From the IMG/VR virus record IMGVR_UViG_3300044695_006747, positions 1 through 64,000 of that record: DNA of 64,000 nt. One strand, given 5' to 3'. This stretch comes from a virus. Under the pieces are notes generated by a model. It had not been told where the DNA came from. It was given only the letters and a program-made list of their open reading frames with translations, and did no database searches. The first letter of the stretch is position 1; every line of letters begins with the position of its first letter. The position numbers and the translations under genes were made by a program. Below, piece after piece: positions 1 to 64,000 of the stretch.

Positions 1-498
1 TATTGGTCGTGGTGAGGACGCTATCCCCCATAGATTAGCATTACTATACAGCGTATAAGCCCGCTGTCAACCCCACGCTGCATAACAGCCGTAGGTTTAT
101 CGTAATGGCTTATCCTAATCTAGTCCCAGGCATGGACCCACGAAAGTTTATGACTAGACAGGCTCCTTACTGCAACTTTCCCAGTGTGACGATTCTTTAA
201 CATCTCTTGGCGAGTTCTCTCGTCTAGTCTTTGTATTGTAAATGCGGCGGGATTTTACCCACACTTCCCTCTGGGGGTCTAACGAACGATGATGGTAGTA
301 CTCCCTCTCACCGTCGGCTGCTCAACGCTTAACCTACGCATTATGTTTTAAGGGACGGATGGATTCGTTGATGCTATGGCGTCACAGGCATCTGCCTCAG
401 CCCGCGCTCTCAACTTGACCATCTACTTCACTACCGTTTACCGGGAGTTGCTCACGCAACCTCGCAGTCCCTTTTGATTTGTCAATGATCGCTTCGAA
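1..498 (-). ncRNA. Large structured non-coding RNA, 3' end beyond window
   Basis: About 500 nt without a credible gene, richer in G+C than the genes around it, and preceded by a strong minus-strand promoter (506-533). Read on the minus strand it folds well. A perfect 8-bp helix joins 222-229 to 152-159, and a 7-bp helix joins 174-180 to 142-148; the two cross, which implies a pseudoknot. A 7-bp helix (467-473 with 350-356) closes a domain of about 110 nt that contains a hairpin with a GUGA tetraloop (448-459). Other hairpins lie at 211-222, 77-89 and 48-67. The size, the phage setting and the nearby tRNA recall the ornate RNA classes GOLLD and ROOL, but I cannot assign a class by eye. The strand is chosen from the promoter and the GNRA loop. 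The predicted start is near 498. Confidence 0.65.
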
Positions 499-505
499 CT
501 CATGT

Positions 506-533
506 ATTCTACAATCTATTATCGGCTTGTCAA
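506..533 (-). promoter_or_regulatory. Sigma70-type promoter for the structured RNA
   Basis: On the minus strand: TTGACA (528-533), 16 bp, TAGAAT (506-511). An A/T tract lies just upstream of the -35 and could act as an UP element. Confidence 0.75.
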
Positions 534-556
534 GAAAAAAAATCCAGAAAAAAAGT

Positions 557-600
557 CTGCCATTTTGGCAGAAATCGCGGCCCCTCTGCCATTTCGGCAG
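557..600. repeat. Twin palindrome, copy 1
   Basis: CTGCCATTTTGGCAG at 557-571 and a one-mismatch copy at 586-600, centres 29 bp apart, with a spacer that begins AAATCGCGGCC. It lies just past the stop of the 613-1101 gene. On the minus strand the second hairpin is followed within 2 nt by seven T, so this copy could also work as an intrinsic terminator. Confidence 0.85.
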
Positions 601-612
601 GCGGGGTTTCTT

Positions 613-1101
613 TTAGGCTTCTACCTCATCATCAGCAAAAAAGTCTGTCAAACCAAAATCATTCCAAATAGCAATAGGAATCATATCCTTATTAGTATAT
701 TCGATATAGTTATCAAAACCATTATCATAAATACCACAAAAAGCCATACCCGGCTCAAAATAAGAAGCCTTTACATTATAGCCTAACTCTACCAGTTTTT
801 CATACAAACCAGTAGGAGGAGCCCAAGCACTATCGAACGTGGTACTAACTTGATTACCAACCCGTGTAGCCTTCAATCCATGCCATTCTTCCCTATCTGT
901 ACCAATATCAGCCCCAATATCCCACTTGGTTCCCCAGTTATTCACACAAAAATCATACCATTTTCCATTGTCATAATAATCTTCTGGCATAGGAATAAAC
1001 TCATTGCAAACCTTGCCAGCATTGTATGCTCGCTCAAAACGATCCACCATAGCGGGATCAGCGTGTTCAACGGTCAACTTGTTCAAGCACCAGTTGGGCA
1101 T
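613..1101 (-). CDS. Api92/DUF1281-like ferredoxin-fold protein
   Basis: 162 aa. The N-terminus MPNWCLNKLTV, the NNWGTKWD motif, the FDSAWAPP motif and the late F-x-G-x-Y segment match the Api92-like (DUF1281, YubB) family, which is frequent on phages, plasmids and integrative elements and has no established biochemical role. The start is set by AAAGGAAG about 6 nt upstream, which overlaps the stop of the 59-aa gene before it. The two genes therefore form a small operon from the promoter at 1313-1340. A twin palindrome follows the stop. Confidence 0.75.
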   Translation of the reverse strand: MPNWCLNKLTVEHADPAMVDRFERAYNAGKVCNEFIPMPEDYYDNGKWYDFCVNNWGTKWDIGADIGTDREEWHGLKATRVGNQVSTTFDSAWAPPTGLYEKLVELGYNVKASYFEPGMAFCGIYDNGFDNYIEYTNKDMIPIAIWNDFGLTDFFADDEVEA

Positions 1102-1112
1102 TTTTTCTTCCT

Positions 1113-1292
1113 TTAGTTTACACTAGGACGGGGCAACGGACGATCCACAAACAGCATAACGGTTTCCGCAATCTTGTCAATACCACTAGCAATCGTTTCG
1201 TATTGTTCTTCAGTATCCATACCGCTCATGCTGGTACTAATCACACAACAAGCAAACGTTTCCAAAATCTTAGCCAACTCGTCTCGTGTCAT
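1113..1292 (-). CDS. Small hypothetical protein (59 aa)
   Basis: Reads MTRDELAKILETF at its start and ends RPLPRPSVN. The good ribosome site AGGAG is 7 nt before the ATG. The sequence looks helical and amphipathic, with two adjacent Cys near residues 15-16 and no recognised domain. It is first in a two-gene operon with the Api92-like gene, whose ribosome site lies on its stop codon. Confidence 0.65.
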   Translation of the reverse strand: MTRDELAKILETFACCVISTSMSGMDTEEQYETIASGIDKIAETVMLFVDRPLPRPSVN

Positions 1293-1312
1293 TTTTGTTC
1301 TCCTGTGCTACG

Positions 1313-1340
1313 ATTCTACACTAATGTTATCGGTTGTCAA
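1313..1340 (-). promoter_or_regulatory. Sigma70-type promoter
   Basis: TTGACA (1335-1340), 16 bp, TAGAAT (1313-1318). The TGA stop of the upstream gene (1337-1339) is inside the -35 box. Confidence 0.75.
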
Positions 1341-1816
1341 GCCACCATAGCAATAGTTTTTCTGTGGTAGATTGTGGTGATGATATCCTGATTTTCCGCA
1401 TAGAACTTACGAGTTTTCATACTAGATTTGATCTGATCTTTAGGATACTTACAAATATACTCATAAGCATCCCTTACATGATCTTGTGACCAAAATCGGT
1501 CAACCAAATCCCCACACCGTACAGAAAACAGTATATCCACAAAACCCCGCTTATCCAGCACAATAAACAGAAAACGAATTTCTCTTTCTTCCCTGCTCAA
1601 ATCATAATACTTGCTAGGGTCAAGCCACTGTAGATCGGCCTGTTTCTTGCACTCTACCAAACAACCCAGCATATCATTACGATAATCGTACAACTTATGG
1701 CTAGAACGCTCCCATCCGTCAACCCTACTTAGAATAGAAGAAAGAATATTTTCCTTCCCCCCATAACCCTTCAGATTAGCCCTTGACAGGTTGTAAATTT
1801 GTTTTGCGGTGAGCAT
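1337..1816 (-). CDS. Hypothetical protein, possible PD-(D/E)XK-type nuclease
   Basis: 159 aa. The segment near residues 46-62 (DYRND, eight residues, then ECKKQADLQW) has the D...ExK spacing of PD-(D/E)XK nucleases, with a hydrophobic strand (IRFLFIVLD) after it. This is suggestive only. The ATG lies 6 nt after the -10 hexamer and no Shine-Dalgarno is seen, so the mRNA is predicted to be leaderless. The stop codon lies within the -35 of the next promoter. Function unknown otherwise. Confidence 0.6.
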   Translation of the reverse strand: MLTAKQIYNLSRANLKGYGGKENILSSILSRVDGWERSSHKLYDYRNDMLGCLVECKKQADLQWLDPSKYYDLSREEREIRFLFIVLDKRGFVDILFSVRCGDLVDRFWSQDHVRDAYEYICKYPKDQIKSSMKTRKFYAENQDIITTIYHRKTIAMVA

Positions 1817-1822
1817 GATTAG

Positions 1823-1850
1823 AGTTTACATCTAAAAGATTTTTTGTCAA
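1823..1850 (-). promoter_or_regulatory. Sigma70-type promoter, leaderless gene
   Basis: TTGACA (1845-1850), 16 bp, TAAACT (1823-1828). The downstream ATG (1816) falls where transcription should begin. Confidence 0.65.
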
Positions 1851-1861
1851 CAAATCTCGCT

Positions 1862-1900
1862 GACAACACCCATACCGCCCAAATCCGAAGGATTAGCAGA
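1862..1900 (-). repeat. Dispersed hairpin repeat, copy A
   Basis: About 37 nt shared with 3499-3536 and 5158-5195. On the minus strand it begins with the hairpin AATCC-TTC-GGATT and ends GTTGTCAGC. It sits between the tRNA and the next promoter. Role unknown. Confidence 0.55.
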
Positions 1901-1905
1901 AACAG

Positions 1906-1977
1906 CAGCCCCGTGGAGAATCGAACTCCAGTCTCTAGGATGAAAGCCTAGTATACTAACCACTATACGACGGGGCC
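1906..1977 (-). tRNA. tRNA-Glu (anticodon UUC)
   Basis: The cloverleaf reads 5' from 1977. The acceptor stem GGCCCCG pairs with CGGGGCT, and the D arm contains AGTGGTTAGT. The anticodon stem CTAGG/CCTAG holds the loop CTTTCAT, and the T arm is TGGAG-TTCGATT-CTCCA. The anticodon TTC reads GAA/GAG. The discriminator base is G, as is usual for tRNA-Glu. CCA is not encoded. It starts 3 nt after the stop of the 51-aa gene, so it is probably co-transcribed with it. GAA is common in the A/T-rich late genes. Confidence 0.92.
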
Positions 1978-1980
1978 AGA

Positions 1981-2136
1981 CTAACCAACCATTTTCTCAA
2001 TCCAAATATAACTACCATACTTATCCTGAGCCTTACGCATAGCATCGATTTCGCTCAGAGCAACAACATAACCAACAAATCGATTGTGTTGAAAAACACG
2101 CCACGAATAACCAGCATAACAGTTTGTAGTAATCAT
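1981..2136 (-). CDS. Small hypothetical protein (51 aa), leaderless
   Basis: Reads MITTNCYAGYSWRVF at its start, ends YIWIEKMVG, and is rich in aromatic residues. The ATG is 6 nt after TAGAAT with no Shine-Dalgarno, giving a predicted leaderless transcript that continues into the tRNA. No family recognised. The compact sequence resembles small phage inhibitor-type proteins, but nothing in it proves a function. Confidence 0.6.
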   Translation of the reverse strand: MITTNCYAGYSWRVFQHNRFVGYVVALSEIDAMRKAQDKYGSYIWIEKMVG

Positions 2137-2142
2137 ACGTTT

Positions 2143-2170
2143 ATTCTAACAGTTGTTATCGGCTTGTCAA
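2143..2170 (-). promoter_or_regulatory. Sigma70-type promoter for 51-aa gene and tRNA-Glu
   Basis: TTGACA (2165-2170), 16 bp, TAGAAT (2143-2148). Confidence 0.75.
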
Positions 2171-2183
2171 GAGGAGAACTTTA

Positions 2184-2227
2184 TTGCCATTTTGGCAGAA
2201 ACCGCGGCCGGCCTGCCATTTTGGCAG
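2184..2227. repeat. Twin palindrome, copy 2
   Basis: Palindromes at 2184-2198 and 2213-2227, centres 29 bp apart, spacer beginning AAACCGCGG. It lies between the stop of the 135-aa gene and the next -35 box. Confidence 0.85.
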
Positions 2228-2245
2228 AGCCTTAGCACAACCCCC

Positions 2246-2653
2246 TCAAAAGAGGAGGCTGGCCAAGCCGGTCTTGAAAGCAACCCCACCCAAGAGGGGA
2301 CGACGCACGTTGCGTGTACGCTCTGCGTAGAAGTTGCGAATCTTACCATCGGGCGTTTGGGCAGTCACAAGATGACGGCTACGCTCAAAGTTAGGATCAT
2401 CCTTACGATAGCGACTCTTGCTATTCAGGCGAGAAATGTAATCGTCAGAAAAACGATGCACTTCCAAAACCTTAGCCATGAATCGCTCAGGCAAACCCGT
2501 AACAGGCTGAACATATTCGAAGTTATAAACACTGCCAATCTTAGCATTCGTAAGCGTATCACGAAGACCACGATAGATATGAAACAGGCTGAAAGCCACA
2601 AGGCCAGCAACCACACCACCAGCAAACACAGCAAACATCGTAAAATCGTTCAT
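2246..2653 (-). CDS. Small membrane-anchored protein (135 aa)
   Basis: The start is MNDFTMFAVFAGG, chosen because CGAAAGGG lies 5-10 nt upstream of this ATG and the promoter precedes it; longer readings run through the promoter. One transmembrane segment covers about residues 6-25. It is followed by a soluble, basic and probably beta-rich domain with the stretches IGSVYNFEYVQP and TPDGKIRNFYAE. The predicted topology is a short N-terminal anchor with a cytoplasmic domain. No family assigned. The stop codon lies in a C-rich/GGGGGTT hairpin. Confidence 0.65.
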   Translation of the reverse strand: MNDFTMFAVFAGGVVAGLVAFSLFHIYRGLRDTLTNAKIGSVYNFEYVQPVTGLPERFMAKVLEVHRFSDDYISRLNSKSRYRKDDPNFERSRHLVTAQTPDGKIRNFYAERTRNVRRPLLGGVAFKTGLASLLF

Positions 2654-2693
2654 AAGAACCCTTTCGTTTAGAAATCCTTCACTCAATAAAACT

Positions 2694-2721
2694 AGCATAC
2701 CACAAGAAAACTGTTTGTCAA
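2694..2721 (-). promoter_or_regulatory. Sigma70-type promoter
   Basis: TTGACA (2716-2721), 16 bp, TATGCT (2694-2699). The TGA stop of the 113-aa gene (2718-2720) is part of the -35 box. Confidence 0.7.
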
Positions 2722-3059
2722 GCCTGAACTGTTGCAGGCACCACACTTTCCATAAGATTCTTGGCAATCTCGTGGAAGTTGACAGCACAAACGCTAGCGT
2801 TCAGCAGATCGGCCCAAACCGTTCCGGTCACGTTAGCGTCATTCAAAATCCGTTCCATTTGATCGTTATGCTTCTCTTTGAGTTTTTCGGCCAGAATACA
2901 AGCAGCATCCTCGACCTTGCTAAAATGAACCTGTTCGGATGCTTGGTGATTATAAACTTCCTCAGCAAGCCGACGCCAGTACGCACTTTTCGATTCCGTG
3001 TTGTCGATCCACAACTGAACAGCCCACGTTTCGTAGTTAGAGTAGCCGTTGTAAGTCAT
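2718..3059 (-). CDS. Conserved phage/plasmid protein with NYETW signature
   Basis: 113 aa. The N-terminal signature GYSNYETWAVQLWIDN marks a small helical family widespread in phages and conjugative elements, without an established role. A long helical stretch follows. The ribosome site AAAGGA is 7 nt upstream of the ATG. Its promoter is at 3087-3114, and its stop codon is reused as part of the next promoter. Confidence 0.75.
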   Translation of the reverse strand: MTYNGYSNYETWAVQLWIDNTESKSAYWRRLAEEVYNHQASEQVHFSKVEDAACILAEKLKEKHNDQMERILNDANVTGTVWADLLNASVCAVNFHEIAKNLMESVVPATVQA

Positions 3060-3086
3060 TGTTGGTTCCTTTGGGGTGATGCTTCA

Positions 3087-3114
3087 AAGATACCATATAG
3101 ATCGACACTGTCAA
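3087..3114 (-). promoter_or_regulatory. Sigma70-type promoter
   Basis: TTGACA (3109-3114), 16 bp, TATCTT (3087-3092). Confidence 0.7.
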
Positions 3115-3137
3115 ACAGAAAGTTGAAAAAATATTTG

Positions 3138-3181
3138 CTGCCATTTTGGCAGAAATCGCGGCCCGCCTGTCATTTTGGCAG
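3138..3181. repeat. Twin palindrome, copy 3
   Basis: Palindromes at 3138-3152 and 3167-3181, centres 29 bp apart, spacer beginning AAATCGCGGCC. A C-to-T change in the second arm creates the TGA stop of the 85-aa gene. A T-run follows on the minus strand. Confidence 0.85.
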
Positions 3182-3427
3182 ATAGGCTATTTCCTGACCG
3201 TTTTCGATCATAGCAGCATAAATAGCGATACGCTTATCTTTCTCTCGCTTCTCGATCTGATGATCGGTTTCTACACTGTCGCGTGAGTCACACTTATGTT
3301 CCAGATCGGCCAGCGAAACACCATCGGTGCGATTATCGCGGAAATCTTCAGGAAGCCAATCGTTTGGAACAACAATAACATCCTTGATCAGTCGCTCAAA
3401 CTCGGCCATCAGTTCGTAACCGTTCAT
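3170..3427 (-). CDS. Small hypothetical protein (85 aa)
   Basis: A charged, mostly helical protein: MNGYELMAEFERLIKD at the N-terminus and HQIEKREKDKRIAIYA near the C-terminus. The strong ribosome site AGAGGAG lies 7 nt before the ATG, and a consensus promoter precedes it. Its last codons and stop are supplied by the twin palindrome. No family recognised. Confidence 0.65.
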   Translation of the reverse strand: MNGYELMAEFERLIKDVIVVPNDWLPEDFRDNRTDGVSLADLEHKCDSRDSVETDHQIEKREKDKRIAIYAAMIENGQEIAYLPK

Positions 3428-3450
3428 CTTTTTCTCCTCTTGATGAATAG

Positions 3451-3478
3451 ATTATACATTTAGAATCGGCATTGTCAA
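3451..3478 (-). promoter_or_regulatory. Consensus sigma70 promoter
   Basis: TTGACA (3473-3478), 16 bp, TATAAT (3451-3456). The two hexamers are fully consensus. Confidence 0.85.
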
Positions 3479-3498
3479 CAAAAGAAAACGGTTTTTCG

Positions 3499-3536
3499 CT
3501 GACTACAGCCACTCTCGCCAAATCCGTAGGATTAGG
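3499..3536 (-). repeat. Dispersed hairpin repeat, copy B
   Basis: On the minus strand it contains AATCC-TAC-GGATT, then TTGGCGAGAGTGGCTGTAGT. Same layout as the copies at 1862 and 5158. Confidence 0.55.
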
Positions 3537-3541
3537 TAGGA

Positions 3542-3715
3542 CTAGTCGTAGTCCCTCATCGCTCGCCGGTTCTGGTCGCCGCGAGTTCGGCCACGCTTGG
3601 GGCGATTGTCGTGAGAGCCGCTACCGCTAATATGGTCGGAGTGTCCGCGACTCACTTCCCAAATCGGCTTCACATTCAGCCGAATCGAATCGTACTTTTT
3701 ATTTCGCTTGCTCAT
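3542..3715 (-). CDS. Small basic hypothetical protein (57 aa)
   Basis: Reads MSKRNKKYDSIRLNVKP and ends NRRAMRDYD, with a central GSGSHDNRPKRGRTRG stretch. It is strongly basic (many Lys and Arg) and could bind nucleic acid. The ATG lies only 9 nt after the -10 box, so the leader would be about 2-3 nt. No family recognised. Hairpin repeat copy B follows the stop. Confidence 0.6.
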   Translation of the reverse strand: MSKRNKKYDSIRLNVKPIWEVSRGHSDHISGSGSHDNRPKRGRTRGDQNRRAMRDYD

Positions 3716-3724
3716 GATGCCCTG

Positions 3725-3752
3725 ATTCTACACTAGTATCGGCCAGTGTCAA
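3725..3752 (-). promoter_or_regulatory. Sigma70-type promoter
   Basis: TTGACA (3747-3752), 16 bp, TAGAAT (3725-3730). Confidence 0.75.
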
Positions 3753-3776
3753 TAGAAAAATCCAAAAATATTTTTC

Positions 3777-3820
3777 CTGTCATTTTGGCAGAAATCGCGG
3801 CCCCGCTGCCATTTTGGCAG
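3777..3820. repeat. Twin palindrome, copy 4
   Basis: Palindromes at 3777-3791 and 3806-3820, centres 29 bp apart, spacer AAATCGCGGCCCCG. It lies 25 bp upstream of the next -35 on the minus strand. Confidence 0.85.
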
Positions 3821-3833
3821 ATCGGGGTTGTTT

Positions 3834-4127
3834 TCAGTAATCCTCGTTATAATCGCCGTAGAAACCGTAGTCCTCATCGGTTCCCCAGCCAGCACTGGCG
3901 AGGCCGGATTCGTGGTCGCCATCCATGCTGTCATAACCATCATCATCATAACCCTCATCTTCATTCATTTGATCACGGATTTCATCCAGCTCGTTTTCCG
4001 GCAAACCCCAAAAATCATTGTGATCATCATAGTTCACATCATCACGGTCGTGCGACTCATCATCAATCCACGGATAAATGGTACGCTCGGCCATCTCGTC
4101 GAAACGGTCAAAAGAATCCTGGCTCAT
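3834..4127 (-). CDS. Highly acidic hypothetical protein (97 aa)
   Basis: Start at MSQDSFDRFDEM, because GAGGAG lies 6 nt before this ATG. An ATG 39 nt further upstream is only 9 nt after the -10 box. The protein is extremely rich in Asp, Glu, Gly and Tyr, with runs such as NEDEGYDDDGYDSMDGD. DNA-mimic or protein-sequestering roles are typical of such acidic phage proteins but are not shown here. Its promoter lies partly inside the end of the 66-aa gene. Confidence 0.65.
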   Translation of the reverse strand: MSQDSFDRFDEMAERTIYPWIDDESHDRDDVNYDDHNDFWGLPENELDEIRDQMNEDEGYDDDGYDSMDGDHESGLASAGWGTDEDYGFYGDYNEDY

Positions 4128-4175
4128 CGTGTTCTCCTCATCGTGAAGGGGATCGGGGTGACTCATGACTTATCC

Positions 4176-4204
4176 TTTCTACACTAATCAAAACCGGTCG
4201 TCAA
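4176..4204 (-). promoter_or_regulatory. Sigma70-type promoter, 17-bp spacer
   Basis: TTGACG (4199-4204), 17 bp, TAGAAA (4176-4181). It overlaps the 3' end of the gene 4188-4388. Confidence 0.6.
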
Positions 4205-4388
4205 GGGGAGCAAACTCGTCAACAATGCCGACCACTTCGGCCCAATCCCAAAAGTCGGTCAGGTTGCTGGGATCATCAATCGGCTCGACCATCGGCTCGA
4301 CCGTACCATCGTCGGCCAGTTGAGAGAGCAAAGCGTTGATCGTGTCGGTATCATCGAGCAGACCAGCCATTCGCGGAAACTGATTCAT
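4188..4388 (-). CDS. Small acidic hypothetical protein (66 aa)
   Basis: Start MNQFPRMAGLLDDTD, set by CGGAG 8 nt upstream; a longer reading runs back into the leader. Acidic, with VEPMVEPIDD and DFWDWAEVVG segments, and probably helical. No family recognised. The TTTTGA at its end doubles as part of the next promoter's spacer. Confidence 0.6.
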   Translation of the reverse strand: MNQFPRMAGLLDDTDTINALLSQLADDGTVEPMVEPIDDPSNLTDFWDWAEVVGIVDEFAPLDDRF

Positions 4389-4417
4389 CGTCGTTTCTCC
4401 GTTGGGGTGATGCTTTG

Positions 4418-4445
4418 ATTCTACAGTTAGATATCGGCTTGTCAA
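4418..4445 (-). promoter_or_regulatory. Sigma70-type promoter
   Basis: TTGACA (4440-4445), 16 bp, TAGAAT (4418-4423). Confidence 0.75.
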
Positions 4446-4478
4446 GCAAAGAAAATGTAGTCAAAAAAAAGATTTTTT

Positions 4479-4494
4479 CGGCACACCGTTTGCT
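4479..4494 (+). promoter_or_regulatory. Sigma54-like -24/-12 element (a)
   Basis: CGGCACACCGTTTGCT: GG (4480-4481) and GC (4492-4493) are separated by exactly 10 bp. The predicted +1 (4505) is the centre of the palindrome that follows. Confidence 0.5.
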
Positions 4495-4497
4495 AGC

Positions 4498-4541
4498 CTG
4501 CCATTTTGGCAGCCGGGCCGCGGAAACTGCCATTTTGGCAG
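4498..4541. repeat. Twin palindrome, copy 5 (spacer inverted)
   Basis: Palindromes at 4498-4512 and 4527-4541, centres 29 bp apart. The spacer CCGGGCCGCGGAAA is the reverse complement of the type seen in copies 1-4. Confidence 0.85.
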
Positions 4542-4551
4542 CCCTTGATAT

Positions 4552-4629
4552 TTAGTGGATTAGGTAAACTGTGAGGCATCCAAAAATAAATGAACCACCG
4601 AAAATAATAATAAGATTATACTTAGTCAT
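4552..4629 (-). CDS. Tiny membrane protein (25 aa)
   Basis: Reads MTKYNLIIIFGGSFIF and ends CLTVYLIH, almost entirely one transmembrane helix. Its ATG overlaps the TAA of the 35-aa gene, and AAGGA precedes it. It is the last gene of a three-gene operon from 5050. No family recognised; tiny phage membrane proteins often target host envelope proteins. Confidence 0.5.
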   Translation of the reverse strand: MTKYNLIIIFGGSFIFGCLTVYLIH

Positions 4630-4729
4630 TTTTATTCCTTATAGGAAAAACAAGATCACAAACAACGTAACTAGCAATAACGCCGCAAGCAAATCCCACA
4701 CCTATTTGTACCCAGTTCATATCGGCCAT
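4622..4729 (-). CDS. Tiny membrane protein (35 aa)
   Basis: Reads MADMNWVQIGVGFACG and ends VFPIRNKND. One transmembrane helix (about residues 6-29) is followed by a short basic tail. AAAGGGG lies upstream of the ATG. It begins about 20 nt after the stop of the 100-aa gene, and its end overlaps the start of the 25-aa gene, which suggests coupled translation. Confidence 0.55.
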   Translation of the reverse strand: MADMNWVQIGVGFACGVIASYVVCDLVFPIRNKND

Positions 4730-4747
4730 CCCTTGCCCCTTTCTTTA

Positions 4748-5050
4748 TTAGGAGTTCACCAAAATATTATCTTCAAACTCTGTACCATCCTGCAAAAACC
4801 ATTCATACTTTCGCTGGTAAACTTTCACAGGAGAATACTGATTGATTCGCTTTTTCGTGGTATGGGTATGATATCCGCCACTATTCAACTTTACAAGCCC
4901 ATTCGGATAGAATCGTACAACGGCCGTACCATGCAACCGAATAGAAACACTGTTATCGTACTCGATTTCCGCATAGGTATTATTACCAACTTTACGAGTC
5001 TTACGATTCGTCTTACCGTGAACCAGAGTAACCGCTTCAGTATAGTTCAT
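4748..5050 (-). CDS. Conserved phage hypothetical protein (100 aa)
   Basis: Start MNYTEAVTLVHGKTNRK, set by TTGGAG upstream; a longer reading enters the leader. The pattern (basic N-terminal helix, NNTYAEIEYDNSVSIRLHG, FYPNGLVKLNSGGYHT, then TTKKRINQYSP) belongs to a small family seen widely on phages and plasmids, without a known function. It is probably beta-rich. It heads an operon with two tiny membrane proteins. Confidence 0.7.
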   Translation of the reverse strand: MNYTEAVTLVHGKTNRKTRKVGNNTYAEIEYDNSVSIRLHGTAVVRFYPNGLVKLNSGGYHTHTTKKRINQYSPVKVYQRKYEWFLQDGTEFEDNILVNS

Positions 5051-5054
5051 TTTT

Positions 5055-5141
5055 CTACTCCAATGAAAGCAACCAAACCACACTAAGAATCATACTACCC
5101 GCAATCCACACTGTCAATACCAATCCGATCAAGATTTCCAT
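5055..5141 (-). CDS. Tiny membrane protein (28 aa)
   Basis: Reads MEILIGLVLTVWIAG and ends VVWLLSLE, a single hydrophobic helix. GAGG lies 6 nt before the ATG. Its stop is within the ribosome site of the next gene. A promoter (5089-5117) lies inside it, so it would be translated only from longer transcripts. Supported by the ribosome site and composition only. Confidence 0.4.
   Translation of the reverse strand: MEILIGLVLTVWIAGSMILSVVWLLSLE
5089..5117 (-). promoter_or_regulatory. Sigma70-type promoter, 17-bp spacer
   Basis: TTGACA (5112-5117), 17 bp, TATGAT (5089-5094). It drives the 100-aa gene and the two tiny membrane genes. Confidence 0.65.
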
Positions 5142-5157
5142 TAGGCCCTCATTTTGG

Positions 5158-5195
5158 CTGACTATAGCCCACCTTGCCAATCCGATAGGATCGGA
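5158..5195 (-). repeat. Dispersed hairpin repeat, copy C
   Basis: On the minus strand: CCGATCCTATCGGATT, then GGCAAGGTGGGCTATAGTCA. It is the most diverged of the three copies, but a hairpin is kept. Confidence 0.5.
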
Positions 5196-5206
5196 TAAGA
5201 CAAATC

Positions 5207-5224
5207 AACCCCCACAACAGGGGA
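5207..5224 (-). terminator. Hairpin after the 71-aa gene
   Basis: On the minus strand, TCCCCTGTTGTGGGG followed by GTTGATTTG. The CCCC/GGGG stem starts right after the stop codon. The T-run is weak. Confidence 0.45.
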
Positions 5225-5440
5225 CTATGAAACCCCCATCCAAGCGGCATTTTCCAGACAGTAAATATAAAACATATCATTCAGTATTTCCCGATAGTTA
5301 CTATCGGTCAACCGACGACGATCCCTAGTAGACTCACATTCAGCATATAGCCTACCATCTGGCGTGCCGATAAACGTCACGTTATGGCTTTCGCTTCCCC
5401 AAATCTGCTTCAACGCATCACGAAACTTGTTGATTTCCAT
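5225..5440 (-). CDS. Small hypothetical protein (71 aa)
   Basis: Start MEINKFRDALKQIWG, placed by AGGAG 8 nt upstream and by the promoter at 5472-5499; a longer reading crosses the promoter. A mixed alpha/beta pattern (HNVTFIGTPDGRLYAECE) precedes a helical C-terminus. No family recognised. The gene is followed by a hairpin. Confidence 0.65.
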   Translation of the reverse strand: MEINKFRDALKQIWGSESHNVTFIGTPDGRLYAECESTRDRRRLTDSNYREILNDMFYIYCLENAAWMGVS

Positions 5441-5471
5441 TTTTCTTTCTCCTGCTACTAGGTATATCGGT

Positions 5472-5499
5472 ATTCTACCAGCCATCCCTTGAATGTCAA
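5472..5499 (-). promoter_or_regulatory. Sigma70-type promoter
   Basis: TTGACA (5494-5499), 16 bp, TAGAAT (5472-5477), preceded by an eight-T tract. Confidence 0.75.
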
Positions 5500-5532
5500 A
5501 CAAAAAAAATAGCAGAATAATATTTTGTGGTT

Positions 5533-5548
5533 TGGTACGGATTTTGCT
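5533..5548 (+). promoter_or_regulatory. Sigma54-like -24/-12 element (f)
   Basis: TGGTACGGATTTTGCT: GG (5534-5535) and GC (5546-5547) are 10 bp apart. The palindrome at 5554-5568 spans the predicted +1. Confidence 0.45.
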
Positions 5549-5553
5549 GGTGG

Positions 5554-5597
5554 CTGCCATTTTGGCAGAAATCGCGCGCCGCCTGCCATTTTGGCAG
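5554..5597. repeat. Twin palindrome, copy 6
   Basis: Palindromes at 5554-5568 and 5583-5597, centres 29 bp apart, spacer AAATCGCGCGCCGC. Confidence 0.85.
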
Positions 5598-5609
5598 TAT
5601 TACTTTTCC

Positions 5610-5837
5610 TTATGATGCCTTACCAGCGTATGTAATATAATCTTCCCTATTATTATAACCATGATATCTATATGTAGCACAAGTCATAAACTGTATTACA
5701 TCTTTCATCTTATCAAAAGTGTAACAAGCATGAGTAATCTTACTACGCAGAACATACTTTACAATCTGGCCATCAAAATGCAGATTATAGTTATTCTCTT
5801 CTGCTTTGTTCTCAATATCAACGATTCTATATCTCAT
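5610..5837 (-). CDS. Small hypothetical protein (75 aa)
   Basis: Start MRYRIVDIENKAEENN, placed by AAAGGA upstream that follows the stop of the zinc-ribbon gene. The pattern HFDGQIVKYVLRS, then CYTFDKMKDVIQFMTCATYRY suggests a small alpha/beta fold. No family recognised. It is the third gene of an operon (6218, 6024, 5837). Confidence 0.65.
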   Translation of the reverse strand: MRYRIVDIENKAEENNYNLHFDGQIVKYVLRSKITHACYTFDKMKDVIQFMTCATYRYHGYNNREDYITYAGKAS

Positions 5838-5850
5838 GTTACTATTCCTT

Positions 5851-6024
5851 TCAGCCAAACTGCTCATACTCTTCATCACTCAAATACGGCTCATTTGGAC
5901 GATAGCAGTTGTAACTACCATAATGGTCAGCATTAGTCTCATAATCACACTCTCGCCCACAACGCGAACAAGTAGGCTCATAATCAACAATATCAACCCT
6001 AACACCACAACAGTTACTATTCAT
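5851..6024 (-). CDS. Small zinc-ribbon protein (57 aa)
   Basis: Reads MNSNCCGVRVDIVDYEP, then TCSRCGREC. The two knuckles (CC near residue 5 and CxxCxxxC near 19-26) suggest one bound zinc. It is a distant relative of the 67-aa protein at 6615, which shares CCGVxV and CxRCGxxC. GAGG lies 7 nt before the ATG, and it is coupled to neighbours on both sides. The role is unknown; such proteins usually contact nucleic acid or other proteins. Confidence 0.65.
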   Translation of the reverse strand: MNSNCCGVRVDIVDYEPTCSRCGRECDYETNADHYGSYNCYRPNEPYLSDEEYEQFG

Positions 6025-6026
6025 AC

Positions 6027-6218
6027 TCAAACCTCTGCGTAATCGGTCAACTGATCCTGATTAAACAGTCCGAACTGACCATTTTCATCCTTAACAAAAA
6101 ACATAACAAGCGGCTTACCATTCTCGATAATAACATCGAAACTAGTAACAGTAACCTTGCGACCCGAAAGAGTCTTAGCGGTTATGGTCATGACGCTGGT
6201 AATATCGTTGGTAATCAT
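6027..6218 (-). CDS. Small hypothetical protein (63 aa), probable beta-barrel
   Basis: Reads MITNDITSVMTITAKT, then SGRKVTVTSFDVIIENG, KPLVMFFVKDENGQF. This is a run of short beta strands typical of a small SH3- or OB-like barrel. AAGG lies upstream of the ATG. It is first of three coupled genes from the promoter at 6265-6293. No family recognised. Confidence 0.6.
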   Translation of the reverse strand: MITNDITSVMTITAKTLSGRKVTVTSFDVIIENGKPLVMFFVKDENGQFGLFNQDQLTDYAEV

Positions 6219-6227
6219 TTTTATACC

Positions 6228-6299
6228 TTAGAGCGAGAGATAAACGGCCGAAACCACACTGAACAGCATAACAAATGCAAGAGAGATTGTCAAGACCAT
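6228..6299 (-). CDS. Tiny membrane peptide (23 aa)
   Basis: Reads MVLTISLAFVMLFSVV and ends SAVYLSL, a single hydrophobic helix. GAGGAG lies 5 nt before the ATG. The promoter of the downstream operon lies inside it, the same arrangement as the 28-aa gene at 5055. Confidence 0.4.
   Translation of the reverse strand: MVLTISLAFVMLFSVVSAVYLSL
6265..6293 (-). promoter_or_regulatory. Sigma70-type promoter, 17-bp spacer
   Basis: TTGACA (6288-6293), 17 bp, TATGCT (6265-6270). It drives the three-gene operon 6218-5610. Confidence 0.65.
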
Positions 6300-6308
6300 T
6301 TTTACTCC

Positions 6309-6548
6309 TCAAACCCCCACACTAGGGGGACTACTCTTGAAGTTGAGTCGAGATTGCAAATGTAACTCGTCAAGAACGAAACCGACCGCACGATCCCTGC
6401 TACCACGGAAAACGTAGTATTTCATACGAATATCGAATAGCGAAACCGTGCCATCCGTTTCGGGATGCACAGTAAAACCGGCACGATAAGCGTAACCATT
6501 CAAGCGACCGGCGACAGTTGAGCGGGAAGGGATTTTCTTGACTTTCAT
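6309..6548 (-). CDS. Small basic hypothetical protein (79 aa)
   Basis: Reads MKVKKIPSRSTVAGRLNG, then AYRAGFTVHPETDGTVSLFD, KYYVFRGSRDRAVGFVLDE. It is basic with mixed alpha/beta character. The leader before the ATG is almost all purine (GGAAAGAAAGAAAGAAA). Its last six codons and stop lie inside a CCCCC/GGGGG hairpin, so coding and probable termination signals overlap. No family recognised. Confidence 0.6.
   Translation of the reverse strand: MKVKKIPSRSTVAGRLNGYAYRAGFTVHPETDGTVSLFDIRMKYYVFRGSRDRAVGFVLDELHLQSRLNFKSSPPSVGV
6311..6329 (-). terminator. Hairpin overlapping a stop codon
   Basis: Stem 6314-6318 with 6325-6329 (five C-G pairs, 6-nt loop). On the minus strand it is followed by TTTGA, and the stop of the 79-aa gene is in the 3' flank. 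Confidence 0.45.
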
Positions 6549-6569
6549 TTTCTTTCTTTCTTTCCTACT

Positions 6570-6597
6570 ATTCTACCAAACTTTTCTATCTAATCAA
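6570..6597 (-). promoter_or_regulatory. Sigma70-type promoter
   Basis: TTGATT (6592-6597), 16 bp, TAGAAT (6570-6575). It begins at the end of the preceding gene's hairpin. Confidence 0.6.
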
Positions 6598-6598
6598 C

Positions 6599-6614
6599 CC
6601 CCACTATTGTGGGA
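6599..6614 (-). terminator. Hairpin after the 67-aa gene
   Basis: CCCAC/GTGGG stem (6600-6604 with 6609-6613) directly after the TAG stop, then GGTTGATT on the minus strand. Confidence 0.45.
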
Positions 6615-6818
6615 CTACCATTGATTTCGACGATACTCGTCGTACTCCTCCTGCTCCTCACGACGCTGGCGAGCGGTAACAGGAGGGCCATAGCCCTCGT
6701 TGTATGCGTCAACAGCCGCATCGTAAGCCTCACCGCCACCATCATCACAATGCTCACCGCAACGGGGGCAAATATCCTGAAAATGAACCGGAACACCACA
6801 GCAATCACTAATAATCAT
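6615..6818 (-). CDS. Small zinc-ribbon protein (67 aa)
   Basis: Reads MIISDCCGVPVHFQDI, then CPRCGEHCDD. The Cys pairs (6-7 and about 17-24) suggest zinc binding. An acidic and then basic helical tail follows (ARQRREEQEEYDEYRR). It is a paralogue of the 57-aa protein at 5851. The leader is a run of more than 25 purines with no clear Shine-Dalgarno. Confidence 0.65.
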   Translation of the reverse strand: MIISDCCGVPVHFQDICPRCGEHCDDGGGEAYDAAVDAYNEGYGPPVTARQRREEQEEYDEYRRNQW

Positions 6819-6855
6819 CTTTCTCTCTCTTTCTTTCTCTTTCTTCTATATCGAC

Positions 6856-6883
6856 ATTATACCAAACACAACTTGAATGTCAA
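6856..6883 (-). promoter_or_regulatory. Consensus sigma70 promoter
   Basis: TTGACA (6878-6883), 16 bp, TATAAT (6856-6861). Confidence 0.85.
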
Positions 6884-6915
6884 ACAAAAAAAATCGGTTG
6901 AAAAAAAGTTTTTTG

Positions 6916-6931
6916 TGGCACGGTATTTGCT
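6916..6931 (+). promoter_or_regulatory. Sigma54-like -24/-12 element (b)
   Basis: TGGCACGGTATTTGCT: GG (6917-6918) and GC (6929-6930) are 10 bp apart. Full match to the TGGCACG-N4-TTGC consensus. Confidence 0.55.
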
Positions 6932-6958
6932 AGTAGCAAACCGCGTACCAAAAAAGTT

Positions 6959-6974
6959 TGGCACAAGATTTGCT
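6959..6974 (+). promoter_or_regulatory. Sigma54-like -24/-12 element (c)
   Basis: TGGCACAAGATTTGCT: GG (6960-6961) and GC (6972-6973) are 10 bp apart. The predicted +1 (6985) is within 1 nt of the centre of the palindrome at 6979-6993. Confidence 0.55.
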
Positions 6975-6978
6975 GTGG

Positions 6979-7043
6979 CTGCCATTTTGGCAGTCGCCGC
7001 GCGGTTTCTGCCATTTTGGCAGTCAAGGCTGCCAAGTTGACAG
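6979..7043. repeat. Twin palindrome, copy 7, with degenerate third arm
   Basis: Palindromes at 6979-6993 and 7008-7022, centres 29 bp apart. The spacer TCGCCGCGCGGTTT is in inverted orientation. A degenerate third arm lies at 7029-7043. Confidence 0.85.
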
Positions 7044-7062
7044 AACCCCTCTCGTGGGTGGG

Positions 7063-7383
7063 TCACCCCTCCCAAGCGAACGGGCTAATCTCCTCCCCCA
7101 TAGTGAGGGTGGCCTCATATTGTGACCGCAAAGCCTCCACCCTCTCCCGACTTCCCGGCTTGCCCACCTTCACAATCATCGTATCCTCACCCAAACCCAT
7201 CCGAGGGTCAACCTTTTCGGCCTTGACGTTGACGCTATCCCGCATGGCCGAGCGATTGAACTTCAACACCTTTTCGCTGCGAATCATACCGCCATCGGCA
7301 GTAGACTTGTCGCAGGGAATGGCGATACCGCTGAAGCAAAGGTAGGCTTGACGCTTGGCCTTTTCGATGATCGGGAAACTCAT
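7063..7383 (-). CDS. Hypothetical protein (106 aa)
   Basis: Reads MSFPIIEKAKRQAYLCF at its start, with a central KFNRSAMRDSVNVKAEKVD and a strand TMIVKVGKP. It is basic with mixed secondary structure and no recognised family. AGGAAAAG lies upstream of the ATG. The stop codon sits in a G/C-rich hairpin, as for several neighbours. Confidence 0.65.
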   Translation of the reverse strand: MSFPIIEKAKRQAYLCFSGIAIPCDKSTADGGMIRSEKVLKFNRSAMRDSVNVKAEKVDPRMGLGEDTMIVKVGKPGSRERVEALRSQYEATLTMGEEISPFAWEG

Positions 7384-7414
7384 GATTCTTTTCCTATGGT
7401 GAAGTGAAAAACCG

Positions 7415-7443
7415 AATGTACCAAACTAGCCTAGACTGCTCAA
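7415..7443 (-). promoter_or_regulatory. Weak sigma70-type promoter
   Basis: TTGAGC (7438-7443), 17 bp, TACATT (7415-7420). It is weaker than the others in the series. Confidence 0.4.
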
Positions 7444-7448
7444 CCCCC

Positions 7449-7694
7449 TCACACGAGGCAGGGAGCCTCGGTGAACCAGACCTTGCAATCTTCAAGGTAG
7501 ATGCTCTTGTGGATCACGGGCATCTCGCCCACACTATACATACGATCATTTTCCAGACTATCGGCAAACCGAATCGTGACCAGCGTACCGCGAGCATATG
7601 CTGCAACCTTGACGATTTCGCCAGCATACGTCTTGCCGTTATTCTTCTCACACTCGAAACCGAAACCAACCTGAACACTTCCAAACTTCATCAT
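7449..7694 (-). CDS. Small beta-barrel (SH3/KOW-like) hypothetical protein
   Basis: Start at the in-frame ATG 7694 (MMKFGSVQVGFGFECE), which is 8 nt from GAGGAG; an ATG two codons earlier is only 2 nt from it. The pattern GSVQVGFGFECE, KTYAGEIVKVAAY, GTLVTIRFADS looks like a small SH3-like barrel. It resembles the 66-aa protein at 8243 in layout. Its end overlaps a hairpin. Function unknown. Confidence 0.6.
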   Translation of the reverse strand: MMKFGSVQVGFGFECEKNNGKTYAGEIVKVAAYARGTLVTIRFADSLENDRMYSVGEMPVIHKSIYLEDCKVWFTEAPCLV

Positions 7695-7721
7695 CTTCAT
7701 CTCTCCTCTTGTGATACTCTG

Positions 7722-7749
7722 ATTCTACATTAGATATCGTCGATTGCAA
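7722..7749 (-). promoter_or_regulatory. Sigma70-type promoter
   Basis: TTGCAA (7744-7749), 16 bp, TAGAAT (7722-7727), with a nine-T tract upstream. Confidence 0.6.
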
Positions 7750-7812
7750 GAAAAAAAAATAGGAAAAAATCCGTTGGTGAAAACTTCATCGCTGTCATAT
7801 TGGCATGCCATT

Positions 7813-7828
7813 TGGCACGAGATTTGCT
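7813..7828 (+). promoter_or_regulatory. Sigma54-like -24/-12 element (d)
   Basis: TGGCACGAGATTTGCT: GG (7814-7815) and GC (7826-7827) are 10 bp apart, an exact TGGCACG-N4-TTGCT. The predicted +1 (7839) is within 1 nt of the palindrome centre. Confidence 0.6.
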
Positions 7829-7832
7829 GATG

Positions 7833-7900
7833 CTGCCATTTTGGCAGATTTCGCGCGATTTCTGCCATTTTGGCAGTCGCCTTGTCTGCCATTGTGGCAG
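7833..7900. repeat. Triple palindrome, copy 8
   Basis: Palindromes at 7833-7847, 7862-7876 and 7886-7900. The first two have centres 29 bp apart with the near-symmetric spacer ATTTCGCGCGATTT. A degenerate arm also lies upstream at 7792-7806. Confidence 0.85.
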
Positions 7901-7956
7901 GTTCTAACCGCCCGGTTTGGGTGGTACAACCCACCCTTATGGGGGATAGGATAATA

Positions 7957-7976
7957 CCCCCTCTCAAGAGCGGGGG
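7957..7976 (-). terminator. Hairpin at the end of the 66-aa gene
   Basis: CCCCC/GGGGG outer stem with an inner CTC/GAG stem. It contains the TGA stop codon, as in other genes of the region. Confidence 0.45.
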
Positions 7977-8164
7977 TAAGTGTATCCAACGTAAACTAGG
8001 CTAATCTTTTCCCTCTCAGGAAACTTCTCAGCGGACAGATAACTCATAGCCTGAGTTTCATTGTCCGCACGAACACAACCGCGGCTTTCGCCATTGTAGA
8101 AAACATTCCAAGTACGAAACTTGCGAATCTTGGGAAGCGAACGGATGAAATCGTTAACGTGCAT
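7964..8164 (-). CDS. Small hypothetical protein (66 aa)
   Basis: Reads MHVNDFIRSLPKIRKF, then TWNVFYNGESRGCVRADNE, and ends LVYVGYTYPRS. The central strand-turn-strand followed by a helix (NETQAMSYLSAEKF) resembles small DUF-type phage proteins, but I cannot name a family. The leader is nearly all purine, with no strong Shine-Dalgarno. Confidence 0.6.
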   Translation of the reverse strand: MHVNDFIRSLPKIRKFRTWNVFYNGESRGCVRADNETQAMSYLSAEKFPEREKISLVYVGYTYPRS

Positions 8165-8204
8165 CTTTCTTTCTCTCTTTCTTTCTCTTACTCTTTATAT
8201 CGGT

Positions 8205-8232
8205 ATTCTACAATCCGATACTTGAATGTCAA
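8205..8232 (-). promoter_or_regulatory. Sigma70-type promoter
   Basis: TTGACA (8227-8232), 16 bp, TAGAAT (8205-8210). Confidence 0.75.
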
Positions 8233-8242
8233 CTAAAAAAAA

Positions 8243-8443
8243 TCACGATTCCAGAATCGTGTAATCGGTAGCATTGTCGTAAAACGAACGATGCTGGCCA
8301 TTGGCCAAACGCACGACGATCAAATCGTCATTAGCACCATGTTTGATACTAACAACCGTTCCAGCATAATCGTTACCAGAATCGCTTTTCCACGAAACCA
8401 TATCGCCCACCACGAAACGGACGCTAGATTCTACAGTTTTCAT
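8243..8443 (-). CDS. Small SH3/KOW-like hypothetical protein (66 aa)
   Basis: Start MKTVESSVRFVVGDMV, set by AAAGGG about 10 nt upstream. VGDMVSWKSDSGNDYAG, TVVSIKHG, DLIVVRLANGQ is a classic SH3-like barrel pattern of the kind seen in KOW or Tudor-type binding modules. It has no catalytic residues. Function unknown. Confidence 0.6.
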   Translation of the reverse strand: MKTVESSVRFVVGDMVSWKSDSGNDYAGTVVSIKHGANDDLIVVRLANGQHRSFYDNATDYTILES

Positions 8444-8485
8444 TTTCAACTTTCCCTTTTTGGTCATCATCGTAATCATGCCATC

Positions 8486-8513
8486 ATTCTACAATATGGT
8501 ATCGGAATGTCAA
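8486..8513 (-). promoter_or_regulatory. Sigma70-type promoter
   Basis: TTGACA (8508-8513), 16 bp, TAGAAT (8486-8491), preceded by an eight-T tract. Confidence 0.75.
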
Positions 8514-8565
8514 CTAAAAAAAATCACTCAAAATGGATTTGGTGAAAACTTCCCCGATCATGATT

Positions 8566-8581
8566 TGGCACAGGGTTTGCT
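8566..8581 (+). promoter_or_regulatory. Sigma54-like -24/-12 element (e)
   Basis: TGGCACAGGGTTTGCT: GG (8567-8568) and GC (8579-8580) are 10 bp apart. This copy is followed not by the palindrome but by a terminator hairpin at the predicted +1. Confidence 0.5.
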
Positions 8582-8590
8582 ACGGCAGTT

Positions 8591-8614
8591 CCCCACCTAT
8601 GGGGGGGTTTTTTT
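8591..8614 (+). terminator. Intrinsic terminator, plus strand
   Basis: CCCC-ACCTAT-GGGG followed by seven T. A second G/C-rich hairpin (8629-8644) lies just beyond it and could serve the minus-strand regulator gene. Together they insulate the small-gene region from the late operon. Confidence 0.75.
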
Positions 8615-8698
8615 GTTTTCCTACCAATGGGGGGTATTTCCCCCAAAAACGCGGGGTGATGTAAACACAATACCGACCACCGCAATGAATTGGCCAGT

Positions 8699-8926
8699 TT
8701 ACTCAATAGTTTGAATATTTGACTGGTCTACCAATTTAATTTTTCTTGGTCGCCCACGGCTTTTCTTAATATTGAGCTTGCGGCGTTGACGTCGAATCAT
8801 GCTTTTAGTAACATTTTGCCCCGTCATTTCACTTAATTTTGCAGCTAATGTTTCATCATTCATTAGATTCTGGTTGTTAGAAATAAAGTCCAATTCGTTT
8901 TGTAGCCATTTCTTATAATTCGCCAT
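8699..8926 (-). CDS. AT-hook/HTH DNA-binding regulator (75 aa)
   Basis: Reads MANYKKWLQNELDFISN. A helix-turn-helix-like stretch (ETLAAKLSEMTGQNVTKS) is followed by a basic helix (MIRRQRRKLNIKKS) and a C-terminal AT-hook core (SRGRPRKIK). Start chosen by TTAGGAG 7-8 nt upstream. It is divergent from the late operon, with only 76 bp between the start codons, so it is well placed to repress or activate the strong promoter at 8943-8970 and its own. The N-terminal part resembles the HTH of the protein at 9761. Confidence 0.7.
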   Translation of the reverse strand: MANYKKWLQNELDFISNNQNLMNDETLAAKLSEMTGQNVTKSMIRRQRRKLNIKKSRGRPRKIKLVDQSNIQTIE

Positions 8927-8942
8927 TTTTTTGCTCCTAAAA

Positions 8943-8970
8943 TTGACTAAAGTGTATAACTCATTATAAT
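8943..8970 (+). promoter_or_regulatory. Strong promoter of the packaging/head operon
   Basis: TTGACT (8943-8948), 16 bp, TATAAT (8965-8970). The same 16-bp spacing as the minus-strand series. It lies in the divergent gap beside the AT-hook regulator. Confidence 0.8.
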
Positions 8971-9002
8971 ATTGTGTTGGCCAAAAAACGCAAGGAGCTT
9001 TT

Positions 9003-9173
9003 ATGAAAAATGAACCAAATATTCCCGACATAGTAATTGACTCAATATTGACCACAAAAGCCCTAGGATCTGTACAAGATATATCAAAAGAGCTACAATT
9101 ACCAGACGGTAAAAATCTAGAAGAATTATTAAATGACCAAAAAGAAGAAGAAGACACAAAAGATACTAAATAA
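9003..9173 (+). CDS. Small hypothetical protein (56 aa), first gene of late operon
   Basis: Reads MKNEPNIPDIVIDSIL and ends KEEEDTKDTK. AAGGAG lies 8 nt before the ATG. The N-terminal part (TTKALGSVQDISKELQLPD) is helical and the tail is charged. It overlaps the sigma-like gene by 41 nt in another frame, so translation is probably coupled. It could be a partner or anti-factor of that protein, but only position supports this. Confidence 0.7.
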   Translation: MKNEPNIPDIVIDSILTTKALGSVQDISKELQLPDGKNLEELLNDQKEEEDTKDTK

Positions 9174-9774
9174 TGGAGTAACAGAAGAAGAATTTTTAGA
9201 AGTTTTAAATAATATATCAAAAAGATTGGTCCATAAATTTAGATTCGGATATCACGATATTGATGATATGAAACAACAAGCCGCCATATTCGCTATGGAA
9301 GGTTTGGAAAAATTTGATAACACTAGGCCTCTAGAAAACTTTCTTTGGACCCACGTTCGAAATCGATTGTTTAACTACAAAAGAAACAACTACCAAAGGC
9401 CCGATAAACCCTGCTTAAGTTGTCCTTTTTACGACTTGTTATACAAAGAATCTAACAACCAGTGCTCAAAATACAAAAATAAAGATGACTGTGAATTATA
9501 TTTCTCATGGTCTGAACGAAATAATAGCAAAAAAAATATTATGACTTTTCAGAGCATAGAAAATACTTTTGAAAAAGAAGACCACAAAGATCCACTAGAT
9601 ATTATTAAAAACAAAGAAATTATTAGTTATCTTGATAATAATATTGTTAAACCAGAATTTAGAGAAAGCTATTTAAGATTAAAGAATGGATTAAAACTAA
9701 ACAAACCTCTATTGGAAAAATTAAAAAATCACATTATGGAATTGATGAAAGACTTTAATCATGACAGAGAATAG
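9133..9774 (+). CDS. Sigma-factor-like protein with Cys cluster (213 aa)
   Basis: Residues about 25-90 match sigma region 2: HDIDDMKQQAAIFAMEGLEK, then FDNTRPLENFLWTHVRNRLF, where the D-x-x-Q/F-DP-like core and the aromatic W-x-x-x-x-R segment contact the -10 element in sigma factors. An insert with Cys at 94, 97, 111 and 120 probably binds zinc. Region 4 is not obvious; the C-terminal 60 residues are helical. It is the likely phage factor for late promoters and sits first in the late operon. Confidence 0.7.
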   Translation: MTKKKKKTQKILNNGVTEEEFLEVLNNISKRLVHKFRFGYHDIDDMKQQAAIFAMEGLEKFDNTRPLENFLWTHVRNRLFNYKRNNYQRPDKPCLSCPFYDLLYKESNNQCSKYKNKDDCELYFSWSERNNSKKNIMTFQSIENTFEKEDHKDPLDIIKNKEIISYLDNNIVKPEFRESYLRLKNGLKLNKPLLEKLKNHIMELMKDFNHDRE

Positions 9775-10579
9775 TAAAATCCCCCGAAAAAGAGGACAGC
9801 TTAGTTTAGAAGAAGAACAGTATATTAAAGATAATATATCGGTTAAAAGCCCCGACGAAATAGCAGCAGATTTAAATCGTAGCATTAATCCTATTAATCG
9901 CTATATTGATGAAAACCAATTGTATTCATTAGACGAACAAAAGGATAACGCTGTATTAAAACGCAAACTTCACAGCAAAACTTTCTGGAATGAAATAGTA
10001 CGACAATTCGACGAAGACAGCGGAGAATTAGAATATTTCGAAAATACATGGATAAGTTTAATAAAACAATTCAGAGAGGACGTTTTGCCCGCAGAAGAAC
10101 TTCAGATCAAACAATTTATCACTATCGATATACTAATTAATAGAAGTATGAAAGAACGAAAACGCCACATATCTGCAACAGAAAAATTGCAAAATGAAGT
10201 GGATAAGGAATATGACAAACCAGAAGACCAAAGAGATATAGCACGACTAACCAGTTTAGAAACTCAATTAAGCTTCTCAAGAAATAGCATAGCAAATTAT
10301 ACTAATGAATATACCAAACTATTAAATGAACAACAAAAAATAAGTAAAGATTTAAAGGCCACAAGAGAACAGCGCATCAAACGTATCGAAGATGGTAAAA
10401 GTAGTTGGGTTGGATTAATACGAATGCTAGAGGACGAAGAATTACGAGAAAAAGAAGGACGAGAAATGGAAATATTATCAATGGCCACAGAAAAAGCCAA
10501 AAAGAAACTTTTCGATTACCACTCATATGCTGATAATAATGTGGACAAACCATTCCTAACACCAGAAAGCGTAGAATAA
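9761..10579 (+). CDS. Probable terminase small subunit (272 aa)
   Basis: An N-terminal helix-turn-helix (LSLEEEQYIKDNISV, then SPDEIAADLNRSINPINRYI) is followed by a helical body. A long coiled coil (about residues 125-205) is rich in Glu, Lys and Gln. HTH plus coiled-coil oligomerisation is the usual small-terminase design, and the gene lies upstream of the large subunit. The call rests on layout and position. It overlaps the sigma-like gene by 14 nt. A regulatory DNA-binding protein is the alternative. Confidence 0.55.
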   Translation: MTENSKIPRKRGQLSLEEEQYIKDNISVKSPDEIAADLNRSINPINRYIDENQLYSLDEQKDNAVLKRKLHSKTFWNEIVRQFDEDSGELEYFENTWISLIKQFREDVLPAEELQIKQFITIDILINRSMKERKRHISATEKLQNEVDKEYDKPEDQRDIARLTSLETQLSFSRNSIANYTNEYTKLLNEQQKISKDLKATREQRIKRIEDGKSSWVGLIRMLEDEELREKEGREMEILSMATEKAKKKLFDYHSYADNNVDKPFLTPESVE

Positions 10580-10582
10580 ATT

Positions 10583-11569
10583 ATGGAAAAAATAGCTGTA
10601 ATAACAGGAATAACAGGACAGGACGGAAGTTATCTAGCAGAACTATTATTAGAGAAAAATTATACTGTTGTTGGTTTATATAGACGAAGCAGCAGTATTA
10701 ACTTTGACCGAATTTCCCACCTTAAATCAGATAAATTCATTCTGGAAGAATTCGATCTTACAGATCCAGCAGGATGCAACGATATTGTTAGGAAATATCA
10801 CCCAACCGAATTATACAACCTTGCTGCTCAAAGTCATGTGGCAACCAGTTTCAAACAACCCACCACAACTTTTAATATTAATACTTTGGGGGTTACAAAT
10901 TTATTAGAAGCTATTCGTAACTATTCTCCCAAAACACGATTTTATCAAGCAAGTACTAGCGAAATGTTTGGATATAATTATAGTGTGAGCGCATTTGGTC
11001 AAAAATATCAGGATGAAACTACTCAATTTTTACCTCAAAGTCCATATGGCATATCAAAACTAGCAGCCCACAACATGGTAAGAATATATCGAACAGGATA
11101 CGGTATATACGGATGCTGTGGCATACTATTTAACCATGAGAGTCCGCGACGCGGCGAAAACTTTGTGACCAGAAAAATAACCAAGTATATTGGTCAACTT
11201 AAAAATGGCCAAACCCAAGCGAAGCTCAAACTAGGAAATCTTTCTGCACAACGAGATTGGGGACACGCTAAAGATTATGTTCGCGCTATGTACATGATGA
11301 TGCAAATGGTGGAGCCGGATGATTATGTAATATCCACAGGAAATACCTGGAGCGTACAAAACTTTTTGGATCAAGCATTCGCTGTTGCTGGTTTAGATCC
11401 TGCGGACCATGTGGAAATCGATCACGACCTATTTCGCCCCGCGGAAGTTGAATATCTAAGGGGTAGTTCGGCCAAAGCAAAAACATCTTTAAATTGGGAA
11501 CCACAAATATCTTTTAATGAACTAGTAAGTGATATGGTTAACCATGACATTTCGCAACTATCAAGATAA
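10583..11569 (+). CDS. gmd: GDP-mannose 4,6-dehydratase
   Basis: Short-chain dehydrogenase/reductase fold that converts GDP-D-mannose to GDP-4-keto-6-deoxy-D-mannose using bound NADP, the common precursor of fucose, rhamnose, perosamine and colitose. The Rossmann motif is G9-x-x-G12-x-x-G15 (TGITGQDG). The catalytic set includes S124-T125, E127 (QASTSEMFG) and Y155-x-x-x-K159 (YGISK). The GMD signature NHESPRRGENFVTRKI is intact. At 328 aa it is near full length and should be active. It is unusual in lying between terminase genes. It could feed the glycosyltransferases at 28056 and 29359 or alter the host envelope. Confidence 0.93.
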   Translation: MEKIAVITGITGQDGSYLAELLLEKNYTVVGLYRRSSSINFDRISHLKSDKFILEEFDLTDPAGCNDIVRKYHPTELYNLAAQSHVATSFKQPTTTFNINTLGVTNLLEAIRNYSPKTRFYQASTSEMFGYNYSVSAFGQKYQDETTQFLPQSPYGISKLAAHNMVRIYRTGYGIYGCCGILFNHESPRRGENFVTRKITKYIGQLKNGQTQAKLKLGNLSAQRDWGHAKDYVRAMYMMMQMVEPDDYVISTGNTWSVQNFLDQAFAVAGLDPADHVEIDHDLFRPAEVEYLRGSSAKAKTSLNWEPQISFNELVSDMVNHDISQLSR

Positions 11570-11822
11570 ATTATACAAAGATTGGAGAAAAGCGGTCTAT
11601 TCACGAGATAACCATACTTGTCAGTGGCCCGGATGCAACCAAAAAAATAAATTGAATGCTCACCATATTAAAACTTGGAGCGAATATCCTTCGCTACGAT
11701 ATCAAATTTCAAACGGAATAACTTTATGCAGACTTCATCACAAAATGATACATGGTATGGAAGAAATTTATGAAAGTTCATTCTCTCAAATAGTGGCGCG
11801 CAAAGATGGTAGACTACAATAA
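11544..11822 (+). CDS. HNH endonuclease (92 aa)
   Basis: Start MTFRNYQDKLYKDWRK (ATG at 11544); a GTG 15 nt upstream is possible. Zinc-binding Cys lie at about 26, 31 and 62, and the active centre is HH (40-41), N57 and HH/H (65-70): LNAHHIKTWSEYP, then SNGITLCRLHHKMIHG. It overlaps the end of gmd. HNH proteins beside terminases often act with the packaging motor (HK97 gp74 is the model), so a packaging role is as likely as homing. Confidence 0.8.
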   Translation: MTFRNYQDKLYKDWRKAVYSRDNHTCQWPGCNQKNKLNAHHIKTWSEYPSLRYQISNGITLCRLHHKMIHGMEEIYESSFSQIVARKDGRLQ

Positions 11823-12285
11823 TTTTAAAGTGATTATAGACACGCGTGAGCAGCAGCCGTGGGATTTTGATCGCTGTGCGATTGCTAATCACAAATTAGA
11901 TACTGGAGACTACAGTGTTGAAGGACTAGAAGATATATTATGCATAGAACGTAAAAAGAGTGTGAGCGAATTTGCTAATAATATTACTGAAAGTCGATTC
12001 AAAGATGTGATCAATCGAATGATTTCATATAAGTATCGTTTTTTTATTATGGAATTTGATTTGAACGATATTTATAGGTATCCTATTGGTAGCAATATTC
12101 CCAAACACATGTGGGATAAGATTAAAATTACAGCCGGTTTCATACTTAAAAATTTACTAGAAATTCAATTAAAATATAATATTCACGTATTATTTTGTGG
12201 CGATTCTGAAAACGCTAGTAAAATAGCTCTAACACTAATGAAAAAAGTATATGAACTCGAATACAACAATAAAAAAGAAGTTTGA
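11806..12285 (+). CDS. ERCC4-type nuclease
   Basis: 159 aa. The XPF/MUS81 nuclease motif is intact: D12 with TREQQPWDF, then GDY (34-36) and ERKKS (48-52). This is a metal-dependent structure-specific nuclease domain without an attached helicase or HhH. In phages such proteins probably resolve branched DNA before packaging. It is wedged between the HNH gene and the large terminase and overlaps both, which supports a packaging or recombination role. Confidence 0.85.
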   Translation: MVDYNNFKVIIDTREQQPWDFDRCAIANHKLDTGDYSVEGLEDILCIERKKSVSEFANNITESRFKDVINRMISYKYRFFIMEFDLNDIYRYPIGSNIPKHMWDKIKITAGFILKNLLEIQLKYNIHVLFCGDSENASKIALTLMKKVYELEYNNKKEV

Positions 12286-14284
12286 TGACGCTTGGTTAAA
12301 TCTTGGTAATTTGTCTGATATTATCGTACCAGACAATCCAATGATTCATCGAACCGAAAAAGAAATAGAAAATCCTGATTTACATTTATTGAAGATTTTA
12401 CGAAATCCTAAATATATATCATCAACATGCAAGCTTCTTTTCGATATAGAACTGCACCCTATGCAAACCGCTATTCTACAAGAATTTTGGATACGAGCAT
12501 TTCCAATGTATATAGCATCTCGTGGTTGGGGTAAAAGTTTCCTATTAGCATTGTATTGTGTTTTACGATGCTCATTTTTTCCAGGAACAAAAATTGTTGT
12601 GGTGGGAGCAGCATTTAGACAAAGTAAAATCATATTCGAATATATGGAAACTATTTGGAGAAATAGTCCAATATTACGCAGTATCTTCAATGGAAACGAT
12701 GATGGACCACGTCGTGATGTTGACAGGTGTACGATTCGATTAGGAGACAGTTGGACCATTGCGATTCCTATGGGCGATGGTAGCAAGATTAGAGGATTAA
12801 GAGCACATATTATCATCGCAGACGAGTTCGCATCAATATCTCCAGATATATATGAAACAGTAGTCTCAGGGTTCGCTGCTGTTAGTGCTAGTCCAATACA
12901 AAATGTGAAAGAACAAGCTAAAAAACAAGCTATGATAGAGGCTGGGTTGTGGAACGAAGAATTGGAAGTACTAGAATACAAAATGGGTAATCAGGCAATT
13001 ATTAGTGGAACAGCAGACTATGGATTTAAACACTTCGCTAGCTACTGGAAAAGATACAAAGCAATTATAGAAAGCAAAGGAGACTCAACTAAGCTTAAAG
13101 AAATATTTGGTGGAGAAATACCAAGTAATTTTAATTGGAAAGATTATAGTATTATTAGAATACCATACGAACTCATTCCAAAAGGATTCATGGATGATAA
13201 ACAGGTTAGTAGAGCAAAAGCTACTATACATACTGGTATTTATAATATGGAATATGCAGCATGTTTTGTTAACGATAGCGAAGGATTCTTCAGGCGCAGT
13301 CTTATAGAATCTTGCGTTGCTTCAGACATTAATCCTATTAAGCATAATGAGAGACCAATAGTTTTTGATGCGGCAGTAAAAGGTAATGCTAATTTAAGTT
13401 ATGTATACGGGGTTGACCCGGCTAGTGAAAAAGATAATTTTAGCATCACAGTTTTAGAACTACATCCTGATCACAGTAGAGTTGTTTATTGTTGGACAAC
13501 TAATAGAAGCAATTTTAAAGAAAGACAAAAAACAGGACTTATTAATGATCATGATTTCTATGGATTTTGTGCTAGAAAAATTAGAAATCTTATGAAGATT
13601 TTTCCTTGTGTTAAGATAGGTATGGATGCTCAGGGAGGAGGAGTAGCAATAGAAGAAGCTCTACACGATCCAAATAAATTAGAAGAAGGTGAAAATTTAA
13701 TTTGGCCTATAATAGACGGAAATAAAAATAAAGATACAGATGATCAAGCAGGATTACACATACTCGAACTTGTACAGTTTGCTAAAGCAGAATGGACTAG
13801 TCAGGCAAATCATGGATTAAGAAAAGATTTAGAAGATAAAGTATTGCTATTTCCTAGATTTGATAATTTAACACTTGGATTAGCATTAGATTCAGAAGGC
13901 AAAGATATTCTTGGACACGATCTTACTCCTTTATATGATAATTTAAGTGAATGTATACTAGAAATTGAAGAATTAAAAAATGAACTGACAACTATTGTGA
14001 TGACACAGACTAGCACAGGATCAAACGCTAGAGACAGATGGGATACTCCGGAAGTAAAATTACAAAACGGAAAAAAAGGAAGATTGCGAAAAGATAGATA
14101 TAGTTCATTATTAATTGCTAATATGCTAGCTAGACAAATGCATCGATCAATCAAATCTATTGAATACGATGTTGTTGGAGGAAATGCTAGAAACTTAGTT
14201 GGTCAAAACGGTCAAATGTACAAAGGTCCAGACTGGTTTGTCTCAGGAGCTAATGATTCTGAATTTTATGGCATATATAAATAA
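12251..14284 (+). CDS. terL: Terminase large subunit
   Basis: 677 aa, ATPase and nuclease of the packaging motor. The Walker A-like motif SRGWGKS is at 90-96 and Walker B HIIIADE at 186-192, with D191 and catalytic E192. The RNase H-like nuclease acidic residues lie in VYGVDPASEKD (D389), KIGMDAQGGG (D459) and a later DDQAGLHI segment near 497. The length is usual for large terminases. It overlaps the ERCC4 gene by 35 nt and is followed by a 47-nt A/T-rich gap. Confidence 0.93.
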   Translation: MNSNTTIKKKFDDAWLNLGNLSDIIVPDNPMIHRTEKEIENPDLHLLKILRNPKYISSTCKLLFDIELHPMQTAILQEFWIRAFPMYIASRGWGKSFLLALYCVLRCSFFPGTKIVVVGAAFRQSKIIFEYMETIWRNSPILRSIFNGNDDGPRRDVDRCTIRLGDSWTIAIPMGDGSKIRGLRAHIIIADEFASISPDIYETVVSGFAAVSASPIQNVKEQAKKQAMIEAGLWNEELEVLEYKMGNQAIISGTADYGFKHFASYWKRYKAIIESKGDSTKLKEIFGGEIPSNFNWKDYSIIRIPYELIPKGFMDDKQVSRAKATIHTGIYNMEYAACFVNDSEGFFRRSLIESCVASDINPIKHNERPIVFDAAVKGNANLSYVYGVDPASEKDNFSITVLELHPDHSRVVYCWTTNRSNFKERQKTGLINDHDFYGFCARKIRNLMKIFPCVKIGMDAQGGGVAIEEALHDPNKLEEGENLIWPIIDGNKNKDTDDQAGLHILELVQFAKAEWTSQANHGLRKDLEDKVLLFPRFDNLTLGLALDSEGKDILGHDLTPLYDNLSECILEIEELKNELTTIVMTQTSTGSNARDRWDTPEVKLQNGKKGRLRKDRYSSLLIANMLARQMHRSIKSIEYDVVGGNARNLVGQNGQMYKGPDWFVSGANDSEFYGIYK

Positions 14285-14331
14285 AGGTGTACATTACTAT
14301 TACAATAACATTACATTAGTATTATAAAAAT

Positions 14332-16515
14332 ATGGCTAAAAAACCCACCAAAAACAGTCCAATTAACGATGCTCCCTCTATTGGAGAAGAAGCTTATGTT
14401 GCTTGGAGTGATGATATCAATTCCAAGAAAGAAGCCCTAAGAACAGCATCAGAATCGTTAACTGAATTTATCGGAGTTAATCATGCGTCTGGTGCTCGTA
14501 GGTATAGTTTGGATTTTAGCAATCTAGACTCAAATACTTCTGGCAGACCAGGACTCACCAGATCAGATTACGACTTTTTCAGACCAGACGAAACAGTACC
14601 CACTAGAGTCAAGAGCATAATTCGTAAAGCAGACGATATCTATCAAAAGGTGGGACTAGTAAAAAATGTTATTGATTTAATGGCAGACTTTGCTGTACAG
14701 GGAATACGACCAGTTCATAGAAATAAAAGGATAGAAAGATTTTTTAAGCAGTGGTTCAAAAAAATTAATGGTAGAGATAGAAGTGAAAGATTTCTTAATA
14801 ACCTATATAAAGTTGGAAATGTTGTTATTAATAGACAAACAGCTAAAGTAAATGTTAAAGTAACAGATACACTATATAAAAGTCTTGGCGGTCCAGACCA
14901 ATATCTCAATGATATGGATGATTTAAAAGTTGAAAAAAGAGAAATTCCTTGGAAATATACTTTTATTGATCCTGTGTATGTTGAAGTAGCAGCAGGACCA
15001 TTAGCATCATTCACATCAGAAAAAAGATACGAACTTGTTTTACCAGCATCTTTAAGAAAAATTATAAACGCACCAAAAACAGAAGCAGAAAAATCTGTTA
15101 TTAGTAATTTACCTCCAGCAATTATTGAAGCAGCTAAAACTAGAAAAGCATATCCTTTAGATCCAAGCAAAACTATTGTTAATCACTACAAGAAAGACGA
15201 TTGGCAGAGCTGGGCATTTCCTATGATCTATGCGATTATGGATGATATTATCGTTTTAGAAAAACTTAAACTTGCGGATATGGCAGCTCTTGACGGAGCT
15301 ATTAGTAATATTCGTATTTTTAAATTAGGAAGTTTAGAACATAAAATTGCTCCAACAAAAGCCGCAACCGCTAAACTAGCACAAATTCTAGGTAATAATG
15401 TTGGTGGTGGCACAATGGATCTTGTTTGGGGTCCAGATATTGAGTTACTTGAAAGTAATACCAATGTTCATAACTTTTTAGGAGAAGGTAAATATACTCC
15501 ACATTTAAATAGTGTTTATGCTGGTCTTGGTATTCCTCCAACTCTAACTGGAACGTATGGAGCAGCAGGAACAACAAATAATTTCATATCTCTAAAAACC
15601 CTAACACAAAGACTACAGTATGGTAGAGATTTAATTACAGAATTTTGGGAAAAAGAGATGGCAATTGTACAAAAAGCAATGGGTTTCAAATATCCAGCTA
15701 AAATTGAATTTGATAGGATGGATTTAAGTAATGAAGAAGCAGAAAAATCTTTATTAATCCAACTAGCTGATAGAAATCTAGTTAGTGATGAATTATTACA
15801 GAAACGTTTTGGTTTTGATCCAGAGATGGAAAAAGTTAGACTAAATAGAGAACAAAGAGAAAGACAATCAAATAGAATGATTAAAAAATCTGGTCCGTGG
15901 CATGATCCTCAAATAGAAAATTCCCTTAAGAAAATTGCTTTACAGTCCGGAGCTGCTACTCCAAGTCAAGTTGGATTAAGTCTAGATAAAAAGAAGAATG
16001 GAGAAAAGACGGTTCTTGAGCTACGACAATCAATGATGACAAAGCCACCAACTGGGTTGGCAAAAGATTCGCCAGAATCTTTGCCAGGACAACCAGAGCA
16101 AGGAAGACCCAGGAATTCTAAAGATACACAGCAAAGGAAAGAAAAAACATTTAAACCACGAACAGGAGCCAGTTTAGCAATTTGGGCCGCAAACGCACAA
16201 GAGAAAATTGCTGAAATTATAAATCCAATTATGTTAGAATTTTATGATAAAAAAAATGTAAGAAGTTTATCTAATGAGCAAACTCTAGAATTAGAACAAA
16301 TAAAAACAAAAGTATTATTTGATCTCAAACCCTTCTCACAAATAGACCACGAATCTATAAAGCATTCTCTGCATAATTTAAATAATAATAACAATAAAGA
16401 ATATTTTACCTATCAAAACTATATTAAACAAATTAGTAATGACTTAAATAGACAATTAACTATAGATGAACAAAAACAGGCCAAGGCATCCTTTTATTCT
16501 ATGGTGTATGAATAA
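14332..16515 (+). CDS. Portal protein
   Basis: 727 aa, located directly after the large terminase. It has the mixed alpha/beta N-terminal body and a long central helical stretch typical of portals, including a PPTLTGTYGAAGTTNNF loop and a crown-like C-terminus rich in Asn, Lys and Gln. Twelve copies would form the ring at the capsid vertex through which DNA passes. The region with SLPGQPEQGRPRN (near 585) is low in structure. Called from position, length and general pattern. Confidence 0.85.
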   Translation: MAKKPTKNSPINDAPSIGEEAYVAWSDDINSKKEALRTASESLTEFIGVNHASGARRYSLDFSNLDSNTSGRPGLTRSDYDFFRPDETVPTRVKSIIRKADDIYQKVGLVKNVIDLMADFAVQGIRPVHRNKRIERFFKQWFKKINGRDRSERFLNNLYKVGNVVINRQTAKVNVKVTDTLYKSLGGPDQYLNDMDDLKVEKREIPWKYTFIDPVYVEVAAGPLASFTSEKRYELVLPASLRKIINAPKTEAEKSVISNLPPAIIEAAKTRKAYPLDPSKTIVNHYKKDDWQSWAFPMIYAIMDDIIVLEKLKLADMAALDGAISNIRIFKLGSLEHKIAPTKAATAKLAQILGNNVGGGTMDLVWGPDIELLESNTNVHNFLGEGKYTPHLNSVYAGLGIPPTLTGTYGAAGTTNNFISLKTLTQRLQYGRDLITEFWEKEMAIVQKAMGFKYPAKIEFDRMDLSNEEAEKSLLIQLADRNLVSDELLQKRFGFDPEMEKVRLNREQRERQSNRMIKKSGPWHDPQIENSLKKIALQSGAATPSQVGLSLDKKKNGEKTVLELRQSMMTKPPTGLAKDSPESLPGQPEQGRPRNSKDTQQRKEKTFKPRTGASLAIWAANAQEKIAEIINPIMLEFYDKKNVRSLSNEQTLELEQIKTKVLFDLKPFSQIDHESIKHSLHNLNNNNNKEYFTYQNYIKQISNDLNRQLTIDEQKQAKASFYSMVYE

Positions 16516-16539
16516 CCATAACTAATGGAGTAAAATATT

Positions 16540-18036
16540 ATGGAAATTTTTGAATCAGAAATTGCTGACGGTTTAGAGAATCAAATTAAAGCATCAGCAT
16601 CAATAGTCTATGCTTCTGTTGCAGAACCATCTTCTGATAATAATTTTACTATGGCCGAAATAAAATCTTTAGGATCGGTAAGCGATAAAGATTTATATTA
16701 TGTACAATCTATTCTAGTAAGTTCTTCTTGGAATAAAAATGATGATATTTTTGACAAAAGAGAAATTTGGTTAGCTAAAAATACTCCAGAAGATAAACCA
16801 ACAAATTTAAATCATGATGAAAATCTAATTATAGGACATATCACTGCGAATTGGCCAATAACCGAAGAAGGAACTATTATTGATGAAGATATTGAAATAG
16901 ATAATCTTCCAGATAAATTTCATATATTAACAGGCTCTGTAATTTATAAAGGATTTAGTAAACCAGAACTTAGGGACAGATCTAATAGACTCATTGCAGA
17001 AATAGAAAATGGTACTAAATATGTTAGCATGGAGTGTTTTTTCAAGGGATTTGATTATGGCCTAATTAATAGAGCCACTAATGAATATAAAATATTAAGA
17101 AGAAATAATGATACAGCATATCTTAGTAAGCACTTAAGAGCATATGGTGGATTAGGAGAATATGATAACTATAAAATAGGTAGAGTGCTAAGAGATATAA
17201 CATTTAGTGGTAAGGGTTTTGTTGACAAACCAGCAAATCCTGATAGTATAATATTTACAAAACATTCATTACCCAATTTACAGACAGAAAAAAATAACAA
17301 TTTTTCAGAAAATAGTGTATCTAATGATCAGACAACCCCCGAAGCGGAGAACAATATTATGAATTTAGATCTAGAACCAGTTATGACAGAAGTAACCACA
17401 ATCAAAACCAAGCTTGAAGCTATGGAAGGTTGCTCAGATCTCGTAAAAGAAGCTTATGCTTCTGTTGATACTCTTAAGGGAGCAAATATCGAACTAGAAG
17501 GCGTTTTAGCAGAAACAAGACAAGCTCTAGAGGAATCAAATCTTCAAAAAGAAGAAGCTGCTAAAAAAATGGACGAAGAGATGAAAAAGAAGCAAGAAGA
17601 AATGATGAAAATGAAAGCAGAACTTGACAGCGCTTTAGAAGCTATCGCTGCTTATAAAATGAAAGAAGAAGAAATGGCCAAAAAAGAAAAGAAAATGAAG
17701 AGAATGGCCGCTCTTATTGAGGCTGGTGTAGAATCAGAATCGGCAGATGCTACAGCAGAGCAATTCAATGAATTAAACGATGAACTCTTTGCCACAATGA
17801 CAACCCTACTTGCTGCTAAAAAATCTTCTATGAAAAAAGAAGAAGAAATGATGATGAAAAAACCAAAGGCTTCAGAAAATACAGACACATCTGTGTTAGA
17901 AGAAGTTGAGGTCACAGAAGCCGAAGTAGAACTAGGTGTTGGTGGAGAGCAAGAATCCGCCGTTGACAATACTCGTGCCGAATTGGTCGAATTCGTATGT
18001 GCCAGACTAGGTAAAAAACTTAATAAGGGAGAATAA
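16540..18036 (+). CDS. Prohead protease-scaffold fusion
   Basis: 498 aa. Residues about 45-240 look like a prohead serine protease, with probable catalytic H92 (NLNHDENLIIGH) and S163 (YVSMECFFKG). Residues about 290-430 form a long Lys/Glu/Met-rich coiled coil typical of scaffolding, and the C-terminus is short and acidic. A fused protease-scaffold would be packed inside the prohead, cut itself and the capsid delta region, and be ejected. The gene sits between portal and capsid with AATGGAG upstream of the ATG. Confidence 0.8.
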   Translation: MEIFESEIADGLENQIKASASIVYASVAEPSSDNNFTMAEIKSLGSVSDKDLYYVQSILVSSSWNKNDDIFDKREIWLAKNTPEDKPTNLNHDENLIIGHITANWPITEEGTIIDEDIEIDNLPDKFHILTGSVIYKGFSKPELRDRSNRLIAEIENGTKYVSMECFFKGFDYGLINRATNEYKILRRNNDTAYLSKHLRAYGGLGEYDNYKIGRVLRDITFSGKGFVDKPANPDSIIFTKHSLPNLQTEKNNNFSENSVSNDQTTPEAENNIMNLDLEPVMTEVTTIKTKLEAMEGCSDLVKEAYASVDTLKGANIELEGVLAETRQALEESNLQKEEAAKKMDEEMKKKQEEMMKMKAELDSALEAIAAYKMKEEEMAKKEKKMKRMAALIEAGVESESADATAEQFNELNDELFATMTTLLAAKKSSMKKEEEMMMKKPKASENTDTSVLEEVEVTEAEVELGVGGEQESAVDNTRAELVEFVCARLGKKLNKGE

Positions 18037-18037
18037 C

Positions 18038-18493
18038 ATGGCTCTTAAACCAGATCGTATTGAATTATTAACAGATATCTCTTTCTTCATGAATACAACC
18101 GCAGAGCGTGGCGGTGTAGTTTCAGCTGTAACTATGGGTTCTGGCGTCTCTATGGACGATGCTAATGCTGTAGTAGCTTATGCTGCTGTTGCAAGTGGTG
18201 CTCGTCCAGTAGGCGTTTTGCTAAATGACGTTGTTAATCTGGATCTAACCAGACAACACATCAATTGGCACAAAGACGAAGTTCAGGTTGGTGGCAAGGT
18301 TACTGTTCTACGTAATGGACAGGTTACAACCAACAGACTAGTTGCTAGTATTACCCCATCTGCTGGCGCCCCAGCTTATGTTGGTGCTAGTGGCCTCATT
18401 GGTACATCAAGCACAAACGCTGTTCAAGTTGGTCAGTTTTTAAGTGGCGTCGATGCAGACGGTTACGCAAAAGTTTCAATCAATATTGCTTAA
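18038..18493 (+). CDS. Probable capsid decoration protein (151 aa)
   Basis: Small, Ala/Val/Gly-rich and beta-rich: the segment GVLLNDVVNLDLTRQHINW followed by DEVQVGGKVTVLRNG is characteristic of the small proteins encoded directly before the major capsid gene in many large siphoviruses. The position (between scaffold and capsid, GGGAG before the ATG) and size fit a trimeric stabiliser that binds the mature shell. A head-fibre or minor head protein is possible. Confidence 0.6.
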   Translation: MALKPDRIELLTDISFFMNTTAERGGVVSAVTMGSGVSMDDANAVVAYAAVASGARPVGVLLNDVVNLDLTRQHINWHKDEVQVGGKVTVLRNGQVTTNRLVASITPSAGAPAYVGASGLIGTSSTNAVQVGQFLSGVDADGYAKVSINIA

Positions 18494-18524
18494 GCTTTAT
18501 TAAATTCTTAAAAGGGAGAAAAAC

Positions 18525-19535
18525 ATGGCAGGCAACAATCAAGTGTTTCAACCAACACCAGAATTAACAGATCTTCTTGTTCGTTCTGGCTCGTTACAAA
18601 GAGAAGAGGCTATTTCAGCCAATGCTGAATTCGCCAAAGCTCTTGAACTTCCAATTCGTCAAGGTATCCTAAGTGGTGATATCCTCGACGGCATTTTCGA
18701 GCCAATCACATTAGCTCAAAGTGCAACTCCAGAGTTTCCACTAGACTTCCTAGCTCCTGGCACCGAAAAGGACTTTGTGGCTTACACAATTCCTAATCAC
18801 GGCTATATTCCAGAGCGTCATGTTGAAGGCGATTATGTCATGGTTCCAACCTATGATATTGGCGCCTCGATTGACTATCTCCTAAAGTATGCTCGTGATG
18901 CTCGTTGGGACGTTGTTGGTCGTGCTATGGAAGTTCTAGAAAGTTCGTTTGTTAAGAAGATGAATGATGACGGATGGCACACACTACTAGCTGCTGGTGT
19001 TGATCGTAACATTGTTGTTTACGATAGCGATGCTGCTGCTGGTCAGTTCACCAAGCGTCTAGTCTCCTTAATGAAGACTGTTATGCGCAGAAATGGTGGC
19101 GGTAATAGCGCCAGCAATAATCGTGGTATGTTGACTGATCTATATGTTTCTCCCGAAGCTATGGAAGATATCCGCAATTGGGGTGTTGATCAAGTCGATG
19201 AAGTTACTCGTCGTGAGATCTATGTTGCTGCCGATGGTACTCTTAACAGAGTATTCGGTGTCAATCTTCACGATCTTGATGAACTAGGTGAAGGTCAAGA
19301 ATATCAACTATTCTATAGTGATGTTCTTAGTGGCTCACTACCAGCCAGCGATTCCGAAATCGTTGTTGGTCTTGATCTACGAAAGAGAGACAGTTTCATA
19401 ATGCCAATTCGTGAACAAGTTCAAATCTTCGAAGACGATACTCTACATCGTCAGAAGAGAGCTGGTTTTTACGGATGGGCAGAACAAGGCTTTGCTGTTC
19501 TAGACAACCGCAGAGTATTACTTGGCTCACTCTGA
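18525..19535 (+). CDS. Major capsid protein, HK97 fold
   Basis: 336 aa. A helical N-terminal part is followed by an E-loop-like region (GYIPERHVEGDYVMVPTYDI), a long spine helix (ARDARWDVVGRAMEVLE) and P-domain and A-domain strands (RGMLTDLYVSPEAMEDIRNW, SFIMPIREQVQIFEDDTLH). The codon choice is the most GC-balanced of the structural genes, as is common for highly expressed capsid genes. Strong ribosome site GGGAG before the ATG. A terminator follows 27 nt after the stop. Confidence 0.9.
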   Translation: MAGNNQVFQPTPELTDLLVRSGSLQREEAISANAEFAKALELPIRQGILSGDILDGIFEPITLAQSATPEFPLDFLAPGTEKDFVAYTIPNHGYIPERHVEGDYVMVPTYDIGASIDYLLKYARDARWDVVGRAMEVLESSFVKKMNDDGWHTLLAAGVDRNIVVYDSDAAAGQFTKRLVSLMKTVMRRNGGGNSASNNRGMLTDLYVSPEAMEDIRNWGVDQVDEVTRREIYVAADGTLNRVFGVNLHDLDELGEGQEYQLFYSDVLSGSLPASDSEIVVGLDLRKRDSFIMPIREQVQIFEDDTLHRQKRAGFYGWAEQGFAVLDNRRVLLGSL

Positions 19536-19562
19536 TCTTTCCTACAATTGATCATTATAAAG

Positions 19563-19589
19563 AAAGCCGGCCCTTGGTCGGCTTTTTTT
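19563..19589 (+). terminator. Intrinsic terminator after the capsid gene
   Basis: The stem AAAGCCGGCC pairs with GGTCGGCTTT around a 3-nt loop, and seven T follow. It ends the packaging and head operon. Confidence 0.9.
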
Positions 19590-19638
19590 ATTTAGGTGTA
19601 TTATACTTATAGAACAATAATCTTAAAGGTACTCTACT

Positions 19639-20040
19639 ATGCCAGCAAGTAGATATGATTTTTCTATTGAGCAAGGGTCTTCCTTTAGGATGTCTCTTGT
19701 ATACAAAGATGATCTTGGTAATCCTATTGATTTGACCGATTATTGTGCAAGATTAACTTGGACCACAAGTAAAGGAGTTGTTCAAACTTTTACCACACTA
19801 AATATAGACTATAGTGTGTATAAATTTACTATAGAACCTCTTATTGGTAAAATAACACTATTGATACCCTCCTCAGTAACTAATGATTTTACTTTTGAAA
19901 CAGCCAAATACGACTTGGAACTACAAAGCGATGACGATTTATATGTTGGTGGTGGTAAGTATACTACCAGATTAATATATGGCACTATAACTATTTTACA
20001 GAGGTATAGTGGTAATGATACCGCGTTGGAGTGCGCATAA
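19639..20040 (+). CDS. Paralogous beta-sandwich tail/fibre protein, copy 1
   Basis: 133 aa. It shares its whole layout with the 146-aa protein at 31556: F-x-IE-x-GS near the start, DLTDYCARL, KYDLEL, VGGGKYTTRLIYGTI. The Ig-like beta pattern suits a small virion attachment or accessory fibre protein. It is the first gene after the capsid terminator and ends in a TAATG overlap with the next gene. No named family. Confidence 0.65.
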   Translation: MPASRYDFSIEQGSSFRMSLVYKDDLGNPIDLTDYCARLTWTTSKGVVQTFTTLNIDYSVYKFTIEPLIGKITLLIPSSVTNDFTFETAKYDLELQSDDDLYVGGGKYTTRLIYGTITILQRYSGNDTALECA

Positions 20041-20264
20041 TGAGCACAACAATACAAATTACAGAATCTGTTAATTTATTGGAGATAGAAACATCAATAT
20101 CAAATACTGTTAATAATTTGGAAATTGAATATTCAGAAATTAATAATATTGAAATTAATTCTGGTTTTACAGCATCAATTGTTTATGCTAGTGATGTTGT
20201 GGGATTGGATACTTTTATAGATAATTTTATGGATAATTATAATATAGACTGTGGTTCACCATAA
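20040..20264 (+). CDS. Small tail-cassette protein (74 aa)
   Basis: Reads MSTTIQITESVNLLEIETSI. It is rich in Asn, Ile, Glu and Ser with two degenerate repeats (NNLEIEYSE, then NNIEINSGF). Its ATG overlaps the stop of the 133-aa gene. It ends IDCGSP, close to the DGGSP ending of the fibre at 20295. Probably a small virion component; function not known. Confidence 0.6.
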   Translation: MSTTIQITESVNLLEIETSISNTVNNLEIEYSEINNIEINSGFTASIVYASDVVGLDTFIDNFMDNYNIDCGSP

Positions 20265-20294
20265 ACATTCCCAGACCAATAATGGAGATTTAAC

Positions 20295-21689
20295 ATGCCA
20301 GTTAATACAAGATTACAAGTAAGAAGAGGCACAGCATCATCATGGACAAGTGCGGATCCTATACTGTATGCTGGTGAAATCGGATATGAAACAGATACTG
20401 GTCGTATCAAAATAGGCGATGGAACCACAGTATGGTCAAGTTTAGATTATAATGCAGTTGTACCGTCTAGTTTTCTGGCTGGCAGTGGTTTGAGTGTTAG
20501 CGTTGCTGCTGATGGATCAACAGTAACATATAGCTTAAGCGATCCAACAATACAGGCTAGCGACATAACAGATTTTAATAGTGCTGTTAGTGGTTTATTG
20601 CCGGTTAAAAATATCACATCTGGCAGTGGCATTAGTGTTAATAATGTTGCTGGCAATTTTACTATATCTTTAAGTGATCCAACAATTCAGGTTGCTGATA
20701 TAACAGATTTTATTGATGGTGTGAATGATCGAGTAGCAGATCTAATTACTGCTGGTAATGGTATTCAGCTGACATATACTGATAATGGTAACGATACTAG
20801 TTCTTTAAATGTTGCTGTTACCGGTATTAGCTTAAGTAATCATACCCATACCTTATCGGCCATCACGGACGTAACAGCATCTGCTACAGAAGTAAATTAT
20901 TTAGATGGTAGTATTCCAGGCACTGGGGTGGCTGGTAAAGCGGTTGTTTTAGATAGTAATCTGAACATATCAAATCTCGGTACAGTTAGCACAACAGGAA
21001 CATTAACAGTTGGCGGAGATCTTATTGTTAATGGAACAACCACAACAGTTAATAGTACAGTAACTACTATTGATGATCCTATACTAACATTAGGCGGAGA
21101 TACTGCTCCTGGTAGTGACGATAATAAAGATCGTGGTATAGAATTCCGCTACTATAATGGTAGTGCTAAAGTTGGATTTTTCGGATACGATGACAGTACT
21201 GGTAAATTCACATTTATTCCAGACGCTACAAATAGTAGTGAGGTATTTAGTGGAACAAAGGGTGAGGTTGATGCTAATGTAGACTGGACTAATATTCTTA
21301 ATAAACCAGATCCAGTAGTTAGTGTTAATCTAACAGGAGATGTTACTGGTAGCGGTAATTTGACCATGACCGATTTGGCTGGTGGCACAATTAATCTTAG
21401 CACCACAATAAGTAGCAATAGTGTTGCTCTTGGCACAGATACTACTGGTAATTATGTTGCTAGTGTGACTAATGGTAGTTATATTACTGGTGGAGATGGA
21501 GGTAGCGAAGGAGCAGCTTTAACATTAGCTGTAGATGCTACTACAACTAATACTGGTAGTAAGGTTGTGGCTAGAGATGCTAGTGGTAATTTTGCGGCCG
21601 GTATTGTGACCGCTAGTGGGCTAACCGGAGTTAATAGTAGTAATCCTGTGGTTATTAGTTATGCTACTATTGATGGAGGTTCGCCATAA
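20295..21689 (+). CDS. Tail fibre with tropism-determinant-type N-terminus
   Basis: 464 aa. Residues 1-55 (TRLQVRRGTASSWTSADP, then LYAGEIGYETDTGRIKIGDG) match the N-terminal trimerisation domain first described in the Bordetella phage Mtd protein and common at the base of phage fibres. The rest is Gly/Ser/Thr/Asn-rich beta repeats, including a NHTHTLSAITDV collar-like segment. Strong ribosome site TGGAG. It probably forms trimeric fibres. Confidence 0.8.
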   Translation: MPVNTRLQVRRGTASSWTSADPILYAGEIGYETDTGRIKIGDGTTVWSSLDYNAVVPSSFLAGSGLSVSVAADGSTVTYSLSDPTIQASDITDFNSAVSGLLPVKNITSGSGISVNNVAGNFTISLSDPTIQVADITDFIDGVNDRVADLITAGNGIQLTYTDNGNDTSSLNVAVTGISLSNHTHTLSAITDVTASATEVNYLDGSIPGTGVAGKAVVLDSNLNISNLGTVSTTGTLTVGGDLIVNGTTTTVNSTVTTIDDPILTLGGDTAPGSDDNKDRGIEFRYYNGSAKVGFFGYDDSTGKFTFIPDATNSSEVFSGTKGEVDANVDWTNILNKPDPVVSVNLTGDVTGSGNLTMTDLAGGTINLSTTISSNSVALGTDTTGNYVASVTNGSYITGGDGGSEGAALTLAVDATTTNTGSKVVARDASGNFAAGIVTASGLTGVNSSNPVVISYATIDGGSP

Positions 21690-21764
21690 TAGATTCTTTA
21701 TATTGACAATTTTATTATAGTATCTTATCATATTATGATACATTAGGACTATTAGGGCCACTCT

Positions 21765-24700
21765 ATGCCAGTTAATACTACTATAAAAATTCGTAAAGGG
21801 ACAGAAAGCGAATGGCAAAGTTCTAATCCAGTTTTATCTAGTGGTGAACCAGGATATGTTACCGATAGTAATAGATTTAAAATTGGAGATGGATCCTCTA
21901 ATTGGAATTCGTTAAGTTATGCAAGCGTTGTTCCGAGCGGATTTTTAGCTGGTAGCGGTATATCTTTAAGTTTAGGAAATAATGGATCATCATTAACGAT
22001 CTCTTCCACTGGCGTAATTACTGTTTCTAATTATGGAGACAATAGATTATTGACCAGCGATGGAACAAGTACTGGAATTAATGCTGAGAATAATTTATCG
22101 TTTGATGGAAGTTTATTAAGTGTTAGTGGTAATTTTATAGCTCGCACAGGAATAGTTGATTTATTGTCTTTCAATACCAATAATGGGGCTGTATCTGTTC
22201 AGGGAGAAATTGGATGGAACAGTACAGAAGGAACAGTTGACATAGCACTAGAAGACAACGTCGCTGTTCAAATTAATGAACATCGAATACTAAGAGTTAG
22301 AAATACAACTAGTGGCACACTATATAAAGGACAGGTTGTTTATGCTAGTGGTGTCCATGCCAATGGTATAATTACTCCTAATTTGTATGTTGCTGATGGT
22401 TCTATACAAGAGATACGTTTTATAGGTATGATGCTAGCTGATGTTAGCGTTAATAACAATGGATATGCTATTGATTTTGGTCATGTAAATAATATCGATA
22501 CTCGTGGTAATGTGGTCACCAACTATTCTGTTGGTGATGAGACATGGGCTGACGGAGATATTCTTTATGTTCATCCAACAGTAGCTGGAAAACTGACTAA
22601 AGTTGAACCAAAACATGCTATTAGTGTTGCTTACGTATTGGATGCTGCTAGTAATGGTAAAATATTTGCTCGACCAACTAATTTTGGAGATTTAAATCAA
22701 TTACACGATGTGAATATTAGCGGGGCTACAAACGGACAATTTTTACAATACAATTCAGTTACAGATTATTGGGTTCCTAGCTCTAGTGGGAATTTTAGTT
22801 CTTTAACAATTAATAACAATCAAATAGTTGTTGGAACAGGAGTTGCTAATCACGTAGCATATTGGAATAGTACTAGTGGAATAGTGGCTGATAGCGGCCA
22901 GTTATACTGGGACTCTACTAATAATAGATTAGGAATAGGTACGTCTTCTCCATCTGATTTCATAAATATAAGCGGATCCACTGGCTCTGCGGCAGGTATC
23001 AAATTCGATAATTTAGATGGATATGGAGGATCAATACAAGGAGATAATGCTAGTCTATATTTTTATTCTAATAATAGTACACTTGTGTATTCTATTAAAA
23101 ATAATAAAATTAGAATGAACGATGGTGGTGCTACATCTACAGCAATAGAATTGACTAGTAATGGGAGTATTTCACAAGATGGTAATGGTGGAGGACTAAC
23201 ATTTTCTGGAACAACAGCTAAACTAAGCAATGGACTACATGTTACTGCTGGTAATGTTGGTATAGGTACTGTAACTCCTTCTTCCATACTTGATATATCA
23301 CAAAATGATGCTATCCTAAAAATTGGTGATGCTTCTAGTAATGCTGGCACAGGTCCAAGAATACAAATAACTAGTAAATATGGAGCCACAGATACTTCAG
23401 CTTATTTAGGATATAGTTATTATAATAACAAAACATATTTACAGCATGGAAGAGCCGGTGTTGGCGGGGTTGAATTGCGAACAGCCAATGGTACTCCTCG
23501 TTTATATATTGAGGATACTACTGGATATGTAGGAATAGGAACATCGTCACCAACCTCTATATTAACTGTTTCTGGTATTATTCAACTAACTGATACGGCA
23601 GGAAACAGGGTTCAGTTTTTTAGGGGTGGTGGTACACAATATGATTATAGTATAGCAAAAGAGGGAAATCATTTAGCGATTTCAACAGCAAATGATGGAT
23701 CAACATTTAGATACACCCAATTTGGATATCATTCTGGCAGTACATGGACTCCAAAAACTGTTATCAATAATTATAATGGTAGTGTTGGCATAGGAACAAC
23801 AAGCCCAAGTGCTCAATTTCATACAATAGGTACAGGTATATTTACGAGCGGCTTAGGAATAGGAACCACAAGCCCAGCGACAATACTACACGCGTACAAT
23901 CCTGTTTCGTCTTCTAGTCTAAGCGAGGTTGCTAGGTTTGGATCATCAGGGGTTTATGATGGTAATTTTAGAATTATGGTTGGCTCAACATCTGATAGAG
24001 GAGGAGAATTAAGATACTACGAAGGAAGCACAGAATACTCCAGAGTTAACTTTGATGTTAATAGAATAGATTTTATTACTAGAGGAGCGTATCCTATTAA
24101 TTTCCTAACTAATAATAATGGAAATGAAGGACATAATTTACGCATGACTATAACCAGTGCTGGTAATGTTGGTATAAATACAGCATCTCCAACTAGTCAT
24201 TTACACGTTAATGGTAGTGGATATTTTGCTAGTGGACTTAAAGCTAGTGGAGTATTTAATATTGATAATATAAGTTTGGACGGTAATGAGATTACATCAA
24301 ATACCAATATGGTGCTTAGGGCGCAAACATCAACTGCTGAAATAGGCCTATTTTCTCAAAGAGTATATTTTGGTGGACAAAGTATTGGGGCAGTAATTAT
24401 GTCAGAAAATTTAATTGGCGGAGAAGTGGGACTTATAACCGAAAATGATGATTCTATAGCTGTTTGGAGACCAAATGAAAATGCTTTTTGTTACGGTGGT
24501 GGGGTTACTGGTAATGAGCCTATAATTGTTAGCGATAATAAAGTTGGCATAGGATATACAACATCTTCGCTACCTTTTGTATACAATTTTCAAGTTGCTG
24601 GTACTGGCAATTTTACTCAAAATCTTTTAGTGAATGGAACTGGCGTTAGCATAAGCGGACATACCCATATTGTTAGTGATATTACAGATTTTTCAACGGG

Positions 24701-25583
24701 AGTAGCAGATGAAGTAAGCACAACGCTATCTGCTGGAACCGGAATATTATTAGACTATAATAGTGGAACTGATACATTAACAGTTAGTATTAGTGGATTA
24801 ATTAATAATCCAACAGATAACCGTATTTTGACTAGTAGAGACAATACAACCACGGGAATCGATGCAGAACCAAATCTAACATTTGATGGAACTAACTTAA
24901 CTTCACCTTATTTGGTATCTAGTAATGCTTCTGGTGACGAAGGAGGAGAAATACAATTAGCCAAACCGCCAAATGGAACTTTGTCTGGCGGAGTAACTAT
25001 TGATGCTTATCAAAATAAACTTAGATTTTTTGAACAAGGTGGTAGCGCTCGCGGGTTCTATTTAGATCTAACCGAAGGTGTGGGAGGAGCATCAACTCCG
25101 TTAAAGACAAAAAGCTTATCACTATTCACAGCCCTAGATAATCAACCTCCAGCATCGGCATTCGCAACACTAGATACTAGAAATAGTATTGCTGTTTTAG
25201 ATTTCGATGACACGACAGAAGAAAGTTGTGTTTTTATTGGGGTTATTCCAGACAACGCTAATCTGTCATCAGGTCTTTCAGTACGAATTAATTGGATGGC
25301 AACAAGCGCAACAACAGGAAGTTGTCGATGGGGTGTTCGGTTCGAAAAAATGACAACAGACTTAGACTCTGACTCATTTGATACGGCTACTGAAGCACAT
25401 TCAACTACCAATGGAACTGCCGGAATCCCAACAATCACCACATTGACTTGCACATCAATAGATAGTATAGTTGCTGGTGATTTCTTTAGAATTAAGATCT
25501 ATAGAGATGTTAGTGATACTACTAACGATACTATGACAGGAGATGCTGAACTAATATCTGTAGAAGTTAGGAGTGTACTATAA
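21765..25583 (+). CDS. Large tail fibre with GIGTxSP repeats
   Basis: 1272 aa. The N-terminal domain (IKIRKGTESEWQSSNP, then SSGEPGYVTDSNRFKIGDG) is paralogous to the fibre at 20295. The shaft carries at least six modules beginning VGIGTxSPxxxLxV (for example LGIGTSSPSDF, VGIGTTSPSAQFH, VGINTASPTSHLHV), a repeat typical of elongated phage fibres. The C-terminus (from about residue 1110) is a distinct domain and probably the receptor-binding head. It overlaps the lectin gene by one base (TAATG). Confidence 0.85.
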   Translation: MPVNTTIKIRKGTESEWQSSNPVLSSGEPGYVTDSNRFKIGDGSSNWNSLSYASVVPSGFLAGSGISLSLGNNGSSLTISSTGVITVSNYGDNRLLTSDGTSTGINAENNLSFDGSLLSVSGNFIARTGIVDLLSFNTNNGAVSVQGEIGWNSTEGTVDIALEDNVAVQINEHRILRVRNTTSGTLYKGQVVYASGVHANGIITPNLYVADGSIQEIRFIGMMLADVSVNNNGYAIDFGHVNNIDTRGNVVTNYSVGDETWADGDILYVHPTVAGKLTKVEPKHAISVAYVLDAASNGKIFARPTNFGDLNQLHDVNISGATNGQFLQYNSVTDYWVPSSSGNFSSLTINNNQIVVGTGVANHVAYWNSTSGIVADSGQLYWDSTNNRLGIGTSSPSDFINISGSTGSAAGIKFDNLDGYGGSIQGDNASLYFYSNNSTLVYSIKNNKIRMNDGGATSTAIELTSNGSISQDGNGGGLTFSGTTAKLSNGLHVTAGNVGIGTVTPSSILDISQNDAILKIGDASSNAGTGPRIQITSKYGATDTSAYLGYSYYNNKTYLQHGRAGVGGVELRTANGTPRLYIEDTTGYVGIGTSSPTSILTVSGIIQLTDTAGNRVQFFRGGGTQYDYSIAKEGNHLAISTANDGSTFRYTQFGYHSGSTWTPKTVINNYNGSVGIGTTSPSAQFHTIGTGIFTSGLGIGTTSPATILHAYNPVSSSSLSEVARFGSSGVYDGNFRIMVGSTSDRGGELRYYEGSTEYSRVNFDVNRIDFITRGAYPINFLTNNNGNEGHNLRMTITSAGNVGINTASPTSHLHVNGSGYFASGLKASGVFNIDNISLDGNEITSNTNMVLRAQTSTAEIGLFSQRVYFGGQSIGAVIMSENLIGGEVGLITENDDSIAVWRPNENAFCYGGGVTGNEPIIVSDNKVGIGYTTSSLPFVYNFQVAGTGNFTQNLLVNGTGVSISGHTHIVSDITDFSTGVADEVSTTLSAGTGILLDYNSGTDTLTVSISGLINNPTDNRILTSRDNTTTGIDAEPNLTFDGTNLTSPYLVSSNASGDEGGEIQLAKPPNGTLSGGVTIDAYQNKLRFFEQGGSARGFYLDLTEGVGGASTPLKTKSLSLFTALDNQPPASAFATLDTRNSIAVLDFDDTTEESCVFIGVIPDNANLSSGLSVRINWMATSATTGSCRWGVRFEKMTTDLDSDSFDTATEAHSTTNGTAGIPTITTLTCTSIDSIVAGDFFRIKIYRDVSDTTNDTMTGDAELISVEVRSVL

Positions 25584-26227
25584 TGGCATACTCTTTTAAT
25601 GGCTCAAATCAATATTTTAGCACTGTAACTGGTAGTCTATTCTCTGATTTGCCAATAACGATGGCTTGTTGGTTTATAACGTCTAACACTACTACTAATC
25701 AAGGATTATTGAATATTTGCGATAATACTACTGGAGGGCAAGGCATACGCTTAAATGCACAAGGAGCAGTAGCCGGTGACCCTATTCGTATTCTGTCGGT
25801 CGGAACCGCTACTGGAGCTGCTGATACCACAACTGGTTTTACGGCAAACACATGGACCCATGCTTGTGGTGTCTTTGCTAGTACGACCAGTCGTACTGTT
25901 TATATTAATGGGGGTAGTTCTGGTACTAATGCTACTAATTCTAGTGGTACCGGAGAAGATAGATTATTTCAAGGAGTGACTCGCGCAGCATCAGCATTTA
26001 CTAACTATTTTAGTGGATCATTAGCAGAAGTCGGAGTATGGAATGCTGCCTTAACAGCCGATGAGGTTTTATCTTTATCACGAGGAATCAGTCCATCATT
26101 AATAAGACCACAGAGTTTGACTATTTATGCTCCTTTAGTTAGAGATCTTATAGACAGAAGAAGTGGACTAACAATTACTAATAATAACACAGCAATAGTT
26201 TCTGATCATACAAGGATTTATTTATGA
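25583..26227 (+). CDS. LamG/concanavalin-like lectin protein
   Basis: 214 aa. It has the jelly-roll lectin pattern: MAYSFNGSNQYFST, ITMACWFITS, NTWTHACGVFAS, SRTVYINGGSSGT, then GSLAEVGVWNAALTADEV. These are the canonical LamG_3 strands. It is a probable carbohydrate-binding tip protein for the preceding fibre, with which it overlaps. The conserved WxHxxxVF-like site supports sugar binding. Confidence 0.8.
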   Translation: MAYSFNGSNQYFSTVTGSLFSDLPITMACWFITSNTTTNQGLLNICDNTTGGQGIRLNAQGAVAGDPIRILSVGTATGAADTTTGFTANTWTHACGVFASTTSRTVYINGGSSGTNATNSSGTGEDRLFQGVTRAASAFTNYFSGSLAEVGVWNAALTADEVLSLSRGISPSLIRPQSLTIYAPLVRDLIDRRSGLTITNNNTAIVSDHTRIYL

Positions 26228-26643
26228 CATTATATTATCATAAAAATAACTACGAAATAAAAAATTTAGATGATTCTTTGATTCAAGGATGGTTAGAGGC
26301 TGATAATCCCAAGAAGGATCAATGGATATTATTGCCTCCTCAACCAAGCGAGAACCACTATTGGAGTAGTGGTGAGTGGATCCTACAAGCCATACCAATA
26401 CCAGAAAGTGTGAGTGCTAGACAAATAAGATTATGGCTAATAAATAATGGATTTCAATTAATTCAAGTAGAAAATGCTATTAATAACATACAAGATCCAA
26501 TAACACGAGAAACTGTAAAAGTAGAGTGGGAGTATGCTCCGTATATTGAAAGAAATCATCCAATGCTCATACCTTTAGCACGGGCTCTTGGATTAACGGA
26601 AAATCAAGTAGATCAAGCTTTTATACAAGCTCAACATATATGA
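26224..26643 (+). CDS. Fibre-associated conserved phage protein
   Basis: 139 aa. The C-terminal half (SARQIRLWLINNGFQLIQVE, then WEYAPYIERNHPMLIPLARA and LGLTENQVDQAF) is a motif set found next to fibre genes in many phages. The N-terminal part has a short domain of the kind found in tail-fibre assembly proteins (EADNPKKDQW, WSSGEWIL). It is a probable fibre chaperone or small tail protein. It overlaps both neighbours by 4 nt (ATGA). Confidence 0.65.
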   Translation: MTLYYHKNNYEIKNLDDSLIQGWLEADNPKKDQWILLPPQPSENHYWSSGEWILQAIPIPESVSARQIRLWLINNGFQLIQVENAINNIQDPITRETVKVEWEYAPYIERNHPMLIPLARALGLTENQVDQAFIQAQHI

Positions 26644-28043
26644 TATTTAAAATAAGAAATACTCATCTTAGATCAGATGGAACTAATTTTTTTGTTAGAT
26701 ATATTCCTCAAGTTAGTAGTAGCAGTAGTAGCTCTTCTATAGGATCTAGCAGTAGTTCTTCAGCGGGATCTAGTAGTAGTTCTGGTCAGATAACTACTAT
26801 ATTGGCTTGTGGTTTTGGAAGTTTTCCTGATGGACAATTTTCTATTGCTGGAACATATAATGGATATGATTATTACACCTTGATCGATGGTGCCACAACA
26901 TGGTATTTGTACTATGATTTAAGTAATACTAGATATGCCATATCTAATATGCTTAATGGATCAACATACTACTGGAATACCACTAATTATATATATAATG
27001 ACTGGACAGTTTCCTATGGGTCGGTACCAGGAGGAGACACATACGACTATGATTTAACCTCTCAGTGTCCTCAGTCCTCAAGTAGCAGTAGCAGTCAGGG
27101 AAGTAGCACTTCCGGGCCCAATAATATTCTTGCTTGCGGTTTTGGTAGCTTTAATGATGGTCAATTTGCCAGCGCAGGATATTACAATGATTACGAGTAT
27201 TATACATTAGTAGATGGAGCTACAACGTGGTATTTATACTATGATAATACTCAATATGTAATTTCTGTTTCTCTAGGTGGAACAATATATTATTATGCAT
27301 CTAGTTATGTTTATAACGATTGGATTCCATCATCAGGAGTATCTCCCGGAGGAGATACTTATGATTACAGTGTTACCTCCCAATGTCCGCAAACTAGTAG
27401 CAGCGGAAGCGGTAACACAGAAGGGCCAACCAGTATACTAGCGTGTAATTTTGGTGCTTTCGGCGATGTTCAGTTTTTAAGCGCAGGATATTATAATAAT
27501 TATGAGTATTATTCATATTATGATGGTGCCACAACATGGTATTTATGGTATGATCTCATTAACAATGCCTCCTATATAGACCCCACTTTGGGTAATACTT
27601 CTACTAATTCTTATAACTTATCTGGTTCGGTATATATTGGGGGATTATGGAATGCATATTATGGTAGTCCAAACGGAGGAACCACATACGACTACAGTAT
27701 AACATCAGTCTGTCCTCAATCCAGTAGTAGTAGTGGCAGTAGCGTGTCTGGTCCAAGTAGCATATTAGCTTGTGGTTTTGGAAGCATAAGTGACGGTCAG
27801 TTCACAGTTGCTGGATACTATAATAATCACGAATATTACTCATATTATGACATGAATAACGCAACAACTTGGTATTTATACTACGATAGCGGCAATTCTA
27901 ATTATGCTATATCAACAGCTCTAGGTAGTACAGCATATTATACCGGAATAGGTTATCTGACAAGTGGTTGGACCGTTGGAATAGGAAACAGTCCGGGAGG
28001 AGATACTTATGATTATACAACAACTTCAAATTGTCTACCATGA
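26640..28043 (+). CDS. Four-repeat adhesin with Ser-rich linkers
   Basis: 467 aa. After a 25-residue N-terminal anchor and a poly-Ser stalk, four homologous domains of about 90 residues follow (54-145, 163-251, 266-360, 375-467). Each starts ILACxFG and ends in a CP or CLP. Each has a D-GATTWYLYYD-like core (repeat 4 has MNNATTWYLYYD), many Tyr and one Cys near each end, which suggests one disulfide per domain. Linkers are Ser/Gly stretches, good candidates for O-glycosylation. The domain is not one I can name. It is probably a displayed adhesin. Confidence 0.7.
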   Translation: MIFKIRNTHLRSDGTNFFVRYIPQVSSSSSSSSIGSSSSSSAGSSSSSGQITTILACGFGSFPDGQFSIAGTYNGYDYYTLIDGATTWYLYYDLSNTRYAISNMLNGSTYYWNTTNYIYNDWTVSYGSVPGGDTYDYDLTSQCPQSSSSSSSQGSSTSGPNNILACGFGSFNDGQFASAGYYNDYEYYTLVDGATTWYLYYDNTQYVISVSLGGTIYYYASSYVYNDWIPSSGVSPGGDTYDYSVTSQCPQTSSSGSGNTEGPTSILACNFGAFGDVQFLSAGYYNNYEYYSYYDGATTWYLWYDLINNASYIDPTLGNTSTNSYNLSGSVYIGGLWNAYYGSPNGGTTYDYSITSVCPQSSSSSGSSVSGPSSILACGFGSISDGQFTVAGYYNNHEYYSYYDMNNATTWYLYYDSGNSNYAISTALGSTAYYTGIGYLTSGWTVGIGNSPGGDTYDYTTTSNCLP

Positions 28044-28055
28044 TAGAGTATTTTT

Positions 28056-29378
28056 ATGAAAAGCTATGTAATTAGTTTAAATAGAAGACAAGATAGATTA
28101 AATCAATTTTATAACGACCTACCTAAAGATTGGCCATACGCTAAACCAATAGTATACAATGCTATAGCTGGAAAACAGTGTAACCCTCCTTCTTGGTGGA
28201 ATCAAGGTGGAGGAGCATGGGGATGTTATAAAAGTCATATGAATATTATAGAACAAGAATTAAATAATGATCCTAAGGAAGAAAATATTCTAATTTTCGA
28301 AGATGATGCAATCTTTTGTGAAAATTTTGTTTTCAAAATGCAAAGTTTTTTAAGTATGGTTCCCAAAGATGCTGATCAAATATATTTAGGAGGACAGCAT
28401 TTGAAACCACCAACAGATCAAGGATCAATATATTTAGCGAATAATATAAATAGAACGCATGGTTATATAGTTACAAAAAGGGGTTTATTAACACTATATA
28501 GATGGCTCAATGAAACTAAAGACTGGCCGAATAAATGCCATATAGACCATCATTATGGTCGTGCTCATAGGGATAAAAAAATTATTGCTTATACACCGAA
28601 AGAATGGCTAATAGGACAAAGAGCTGATAATCAGTCCGATGTTAGTTGGAAACCTGTAATAGAAAGATGGTGGCAGAGACCACTAGATAATAGTAATACT
28701 ACAAATAATCAACAGCCAATAATTAAAAATCAAGATATTTTTGTAGCAGTAATTGGTTTGCATAGAAGCGGATCTTCGTGTACGGCTATGATATTACATA
28801 AACTTGGAATTAATATGGGAGATAAACTCGGAGGATACGAAAGTAAAAACGGAGGCGGAGGAGAAGCACAAAGATTAGCTAGTATATGTGAACAAGCAGC
28901 TAGATTTCCATCAACTAATTTTACTTTAAATAAAGATATCATAAAACAAAAACTTAATGGATGGATTAATGAAAGAATGTTAAAAGCCAAAAGGCAGAAT
29001 ACAATTGCTGGAGGCAAGTATCCTCATTTATGTGCTATGGGAGATATATTACTAGATATTTTAGGAGATAGATTAAGAATTATACACTGTGATCGACCAT
29101 TAGAAGATTCAATAGATTCCTTGAAAAGAAGAAGTCAAAAATGCACAGGATGGTTAAATATTTCTGACGAACAAGCAGAAAATGTGCAAAAATGGTTATG
29201 GGAATCTAAAAATACATTTTTACAACAATTAAATCCTAAATTTATATATAATCTAAATCATTATGAATTAATGAATAATCCAGAACAACAAGTAGATAAT
29301 ATTATTAATTTTTTAAATATCGGCGTTACACAAGACCAAAGAAACAATGCAATAAAACATGTCAAAATTTCAGAATAA
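28056..29378 (+). CDS. GT25 glycosyltransferase-sulfotransferase fusion
   Basis: 440 aa. Residues 1-200 match glycosyltransferase family 25 (LPS and collagen galactosyltransferase type): SYVISLNRRQDRLNQFY, a Gly-rich WGCYKSH segment and the acidic EDDAIF (82-87). From about 228 a second domain has the P-loop of sulfotransferases (VIGLHRSGSSCTAMILHKLG), the 5'-phosphosulfate loop of PAPS-dependent enzymes, and a later 3'-phosphate-type segment (HCDRPLEDSIDSLKRRSQ). The protein probably adds and then sulfates a sugar. It overlaps the next gene by 20 nt. Confidence 0.8.
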   Translation: MKSYVISLNRRQDRLNQFYNDLPKDWPYAKPIVYNAIAGKQCNPPSWWNQGGGAWGCYKSHMNIIEQELNNDPKEENILIFEDDAIFCENFVFKMQSFLSMVPKDADQIYLGGQHLKPPTDQGSIYLANNINRTHGYIVTKRGLLTLYRWLNETKDWPNKCHIDHHYGRAHRDKKIIAYTPKEWLIGQRADNQSDVSWKPVIERWWQRPLDNSNTTNNQQPIIKNQDIFVAVIGLHRSGSSCTAMILHKLGINMGDKLGGYESKNGGGGEAQRLASICEQAARFPSTNFTLNKDIIKQKLNGWINERMLKAKRQNTIAGGKYPHLCAMGDILLDILGDRLRIIHCDRPLEDSIDSLKRRSQKCTGWLNISDEQAENVQKWLWESKNTFLQQLNPKFIYNLNHYELMNNPEQQVDNIINFLNIGVTQDQRNNAIKHVKISE

Positions 29379-30603
29379 TGCTATAATTATACTAAATATA
29401 GGTAATAAATCTATACACCCTAAAAGCAAACAATCAATTCAAGATGCTTGCAATAGATGGAATTGTGATTTCATAGAAGTAACTAATCCAATAAATAATT
29501 TGCATGTGTATTGGCAAAAATGCTATGTTTGTGAAAATTATCAACAGTATAACAGAATACTTCAATTAGATGGAGATATGCTGATTAGATGGAATGCTCC
29601 TAATCCATTTGATATTGTTCCCGAAGATAAATTCGGTATTGTTCTAGATAATCAGTTACCAGATAGCGAAAGAGCTAGACAAATAAAATTTTGGAGATCC
29701 AAAAATGCTAAAATTTGGGCAGATATAGAGAACACAGACCCTGTTCCGGATCAGGAGCATCTCAATGCTGGATTTTTATTATACAACACTAAACAACATC
29801 AGTACATATTTGATGAAGCTAAAAATATTGGACTTAAAGGAGATTGGTATAGTAAAGGCTTTCCAGAACAAACAGTATTGTCTATGTTATTAAAAAAATA
29901 CTATCAGGATAGATATATATTATCCTGTGATTGGAATTGTGTTTCTCAAAAAAGACCAGTTTTCCCCAAACACACAACAAGAGAATTATGTTGTTGGATC
30001 GGTCACTTTACTGGACCAAATCAAAAAAATCATAGAATTAATGGTAAATCATGGCAACCAACAGCAGCAGATTCAATTATTGAAAGATTACCGCAAGATA
30101 GAATAAATTATTTTGCTGAAATTGGCGTGAACTGTGGACATAATGCTAATTGTGTAATGCATTTTAATCCTAACACTTATGGAACTTTTATTGATAATTG
30201 GGGAGCTAAAATAGATGACAGCTATGTTTTAAGCAAGGATAAACTAGCACTATGGAATAGTCAAAAATGGATCAATGCAAAAAATCAAGCAATAACTCTA
30301 TTAGATAATTATCGATATAGAATAAATATAATTCACTCAGATCTATACGATGCTGCTAAAAATAATACTCAAAAATTTGATCTTGTGTATCTTGATGCTG
30401 ATCATTCGTATGAAGGAACAAAAAAAGCAATATCTTCTTGGATACCTCATGTTAACAAAGGAGGGTATATAGGTGGGCATGACTATGATCATCCAATGGA
30501 TCTGGCTGGTCACTGGGGAGTAAAAAAAGCTGTTAGAGAATTATTCGACAGTTCAGTTATAGAGCTTGGTCACGAATTTACTTGGTTCGTAAAAATTAAT
30601 TAA
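29359..30603 (+). CDS. GT8-like glycosyltransferase-methyltransferase fusion
   Basis: 414 aa. The N-terminal half resembles GT8 enzymes: ILQLDGDMLIRW (D71-x-D73 metal site), LNAGFLLYN and GFPEQTVLSMLL. From about 245 a class I SAM methyltransferase of the Methyltransf_24 type follows: YFAEIGVNCGHN (motif I), DLVYLDADHSYEG (motif II/post) and GGYIGGHDYDHP. The linker includes the Trp-rich end of the GT domain. It is coupled to the preceding fusion. Together they look like a two-protein, four-activity glycan path. Confidence 0.8.
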   Translation: MSKFQNNAIIILNIGNKSIHPKSKQSIQDACNRWNCDFIEVTNPINNLHVYWQKCYVCENYQQYNRILQLDGDMLIRWNAPNPFDIVPEDKFGIVLDNQLPDSERARQIKFWRSKNAKIWADIENTDPVPDQEHLNAGFLLYNTKQHQYIFDEAKNIGLKGDWYSKGFPEQTVLSMLLKKYYQDRYILSCDWNCVSQKRPVFPKHTTRELCCWIGHFTGPNQKNHRINGKSWQPTAADSIIERLPQDRINYFAEIGVNCGHNANCVMHFNPNTYGTFIDNWGAKIDDSYVLSKDKLALWNSQKWINAKNQAITLLDNYRYRINIIHSDLYDAAKNNTQKFDLVYLDADHSYEGTKKAISSWIPHVNKGGYIGGHDYDHPMDLAGHWGVKKAVRELFDSSVIELGHEFTWFVKIN

Positions 30604-30919
30604 TAATTTCCGAAGCAGTTCCATTCTCTATGGCTTTTGATCCCACGTATTGAATTATACCACCAATAATGTTAGCTAAAGTTTCATTAGTCTGTGCTTC
30701 GACAAGCATATTATCCATGCTTAGATTTGTTTTTTCACCATTGAAAACCATAGTACCATCGCTTTTTGTTCCAAATTTGGCCAATACCACAAAACCTTTT
30801 ATATTTCCGTTCTGATCACCATTTACATGAAGATTCTCTATCCACCATTTATTAAATGTCACAATTTCTTCTGGCTCATTAGTAGAGGTTTGACTAGCTA
30901 CTATTACTGGTAGGCTCAT
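30596..30919 (-). CDS. Lone minus-strand small protein in the late cluster (107 aa)
   Basis: Reads MSLPVIVASQTSTNEPEEI. It is beta-rich at first (ENLHVNGDQNGNIKGFVVLAKF) and then helical. AGGAG lies 7-8 nt before the ATG. It is the only minus-strand gene among the late genes. It overlaps the end of the GT8-methyltransferase gene tail-to-tail by 8 nt. A perfect 8-bp inverted repeat (30943-30964) lies between its start and the next plus-strand gene. No family recognised; opposite orientation suggests independent control. Confidence 0.65.
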   Translation of the reverse strand: MSLPVIVASQTSTNEPEEIVTFNKWWIENLHVNGDQNGNIKGFVVLAKFGTKSDGTMVFNGEKTNLSMDNMLVEAQTNETLANIIGGIIQYVGSKAIENGTASEIIN

Positions 30920-30942
30920 AATCTTTCTCCTGTGTTATATCG

Positions 30943-30964
30943 GTGTATCTATAATAAGATACAC
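30943..30964. repeat. Perfect inverted repeat in divergent gap
   Basis: GTGTATCT, six bases (ATAATA), AGATACAC. It lies between two divergent starts and could be an operator or overlap the promoters. The inner ATAATA could also serve as a -10. Confidence 0.65.
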
Positions 30965-31022
30965 TGTGATTAATAATATTCTATCAAAAATTGGCCACTT
31001 ACTTTTTATAATAGGTAATAAT

Positions 31023-31541
31023 ATGGCATGGAAAGATGAATTAACCATTATGGTTAGAACTCTAGTTAATGATATTGGAGAAACATATACATACAGCGAC
31101 GAGAGAATACAACAGGTAATAGTTGTAGCAGCAAAATATGTTCAATTTGATGTTGTTTTGGACAATACCTACACAGTAAACGTGTCTGTTCCAGACATAT
31201 CTCCCGATCCAACAGACAATAATGATGATATTTTTATAGCATTAGTTAGCTTAAAGGCTGCCTGTATTGTTGATCAGAGTACCTTTAGGACCAAGTCTGC
31301 GATGGAGGGAGTAAGAGCATCTCTTGGTCCAGCCAGTCTAAGTGTTGCTGGACAAAGCGCCGCATGGAGAACAATGTTAGAGCTAGGACCTTGTGCAGCA
31401 TACGACGAATTAACATCTCATTGGGATGTTAAAGAAGCCACTGCTATTCGCGCTGTTCTTAGTCCGTTTGTTGGCAACAAGTTTGATCCTAGAAGTATCA
31501 ATACATATATTGATCCTAGAGCCAGAGATTTTTATAGATAA
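31023..31541 (+). CDS. Head-tail connector (neck) protein
   Basis: Start MAWKDELTIMVRTLVND; an ATG 57 nt upstream would reach into the divergent control region. About 172 aa. A helical N-terminal bundle precedes a central strand region (TVNVSVPDISPDP) and further helices (DIFIALVSLKAACIVDQ). The size, helix content and place before other neck genes fit the adaptor that sits on the portal. No sequence motif is decisive. Confidence 0.6.
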   Translation: MAWKDELTIMVRTLVNDIGETYTYSDERIQQVIVVAAKYVQFDVVLDNTYTVNVSVPDISPDPTDNNDDIFIALVSLKAACIVDQSTFRTKSAMEGVRASLGPASLSVAGQSAAWRTMLELGPCAAYDELTSHWDVKEATAIRAVLSPFVGNKFDPRSINTYIDPRARDFYR

Positions 31542-31555
31542 TACGGAGATATAAC

Positions 31556-31996
31556 ATGGCAGTTCAGTACAATTTTGAAATTGAAAAAGGATCTGTTTTT
31601 TATATCTCTTTTGAATATAGAGATGAAAATAATAATATTATTAACTTGACAAACTATTGTGCTAGGATGAGCATTCAGTCTGTTACAGACGGAGATAATA
31701 CAAAATTAACATATATTACAGATAATATTAATTCTAATTATAGTTTTACAATTTCTCCTGATCAGGGACTTATCACTTTACAGCTAGCAGCATCAACAAC
31801 GGAGGGTTTTGATTTCGCTAATGCTATTTATGATCTTGATCTTAAACTTCCAAATTCTCAATTTGTTGGAGCTGGTGATAATATAACTAGAATTTTATAT
31901 GGAAATATTAGTATGGTTTCTAGAAACGTTCCGGAACCAGAACCTTTTGTTTGCAACAATCTATCAGATCCAGATAACTGTATTTCTTGTGAGTAA
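31556..31996 (+). CDS. Paralogous beta-sandwich tail/fibre protein, copy 2
   Basis: 146 aa, related to the protein at 19639 along its full length: FEIEKGSVFYISFEYRD, NLTNYCARM, IYDLDL, FVGAGDNITRILYGNI. The C-terminal Cys-containing tail (FVCNNLSDPDNCISCE) is unique to this copy. It lies in the neck cluster, whereas its paralogue lies in the fibre cassette. Probably a small virion attachment protein. Confidence 0.65.
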   Translation: MAVQYNFEIEKGSVFYISFEYRDENNNIINLTNYCARMSIQSVTDGDNTKLTYITDNINSNYSFTISPDQGLITLQLAASTTEGFDFANAIYDLDLKLPNSQFVGAGDNITRILYGNISMVSRNVPEPEPFVCNNLSDPDNCISCE

Positions 31997-32004
31997 ATAT
32001 TATT

Positions 32005-32250
32005 ATGACAAGTAATCCAACTATTATTATTAGATCTACTCCTAGATATGTTTCTATAGTAGGAAATAATCCTAATATTTATCTGCCACCAGCTGCTGCT
32101 CCAACAGCAGAAAATAGCATAGGAGCACCAGGAGAATTAAGATATGATACTCAAGCACTATATGTCTGTGTGTCTAATAACTTTTGGAAAAAAATAGATT
32201 TGTTAAATTTTAGCGACCCTTTGGATACTATTGATGGCGGTGATATATGA
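32005..32250 (+). CDS. Small tail-associated protein (81 aa)
   Basis: Reads MTSNPTIIIRSTPRY. The segment GAPGELRYDTQALYVCVSNN, then FWKKIDLL, is a common short module at the base of phage fibres and tail-tip proteins. It ends DTIDGGDI and overlaps the next gene by 4 nt. It is likely a minor virion protein. Confidence 0.6.
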   Translation: MTSNPTIIIRSTPRYVSIVGNNPNIYLPPAAAPTAENSIGAPGELRYDTQALYVCVSNNFWKKIDLLNFSDPLDTIDGGDI

Positions 32251-32768
32251 CAGACTTTGCTTCTTTACTAGGACCATCTTTTAAAGGACTATTTAATAGT
32301 GCTATAGACGGAATACTAGACTCAAATGCACTATCTGTTGAGTGTAAGCTATACTATGATACAACAGACGCTATTTATTGTAATAATTGTGTATTTGATC
32401 CTATCCTAAATAAATCCTTTAATAAATATAATAGCACAGGACCACTTAATTTCCCAGAGGGCTCAATTTGTCCTGTTTGTGGAGGATACGGTAAAATATT
32501 ACATGACACCACAGAAAATATCTATATGGCTATGATATTTGACAGTAAATATTGGATGAATTGGGGACCAAACTTTATTAATATTCCGAACCTCGCCGCT
32601 CAAAGTTTATCTCCTATTAGTATGATGCCAAAAATTTTAAATTCTAGTAAATTAGTTATTGTTAATGTGGAACAGTATGATAATGGGTCGTACTCAAAGG
32701 CTGGTCAGCCAACACCTATGGGACTAGGAAACCATAATTATATTCTAACTAATTGGACAAGACCATGA
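32247..32768 (+). CDS. Neck/tail-completion protein with zinc-binding Cys (173 aa)
   Basis: The two pairs CNNC (near 47-50) and CPVC (near 72-75) could bind one zinc. The rest is mixed alpha/beta, with a central hydrophobic IYMAMIFDSKYWMN strand. The place between the connector and tail-terminator candidates suggests a head-closure or neck protein. No family assigned. Its stop overlaps the next start (ATGA). Confidence 0.55.
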   Translation: MTDFASLLGPSFKGLFNSAIDGILDSNALSVECKLYYDTTDAIYCNNCVFDPILNKSFNKYNSTGPLNFPEGSICPVCGGYGKILHDTTENIYMAMIFDSKYWMNWGPNFINIPNLAAQSLSPISMMPKILNSSKLVIVNVEQYDNGSYSKAGQPTPMGLGNHNYILTNWTRP

Positions 32769-33409
32769 ATATAACTTTAAAAATATTAGAAAGCGATAAA
32801 CAAATTAATCAATTAATATTAAATGAATTATCACAACAAATATCAAAAATTTTTTCAAAAAGCTCAAAAATTATTCTTAATAAAGTTAAAGAACTAATTA
32901 GATCAGTTATAGTCTCGCAACCAGAATATTCTGCTCTTAAAAGTGGATCATTGAGACTAGAGTTGGGCATACCAGACACGACGGTTGTTGACAATATAGT
33001 TTCATCGCTATCAAACACAACAAATATTGAACTAAAACCAATAAAAATATCTGGAAATAAATTGTCTGGAGGATTTTTAATAACATTCTTAGACGATGCA
33101 CAATTACAAAGTATTATTGATAGTCCAGATGGTATGGTAAACGATGCTAAGGGTTATTCTTTGCCATGGTTAAAATGGCTCCTGTCAGAAGGGGTCAAAC
33201 CAATAGTAAAAGGCTACAGCGTTAGAATAGGTCCAAACAGAGCCTCAAGAACAGGTATGGCTATCATGGTGAATTCAGCATCTTCGTGGAGTGTTCCTGC
33301 TCAGTTTGCTGGTAACAAAACTAATAACTGGATTACCAGAGCAATAGGAGATATTGAGGATAATAGAATATCCTCTATAATACAAGAGGAGGTAACCAAA
33401 AATCTATGA
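32765..33409 (+). CDS. Probable tail-completion/neck protein (214 aa)
   Basis: Start MNITLKILESDKQINQ, in an ATGA overlap with the previous stop; an ATG 12 nt earlier is less likely. A long N-terminal helix is followed by a charged beta region (GGFLITFLDDAQLQSII) and a basic C-terminal part with GYSVRIGPNRASRTGMAI. Position fits minor tail or neck proteins of siphoviruses. Its stop overlaps the next ATG. Confidence 0.5.
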   Translation: MNITLKILESDKQINQLILNELSQQISKIFSKSSKIILNKVKELIRSVIVSQPEYSALKSGSLRLELGIPDTTVVDNIVSSLSNTTNIELKPIKISGNKLSGGFLITFLDDAQLQSIIDSPDGMVNDAKGYSLPWLKWLLSEGVKPIVKGYSVRIGPNRASRTGMAIMVNSASSWSVPAQFAGNKTNNWITRAIGDIEDNRISSIIQEEVTKNL

Positions 33410-34371
33410 GCTGCGATATACCGGCCACATTTCATAATGTGCAATCATTAAACGACACATTCTATATTTCATCTGTGGAAGAAAATCTAAAAAGTTTTCT
33501 TGATTTTGGTTTTTTAAATATTGGTGGTTTTATTAATGTAAATATTCCTACTAGTGGATTATATGGTAATAATTTTCATGTATTAAAAAATACTACTGAT
33601 CCAGGATATACAGGGAATAAAGTTTGGCAAACGCCCAAAAAAAATTGGGTATGGGAATCTGGAATATCTTATAATGGATCATCTCCTAAAAATATTAGTG
33701 GAGTTATTGTTAATGGAGTAGGATATCCAGCACCAACAGGAAGTGGATCCGTAACATATTCTTTAGATTATGAAAATGGAAGAGTAGTCTTTAACTCATC
33801 TTTGACTACAGCATCATCCGTACAAATGGCATATTCTTACAGGTGGTGCAATGTTTTAAAATCTAGCGATAATAATGGATGGCAATATTTACAACAATTG
33901 TCATATCAGCCCAGTAATAGCATGAATACTAATAATAAAGGAGACAATGCTATATTGGCCAATCATAGATTACAAATGCCAGCTATAGTCATAGAAACCA
34001 CAGCTAAAAATAATGATATTCCTTACGAGTTGGGATCATTAGTATCTTATAGGCAACAGGACATATTATTACATATTTATACTGAAAATATAAATGATCT
34101 TAATAATATTATGGACATAATTAGATATCAAAAAGAAAAAACCATACAACTATACGATATAAAGAAAGTTGTCAATTCTGGTGTTTATGGATTAAATGCT
34201 AATGGATCTAAAAATTCAAATGCTTTAAATTATAGTCAATTAATTAATAATACTACTTTTCATTGGAATAAAATGTATATCAAGGATATCAGCTTCTTGG
34301 ACATTCAAAAAAACAACACTTCGAATAATTTCTGGTGTATAATTAGGTTAACTTCCGAAATTATCTTATAA
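33406..34371 (+). CDS. Probable tail terminator or tail-associated protein (321 aa)
   Basis: Mixed beta protein: MSCDIPATFHNVQSLN, VIVNGVGYPAPTGSGSV, then MPAIVIETTAKNNDIPYELG and QQDILLHIYTENINDLNNIM. The C-terminal half has the alternating pattern of joining proteins that cap the tube. The place right before the tube gene is typical for a terminator or neck-to-tube connector. No named family. Confidence 0.5.
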   Translation: MSCDIPATFHNVQSLNDTFYISSVEENLKSFLDFGFLNIGGFINVNIPTSGLYGNNFHVLKNTTDPGYTGNKVWQTPKKNWVWESGISYNGSSPKNISGVIVNGVGYPAPTGSGSVTYSLDYENGRVVFNSSLTTASSVQMAYSYRWCNVLKSSDNNGWQYLQQLSYQPSNSMNTNNKGDNAILANHRLQMPAIVIETTAKNNDIPYELGSLVSYRQQDILLHIYTENINDLNNIMDIIRYQKEKTIQLYDIKKVVNSGVYGLNANGSKNSNALNYSQLINNTTFHWNKMYIKDISFLDIQKNNTSNNFWCIIRLTSEIIL

Positions 34372-34390
34372 CAGTTCAAGGGGTTATATT

Positions 34391-35449
34391 ATGGCAAATA
34401 ATCGTATCTACTACGCTATTCAAGCTGTCAAAATGAAGCCATGCCAAACAAACGATGGCGGCACATCATATACATATGCAAGTACTGAAAGAGTACTTAG
34501 AGGTATTCAAAGTATTGGTATTACAAGTAATTTTAATCTTGAACAGGTTTATCAGCTTGGACAAGTTGAACTATACGATCAAGTAGAAGAAGTACCAGAT
34601 ATCGAAGTAACATTAAGCAAGGTAATTGATGGTACTCGTTTAGTTTATAACACTGCTAATGATGGTAGTGCTTATGGTAGTAGTAATGGTAAAAATCTAG
34701 CCGAACTAACAAATCGTAGATGCGACGTGGCTCTTGGTATTTGGGATGATACACGTTTTATCACTAGCGGTAGCGCTGATTATTATGTTGTTTGCACAGG
34801 TATGTATGTATCAGCAGTAACATATAACTTTGTTACCGATGGTAATCTTTCAGAAGATGTTACTCTAGTTGGTAATCATAAAAAGTGGAGCTTAGCTACT
34901 GGCGGCGGTATTGCTAGTTTTAGCAGTGGTATCGGAACCACAGCAGAAACCAAACGAGTTGCTCGTAGATGGTCATTAAGTAGAGAAAATACTTTACTAC
35001 CAAGTGGTACTGGTGGTGGTATCAGAGGCACATGGGGTAGCGGACTACACGTTAATAGCATGACACTGAGCACAACTCTTGGTCGTGAAGCTATCAACGA
35101 ACTTGGTCGTAGAACACCATATTATCGCTACGTATCCTTCCCAGTTGAAGTTACAGCAGAATTTGAAGTAACAGCAACAGAAGGAGATAATGTTGATGCT
35201 GATGACTTTGAAACACAAACAGGTTGCGAAGCCGCAAAAGCAACCAATTTAAGAGATCATGCAATCAAGGTTGTTGTTTGTGATGCAAACGTAACACCAG
35301 CAGCAACAGGTTATGTAATCGATCTTGGTACTAAGAATAAGTTAACTAGTGTTAATTATACAGGTGGTGATACTGGAGGTGGTAATGCTACGATAACATA
35401 TAGTTATCAAACATTCAACTTCTTTACAGTTGCTAGTCCAGCAGTATAA
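34391..35449 (+). CDS. Tail tube protein
   Basis: 352 aa. RIYYAIQAVKMKP, then LRGIQSIGITSNFNLEQVYQ, LGQVELYDQVEEVPDIEVTL is a signature of phage tube subunits: two beta-hairpin layers with an EQV-type helix, as in T4/HK97-type tubes. The middle loop (GGGIASFSSGIGTTAETKR) and the YYRYVSFPVEVTAEFEV strands fit a two-domain tube protein. More GC-balanced codons than neighbours, as for the capsid gene, suggest high expression. GGGG lies upstream of the ATG. Confidence 0.8.
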   Translation: MANNRIYYAIQAVKMKPCQTNDGGTSYTYASTERVLRGIQSIGITSNFNLEQVYQLGQVELYDQVEEVPDIEVTLSKVIDGTRLVYNTANDGSAYGSSNGKNLAELTNRRCDVALGIWDDTRFITSGSADYYVVCTGMYVSAVTYNFVTDGNLSEDVTLVGNHKKWSLATGGGIASFSSGIGTTAETKRVARRWSLSRENTLLPSGTGGGIRGTWGSGLHVNSMTLSTTLGREAINELGRRTPYYRYVSFPVEVTAEFEVTATEGDNVDADDFETQTGCEAAKATNLRDHAIKVVVCDANVTPAATGYVIDLGTKNKLTSVNYTGGDTGGGNATITYSYQTFNFFTVASPAV

Positions 35450-35493
35450 TAAGATATACATTAGTTAGCACAAGACAAAACAGGAGGACCAAA

Positions 35494-35643
35494 ATGGACA
35501 ACAATGAATATCTATTTACTATTATTGGTAAATTATATGCAGATATGCATAATGCTCAAAGGATTATAGAAGTTTTACAGACAAAAATTAAAGAAAAGGA
35601 TCAGGAAATTGTTGATCTTAAAAAGGATATAAAGAATTATTAA
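35494..35643 (+). CDS. Small coiled-coil protein (49 aa)
   Basis: Reads MDNNEYLFTIIGKLY, then a 30-residue coiled coil (QRIIEVLQTKIKEKDQEIVD) and ends KKDIKNY. The very strong ribosome site CAGGAGGACC lies before the ATG. It falls between the tube and the chaperone-like genes. It may be a small assembly helper; function unproven. Confidence 0.65.
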   Translation: MDNNEYLFTIIGKLYADMHNAQRIIEVLQTKIKEKDQEIVDLKKDIKNY

Positions 35644-35649
35644 TGCACA

Positions 35650-36681
35650 ATGGATCATTCGTTAGTATCTTTATTGATACACAGAATCGGCTCAGGAAAA
35701 TTTTATTTTACTCACAAAGATTGTGAATATGTTTTTTTACAGCCATCTAGCGATATAAAATATAGAGCCGAGTTAATATATCAAAATTATATAGAAGAAA
35801 ATAAATATAACTATAACTGGTATAAAGAAAATATTACTAAATTATTAATATATTTATCTCTATGGAATGATAGTGATCAAAAATATTTAGATGAATTAGA
35901 AAAAAAAATAGAAAATATTAAATTAGATATGTATTTAAGTAAACTTAATAAAGATAAAATTAAAAAGTATAAATCGGAACTTAGCAAAACTAAAGAATCC
36001 ATTAATAAATTACTTAATACAAAACATTGCTTGGACTATCTAACAATAGAGGATGCTGCTAGTAATGCCAAAAATGAATTTACTATGATTAATAGTATAC
36101 ATTTTAATAATAACAATCTAGATCGTGTTTTTTCTAAAAATATAAGTGATATATCGTATTCTCATTTTAATGAAATAGCGCTACATGTTGGATCTAATCT
36201 AATTTCAATTGAAGATTACAAAAATGTTGCTCGTAGTGAACAGTGGAAAGCTATTTGGAATAGTAATAAAAATAATCTTTTTAATAAAAGCGCTTATGAT
36301 TTATCAGATGAACAAAAAACACTAATTAGTATATCAAATATGTATGATAGAATTTATGAACATCCAGAATGTCCAGGAGACGACGTAATTAATGATGACG
36401 ATATATTAGATGGATGGATGATATATCAAAGAAACAAAGCTGATAAGATTAAAAAACAAAATAGTGCTCAAGAACTAGCTAATAAACATAAAAATGCTAA
36501 AGAAATTTTTGTTGTTGCAGATAAGGAGGATGTTAATGATATATTAGATTTGAATTCTAGTGTATCTTCATCTATTATAAAACAAAGACGTGGACTAATT
36601 AGAAACTCAAAAGAAGGTGTGGACGAGGTAAATCTGCCGGATGTGCAGATGGAACTGTTGCAAAAAATTAATAAAAGGTAA
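35650..36681 (+). CDS. Probable tail-assembly chaperone (343 aa)
   Basis: Mostly helical and highly charged, with many Lys, Asn and Ile, and a CPGDDVINDDDILDGWMIYQ segment. An equivalent acidic motif recurs in large-phage proteins encoded between tube and tape measure. Position suggests the chaperone that coats the tape measure before tube polymerisation. No frameshift site was seen at the end. Confidence 0.5.
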   Translation: MDHSLVSLLIHRIGSGKFYFTHKDCEYVFLQPSSDIKYRAELIYQNYIEENKYNYNWYKENITKLLIYLSLWNDSDQKYLDELEKKIENIKLDMYLSKLNKDKIKKYKSELSKTKESINKLLNTKHCLDYLTIEDAASNAKNEFTMINSIHFNNNNLDRVFSKNISDISYSHFNEIALHVGSNLISIEDYKNVARSEQWKAIWNSNKNNLFNKSAYDLSDEQKTLISISNMYDRIYEHPECPGDDVINDDDILDGWMIYQRNKADKIKKQNSAQELANKHKNAKEIFVVADKEDVNDILDLNSSVSSSIIKQRRGLIRNSKEGVDEVNLPDVQMELLQKINKR

Positions 36682-36687
36682 TTTATA

Positions 36688-37002
36688 ATGAACAATGATA
36701 AAATAAATTATGCTATACAAATAGCAGCCAAAAGACTAGAGACTACTATGATAGGAGCTTTGGCACGATTTGAAACAAGTTTTGGACACCTATGGGGACA
36801 TCATAAGGATTTTGAAGAAAAGCTCACTGAAAAAGAAGAATATTTCGATAATGTTTGGCAAGATTTAAGAAATAATATTCTTAATCATGGCAATAATCAA
36901 ATCCGCGGACTTCACACAGATTTGCAAAAATGTTTAACTGATAAACCAATAACAAAATATGAATATAAATTTAATACGAAAATAAAGGAGGACGATCAAT
37001 GA
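36688..37002 (+). CDS. Small helical tail-cluster protein (104 aa)
   Basis: Helical: NYAIQIAAKRLETTMIGALA, then HLWGHHKDFEEKLTEKEE. The stop overlaps the next ATG (ATGA), and the strong AAGGAGG site before it serves the downstream gene. It may act with the neighbouring chaperones. No family recognised. Confidence 0.6.
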   Translation: MNNDKINYAIQIAAKRLETTMIGALARFETSFGHLWGHHKDFEEKLTEKEEYFDNVWQDLRNNILNHGNNQIRGLHTDLQKCLTDKPITKYEYKFNTKIKEDDQ

Positions 37003-37898
37003 ATTCTAAAAACTTTACAGCAACAGTTGATGGTAAGAATATTGAGCTTACAGTAAGAACACCATCGTTACAAGATCAACGAGAGGGTCAAAAAGTTTAT
37101 AATCAGGCTTTCACAGATGCTATTAAAAGCAAGAGCGTAGTACGAGCAAAACTGGACGATCTATTACAAGAACAGGGCTTGTGGAACGACGAGAAACAGG
37201 CTAAGTTCACATCTCTGCAAAAAGAACTCTTAGACGGAGAAAAAAGACTAGCTAAGGGTGGTTTCGGTATTAAAGAGGCTAAATCATTAGCTTTGAAGAT
37301 GAGAAATGTTAGAGATGAAATAAGAGATCTAATTAGTGTTAGAACTAGTTTAGATAATCATAGTGCGGAAGGACAAGCAGATAATGCTAGATTTAATTAT
37401 TTAGTATCAGTCTGTGTGGTGTATAAAGATACTAATGAACCATATTTCAAGAGTTTGGAAGAGTATCTAAATAGCGCTGATAATCCAGTTGCTATGTTAG
37501 GTGCCCAAACACTGGCCACTATGGTTTATGGATTGGATAACAATTTTGAGAAAACATTACCTGAAAATAAGTTTTTACAAAAATATAAGTTTGTTGACGA
37601 AAAACTTAGACTTATAGATAAGCAAGGCAGATTAACAGATGCAGAAGGTCGCTTAATTGATGAAAAAGGCAGATACATTGATGAGCAAGGTAATTATGTT
37701 GACAAGTTTGGCAACAAGGTTGATAAAGATGGCGAGTACCTTATCGACGCCGAGCCATTCTTGGATGAGGATGGAAAGCCAATTATTCTAGAAGAAAATA
37801 AAGCACAAGCTAAGGAAGAGGTAAAACAGAATGAAACGACTGTTACTAAATCAGTGTCAGACACATCTGTTACTTCTAGCACCACAGTTGATTCCTGA
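36999..37898 (+). CDS. Tail-cluster protein with heptapeptide repeats (299 aa)
   Basis: N-terminal segment MNSKNFTATVDGKNIEL, then a helical middle. Residues 204-245 are six 7-residue repeats of the form RLIDEKG (R/N-x-x-D-x-x-G): LIDKQGR, LTDAEGR, LIDEKGR, YIDEQGN, YVDKFGN, KVDKDGE. An acidic tail (EPFLDEDGKP) and a Thr/Ser-rich end follow. The gene is last before the tape measure. It may be a tail-assembly chaperone; the repeat is unlike a coiled coil and more like a beta-turn or Ca-type ladder. Confidence 0.65.
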   Translation: MNSKNFTATVDGKNIELTVRTPSLQDQREGQKVYNQAFTDAIKSKSVVRAKLDDLLQEQGLWNDEKQAKFTSLQKELLDGEKRLAKGGFGIKEAKSLALKMRNVRDEIRDLISVRTSLDNHSAEGQADNARFNYLVSVCVVYKDTNEPYFKSLEEYLNSADNPVAMLGAQTLATMVYGLDNNFEKTLPENKFLQKYKFVDEKLRLIDKQGRLTDAEGRLIDEKGRYIDEQGNYVDKFGNKVDKDGEYLIDAEPFLDEDGKPIILEENKAQAKEEVKQNETTVTKSVSDTSVTSSTTVDS

Positions 37899-37928
37899 TA
37901 ATCTGATTATCAATTTTATATACAATAG

Positions 37929-37956
37929 CACCATATTATCTAGCGATAGTATGGTG
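37929..37956 (+). terminator. Hairpin before the tape measure gene
   Basis: CACCATA (37929-37935) pairs with TATGGTG (37950-37956), and TTATTTATTT follows. It is a weak terminator or pause; a possible promoter, TTTAGGATATAAT, lies directly downstream. Confidence 0.5.
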
Positions 37957-37981
37957 TTATTTATTTAGGATATAATTTATT

Positions 37982-40900
37982 ATGGCTAAAGGTTTTAATC
38001 TAACGGCAGAACTTAATATAAGAGGACCTAATAATCTTAGGACTGTTGTTTCTAATATTAAAAAACAGGTTGGAAGTATTACAGCTAATATTACTCCAAC
38101 TGTTAATAGAAGTAATATCAGAACCATAGCGACAGATATTAGATCTCAATTAGGTAATATCAATGTTGCTGTGGGTGTTACTGCTAATAGATCCTCAATA
38201 CAAAATTTATCTAGGGATATTAGAAATAGACTATCCGGTATAGATGTACCAGTTTCTGTTAGAATCAATAGAGCGTCTATAACAGCAGCTAGAAGAGATA
38301 TAACTAGACAGCTTGGAAGCATAAATGCAAATGTAAACATAGCAATCAGTGCCACAGCAACTAGAAATGCTGCTGGTTTAAATAGAACTTTAACCGGGCT
38401 AAATCAAACACTAAATCAAACAACAACATCTGCCACCAATGCCGCTGCGGCAATACAATCTTTTGCTGCTGCTATGAGAGGAGCTGCTAGTGTTAATATT
38501 CCAAGAAATATTAATATTGGTTTAAATACTGCAAATACAAATGCAACTAATGCCGCTGCTAGTGTGCAACAACTTGGTGGAGAAGTAGAAAATTTCGGTA
38601 GACAAGCTGGATTAGCTATTCGTAGATTCGCTGCATTCACCACTGTTACGTCAGTATTTTATGGGTTAGCTAGAGCAGTACAGTCTGGTATAACTTCTTT
38701 TATAGATTTTGATAGAGAATTAGTAAGAATATCTCAAGTTACTGGAGATAACATTAGAGATGTTAATAAACTAGCATCAACAGTAACACAATTAGCAACC
38801 ACATATGGTGTTTCTTCAAAAGAGCTTGCTGGAGTATCGTTAACATTAGCTCAGGCTGGTTTAACCGCTAAAGAAACCGATAGGGCTTTGAAAGCGTTAG
38901 CTCTTAGCGCATTAGCACCATCGTTCGATGATTTAAATAGTACAGTAGAAGGCTCTATTGCTCTTATGAGACAGTTTGGTATTAGTACAAATCAATTAGA
39001 GGGTGCATTAGGTAGTATCAATTCAGTTGCCGCCAAGTTCGCTGTCGAAGCAAGCGATATTATCGCTGCTATTCAGCGTACCGGTGGTGTGTTTGCTGCT
39101 GCTAGCAAGGGCGTTAGCGAAGGAACAGACGCCTTAAATGAATTCGTTGCAGTATTCACAAGTATCCGTGCTACAACTCGTGAAAGTGCTGAAACAATTG
39201 CTACTGGATTAAGAACAATTTTTACAAGAATTCAAAGAGGGCCAACTATTGAGGCTCTTAAACAATTTGGTGTTAATCTAACGGATGTTGAAGGTAAATT
39301 CGTTGGAGCATATAAAGCGGTTCAATTACTTAGTGAAGGATTAACAAGACTAGATCCTAGAGATTTACGATTTAGTCAAATTGTTGAAGAACTTGGCGGT
39401 TTCCGACAGATTGGCAAAGTTATTCCACTTATTCAAGAATTTGCCACAGCACAGGAAGCACTAAAAGTCGCGCAGACTGGTTCTGGTTCTTTGGCTGAAG
39501 ATGCAGCAAAAGGACAACTAGCGCTTGCTGTACAAATATCAAAAGTACGAGAAGAATTTGCTGCTTTAATTAGAAGTGTTGGAGATACATCATCTTTTAG
39601 AACATTAGTTAAATTAGGATTAGATTTGGCTAGTTCACTAATACAGGTAGCAGATGCGGCAAAAGAATTACTGCCATTAATAGGAATATTTACAGCGATC
39701 AGGGGTGCTCAAGCTCTTACCAGATTTGGAGCCGGATTCGCTCAAGGAGTTAGAGGCGCTCCAACAAGAGGTTTTGCTAGTGGTGGATATGTTCCCGGTG
39801 TTGGTAATAGTGATACCGTGCCCGCTATGCTTACACCAGGAGAATTTGTGATTCGTAAAAAAGCAGTACAAAAAATTGGTGTTGGCAATCTAGCAAAAAT
39901 TAATAGAAATAGTGGTGGATATATTCCGGAACAATATTTCAATGATGGTGGTCAAGTACAAAGATTCGGGATAGGAGGAGGAGCCAAGAAAAAAGGGGTA
40001 AATTGGAAAAGTCTTATTAAAGGTAGGGGTAAAAAGGGATCTCGCGGACCAAGAGGTAGATTTGATTTACCACAACCCGGAGATGCAGATTTTGCTAAAT
40101 GGCAACGCGAAATATATGCAGAATACGATGCAGATCCGTCTCTTACAAGAGTAAAAGTAAATGGTATACCAATGCCACCAGAAATTGCTTATGCTAATCA
40201 ACTTATAACTGAAGAAGTTTTTGGTGATAATGTTAGAAAAAAATCTGGAAAACTTAAAAAAACACCACTGGGTTTACTCATAAGTGCTGCGAAAATGCCA
40301 CGAGGGCCACGAGCACCAGCCGGTGAAATGGAAAAAATTATGGCTGGTTATCAGCAATCTCCTCAATTTCAAAAAGAAGCCGGAGGGGCAGGATCTTCTC
40401 TATTCGCAACATTAAAAGGACCATTAGCATCATTTAAAAAGGGTGGTACTTTTGGTGGAGTTATAACCCCAGGATCAGATAATGCTACACAAATAAAAGC
40501 AGCTTTGGGTAAATTACTAACTCAATCATCTGGTCAGGATGCTGTTAAAGCTAAAACAGCATTAGATAAATTCGATTCTTTCATTGCTGGTGGAACACCA
40601 GAAAAACCCGGACACGTTTCTCATTTTACCTGGGCAATGAATCAGATATTCAAAAAAGGAATAGCAACATTTGGTAGGGGAGGATCAGCATCCAGAAGAA
40701 TGGGCGTATTTGATTTTGATATGACAACAGGAATAACGAAACAAAAAGAAACGCCAAGCTTATCTGGTTTTAGAGATCCTAAATTAGCAGTACCAGATAT
40801 ACTTGGGGCTTCTCCTACGGGATTATTAGAATTAATGAAAAAATACGGAGCCTCTAAAGTATTAACTGCTAGAAGTGGTGGGCCAAGAGGAGAAATGAGA

Positions 40901-43900
40901 ACCGCTCTTGGAACATTCTTTAAAAGAAATGGAGTAATGCTACCGTCTTCAAGTATAATGACCCTGGGAGATCAGGTAGGAAATCTTGGCACAGCAGAGA
41001 AAAAGGCCAGAGCACTATATGATATGGTTAAAAAATATGGTAGTGTTGATTTCTTTGATGACGACGCTGCAAATATTGATGCTGCAAAAATGGTCCGAGG
41101 AGTAACCGCTAAAAAAGTTGCTTTAAAAAATAGTGGTGGATATATTCAAAGACTTATGGCTGGTTCATTTGCTGAAGAACCTAGTATATCTGAAATAGCA
41201 CAAATAGTTACACAGTACGCATATCGAGATCCGTCTATTAATTCTGACCCAGCATTACAACAAGCTGTTCTTGCCACAGTAGCCAAAAGAAATAGAACTT
41301 CTGCAAATTTAGCTACTGCTACCAAATTAGCTGGACTAATATCGACAGGCTCGTTAAATCCAAATTTAGCTAGACAAATTCTATCTTCTAGTAACACAAT
41401 TGTACCCAGTGGCCCTAGAGGCAAACCTACTGTACAAGCTCTTTCTTTGCAAGCACTAAAACCTGGAGAAGAAACTAAATTTACTAGAACCATAGACGGT
41501 GAAGAAATAGATATTGTTAGAGGATCTCCGTCAGCAGCTTTGTCAAAACGCATGACATCAGCAATAGACCGAGGTATTCAAGTAGCAATTAAGGGAACTA
41601 TAGAAGAAGCTTTAAGTGATGTTATTTCTAGAGATCCTAGTAAACGGCAACAATTAATTGATTTAGGAGTTAAGTTTAATAAAAGTGGTAAAGCAATAGC
41701 TCCAAAATCTATGATAGATATGGCTATGAAACATGGCCAAATAAATGAATTAAGAGGTAATATATTTGAAAGAACCTTGATGGGACTCGGAGCAACACCC
41801 GGACCAAAACTTCCTGGTAAAGCAGCTCCAGTTGATGCTTTGAGAATAGGAGATATTGTTGCAGACATCATGTCTCAGGGGCCGTCCAAAATATCTTCTG
41901 ATTTACCATCTGAAATCAAAGCCTCTGTACGCAAAACACGACCAAGTGAAGCAACTCCAGATATAAGTAAACGAGGACTAGTTAATCAGATACTCAGATT
42001 CAAGAGATTGCCTGGAGTACAATTTAAAGCAAAAGGAGGTGGTATTGATGGAATAAGATCAGAGCAAGCTAAATCTGCTATTTTAGGTAAACAACTAAGC
42101 GGCGCGGACATGATAAAAGCTGCTAGACGAGCTGGTTATAATATCGAAGAACTAGATAATGGTTTAGTTCAACTATCTCGTAATAATAAAATTATGCATA
42201 CTCTTAGTAGACCAGAAGCATCAAAACTATTAGGAAGTATATCTACAGGATATAATAAAGGAGGTCCAGCAGGATCAGATACAGTGCCAGCACTATTAAC
42301 TCCTGGCGAATTTGTAATCAATAAGAAAGCTGCTGCTAGACTAGGATCAAGCAGATTACATAGACTGAATAGAGCGGATAAAATTAGCGGTTTTAATACC
42401 GGAGGAGAAGTAGGACGCGTTCCAACATATTCGTCTGGTGGTGATGTGCAAAGATTTTTCTTTGGAGGAGGCGCACGAGCAAGACCAGGGATGCAAGCCA
42501 CAGCAGAGAATCTGATGGTTCCCGGAGGAACAATGAATCAATTAAGAGAAATTATAAATGCTCTTAATGAAATGGGACTTGCGTCGTCACGATCTGCAGA
42601 CCTGTTAAGAAGAAGTGGTAGAGTTAGCGTCCAAGCTGCCAATGATGCTTATGAGGCTGATATTCTAAGATTAAGAGTGGCTGGTGCCCCTATGGACACT
42701 ATATTACAAGCCGAAGCCAGACTTGCTAATATGAGACAACAGGGAGCTCAGCAAGTTAGAGCACAAAGACAATTATCGGGAGTAGGAGGAGCTCAATTAC
42801 AAGTAGTAGAAGACGTTGCTCAGCAAAATATTCAAAGAATGTTTGCAAGAGCTCAAGCTGCTGGTGTTGATCTTAATGAAACTCAAAGAGCGCGAATAGA
42901 AGACATGGGCTACAGAAGAGCTTCTCAGGCTGGTGGTCTTTCAACAGCGCAGACAGCGGGTCTTAGTGGTAATGATTTAAGACAATATATCAATGCTGCT
43001 ATGGGTGATCCTAGAACATTTGAACAAATGAATAGACAGTTTGAGGCTAGAAGACGAGCAGAGCTGAATAATCAATATATTGCCGAAAATAGATTTGGTG
43101 GTGATCGCAGAAGAATATTGCAACAAGCTAGTAGAGATGCTGCTGAAGAAGCTAGAATACGAAGACAAACACTAAATCAAACAAGAGGAGCGGCTGGCCC
43201 AGGAGCGAGCACCGGACAAAGGGTTCAGCAAGGAATGTTTGGTGCTAGTTTTGCTATTCCGATGTTAGCTCAAATGCTTGCGGGAGATCCATCGAGAGCA
43301 GCTACTGCTGGTGGAGCAGCTCAATCTGCTGCTATACAAGGAGCAGGAAATACTGTTGCTATGGGAACAATGATAGCTAGTATGTTTCCTCCTGGCCTTG
43401 GTCAAGGTCTAGCCCTAGCTGCTACAGCGGCAGCTTCTGTTGCTCAGGCATTTATCGATGCTAGAAATGCAACAATAGAATTTGAGAAAAATCTAGCAGC
43501 TAAAAAAGTAGAGATGGCGTTGGAAGATACCGGTAGATTATTTGAAAAATTAGCTAAAGATGTAAAAGATATAGATGTGCAAAATTCGATTGGACAAAAA
43601 CTAATAGAAGCAAGCTCAGCTTCGCAAAGAGCAATTGAGATACAGGCCACCACAGCGAAAGCATTTTGGGTCAATATGTTTGATGCATTTGGAGGGGGTG
43701 ATAGAACACAAAGAGCAGAATCTTCACAAAGAAGTCAAATATTAGATAGGTTTGGAACATCGGCATATTTGGAAACAACAACACTCGGACAGGGATTTCT
43801 AGGAGGACGAGGTACCGCTCAAAATAGAGCTAACGAAGCAAGACTGTCTTACACTTCACAAATGATCCCAGAACAATCTAGAGAAATATCTAAACAGTTT

Positions 43901-46900
43901 GCACCTATAGCAGACAATGCTATTAAACTAATAGAAGAAAAAGTTAGGGGTGGTCTTAAAATAGAAGACTATATTAATACAGATGAATTTAAAAAATTAG
44001 GTAATGCAATTGCTTTAGCTAATACAGCAGTTGCCGAGCAAGTATTGAGAATTAGAAATAGCACAATATTAACAGATAGTCAAAAGGCTGCTCAAGAAAA
44101 ATTAATTATTGCTACTTTTGCTGAAGAAGAAGCGCGAAAAAGAGCAAGTATAGCGGCCAGAGAGATACAGTTAAAAGAAGTTCAAAAGGTTACTACTCAG
44201 TTATCTCGTTCATTAGAAAGAATGTTCCAAAACATGGAACAATCGATAAATAAAACTAATTTTGGTCTAGAAAAAATGAGTAGAGAACTCGATCTTGTAT
44301 CAGCATCATTAACAGGACAAGCAAAAGCTGGAGAAGGAGCATTAAATGCTATAAATATTTTACAAAATCCAAGAGCATACGGCGAAGCAGACTTAACAGC
44401 TGCTCGTGGTCAAGCTGCTGGTTTTTTTGGTGGTAGTGGAGATATTATCAAAGGATTATTAACTCTTGGCGATGATATTGAAGCTACAATAATGGGAACT
44501 ATTAATAAGACTGTAAGAGAATCAGAAGGTGATTCTCCAGCTAAAATTGCTATAGCAATAGAAAAAAGTGTTAAAGATAAACTACAAACATTACAATTGC
44601 CATCTGATGTTTCAGAAAAATTAGCACGAGAAGTTAAAGTAGCATTGAATGAAATTCGTAAAGAGGGAGATGAAAAAGCAGATTTTACTCAAATAGAAGA
44701 AAAACTAAAAGATCTTGGACGCATACTAGAGAGCACAAGAAGAGCGCAAGAAGTTGCACTAAAAGCACTAGAAAACTGGCAAACATCTCTTAATAACTAT
44801 ACATCTTCTATTAATACTCTAGCAGATTTACAAATTGATTTTCAAGCCAGATTAAGAAAAAGTTCCGAATTAATTATTGATAGTCAGCTTAATTTGGCTA
44901 GAACTCTTGGTAAAGATATAAGTTTAGAAAATTTGATAGGAAATAGAAACGCTCTAACTAGACAACAAACTGGTGGATTAACATCACCTCAGGATATATT
45001 TAGAAATATCAACAGACTAGAAGCTCAGAGAAGACAACAGGAGGGAGCTGTTGACGTAGCCAGACAAAGAGGACCAACAGGACTCAAAGATTTCATGGCT
45101 ATGTCAAATAGCTTAAAATTAACAAATGTTGCTTTACGAGAAAATTATGATGCTTTAAGGAACCTGGCTGAAAATAGTGATATAGCAGCAGCTGCTTTGA
45201 ATAAAATTCAAGAAGCTCAACAAAGACAACAGGGTAAAGTAGGTTTTATAGAAAAATTAGTAACATCAACACCGGAAGAATTCGAATCTCTAAACAGAGC
45301 CTTCACCAGACTACAAAACAATGCTAACGGACAAGTTAATACTATAAATAATAGTATTGGAGCACAGAAAGCCTATATAGAAGCTATAAATGGTGGAGCA
45401 ACGGCTTTTGAAGCTATGAGAGCAGCACAAACTGCTTTTGCTAACGAAAGAAGAGACACTCTATCAGCACTAAATGATTTACTTCCATTTTTAGGTAGTG
45501 GTCAACAAGCAAATCAAATTAGAGCTAATACTTTGGAAAGTATGTTAATGGAATCTGGAGTTGGTGTTTCACCAATGTTTGCCGATGTTCTCAATGCTCT
45601 AAGAAATCCAGAAACAGATCCAGAAACTCAAAGAGCTATTGCATTATATCAAGAGGCTAATCAATTGCAGCTTGCTGCTAATGCTTTGTTAAATCAAATA
45701 AACCAGTCATTACAAGCTGAAACAGCAGAAAAATCTGCGAAAGCAATAGCAGACGCTTTGGCAAATACAGTTTTAACTTTTAAGAATGCTGAACAGGCAG
45801 ATCTAAATAGAGGTGTTATTCCACAAAATAGAGCAACAGGCGGAATTATTTATGCTTCTAACGGAGCTTTTGCTCCACGAGGAACAGACACGGTTCCAGC
45901 AATGCTAACGCCAGGAGAATTTGTGGTCAATAAAAGTGCTACTGCCAAAAATCTTCCATTATTAAAGAGTATCAATAGTCAAAAATACAGCAGTGGTGGT
46001 AAAGTTAGATATTATGCTGGCGGAGGATTGGTTAGTAGTTATTTAAATAGAAATTCATGGAATATAGACGGATTCCAAGAATCATCAGACAAATTTTTAG
46101 ATCCTTCAAATCCAGACGTATCTGCGTTGTTGGATTCTGGCAAAATGACTAAGAAATTACAGGTATTGCCAAATGTATGGTATAGAATGCCTTCTTCTAA
46201 TAATTTACAAACCCCAAGAAGTGGATCGGTACTAGATCCTAAGAAAAGAATTCCTACAGAACTAAATATTACTGATCTATATCCATCATCAGGAGATATA
46301 CTTCCTGGTATGGTTAGTCATAGTATTAGTATTTCTGATATTATAGAAGCCAATAGATTATCGGCGTCTCCTGGTAGATTAACTCTATCGACTACTCCTC
46401 CTGGTCTAGATAAAAATATAATATTTGGTATTGATGGGGACAAGTCTATAGATCTTATTACCAAAAATATCAAAAAGTCTGAATTTGAGCAATATAAAAA
46501 AGATATGAATAAAGTCAAAAATAATTTTGAGTCCATTAGCTGGATACAAGATGCCGCTAATCCATTATCTTTATTATTAATGTCAAATTTAGGAGATCAA
46601 GGGTATCCAACTACCATAACACCGCTTGCTAAAGATGCTCGTAATCTTAATCCTAATTCTAGAGAAAGAAATAGAGTTCTTTACTATGGTAATCAATTGG
46701 TTCCAGAAGACAAAGACTATGGTAAACTATGGGAATGGACATCAGGAAGCGTAAGAACTAACGCATTAACTATCGGAGATCCTCCTCATAAACCAAATTT
46801 TGATAATACAGCCGAAGATGCGATAAGACAAATAACAAAAATTAGCGCAATAAGCCCCAAAGGCATTAATAAAAGTAGTCCTGGTATAGTTAAACCAAAA

Positions 46901-49900
46901 GAAATAAAAGATATTGTTCAATATCATAAAAAACAATTTGATGTAATTAAAAAATCTGTTATATTAGCTGATAATAATTTTAAAGATATAAAATTTATTG
47001 ATACTCCAGAAGTTAGAAAATATCAAGAATTACAAACTCAATTTACCAATTTATATAATAATCTTTCTCCTTATGAAGTTTTCGAAGATCTTAGCTTATT
47101 CGATCATCCATTTTTAAAAAATGCTAAGAGTTTAATAGTAACTTCTAACGCAGCTCCCACAAGAGATGATATTAAAAAATATATTGAAAATAAACAGGCA
47201 AATCTTGAACCAGGAAGTACGCAGCCAAATAATAATGGAAATCCTATTTTAGTTGGATTATTGGATGCTTTAGATGGCAATTTAAATAATTTAACACAAG
47301 AGTGGGTTAAAAAAAGAGAGTTTGATATATTCCCTCAAGGCCCAGGAGGAGTTAAACAATTTCCATATTTAGTCAATGCAAACATTGGCGATCTAGGCAA
47401 AGGATTTACAGAAAGAGCCAAGCAAGCAGCCCTAGATCAACAGGATAGAATATCTCAAGAATTGGTATTTGATAATCGTAAGATGAGGTTAACTCTTGGG
47501 GCTGGTAAAAATATCGACCTACCATATTCTGCTACATATACAAAATATAGTGGTCCATTATGGGATAATACAACTAAATCATTTAGTGAAGATGCAAACA
47601 AACAATTAAAGGATCTTTATTTACCAGAAGATGCGAATATATTTAAGGGTCTCGATATTTCTAGTCAAAGATTATTTAGTAGCAAACAACCATTCGATTT
47701 AAACGCAGCAGGCTATTCGATTCCGGACAATTCTGCCAATAAGCTAATTGAACTTATTACCAATAATGGTGATCAAAATCAAATAGATCAAGCTAAAAAT
47801 GATATTATCAAAAATAGCACATTAACATTTCCTCATAAAGGACCAAATGCTTCGGGATCATTAGTTAAGTTACAAAATGCTGTTGGTCAACAAATTTTTA
47901 GTGCTTATTCTCAATTACCATCAACAACATTTAATTTTGGTGAATTTTTAGCTCAAGCTATAACAGATTATGCTGTTAATAATAAGAAAGAAGCTGGAAT
48001 TGCTGCTGGTAAAATTGCTGACCAAAAGATGGGCAAAGAAATAATTGGCGATGCTCCAATGGAAACTGTTAGGGTCTTGCAAACATTAACTCAAGGAGCT
48101 TTAAGTGTATTTGGTAGACGTCCAGTACCAGGATTACCAAGAGGTTGGCTATTTAATAATATTCGTTCATTAGGAGGCATTTTACCACGAGGAGGAAGAA
48201 CTTCTGTTGGTAAGTTAACTAATAATGAACAAGCAAAGTCTGCTGCCGGAATTATTCGTAATGTTATTAATAATGCTGGAGCATATGTTAGTAATCTATC
48301 CGGAAGAGTTAATAACCCTCAATTATATAATGGACTTAAAGATGTTTATGGATTAATGTGGGGAGCATACAAAGCTTTTGATTCCATCAATAAGTCTGAT
48401 ACTAGAAATTTAGCTCAATTACTTAAGATTGATCAAGTTAATGCTGGTAATGGAGGATCGGTAGTTGATATAGAGTCCATATTTAGAATGCTCGGAGGAT
48501 CAGCAGCATTTGAAAAAGCTGCCGCAGCACCGTTATCAGAAGACTACAAAACAATGCTTGGTAATCAACTAGTTGGATCAAAAATTACAACTGTTGATGC
48601 GGCTGGTAATATTAAATTGGTTAACCCCGTAGATGCTCCTCCTCCAAAGATTGATAATTATAGCGATTTAATGAATTTAGCATTAAATCCATATAATGAA
48701 TTCTCTTCCAGAACTGTGAGAAGTTCAATATTCGATAAATTAATAGGAGATATTAGTACTGCTGTTGATAATCGAGGAATGCCATACTTTGATCCTAATA
48801 CTTCTAATTTCTTAATAGGATCGTTAGATACGCTTAAAAAATGGTACGGCGGAGATGGTGCTTGGTTAGGACAAGACTATTTATTTGATAAGGCCGCAAA
48901 CGCTGACCCTGTGGCCAGAGGACAACAGTTCACAGCAAATCTGGATGCTGGACGAGGCTTATATGAAATGTCTAATATGGCGCATCAAAATCTTGGGGGC
49001 TCAGTTAAGTTTGGAGATTTACCAAATGATCTATGGTTCCAAAATAGAATAGCAGCAGGAAATTTTGCTACTGGTGGTTTAGTTTATGCTTCTAATGGTA
49101 CTTTGGTGAACTTCCAACCACGAGGCACAGACACCGTTCCCGCTATGTTAACTCCGGGAGAGTTTGTAGTTAATCGCGCTGCTACTCAGAAAAATTTACC
49201 ATTGTTAAAGAGTATTAATAGTAATACTTATATGGCCGACGGAGGATTATTAGAAACTCCAAAAACTGTTCAGGGTGTTACCATTCCAGGTAGAGATAAC
49301 CTGAGTCCACGCATTAATAGAATAGATAAGAATATAGCATATAACACAAGTGGTATTAGTACTATACAAAAAGATATATCAGTTATTAAAGATAGTATTG
49401 ATAAGTTATTGTCTGATCAAACGATGTTGTCTCAAAGTTTAGACACTGTGAATAAATTAAAAAACGATATTATGATGATAGCTGATATGGTTATGAAATC
49501 TCCGGCAGCTATTTATGATCAGATGCTAGTAGCATTACGACAATTATGGACAGAGGTAGGCAACGGACTAACGGCAACACTACAAGGACTTATGAATGCT
49601 CCATGGCCAGCAGTACCCTTTAATAGGGGTGGGCCAGTATATGCTAGTCAAGGAAAATTAATAGATTTTCAACCACGAGGCACAGATACTGTTCCCGCAA
49701 TGTTAACTCCTGGAGAATTCGTGGTTAACGCTAAAGCAACCAAGAATAATTTAGGATTATTACAAAGTATAAATCAGGGAGTTGGTGGATACAGTAGAGG
49801 TGGAGTTGTTTATTTAGAAGATGGTGGATTAACTCCCGGAGCAAAACAAACATTAACAGATTTACAAAATCAAGGATATAATTTACAAGATATTGTGTCT

Positions 49901-52900
49901 GGCAAAACAAGAGTTCCTGGCGTTGTAATAGAGGCATCAAAGATACCAGATGATCCTATGATGCCAACAAAACCAGCCCCAAACATAGAAACATATAGAG
50001 AAAATCCAAGACTATGGAATGGCTTCAAAGATGCTAGTGGTTTTTGGTGGAATAAAAGAGGAGAATCGGTTATAAGCGCATACGGAGCGCCTCCAGCGTT
50101 ACCTAATTTTCAAGAAAGAATGCAAGCATTTGAGTCTATTGTCAGCGCTTTTGCCGGTGCGGGCGGAGTAGGAGGAGGTCGTGGAAAACTAGCAGATGTT
50201 CGCGGTCTGCCTGCGGGAATGCCAATGCAGAGAAATGCTCCAGGTCCACTAGGAACTGGTGTGGCTATTCCGTATAGTATTGGTAGGCCAAATCCTAATA
50301 ATGTGCCAAAAGCGAACTCAGGTGGTCTCACATTAGATGCAATTAGAGATCCATTAACTGGTAACTACTATGTATCAGACACTCCTGCGAGAAATATTAT
50401 TCTTTCTGGACGTCAAGGATTACCAGCTCCAAAAAGTAGACAAAGAGCAAGGTCACCTCTAGATTTAGAAAATGGTAAAATACCAGATTCTATTACCAAT
50501 CCCAAAGCCAAAGAATTTATGCATCTTGCGATAAAAGAAATGATTGGATATACTGAATTCATGAATCTAGTTAAACTGAAAGTGCAAGGATCAGATAGGA
50601 CATATTCTAGTTTATTAAAATTTTTAGCCTTAGATGTATTTCCAAAAGGAAATGCTTACGGAGTTGATTCTCTAGACAAAGCTATTTCATTTTTTAATAC
50701 TCCAGAAGGTATAGAATTATACAATAAAAAAATATCTTCAAAAATAGGTGCGGTTCCAGAAATAGGTGGATATAATGCATCTATAATCAATCAAAATTCT
50801 AAAACCGGTGGTGGTGGTATTACAGAAAGACTATTAAAAGAATTATTTCAACAAAATATATTTCATATTAGTAAAAGATCAGCCAATGTTCCAAACGATC
50901 TTAATTCCAGAATGGTCTCACTGATCCCATCTACAACCGGATTACTATATGATGATAATATAGCAAAACTATTATCTTCTGCTGGCGTTACGCCAAGAGT
51001 CGATTCTAATAGGGTTAGTTATGTATTCGATGTAGACGAGGCAGGCAAGGATTGGGGGCTGCTCAATCCGGATCAAAGAACCTATCTGCAACAATTTGCT
51101 CCAAAAGCAACAGGCAGTGAATCATCCAATATGAAAAGAGGACAGCTAAGAACCTCTCCAAGAGAGAGATTATCTCAGTCGAATACTCCACCCAAGCTTT
51201 CTGATTTTGCTCCTAACGTCACACCCGTTTCGAAAAAAGCATTTCACGGATCAGGATCAGAAATTATGCAAATTGATCCTAATAAATTAGCACAGGGTAT
51301 GTTGGGAGAGGCATTCTATGTTGGCTTTAATCCGAATGAAGCTCCTATTACTTATTTGAAAATGCGACTAGATAGCTGGTTACTTGCGAATAATCTAAAA
51401 AGTGGCAATGTTACACCAGAACAGATAGCCGAGTTTAAAGGAGGAATATACCCTGTTGAAATTATGGGTGGAATAGATGACTTTTTAGCTGCTGATCAAG
51501 TACTAAAAGATAATCCAGCAGCATTATCTAAAATAGAAGCAATATATCGTGATCTTGAGTTAAGAAAAGTTAAACTAGGTCCAATACAATATACCAACGA
51601 TCCCACAACAGGAAAGCCCAAAGTATCAAGAACAGAAAGTCCTCTAGATCTAGCATCCTCAACAGTTATGGATGCATATGATAATATTCAAAATCAATTA
51701 GCAGCTAAATACGAAGCTGAATTTGCTGGTAAGTCTAATATTCCTGATGCAAGATTTGAAGCTCTTACAAGATCCGCCACAGATATGAGGAAAATGTTTG
51801 TGAAGTACGGTATACCAGGATTTACAGATCTAAATAATGCTAGAGGTCAAGGATCTATGGCAGGAATATTTGATATTGATAGAATATCTGTTGGAGATGT
51901 ATATATTCCAGACGAAGTCTTAAGAAAGGTCTTAGGCACAGACGATATTACAGAAGCTAAGCGACAAATAGAATTTATTAAAACCGGCAAATACCCCGAT
52001 CAAGACGCATTCAAAGGTCTTGAAGCAATGGGCGAGCTTCTATCAAAACAACAGCCAGCATATAAGAGCAGAGGTGGAGCAATATATGCTAGTAAAGGCC
52101 AACTAATTAACTTTGAGCCTCGTGGCACAGATACAGTTCCAGCAATGCTCACCCCCGGTGAATTTGTTATTAATCGACAAGCAACACAAAAACATCTTCC
52201 ATTATTACAAGCTATTAACAATGGAGCGCAAGGTTATTCTGATGGTGGTGTGGTTTATTTACAACCAGGTGGTCGTGTACCAGTAAATCCGGCCATGCCG
52301 AGAGGTCCACGAACCAAAGAAGAAAAAGAAGCTTATAAACGAGGAGGTCTAAGAGATAAATTACAAGCTCAATCAAAAAACAGATTTGATACTCAAGCAC
52401 TAGCAGCACAAAAAAATCAAAATGGTAGATTATGGATATTTACTCTTCCACGAGAAGATTTATTGAAAGATGGTGATGGTAATCCATTAAATAATGGTAT
52501 TCAATATTTGCTTAAAGATGCAAACGGAAAACCTTCTGATAATTTATCAACAGAATCTTTAGCTGCTATGGATATTAGTAAAATATTTTCATTAAGAAAT
52601 AATAATGCCAGAGATGCTAAAAAAGACTTGATCAACATGCAGCCCCTCAATATTTTTAAATTAGCAAAGGCAATACCACAAGATGCTGTTAGTGCAATAT
52701 CCAAAGCACGACAACAACAGGCTAGAAAAAGTTTTGATCAAAAAATACTAGATGAGTTATCATATCAGATTCAAACAAAACAAGATATGTTTAGTATTTT
52801 TAATCCCAACTTTTTTAATACCGATGGTGCTATTGTTGATAAATATAATCAAGAAATGTCCGAAATTATAGATCGTATGGATTTGAATAATCCAGCCTCT

Positions 52901-54151
52901 GTAATGGCTGGACTAGCCGCTCTTGGTCCCAAAGTTAAGAAAGTTAAAACTAGAAAAGATTATTTAGAAGAAATTATTAGAAATAATCAGCAGGCAATAG
53001 CAGTACTTAGAGCGGCAAATCTTGATTTTACTAAGTCTGAAAATATGAGAGAAAGCTTTAAAGGTAATCTCCCAACATTTATTCATCAAAAACAAATTGA
53101 TGATGGTACTATTGAGAGGAATAGTGCGGATAAAATTTTGCAAAACTTAATGAATAATCCAAAGATTCAGATGGCATTGCAGAACCCAATAGTAGCACGA
53201 TCCGTACAAGCGGCTTTGATGCAACAACAAGGATTCGGAGTACCAATATCAACATTCGAGGGTGGTCCCGGAGCTGTTAATATTCCTCAAAGATTAGCTC
53301 GTGGTGGAGTTGTTTATGCAAACGATGGAGCATTAGTGGGTTTTCAATCACGAGGAACCGACACAATTCCAGCGATGCTAACTCCTGGAGAGTTTGTGGT
53401 TAACAGAAGATCAGCTCAAAATAATTTACCATTGTTACAAGCTATAAATAGTGGCTTATATAATAAGGGTGGAAAAGTGTCGTATTTGGCTCGCGGCGGA
53501 GCTATTGCAGAAAGACAAGCAAATGCAACATTAAATTATGAAAAACAGATGCTTGAGAGAAGAAAAGCATACGAAGAAAATATGTTAAGAAAAAGACAAG
53601 CAGCAGAAAACGAGATGGAAAGAAGAAGAAATGCGTATGCTTCAGGAACTCCAATTCAGCAAATTACACAACAATTCAATCGGAATAGTGGCCAACCTAT
53701 TAGTTCCAATCAACTGGCTTTCTTGAGTGGAGGAACACCAGGAACAGAAGAACTTAGAAGAGCCTTATCCAATATTAATCAGGTTATGCTACAAGGATCT
53801 CAGTCTCTAAGCACAACACTCACCGCATTATCAAATACCATTAATAATTTTAATACAAATTTTGCTAATATAAATGAAATTAATAAACCGGCCTCAAATA
53901 GTGGTGTATCTAATACTAGTAATCCTGCGGCTACGTTGGATGCTCTTGGAAATAGGCTCAATCAATTTATTGAACAGCTACAAAACGCATTGCCACCAGT
54001 AATTAAAGTTGAAGGACAACACCAGGTTAATGTGGTCATTAATGGAGCTAGTATACTACAACAACTACTATCTGGTCCAATAGGAAATATAGTACAAAGT
54101 GCAATACAATCAGCATTTGACAAACAAAGCAGAAAGAGAGAGGGCTACTGA
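37982..54151 (+). CDS. Giant tail tape measure protein (5389 aa)
   Basis: Fixes tail length and reaches into the host during DNA entry. The N-terminus (15-120) has repeats of N-R-x-SI-x-x-x-x-DIR-x-QLG. A hydrophobic helix-rich stretch lies near 220-240, and a tail-tape-measure core (QVTGDNIRDVNKLASTV, then ATGLRTIFTRIQRGP) near 255-430. Seven copies of a GTDTVPAMLTPGEFVVN module lie near 617, 1439, 2642, 3722, 3908, 4723 and 5133. A hydrophobic, probably membrane-active segment lies near 1740-1830. HAD-like (907-1047) and ADP-ribosyltransferase-like (4418-4490) domains are inserted. A coiled coil lies near 3760-3850. At about 0.15 nm per residue the tail could approach 800 nm. Confidence 0.93.
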   Translation: MAKGFNLTAELNIRGPNNLRTVVSNIKKQVGSITANITPTVNRSNIRTIATDIRSQLGNINVAVGVTANRSSIQNLSRDIRNRLSGIDVPVSVRINRASITAARRDITRQLGSINANVNIAISATATRNAAGLNRTLTGLNQTLNQTTTSATNAAAAIQSFAAAMRGAASVNIPRNINIGLNTANTNATNAAASVQQLGGEVENFGRQAGLAIRRFAAFTTVTSVFYGLARAVQSGITSFIDFDRELVRISQVTGDNIRDVNKLASTVTQLATTYGVSSKELAGVSLTLAQAGLTAKETDRALKALALSALAPSFDDLNSTVEGSIALMRQFGISTNQLEGALGSINSVAAKFAVEASDIIAAIQRTGGVFAAASKGVSEGTDALNEFVAVFTSIRATTRESAETIATGLRTIFTRIQRGPTIEALKQFGVNLTDVEGKFVGAYKAVQLLSEGLTRLDPRDLRFSQIVEELGGFRQIGKVIPLIQEFATAQEALKVAQTGSGSLAEDAAKGQLALAVQISKVREEFAALIRSVGDTSSFRTLVKLGLDLASSLIQVADAAKELLPLIGIFTAIRGAQALTRFGAGFAQGVRGAPTRGFASGGYVPGVGNSDTVPAMLTPGEFVIRKKAVQKIGVGNLAKINRNSGGYIPEQYFNDGGQVQRFGIGGGAKKKGVNWKSLIKGRGKKGSRGPRGRFDLPQPGDADFAKWQREIYAEYDADPSLTRVKVNGIPMPPEIAYANQLITEEVFGDNVRKKSGKLKKTPLGLLISAAKMPRGPRAPAGEMEKIMAGYQQSPQFQKEAGGAGSSLFATLKGPLASFKKGGTFGGVITPGSDNATQIKAALGKLLTQSSGQDAVKAKTALDKFDSFIAGGTPEKPGHVSHFTWAMNQIFKKGIATFGRGGSASRRMGVFDFDMTTGITKQKETPSLSGFRDPKLAVPDILGASPTGLLELMKKYGASKVLTARSGGPRGEMRTALGTFFKRNGVMLPSSSIMTLGDQVGNLGTAEKKARALYDMVKKYGSVDFFDDDAANIDAAKMVRGVTAKKVALKNSGGYIQRLMAGSFAEEPSISEIAQIVTQYAYRDPSINSDPALQQAVLATVAKRNRTSANLATATKLAGLISTGSLNPNLARQILSSSNTIVPSGPRGKPTVQALSLQALKPGEETKFTRTIDGEEIDIVRGSPSAALSKRMTSAIDRGIQVAIKGTIEEALSDVISRDPSKRQQLIDLGVKFNKSGKAIAPKSMIDMAMKHGQINELRGNIFERTLMGLGATPGPKLPGKAAPVDALRIGDIVADIMSQGPSKISSDLPSEIKASVRKTRPSEATPDISKRGLVNQILRFKRLPGVQFKAKGGGIDGIRSEQAKSAILGKQLSGADMIKAARRAGYNIEELDNGLVQLSRNNKIMHTLSRPEASKLLGSISTGYNKGGPAGSDTVPALLTPGEFVINKKAAARLGSSRLHRLNRADKISGFNTGGEVGRVPTYSSGGDVQRFFFGGGARARPGMQATAENLMVPGGTMNQLREIINALNEMGLASSRSADLLRRSGRVSVQAANDAYEADILRLRVAGAPMDTILQAEARLANMRQQGAQQVRAQRQLSGVGGAQLQVVEDVAQQNIQRMFARAQAAGVDLNETQRARIEDMGYRRASQAGGLSTAQTAGLSGNDLRQYINAAMGDPRTFEQMNRQFEARRRAELNNQYIAENRFGGDRRRILQQASRDAAEEARIRRQTLNQTRGAAGPGASTGQRVQQGMFGASFAIPMLAQMLAGDPSRAATAGGAAQSAAIQGAGNTVAMGTMIASMFPPGLGQGLALAATAAASVAQAFIDARNATIEFEKNLAAKKVEMALEDTGRLFEKLAKDVKDIDVQNSIGQKLIEASSASQRAIEIQATTAKAFWVNMFDAFGGGDRTQRAESSQRSQILDRFGTSAYLETTTLGQGFLGGRGTAQNRANEARLSYTSQMIPEQSREISKQFAPIADNAIKLIEEKVRGGLKIEDYINTDEFKKLGNAIALANTAVAEQVLRIRNSTILTDSQKAAQEKLIIATFAEEEARKRASIAAREIQLKEVQKVTTQLSRSLERMFQNMEQSINKTNFGLEKMSRELDLVSASLTGQAKAGEGALNAINILQNPRAYGEADLTAARGQAAGFFGGSGDIIKGLLTLGDDIEATIMGTINKTVRESEGDSPAKIAIAIEKSVKDKLQTLQLPSDVSEKLAREVKVALNEIRKEGDEKADFTQIEEKLKDLGRILESTRRAQEVALKALENWQTSLNNYTSSINTLADLQIDFQARLRKSSELIIDSQLNLARTLGKDISLENLIGNRNALTRQQTGGLTSPQDIFRNINRLEAQRRQQEGAVDVARQRGPTGLKDFMAMSNSLKLTNVALRENYDALRNLAENSDIAAAALNKIQEAQQRQQGKVGFIEKLVTSTPEEFESLNRAFTRLQNNANGQVNTINNSIGAQKAYIEAINGGATAFEAMRAAQTAFANERRDTLSALNDLLPFLGSGQQANQIRANTLESMLMESGVGVSPMFADVLNALRNPETDPETQRAIALYQEANQLQLAANALLNQINQSLQAETAEKSAKAIADALANTVLTFKNAEQADLNRGVIPQNRATGGIIYASNGAFAPRGTDTVPAMLTPGEFVVNKSATAKNLPLLKSINSQKYSSGGKVRYYAGGGLVSSYLNRNSWNIDGFQESSDKFLDPSNPDVSALLDSGKMTKKLQVLPNVWYRMPSSNNLQTPRSGSVLDPKKRIPTELNITDLYPSSGDILPGMVSHSISISDIIEANRLSASPGRLTLSTTPPGLDKNIIFGIDGDKSIDLITKNIKKSEFEQYKKDMNKVKNNFESISWIQDAANPLSLLLMSNLGDQGYPTTITPLAKDARNLNPNSRERNRVLYYGNQLVPEDKDYGKLWEWTSGSVRTNALTIGDPPHKPNFDNTAEDAIRQITKISAISPKGINKSSPGIVKPKEIKDIVQYHKKQFDVIKKSVILADNNFKDIKFIDTPEVRKYQELQTQFTNLYNNLSPYEVFEDLSLFDHPFLKNAKSLIVTSNAAPTRDDIKKYIENKQANLEPGSTQPNNNGNPILVGLLDALDGNLNNLTQEWVKKREFDIFPQGPGGVKQFPYLVNANIGDLGKGFTERAKQAALDQQDRISQELVFDNRKMRLTLGAGKNIDLPYSATYTKYSGPLWDNTTKSFSEDANKQLKDLYLPEDANIFKGLDISSQRLFSSKQPFDLNAAGYSIPDNSANKLIELITNNGDQNQIDQAKNDIIKNSTLTFPHKGPNASGSLVKLQNAVGQQIFSAYSQLPSTTFNFGEFLAQAITDYAVNNKKEAGIAAGKIADQKMGKEIIGDAPMETVRVLQTLTQGALSVFGRRPVPGLPRGWLFNNIRSLGGILPRGGRTSVGKLTNNEQAKSAAGIIRNVINNAGAYVSNLSGRVNNPQLYNGLKDVYGLMWGAYKAFDSINKSDTRNLAQLLKIDQVNAGNGGSVVDIESIFRMLGGSAAFEKAAAAPLSEDYKTMLGNQLVGSKITTVDAAGNIKLVNPVDAPPPKIDNYSDLMNLALNPYNEFSSRTVRSSIFDKLIGDISTAVDNRGMPYFDPNTSNFLIGSLDTLKKWYGGDGAWLGQDYLFDKAANADPVARGQQFTANLDAGRGLYEMSNMAHQNLGGSVKFGDLPNDLWFQNRIAAGNFATGGLVYASNGTLVNFQPRGTDTVPAMLTPGEFVVNRAATQKNLPLLKSINSNTYMADGGLLETPKTVQGVTIPGRDNLSPRINRIDKNIAYNTSGISTIQKDISVIKDSIDKLLSDQTMLSQSLDTVNKLKNDIMMIADMVMKSPAAIYDQMLVALRQLWTEVGNGLTATLQGLMNAPWPAVPFNRGGPVYASQGKLIDFQPRGTDTVPAMLTPGEFVVNAKATKNNLGLLQSINQGVGGYSRGGVVYLEDGGLTPGAKQTLTDLQNQGYNLQDIVSGKTRVPGVVIEASKIPDDPMMPTKPAPNIETYRENPRLWNGFKDASGFWWNKRGESVISAYGAPPALPNFQERMQAFESIVSAFAGAGGVGGGRGKLADVRGLPAGMPMQRNAPGPLGTGVAIPYSIGRPNPNNVPKANSGGLTLDAIRDPLTGNYYVSDTPARNIILSGRQGLPAPKSRQRARSPLDLENGKIPDSITNPKAKEFMHLAIKEMIGYTEFMNLVKLKVQGSDRTYSSLLKFLALDVFPKGNAYGVDSLDKAISFFNTPEGIELYNKKISSKIGAVPEIGGYNASIINQNSKTGGGGITERLLKELFQQNIFHISKRSANVPNDLNSRMVSLIPSTTGLLYDDNIAKLLSSAGVTPRVDSNRVSYVFDVDEAGKDWGLLNPDQRTYLQQFAPKATGSESSNMKRGQLRTSPRERLSQSNTPPKLSDFAPNVTPVSKKAFHGSGSEIMQIDPNKLAQGMLGEAFYVGFNPNEAPITYLKMRLDSWLLANNLKSGNVTPEQIAEFKGGIYPVEIMGGIDDFLAADQVLKDNPAALSKIEAIYRDLELRKVKLGPIQYTNDPTTGKPKVSRTESPLDLASSTVMDAYDNIQNQLAAKYEAEFAGKSNIPDARFEALTRSATDMRKMFVKYGIPGFTDLNNARGQGSMAGIFDIDRISVGDVYIPDEVLRKVLGTDDITEAKRQIEFIKTGKYPDQDAFKGLEAMGELLSKQQPAYKSRGGAIYASKGQLINFEPRGTDTVPAMLTPGEFVINRQATQKHLPLLQAINNGAQGYSDGGVVYLQPGGRVPVNPAMPRGPRTKEEKEAYKRGGLRDKLQAQSKNRFDTQALAAQKNQNGRLWIFTLPREDLLKDGDGNPLNNGIQYLLKDANGKPSDNLSTESLAAMDISKIFSLRNNNARDAKKDLINMQPLNIFKLAKAIPQDAVSAISKARQQQARKSFDQKILDELSYQIQTKQDMFSIFNPNFFNTDGAIVDKYNQEMSEIIDRMDLNNPASVMAGLAALGPKVKKVKTRKDYLEEIIRNNQQAIAVLRAANLDFTKSENMRESFKGNLPTFIHQKQIDDGTIERNSADKILQNLMNNPKIQMALQNPIVARSVQAALMQQQGFGVPISTFEGGPGAVNIPQRLARGGVVYANDGALVGFQSRGTDTIPAMLTPGEFVVNRRSAQNNLPLLQAINSGLYNKGGKVSYLARGGAIAERQANATLNYEKQMLERRKAYEENMLRKRQAAENEMERRRNAYASGTPIQQITQQFNRNSGQPISSNQLAFLSGGTPGTEELRRALSNINQVMLQGSQSLSTTLTALSNTINNFNTNFANINEINKPASNSGVSNTSNPAATLDALGNRLNQFIEQLQNALPPVIKVEGQHQVNVVINGASILQQLLSGPIGNIVQSAIQSAFDKQSRKREGY
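40700..41122 (+). other. HAD-like domain inside the tape measure protein
   Basis: Residues about 907-1047. The four HAD motifs are in order: FDFDMTTG (DxDxT), VLTARSGG (T), a Lys-rich KKARALYDMVKK and FFDDDAANI (acidic). All key residues are present, so phosphatase activity is possible. A HAD-fold domain within a tape measure is not something I can place in a known phage. Confidence 0.65.
51233..51450 (+). other. ADP-ribosyltransferase-like domain in the tape measure protein
   Basis: Residues about 4418-4490: AFHGSGSEIMQIDPNKL, then LGEAFYVGFNPNEAPITY and GGIYPVEI. This follows the H-x-x ... G-x-x-F/Y ... strand layout of H-Y-E-type transferases. The expected catalytic Glu is not certain. 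Confidence 0.45.
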
Positions 54152-56988
54152 TGACTAGTATTTATTACAACAGTCCACTAGGAAGTACGTCGGCTAGTAC
54201 TGGTACGAGCGATTTTCTATTAGTTAGCACTCTATCTTATCACAACTCATTAGCAGCATACAAAGATAAATATATTCCCTATTATATAGAACACACAACA
54301 TTAGAAGAATGGGAATATGGATTAGGCATAGTAATAGATAATGGTGGCGGACAGGATGTATTAGTTAGACAAGGAAATGCATTATATCCATTAGCCACAG
54401 TATATTCATCTTCCAATAGTAATAATAAAGTAACTTTTAGTGCAGGAACTAAGAATGTTACAACAGTTATTAGTCCCGAAAGAATAAATCACGGCGGTAA
54501 TAATTACAGTTATCAAGCTAATAATTTCACAGCAGATACTGTTCAAACAACTTATGGTGTTTTGGCTAGCGGGTCAGGAGTGTCTGTTGGATTACCATTA
54601 GCTAGTGGTAATAAAAATTTAGTATTAAGTTTTAAACTATTACCAAATAGTGACAATAATTTAACTATTAGTCCATCCGGATCAGATAAGATAGATGGAT
54701 TATCATCAACAACACTAACTGTTGCAGAACAATATACATCATTAATTTCTGATGGTAGCGGATGGTACGAATTAGTACCTTTGATAGATGTAACCGGAGT
54801 AGGATTACCAGTCGGATCTGTTGGTGCTATACAGTTTAAAAATTCTTCTACATTATTTGATGGTAGCGATCAATTATTCTGGGAATCCACAAGCGGTACT
54901 TTATTGATAGGAGATAGTAACGCTTCGTCAGCAAGTATAATTCTACCATCGTCTGGTCAAAACATAATATTTAATAATCAACAGTATAATAGCGATTTCG
55001 TTGTTAAGGGCACAGGTACTAATCAATTATTTTTTGACGCTTCTACTGGACGATTAGGAATTAATACAGGTTCCCCATCCACAATACTACACGTAGTTGG
55101 AAGATGCGCTAACGATACATTGAAGGTAGAAAGTTCCACAGAATGTCCAACAGGTGTTGCGCTAACACTGTACCATAGTCCAAATACTGGATCACAAACG
55201 GGAGACTATCCTGCGACTATTAATCTTGCTGGTAGAAACGCTAGTGCTCAACAAATCAACTATGCTCAAATACGATCCAGAATTTTAGGCACAGCACTAG
55301 GGGCAACAAGCGGAGAACTATTATTTAACGTTGATCATTCTGGAGTGTCAAAAAATATAGCATCTTTCAATGTTGGATCTATCAATCTAGGATTAAATGC
55401 TCAAAGTATTCAAAGCTCTAATAATATAGTCATTGGACAATTAGCTAAAGATAGCGGCAATAATAACATTTTGTTAGGACACTATGCTGCAATTTCCGGA
55501 GCATTATCTAGCCAAAATATAGTATTAGGTAATAGCACATCAACAAGAGGATCTAATAATATAGTTGTGGGTCATAATACTAATATATCTGGCATATACG
55601 TATATAATATTGGAGATTCAGCAACAGTTAACTCAAACTATACATTTAATCTTGGACAAAATAATACCATCGATGGAACATCTAATTTTATTATTGGTTC
55701 TGGTAATACGGTAAATTCCACCGATTCTTATGTGTTAGGAAACAGCAATGATACAAATGATACCAAAACATTTATTATTGGTGAAAATTTAATATCACAT
55801 AATACAAGTGGATATATTGTTGGATTTGATAATAATATTAGCGGGTTGTTAAATACTATTAATGGTAATAGTATATATGTCACAGGAAATAGTAATACTG
55901 TACTGGGCCAAAGCAATACCATTATAGGATCAAACAATGATATTCTAGGAGATATCAATTCTATAACTGGATCCGGTAATACTGTGTTTGGAGAAAACAT
56001 ATCAGTAAATGGATCTGGATGCGTAATTTTTGGTAAAGATCTTAGCGTTAGTAATAATAATAGCATTATTATAGGCAATGGAAGCAATGACCTAGCAATA
56101 TCGTCGGGATCTCTAGTATACAATTCTGGTACAAATAATGCCTCATTTATTGTTTATGGTTCAGCTGCTAACACAGGATTGTTCTATCAAAATAATTTAC
56201 TCGGTATAGATAAAATTCCAAGCGGTTATCTTCTTGATATAAATGGATACTTAAGATCCACAGGAATATACACAGATAACCTTAGATACGGATCATCGGC
56301 CACTAGTGGATCTATTATGGTTTCGGATAGTAGTGGAAATGCTAGTTGGCAAAATATATCAACTGTACAACAGTATTTAGTCAATGATTTAGTAGATACA
56401 GCATTAATAAATAAGCAATCGAATTCATTTGGTAGCACTAGTGGACTATATTGGAGCGCGAGTAGTGGACTATATCTATCGATAGGAGGCATTTCTTCAT
56501 CGTTCATTGTTGCATCAACTGGTAATGGTCCACTGATAGTGAATAATAATAATTTAGCTAGAACTAATGTTTTTAATATCAAAGATTCTGATAATGAAAA
56601 CTTATTATTAGCTAATTCTACAAATAAAAGAGTTGGTATTAATATTACTCCATCTTATAATTTTCATGTATCTGGTGTTACTAGAATACAAAATAGTTCA
56701 TTAGATTATATTGATAAATCAGCTAATGTATTTAAAATCTCATACGATGAAAGTGTTAGTGTTCTTAAAAATTGGCAGATAACGTCGTCAGGATTATTAA
56801 TTAAACAAACAAATGAAGGATCTTTAATTCCGATTCAATCATTCTCTAGCTCAACACCAACAGATGTTACAAATGTTCATATGCTAGTATTAGAATATAA
56901 TCCAGCACTATCAACGTACCAAGTAAAATTTACTAGTGGTGTATATGGTGGCTTTTCTGTCTTTACTGGTTCTATTGATGATCAATAA
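54151..56988 (+). CDS. Tail fibre with YadA-like repeat region
   Basis: 945 aa. N-terminal virion-binding part (IYYNSPLGSTSASTGTSD). A GIGT-type module (LGINTGSPSTILHV) lies near 310. From about 425 to 655 there is a ladder of N-N-I-V-I/L-G repeats (NNIVIGQLAK, NNILLGHYAAISG, NIVLGNSTS) typical of the YadA head beta-roll and of other trimeric adhesins. The C-terminal domain is distinct. It overlaps the tape measure stop by one base (TGATG). Confidence 0.8.
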   Translation: MTSIYYNSPLGSTSASTGTSDFLLVSTLSYHNSLAAYKDKYIPYYIEHTTLEEWEYGLGIVIDNGGGQDVLVRQGNALYPLATVYSSSNSNNKVTFSAGTKNVTTVISPERINHGGNNYSYQANNFTADTVQTTYGVLASGSGVSVGLPLASGNKNLVLSFKLLPNSDNNLTISPSGSDKIDGLSSTTLTVAEQYTSLISDGSGWYELVPLIDVTGVGLPVGSVGAIQFKNSSTLFDGSDQLFWESTSGTLLIGDSNASSASIILPSSGQNIIFNNQQYNSDFVVKGTGTNQLFFDASTGRLGINTGSPSTILHVVGRCANDTLKVESSTECPTGVALTLYHSPNTGSQTGDYPATINLAGRNASAQQINYAQIRSRILGTALGATSGELLFNVDHSGVSKNIASFNVGSINLGLNAQSIQSSNNIVIGQLAKDSGNNNILLGHYAAISGALSSQNIVLGNSTSTRGSNNIVVGHNTNISGIYVYNIGDSATVNSNYTFNLGQNNTIDGTSNFIIGSGNTVNSTDSYVLGNSNDTNDTKTFIIGENLISHNTSGYIVGFDNNISGLLNTINGNSIYVTGNSNTVLGQSNTIIGSNNDILGDINSITGSGNTVFGENISVNGSGCVIFGKDLSVSNNNSIIIGNGSNDLAISSGSLVYNSGTNNASFIVYGSAANTGLFYQNNLLGIDKIPSGYLLDINGYLRSTGIYTDNLRYGSSATSGSIMVSDSSGNASWQNISTVQQYLVNDLVDTALINKQSNSFGSTSGLYWSASSGLYLSIGGISSSFIVASTGNGPLIVNNNNLARTNVFNIKDSDNENLLLANSTNKRVGINITPSYNFHVSGVTRIQNSSLDYIDKSANVFKISYDESVSVLKNWQITSSGLLIKQTNEGSLIPIQSFSSSTPTDVTNVHMLVLEYNPALSTYQVKFTSGVYGGFSVFTGSIDDQ

Positions 56989-57001
56989 AAGGAATAAATA
57001 A

Positions 57002-58453
57002 ATGACACAATTTATACATAAAACTAATAGATTAAGTCCCAAACCTCCAGATCCTACAGAGATACAGCAAGGAGAAATATGCTTAAATACATACAATTTG
57101 GGTAGTCATTCTAATGGAATTAATAATGGTAGACTTTATATTAAAACAGATAGTGGGGAGGTTAGAAGATTTATTAGTTTGGGACTACACGGAAGTAATG
57201 ATCCATCACTGAAAGTTAAATATGGAGGCAGTAATAATTCATTCAATGGAGTTTCGGACAATACAGACACTGCTTATGATTCATTAATGGTTTTTCAATA
57301 TAGTTCAGCTGGTAATCATGTTATCAATAAAACAGCCACCAACAAGTTGACATGGAGTAGCGGAGACAACAGACTAAATATCAATAGATCACTAGCTGCT
57401 CAGTCAACACTTCATGTTGGCGGAAATGTATCTATAGATACCATGAGCACATGGTCAACAACTTTTACTTCTAATTTTCAAATTATCGGTAGAGATATCG
57501 GAGATAATAATACTCTCAAACAAATTTCTTCGATAGACTTATTTTCTTTACTTCCATCAAATACTATCAATGTGTCATTATTGTCTGGTGTGATACCACT
57601 AGCGAACGGAGGCACAGGAGCCAATTTATCTAGCAATATAGGAAGCGATAACGGAAGCATAGTATATTTTAGCGGCACAACACTAACATATAATTCAAAC
57701 TTCAAATGGGACAACCCAAATAGCACATTTGTACTAAACGGGGCTTTTGAGTTTGATGCGCCAGATGATACATTAGATAATGCTGTGCCACTTGGTGTTA
57801 ATAGTGCTAATAAAATAGTACGTATGGATTATACATTTAATCAGGATTTGAATGATAATGATGATGTAATATTTAATACATTAACATTAGATAATAATAG
57901 TTTTGATGCTGGTGTTTTAACTGTTAATAATATGCAAACAGACAGCTCTCCTTACAATGCGGTTCCTGTTGGTATCGATGCTTCAGATCGCATTGTTAAA
58001 ATGTATTATACATATAATCAAAATCTTAATACAACAGATAATGTTAATTTTGAAAAAATTACTTTAAATGGTAATACTGGTGCCGGAGATACCCTTGTTC
58101 TGACTAATCTACAAAGTAGTACTGGTGGCACGGCGTTAGAGATTGATGCTGGCGGTAATGTTTATAAATCTAGTTCTACTCGTAAATTAAAAGAAAATAT
58201 AGTAGACTATGATAAGGGTTTAGAAGAAGTACTACTAATGAATCCTAAATATTTTAATATGATTAATGATACTAATAAAACATTAAGAGCTGGCCTTATA
58301 GCAGAAGATTTAGCTGATATTGGTTTGGATGAATTTGTAGTAAAAGATTCTGATGACAATCCGTCAGCAATTAATTATGATAAAATAGTTGTAGTACTAA
58401 TTAATGCTATCAAAGAACTAAAAAATAAGTTAGATAATATATCATCTAATTAA
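57002..58453 (+). CDS. Tail fibre with S74 self-cleaving chaperone domain
   Basis: 483 aa. The N-terminus (QQGEICLNTYN) resembles fibre attachment domains. From about residue 390 there is an intramolecular chaperone (peptidase S74, as in endosialidase tailspikes): STRKLKENIVDYDKGLEEV, then GLIAEDLADIGLDEFVV and INYDKIVVVLINAIKEL. Cleavage is expected at the Ser in SSSTRKLKENI after trimer folding, releasing the C-terminal part. AGGAAT lies before the ATG. Confidence 0.88.
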   Translation: MTQFIHKTNRLSPKPPDPTEIQQGEICLNTYNLGSHSNGINNGRLYIKTDSGEVRRFISLGLHGSNDPSLKVKYGGSNNSFNGVSDNTDTAYDSLMVFQYSSAGNHVINKTATNKLTWSSGDNRLNINRSLAAQSTLHVGGNVSIDTMSTWSTTFTSNFQIIGRDIGDNNTLKQISSIDLFSLLPSNTINVSLLSGVIPLANGGTGANLSSNIGSDNGSIVYFSGTTLTYNSNFKWDNPNSTFVLNGAFEFDAPDDTLDNAVPLGVNSANKIVRMDYTFNQDLNDNDDVIFNTLTLDNNSFDAGVLTVNNMQTDSSPYNAVPVGIDASDRIVKMYYTYNQNLNTTDNVNFEKITLNGNTGAGDTLVLTNLQSSTGGTALEIDAGGNVYKSSSTRKLKENIVDYDKGLEEVLLMNPKYFNMINDTNKTLRAGLIAEDLADIGLDEFVVKDSDDNPSAINYDKIVVVLINAIKELKNKLDNISSN

Positions 58454-58482
58454 TTTAGGATAATTATACAGGATATGTTTTT

Positions 58483-60579
58483 ATGAGCACCACTGGGCAG
58501 AATGCCGTACAAATTCGATATAATGGAACTGTTTTTGCAACGGAAGTTAAAACAGATCAACTAACAGCACGAACTCCGTGTCCACTAGTCAGTATAAGCA
58601 CAGAATCTAATAAGGATATTGATAATAATATTCTATATGATAGAAGTACAATAACCTTAGAGGGAATTATTCTTAGTAGTGGAAAAACAGACTTTCTAAC
58701 AACCGCATATACTGGAGTTGTTGGTTTCTTTAGTAAACCAGATAGACAAAATGGTCTTTTTGAAATAGTTTGCGGAACATTAAATAATGGAGCCTTCACT
58801 CCAGCAACAAATGGATTTATAAAATTTAGTGGTACTAGTTTTGTTTCCGCTAATGCTGATAAAAGCAATGATAATTGGTATTTAACTATACCATATACTG
58901 TTGTTATGGAAAGTGTTAGTAAACAAAATTCTAATATAATCATAGAATCATATGAGGATAGCTGGACAATAGAGCCACTAGAAGATATTTCATACTATGA
59001 CATATATGCCAATAATATCAATACATATGATATAAATAATAGTATATCCTATCTTACTCCTGGAACTAATACAAGCGCAGGAGGTCAGCTCAGACACAAC
59101 ACTCCCCCTAGTGCTCAATTGGTTGCTCCGTCACAAAATCCGTCTCAAGGAGGTATACAAGGACATTTACAATACAGAATAACACACAGGGTTAGTGCTG
59201 TTGGTAGACCAACAAAAATTGTCGATACAAATAACCCGAATCCCGGCGGACCAGCTAATACTACTAATAATAATGTAACAGCATATGAAAATGCTGCTCT
59301 GTGGGTGAATGAAAGAATAAACAATGCTGTTAGAATGATCTCTAATAATAGCGAAATGACCGCCTATTCCAGTACCAGTATTGAACCAACAGGCATTCTT
59401 CTAGGAGCAAAAAAAAATCCACCAGCACAAGGATTAAATTTGAGAGCTACTGGACCAAATACAATGGGACTATTTTTATATAATCATATTCGTTCAATAG
59501 AATCTTCTCCATCAGCAGGTTCTTACGGAGTAACAGACACTTGGCTTGCTCTGGGAACAGGAGTAAGATACACAGAAGAGTTTACATGGGAAATTAGTGT
59601 CGATGATAAATGGATTCATACAGTTAGTATGAATGGCACAATCAAAGGATTAGAAACAGTTGCTCAAAGCAGTAATACTTCCAGCGATCCTTCTGTTCGA
59701 TCAGATCAAGGTTATACGATTATGCCATCTAATAAAGCTAATATGTCAAATTATCCATCATTAACAGGAGTGGTTGTTGGAAACGAAGGATCATCTGTTT
59801 CTGTTGGCTCAGTATTAATTAGTAATAAATTCAGTAATCAGAATCGTGGTTCGTCAAAATATGAAGGTGCCTTACAGGCATATATCAGTGGCATTAAGCC
59901 ATACCTCTATATCAGAGCTAGTCATGCTCTAACAAACGCCAATGTTCAACCGACAACAAATCCGGTAGATAATAATAATATCAGTATAAATAATTTCTAC
60001 AGTAATAATAATAGATCATGGTTTGGTCCAGCAATTAGACCACTAAATATAGTACCAGTAACAGTGAACGAAACTTTTAATCCGGCAGCCGGAACTATTA
60101 CATATTCGATTTCGTATGATAATAGACCAGCCTGCTTATTAAGTGGAGCATTAAATGCTAGTGTTTCTGTTACTGATACTAATAGCGCAGATTTAGTTGC
60201 AGAAGCTTTTATACTAGGACGACCACTAGGTCCTGTGATAGAGAAGGTTGGAACCACAAAAAGTGAAAGACAATTAACAATAGAGGCTGTATACCCTCAA
60301 CCAACTGGTTTTCAAAGTTTACATCCACAATCTCCTCAGTGTGTTATTTATCATACAAAAAGTGATTCTAGTGTAGAATACAAAGCGATAAAAAATTTAG
60401 TGGATGCTTTTAAGCCAGTTGGAGCCAAAGCTTTTGGTACTTTCGGCAGTGCTGCGCCGTACTCATTATCTCCTGATGGACAAGTATTCAAAACAGCAGA
60501 TAGCGAAACATGGAGTCCTTTTGAGGGAAGATATACTAGAAATATAACATGGATTTATAATACAGGAACTTGTACTTAA
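58483..60579 (+). CDS. Distal tail/baseplate protein (698 aa)
   Basis: The N-terminal part (NAVQIRYNGTVFATEVKTDQ, PCPLVSISTES) has the form of a distal-tail or baseplate-attachment domain. A middle beta region (IQGHLQYRITHRVSAVGR, then ENAALWVNERINNAVRM) and a C-terminal beta domain (ITYSISYDNRPACLLSGALN) follow. The place after the fibres and before the hub-like protein suits a Dit-like ring. No motif is decisive. Confidence 0.6.
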   Translation: MSTTGQNAVQIRYNGTVFATEVKTDQLTARTPCPLVSISTESNKDIDNNILYDRSTITLEGIILSSGKTDFLTTAYTGVVGFFSKPDRQNGLFEIVCGTLNNGAFTPATNGFIKFSGTSFVSANADKSNDNWYLTIPYTVVMESVSKQNSNIIIESYEDSWTIEPLEDISYYDIYANNINTYDINNSISYLTPGTNTSAGGQLRHNTPPSAQLVAPSQNPSQGGIQGHLQYRITHRVSAVGRPTKIVDTNNPNPGGPANTTNNNVTAYENAALWVNERINNAVRMISNNSEMTAYSSTSIEPTGILLGAKKNPPAQGLNLRATGPNTMGLFLYNHIRSIESSPSAGSYGVTDTWLALGTGVRYTEEFTWEISVDDKWIHTVSMNGTIKGLETVAQSSNTSSDPSVRSDQGYTIMPSNKANMSNYPSLTGVVVGNEGSSVSVGSVLISNKFSNQNRGSSKYEGALQAYISGIKPYLYIRASHALTNANVQPTTNPVDNNNISINNFYSNNNRSWFGPAIRPLNIVPVTVNETFNPAAGTITYSISYDNRPACLLSGALNASVSVTDTNSADLVAEAFILGRPLGPVIEKVGTTKSERQLTIEAVYPQPTGFQSLHPQSPQCVIYHTKSDSSVEYKAIKNLVDAFKPVGAKAFGTFGSAAPYSLSPDGQVFKTADSETWSPFEGRYTRNITWIYNTGTCT

Positions 60580-60594
60580 TAGGATAAAAGACAA

Positions 60595-63500
60595 ATGGTT
60601 AATCAAGCTTGTTTCAATAGTATCACAGAAAACGGGGTTAATGGCGGCGAACCTGTCAGCTACAGAATTTGTTGTAGTAAAGCATACTCTCAAACATTAT
60701 TTTTAGGCTGTAGTATACAGTCTTTTACTGTTGGCTTAGGTTGGGGAGGAGAAGGAAGCAGATTAACAGTGGAGCTTGTTAGAGATACTTGCAAATATCC
60801 TCATTTAATTAACAATCAGGGTCAAACCATTTCTAGAAATAATAGTCCAAACGATTATACTAATCGTAGAAAAAATAGCTCATTTGAATTTGACGAGAAT
60901 GGTATAGATCTAATTCCTGGTAAAGTATACTACGAAGCACGAGGAAACGAGCTAGTTTCTTTATATCATTTCGATGAAGATCCCGGTTTTTATGGAGATT
61001 TACCACCGTTACCAAGACAATCTGTTAATCCTCAAACTTTAGATTTGATAGGAACTCCTGTATATTTTAAATATGACGATTTTGAATTCAATGGAATCGT
61101 CAAATCTTGGGAAAAAGGAGCAGATCAAAGCACAGTTAATGAATCATATACAGTTACAATAGAATCTCCTTCTTTTTTGTTGCAACAAACCTATATGATA
61201 TTATCTAGTTATGTTGGCAGTATATTTACCAAAAAAAGTGGATTTACGAAAGGTTTTCCAGATTACGAATATGGAACATATGGTGGTAAAATATTAGAAC
61301 AAAATATACCCAATGTTATTAATATATATGGCTATCTAGAAGACAATACCAATATAACATCAAATCAGCCACTACTCCCAGAATCTAATGTTCCAGATTA
61401 TATTTATGGTAAATCTGGTTGGAATGAGCAGGGTATGCCAGCACCGAACATTTTCGTGGGCATTAACGATTTATTAAACTACCAGCCAATAGCGACAGCT
61501 TTGACTCAACAAAAAATATTACGATATTCACCATATGGTAGAATAATAGGAAGAGGAGTAAAATATAAAATAGACGGAACCAATGTTATTGCATCGGAAG
61601 CTAGAAGCAGAAAACATCACATTGGCATTGTTTGGCCACTTATATATAGTGGAACATATGGTCCAGAACATAGAATGCCATACGAGATAGATATTAGCTC
61701 ATTAAATGATGGATCAATTCCATCGTTCTATAGAATTAGCGATGAGACTATGACCATATTGGATTTCGTACAAAAAATAGCTGGAGAAACTGGTAAAGAA
61801 ATTTTTATATCTTTAAATCTCAGAATAGATGGAGGAGTTATCTATCCAGTTATTAAACTAAATACAATATCCACGCTAGAATACGGTAGAATTGGAGCTG
61901 TAGAATCTTTTATCAAATATTTAAAAGATAATGGTAAAACATTACAATCTTATAATACAGGTTTAGAATTTAATTCATCAGACCCTGTAAGATCGATGTA
62001 CATCGGAGGCAAACAACAAAGACTGTATCAGGTTAGAAATAAAAAATATGCTTCAAAACAAAGTTCTCTAAGATACAACTCATTTTTGGATAAATTTATT
62101 AATGTACAGCAACAACATACAGAATTAAATGCGCAAGAAATCAGAGCCGCCAATCCGGTATCAACCAGAAATCCTGTTTTAAAATATAATAAAACTACAG
62201 ATGCTGGTAGTAGATCCGGGAGAGTAAGGATTCCATTAATAGACGATTTTAATACTGCAGAAACTTTTGGTAAAACTATACAAAAAGGAAATTATTTTAC
62301 TAAAAAAAGCTTAAATCCTATTGGAATAATACCAATGTTAAGTGATTTGGGTATGAGTCCACAAAGCAATTGGTTTGAAGTATCGTCTGGAGACACAATA
62401 TGTCCATATTTTGGTAATAATTTAATTACTAATCTTGTTAGAAAAGTATATTATCATCAAACTGGTTTTATAGTAGAATTTAGCACACAAGAAATAGGAT
62501 TAGCTATCGGACAAAATTTTGCTACGAATGATATTATTGGAGTTTCGGAAACAGAAATACGTGCTGCTATGTCTGGTTTTGATAGTTATTATGGTTTTAT
62601 TTTCGGTGTTATGAGTGATGCTAAAACTATTGGTAAAAACAGAGGAGATCGCGGTAATAGCGCTCTACAAATTTATTCCAAAGTTATTATGCCTCTATTC
62701 AATATTCCTGCCGCTCATGATATTAACACATATTTTGGATCTCTTAATCGAGGAGTTGCCGAAACCAATAATAAGATTAATAATTCTTTATCTGGATCTC
62801 AAGCGGTGCCAATAGCTCCAGGCTCATCGTTTGCTTCGGATAAAACAGCTTATGATATTCTTAGTAAATTACATAAATTTTTTCAAGATATTGGAAACAC
62901 ATATTATGGTAAACAATTTATGGTCAGTATTAATACTATGCAATATTTTAAAGATACCAATACTTTTATGTTTGATCCGACTGTTGGTATAAATTGCGAC
63001 AATAGTATTGTAATAGGTTTTACAGATAATAATAATCCTATATATTTATCTGATGGAACTAGTAAGATATATTATGAATTTGAGCCAGCAGATTTTGCGT
63101 GGGAAGAATATTTTAATTTTGTGGACGATATGTTAGTTGTTGGCAGTCCAGATATGGATAATTTAACAGCAGACAATGGCACAATATATCCAATATTAGG
63201 TTATTCTGCACATAAACAATATAATTATATTAAAGAATTTGATAAAAGGGTATGGGATCAAACGAGGAATTTTTCTGGTAATGCTAGTCAATTTTTTCAT
63301 TTTTGGAAATTTGATGCTTATAGAAATGCTGGTGCTAAGTTTTTAGATCCGTCTAATAATTTTTGGGAACCTTCTATATCTTTGCAGGATGATTCTGCGG
63401 TGACATTAGAGTATAACAAAAATATATATCAAAATCCAACATCACCACAAGGTCTATGCTCACCTGTTCGCACAACCAGAGTCAGCTCAGATACAGATGC

Positions 63501-64000
63501 TTTTGATACTATAATACCAGAAACCGAAAAATTTAAAACATATGTTAAAGCTGAGATAGACAAAGAAATTCAATCTTACTTTGCTTCTGCTCTTATAGGT
63601 GGTGGTAGAATTATTCCTAAATTAATTATTAAACATAATACTGGAGCATTTATTAATCCGTTGCACCCAGGGGCCTTGAGCGTAACATCTGCTGTTGTAG
63701 AATTTTTAGGAAATAATTATGGAGGATTGAATGCTGTGATAGGAAGAAAAATATTATCTGGTTCTTCTTTTTATAGTGTTCCTTTTCAGACAGCAGGATT
63801 TAATGCCGATAGTGCTAATAGTCAAAACAGAGACAATAACCAATATAATAATATGTCCATAAATCCAAAGGCTGCTATACCTATTTTTGCTGGCGTTCCG
63901 ATGATAATAAATAATGCTGTATATGGTCCTTGGGTTAGTGCTCCTGATGTTATTAAAAATGATATATTTGGAACACCATATACCGATCCAGCCACCGGAC
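60595..64000 (+). CDS. Baseplate hub / tail-tip protein, partial (>1135 aa)
   Basis: Reads MVNQACFNSITENGVNG and stays open to the right edge, so the end is missing. AGGA lies upstream of the ATG. The N-terminal part (SIQSFTVGLGWGGEGSRLTV, then FKYDDFEFNGIVKSWEKG) resembles hub domains of long-tailed phages. Later segments (AGETGKEIFISLNLRIDGG, RSMYIGGKQQRLYQV) are compatible with a gp27/gpJ-like hub. Five Cys lie in the first 70 residues. Function inferred mainly from position. Confidence 0.6.
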   Translation, partial: MVNQACFNSITENGVNGGEPVSYRICCSKAYSQTLFLGCSIQSFTVGLGWGGEGSRLTVELVRDTCKYPHLINNQGQTISRNNSPNDYTNRRKNSSFEFDENGIDLIPGKVYYEARGNELVSLYHFDEDPGFYGDLPPLPRQSVNPQTLDLIGTPVYFKYDDFEFNGIVKSWEKGADQSTVNESYTVTIESPSFLLQQTYMILSSYVGSIFTKKSGFTKGFPDYEYGTYGGKILEQNIPNVINIYGYLEDNTNITSNQPLLPESNVPDYIYGKSGWNEQGMPAPNIFVGINDLLNYQPIATALTQQKILRYSPYGRIIGRGVKYKIDGTNVIASEARSRKHHIGIVWPLIYSGTYGPEHRMPYEIDISSLNDGSIPSFYRISDETMTILDFVQKIAGETGKEIFISLNLRIDGGVIYPVIKLNTISTLEYGRIGAVESFIKYLKDNGKTLQSYNTGLEFNSSDPVRSMYIGGKQQRLYQVRNKKYASKQSSLRYNSFLDKFINVQQQHTELNAQEIRAANPVSTRNPVLKYNKTTDAGSRSGRVRIPLIDDFNTAETFGKTIQKGNYFTKKSLNPIGIIPMLSDLGMSPQSNWFEVSSGDTICPYFGNNLITNLVRKVYYHQTGFIVEFSTQEIGLAIGQNFATNDIIGVSETEIRAAMSGFDSYYGFIFGVMSDAKTIGKNRGDRGNSALQIYSKVIMPLFNIPAAHDINTYFGSLNRGVAETNNKINNSLSGSQAVPIAPGSSFASDKTAYDILSKLHKFFQDIGNTYYGKQFMVSINTMQYFKDTNTFMFDPTVGINCDNSIVIGFTDNNNPIYLSDGTSKIYYEFEPADFAWEEYFNFVDDMLVVGSPDMDNLTADNGTIYPILGYSAHKQYNYIKEFDKRVWDQTRNFSGNASQFFHFWKFDAYRNAGAKFLDPSNNFWEPSISLQDDSAVTLEYNKNIYQNPTSPQGLCSPVRTTRVSSDTDAFDTIIPETEKFKTYVKAEIDKEIQSYFASALIGGGRIIPKLIIKHNTGAFINPLHPGALSVTSAVVEFLGNNYGGLNAVIGRKILSGSSFYSVPFQTAGFNADSANSQNRDNNQYNNMSINPKAAIPIFAGVPMIINNAVYGPWVSAPDVIKNDIFGTPYTDPATG

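Follow-up and report, generated by a model that had tools for sequence, protein, structure and literature searches.

Organization of the early region

The window, that is, the whole stretch of 64,000 nucleotides that was analysed, corresponds to positions 1 to 64,000 of the IMG/VR virus record IMGVR_UViG_3300044695_006747 (186.8 kb). Between positions 557 and 7900, eight intergenic gaps each contain a pair of 15-bp palindromes, hereafter called a twin, and each of these twins is located upstream of one leftward sigma-70 early promoter. The features of the region are the following.

506-533, minus strand: sigma-70 promoter at twin 1 (TTGACA-16-TAGAAT)
557-600, plus strand: twin 1 (arms 557-571 and 586-600), 23 bp to the leftward -35 at 533
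2143-2170, leftward: sigma-70 promoter
2184-2227, plus strand: twin 2, 13 bp to the -35 at 2170
3087-3114, leftward: sigma-70 promoter
3138-3181, plus strand: twin 3, 23 bp to the -35 at 3114
3725-3752, leftward: sigma-70 promoter
3777-3820, plus strand: twin 4, 24 bp to the -35 at 3752
4418-4445, leftward: sigma-70 promoter
Directly before twin 5: diverged sigma-54-like element CGGCACACCGTTTGCT, recognized from the sequence
4498-4541, plus strand: twin 5, both arms exact
5472-5499, leftward: sigma-70 promoter
5533-5548, plus strand: sigma-54-type -24/-12 element TGGTACGGATTTTGCT, 21 bp before twin 6
5554-5597, plus strand: twin 6, both arms exact
6856-6883, leftward: sigma-70 promoter
6916-6931, plus strand: sigma-54-type element TGGCACGGTATTTGCT
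6935-6950, minus strand: sigma-54-type element TGGTACGCGGTTTGCT
6959-6974, plus strand: sigma-54-type element TGGCACAAGATTTGCT, 20 bp before twin 7
6979-7022, plus strand: twin 7, both arms exact
7029-7043: diverged third unit of twin 7
7722-7749, leftward: sigma-70 promoter
7813-7828, plus strand: sigma-54-type element TGGCACGAGATTTGCT, 20 bp before twin 8
7833-7876, plus strand: twin 8, both arms exact
7886-7900, plus strand: third palindrome unit CTGCCATTGTGGCAG, at a 24-bp spacing from arm 2 of twin 8
8566-8581, plus strand: last sigma-54-type element, without a twin and followed by a plus-strand terminator, an arrangement that recurs in relatives
8587-8609, plus strand: intrinsic-terminator-like hairpin with T-run
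8699-8926, minus strand: gene of a small AT-hook/HTH-like protein (AT_hook E=0.073, below the cut-off)
9133-9774, plus strand: late sigma-factor-like gene, close to where the rightward late operon begins

All eight pairs reported in the first-pass annotation were recovered, with arm starts exactly 29 bp apart. At up to three mismatches, the window contains 34 palindrome matches as compared with 1.66 expected, and a chance origin was rejected. Both arms are perfect in four pairs (4498, 5554, 6979, 7833), and the other four have a single mismatch in one arm (CTGCCATTTCGGCAG at 586, TTGCCATTTTGGCAG at 2184, CTGTCATTTTGGCAG at 3167 and 3777). Six further twins, all at 29 bp, are found near the opposite end of the record (178987-185740), and the 29-bp spacing holds for 14 of the 14 twins of this record. 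The unit at 7886-7900, the six distal twins, the sigma-54-type elements beside twins 5-8 and the register to the leftward sigma-70 promoters were absent from the first-pass annotation.

The gaps separating twins 1 to 8 from the -35 boxes measure 23, 13, 23, 24, 52, 54, 95, and 83 bp, respectively. Twins near the late operon also have -24/-12 elements (TTTGGCAYRAKATTTGCT), which mostly point through the twin toward the late sigma-factor gene. Six sites of this type are present, where 0.07 would be expected, and an origin by chance was discarded. The product of 9133-9774 matches Sigma70_r2 with an E-value of 1.2e-4, just under the cut-off, and a PHROG sigma factor with an E-value of 4.9e-4. In 32 related loci, a homologue of it lies on the downstream side of the array, and a homologue of the 8699 protein adjoins the array in more than 30. 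For the early proteins beside the twins, mostly no informative families were found. The search for a sigma-54, an AAA+ activator or an HTH_8 protein encoded by the phage was negative: PF00158 and PF04552 have no match in the record itself, and an HTH_8 domain gene occurs in 0 of 13 phage records. The Rfam search returned a tRNA-Glu only, and terminase comparison gave distant relatives only, without revealing the phage host.

Conservation of the twins and of their register in related phages

The 15-mer pair and its spacing are conserved in relatives, contrary to the outcome that the first-pass annotation had named as a refutation. When spacers of 0-30 were taken into account, 112 of 123 exact 15-mer pairs, distributed over 51 IMG/VR contigs, had a 14-bp spacer (29 bp centre to centre). 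Arm conservation is symmetric, with inner edges kept at 98-100% and outer edges at 70-92%, and the inner half-sites are better kept than the outer ones. As to the spacer, the features previously described hold in the window, where all copies have the CGCG core, copies 5 and 7 are inverted and copy 8 is nearly symmetric. In relatives, however, the core follows the looser pattern SS-YR-SS, whose central step is CG or TA, YR occupying the spacer centre in 138 of 145 twins. As DNA, the 44-bp element behaves like a dyad of dyads, which favours protein binding over an RNA hairpin.

The position relative to the early promoters is also preserved. In the phage family, 65 of 145 twins have the -35 at a distance of 23-25 bp. 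About two thirds of the phage twins have no sigma-54 element and adjoin sigma-70 promoters; for these, 74 of 108 measurable gaps are 21-26 bp long. Strict helical phasing outside this peak was tested on 34 gaps, which are not independent; the signal is weak (resultant 0.35, p ~0.03), and nothing is built on it here.

The sigma-54-type elements have a geometry of their own. The 5-bp spacer of TGGCAC-N5-TTGC is found in 162 of 162 phage elements, and GG and GC are retained at 105 sites, although GG had been required by the search filter. In 62 of 69 cases, the distance from the start of the element to arm 1 is 19-21 bp, and most elements lie 3-5 bp from the twin and point into it. A sigma-54 promoter about 60-150 bp off and pointing away from an enhancer was not observed at the phage twins.

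Related dyads in Planctomycetota chaperone control regions

The dyad of the phage twins, CTGYCA-N3-TGRCAG, is also found upstream of dnaK sigma-54 promoters in Planctomycetota. Among 86 dnaK upstream regions, 40 contain dyads scoring at least 11/12 (55 dyads as compared with 0.2 expected). The groEL upstream regions are weaker in this respect than those of dnaK, with a dyad at this score in 4 of 30. Spacings of 40 bp (12 times) and 29 bp (four times) occur between dnaK dyads, the difference being one helical turn. Dyads paired at fixed spacing occur on both sides, at 29 bp in phages and at 40 or 29 bp in hosts, and in hosts they lie upstream of sigma-54-like dnaK or groEL promoters, near an activator gene.

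A scan of 84,980 species for loose twins gave three matches. The only one with CTG/CAG arm edges is located between an NtrC-type activator gene and dnaK, and a sigma-54-like promoter lies in the same interval. The 29-bp twin occurs in five Planctomycetota genomes, before dnaK (four) or groEL (one), each time with a sigma-54-like promoter 62-75 bp off and pointing at the gene. In more than half of 33 loci checked, an NtrC-type activator gene adjoins dnaK, and the recognition helix of this activator is largely conserved. These observations may be set beside the reported enrichment of sigma-54-type promoters at the GroEL, DnaK, GrpE, and DnaJ genes of Planctomycetota (PMC12316311). Clostridial twins (L076, L078) were set aside, in view of their toxin-antitoxin-like gene neighbourhoods.

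Possible functions of the twins

Taken together, the virus has probably copied, in its twins, a sigma-54 heat-shock enhancer (UAS) of its host, of the Planctomycetota dnaK type. The first-pass annotation had suggested a dimer-of-dimers DNA-binding protein, and a binder acting as a pair of dimers is indeed supported because of the 29-bp rule over 51 contigs, the better-kept inner half-sites and the occurrence of the same dyad in host dnaK control regions. Two dimers of the host NtrC-type, DnaK-linked activator would bind each twin via their Fis-type HTH, and the phage host would be a member of the Planctomycetota. The phage repeats the twin many times, in fixed register upstream of early sigma-70 promoters, and adds consensus sigma-54 -24/-12 elements in the gaps nearest the late operon. 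Most likely, early gene control would thereby be tied to the chaperone-stress response of the host. Infection would activate the host activator, the twins would become occupied and the adjoining early promoters would be modulated. On the opposite strand, sigma-54 polymerase might be fired or held, aimed at the late sigma-factor gene, and the outcome might favour a shift from early to late expression, a switch that is less likely than not and less certain than the identity of the enhancer.

Several observations count against the enhancer model. Sigma-70 promoters are not normally controlled by NtrC-type activators. The predicted sigma-54 start site would fall inside arm 1, and the last sigma-54-type element is often closely followed by a terminator. 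In hosts, unlike in the phages, the sigma-54-like promoters lie 62-75 bp or more from the dyads and point outwards. Finally, in phage twins the central TTT hardly varies, in sequence or in orientation, but both are free in host dyads, a difference that a symmetric dimer does not explain.

The twins might instead be operators of a phage regulator such as the 8699 AT-hook/HTH protein, which the first-pass annotation had put forward as the first binder to test and which would repress or activate the early promoters in a stoperator-like manner. The recurrence of its gene beside the array and the fixed register to the early sigma-70 promoters speak for this explanation. However, bacterial dnaK control regions contain the same dyad with its 29/40-bp pairing, the AT-hook match does not reach the cut-off, and CTGCCA...TGGCAG is not an AT-hook-type target, AT-hooks binding the AT-rich minor groove. 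Regulation of this kind is unlikely. As for the protein itself, it is a weaker candidate than the host activator because the motif occurs in Planctomycetota without phage, beside an NtrC-type activator gene. Since a genome contains 14 twins along with several sigma-54-type elements, and phage arms are nearer consensus than most host sites, one may also imagine decoys, multiplied by replication, that titrate the host heat-shock activator, together with sigma-54 polymerase, and damp the host response. Decoys need no fixed distance to a promoter, yet such a distance prevails among the measurable gaps, and we regard this role as quite improbable.

Paired RNA hairpins, which the first-pass annotation had also proposed, might act as intrinsic and perhaps bidirectional terminators or as processing sites between early genes. 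A 6-bp stem can form in each arm. Of the 140 twins that lack sigma-54 elements, 83 have an A-rich left flank, and about 17 have a longer arm 2, lengthened by complementary bases with a plus-strand T-run after them, a plausible terminator extension on the strand opposite to that of the genes. At twin 4, for instance, the right arm is extended by CCCCG/CGGGG and then TTGTTTT, giving a plus-strand terminator-like hairpin. As a general role, this proposal is not supported. A stem in the transcribed strand followed by a U-tract is not the rule, and gene-sense pairing is lost in many copies: the arm changes, mainly T4.G12 and G6.T10, leave A.C mismatches in the gene-sense RNA, a pattern because of which hairpins were rejected as the main function. 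In addition, the A-rich flank is found in 1 of the 69 twins beside sigma-54 elements, which are yet the best conserved, and hairpins explain neither the 29-bp rule nor the dnaK enhancers. The hairpin explanation is very improbable, and a terminator role would apply to only a minority of copies. Lastly, the many near-identical copies within one region could suggest recent duplications or a REP/MITE-like repeat without function. This can hardly be so, since arms and 29-bp distance are kept over 51 contigs with widely different spacers and flanks, and orthologous gaps retain their own spacers.

Returning to the host-type enhancer, a more specific scenario, which is conceivable but tentative, is that a large lineage of phages of Planctomycetota uses the host sigma-54 heat-shock circuit for its early-late switch, via enhancer arrays bound by the host chaperone activator. 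Sigma-54 polymerase would then fire in two directions from promoters placed back to back, against the early genes and toward the late sigma-factor gene. If the enhancer model is true, a widespread phage lineage becomes linked to its likely host phylum by a regulatory code, and the enhancer and probable activator of the Planctomycetota sigma-54 heat-shock response are identified. Predictions are opened on the binding protein, on heat-responsive genes, and on sigma-54 transcript starts on the phage.

Comparison with known systems

In the open literature, we found no description of multi-copy host sigma-54 enhancer arrays in phages. The closest parallel is given by the sigma-54 enhancers of the NtrC family, such as the paired NtrC sites upstream of glnA. 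The twins resemble them in that short palindromes come in pairs, at a constant distance near three helical turns, and, as tested on the host side, by a Fis-type HTH partner and the association with TGGCAC-N5-TTGC promoters. They differ in that, in the phage, sigma-70 promoters are the neighbours of the sites, and the sigma-54 elements lie directly against the twin, facing into it. FleQ and FlrC act at downstream enhancers of flagellar sigma-54 promoters; there, as in the phage gaps, activator sites coincide with the sigma-54 start or lie downstream of it, but the motif differs and the promoters drive the gene behind the enhancer. The stoperators of mycobacteriophage L5, single asymmetric sites for the phage repressor, share with the twins their many copies of one protein site, in short intergenic gaps and with fixed orientation to transcription, whereas the twins are paired dyads common to a host regulon. 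In Clostridia, GTGYCA...TGGCAC pairs at 29 bp occur in MntA/HepT-type and RES-gene neighbourhoods (L076, L078), but with other arm edges, an AT-rich spacer and a toxin-antitoxin-like context. Finally, the chaperone control of Planctomycetota concerns the same genes and the same promoter class (PMC12316311). The passages of that article that were consulted describe neither the dyad, nor its activator, nor a link to phages; the dyad is likely the enhancer of these sigma-54 chaperone promoters.

Twin palindromes as a conserved DNA element

All eight pairs of 15-bp palindromic arms that the first-pass annotation had placed in intergenic gaps (557-7900) were confirmed, with exactly 29 bp from arm start to arm start; both arms are perfect in four of these twins and the other four have one mismatch. 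The window covers the first 64 kb of a virus record of 186,823 bp, which looks complete because of its 126-bp direct terminal repeat. Beyond the window, six more twins occur at 178987-185740, every one at 29 bp. Were the two ends of the record to join, the 14 twins would share a single early region some 16 kb long. Window 1-535 holds the terminal repeat and no long ORF, and may function in packaging or as an RNA. Further features of the window are:

1905-1977, minus strand: tRNA-Glu (TTC), inside the early region
1861-1905, 3481-3540 and 5157-5210: recurrent element of GGCTGAC-N-TCAGCC type, then GATAGGATCGG

The recurrent element is found near early-gene 3′ ends and, in relatives, also to the right of many twins; it has no Rfam match.

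The pair is likewise upheld in related phages, where 64 stretches, drawn from 51 IMG/VR contigs, contain the exact arms with the 14-bp spacer. With spacers of 0-30 allowed, 112 pairs have length 14 and 11 any other, as counted from the tables. Among sites with at most three mismatches in the fetched loci, distance 29 occurs 497 times and the runner-up 31 times, each locus having been fetched by one exact twin (a seed bias) and the remaining twins being unselected. Spacers and flanks differ so widely among twins that recent copying of one sequence is ruled out. Where twins lack sigma-54 elements, conservation is high at the inner edges (arm 1 G15 in 142/145, arm 2 C1 in 145/145) and lower at the outer edges (arm 1 C1 in 101/145, arm 2 G15 in 134/145); the two middle spacer positions are pyrimidine and purine, each in 138/145, with G/C on either side. 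Therefore, the 44-bp element has approximate symmetry around the middle of the spacer, which would be expected of two dimers meeting there, in line with the dimer-of-dimers binder proposed earlier. A symmetric dimer does not explain why phage twins have a central TTT that is nearly fixed, in its orientation too (188/224 in arm 1), whereas both are free in the host dyads described below.

Termination or RNA processing had also been envisaged as the common function. The commonest arm changes, T4 opposite G12 and G6 opposite T10, argue against it, since they give A.C mismatches in gene-sense (minus) RNA. Only about 17 of 140 twins have complementary bases that lengthen arm 2 and then a T-run, and this on the plus strand. 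Thus, some twins may also serve as terminators, in a minority role.

Promoters around the twins

Leftward early genes start from TTGACA-16-TAGAAT promoters. The distance from twin to -35 is 23-25 bp in 65/145 cases and 12-16 bp in 14/145; the 23-bp stretch, rich in A/T, resembles an UP element. Another 19 distances cluster at 51-54 and go with sigma-54 elements. Helical phasing outside the main peak is weakly supported.

On the plus strand, TTTGGCAYRAKATTTGCT stands before the twins closest to the late operon; by its sequence, it is the sigma-54 -24/-12 consensus. TGGCAY and TTGC are 5 apart in 162/162 cases. Of the 69 twins possessing an element, 62 have its start 19-21 bp ahead of arm 1. Where elements occur in tandem, the usual distance is 26-27 or 37-38 bp. 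The last element lacks a twin, and a T-rich terminator commonly comes after it. Two features lie downstream:

8587-8609, plus strand: strong terminator, conserved in relatives, soon after the last twin-less sigma-54 element
9133-9774, plus strand: sigma-70 region 2-like protein, encoded close to where the late operon begins, with homologues in 32 related loci

The terminator is on the plus strand although the adjoining early genes are on the minus strand. The 9133-9774 product is probably a late sigma factor, and in the 32 loci at least one element points in the same direction as its homologue. Elements in the gene direction also occur, in two related contigs (L015/L054; L023/L035/L057).

A related arrangement upstream of dnaK

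The loose twin was sought in 84,980 species of bacteria and archaea and gave three matches. One of them, in a Planctomycetota MAG, separates dnaK from a gene whose product has Response_reg, Sigma54_activat and HTH_8 domains. With a relaxed pattern, 11 of 392 Planctomycetota genomes matched, versus 2 for the reversed control. In five of the 11, the twin lies ahead of dnaK (four genomes) or groEL (one genome); in each, TGGCAY-N5-TTG(C/T) stands between the two, at 62-75 bp from the twin, and is directed at the gene.

In a broad Planctomycetota sample of 86 dnaK upstream regions, 55 CTGYCA-N3-TGRCAG dyads at 11 or 12 of 12 positions were found in 40 regions (Markov control, 0.2), including 18 perfect dyads versus none in the control. 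Spacings of dyad pairs peak at 40 bp (12 pairs) and at 29 bp (4 pairs), which differ by one helical turn; the 29-bp count is not independent, as four regions carried the twin known from earlier scans, and both the dyad enrichment and the peak at 40 bp are independent of those scans. At a loose threshold, a sigma-54-like element is present in 51 dyad-bearing regions too. Of 33 loci checked, more than half have a gene for an NtrC-type activator next to dnaK, and its recognition helix hardly varies. The activator, whose HTH (GERTLYRK) is near-constant, is often directly upstream of dnaK, and dyads occupy the gap between them (bacterial loci L088, L090, L093, L101 and others). This arrangement is probably a heat-shock control module, apparently undescribed. 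PMC12316311 describes sigma-54-type promoters as enriched at chaperone genes of Planctomycetota.

Interpretation and comparison with known systems

On the simplest reading, the phage twin would be the host's DnaK-linked sigma-54 enhancer, in multiple copies and at its 29-bp spacing. Binding would control the early promoters, and sigma-54 transcription would run against the early genes, towards the late sigma-factor gene. A phage-encoded binder is possible; however, a search of 13 phage records detected no HTH_8 protein, and in the phage's own record nothing matched sigma-54 or an AAA+ activator, so that the binder is most likely the host's. From the enhancer alone, we infer a host among the Planctomycetota. 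The twins may possibly act as decoys. The enhancer reading leaves unexplained why a sigma-54 element stands directly before a palindrome or terminator.

Pairs with the same 29-bp distance also occur in clostridial loci:

L076:5028-5069 and L078:7845-7886: GTGCCAAAATGGCAC-type pairs

They adjoin a nucleotidyltransferase/HepT module (with HTH_3) and follow a RES-domain gene. They are likely toxin-antitoxin operators, and their geometry would be convergent.

Unlike in the host, the sigma-54 element of the phage directly adjoins the twin and is directed into it. FleQ and FlrC, with their downstream enhancers, are a precedent for this geometry. Similarly, TyrR offers a precedent for NtrC-like action at sigma-70 promoters.
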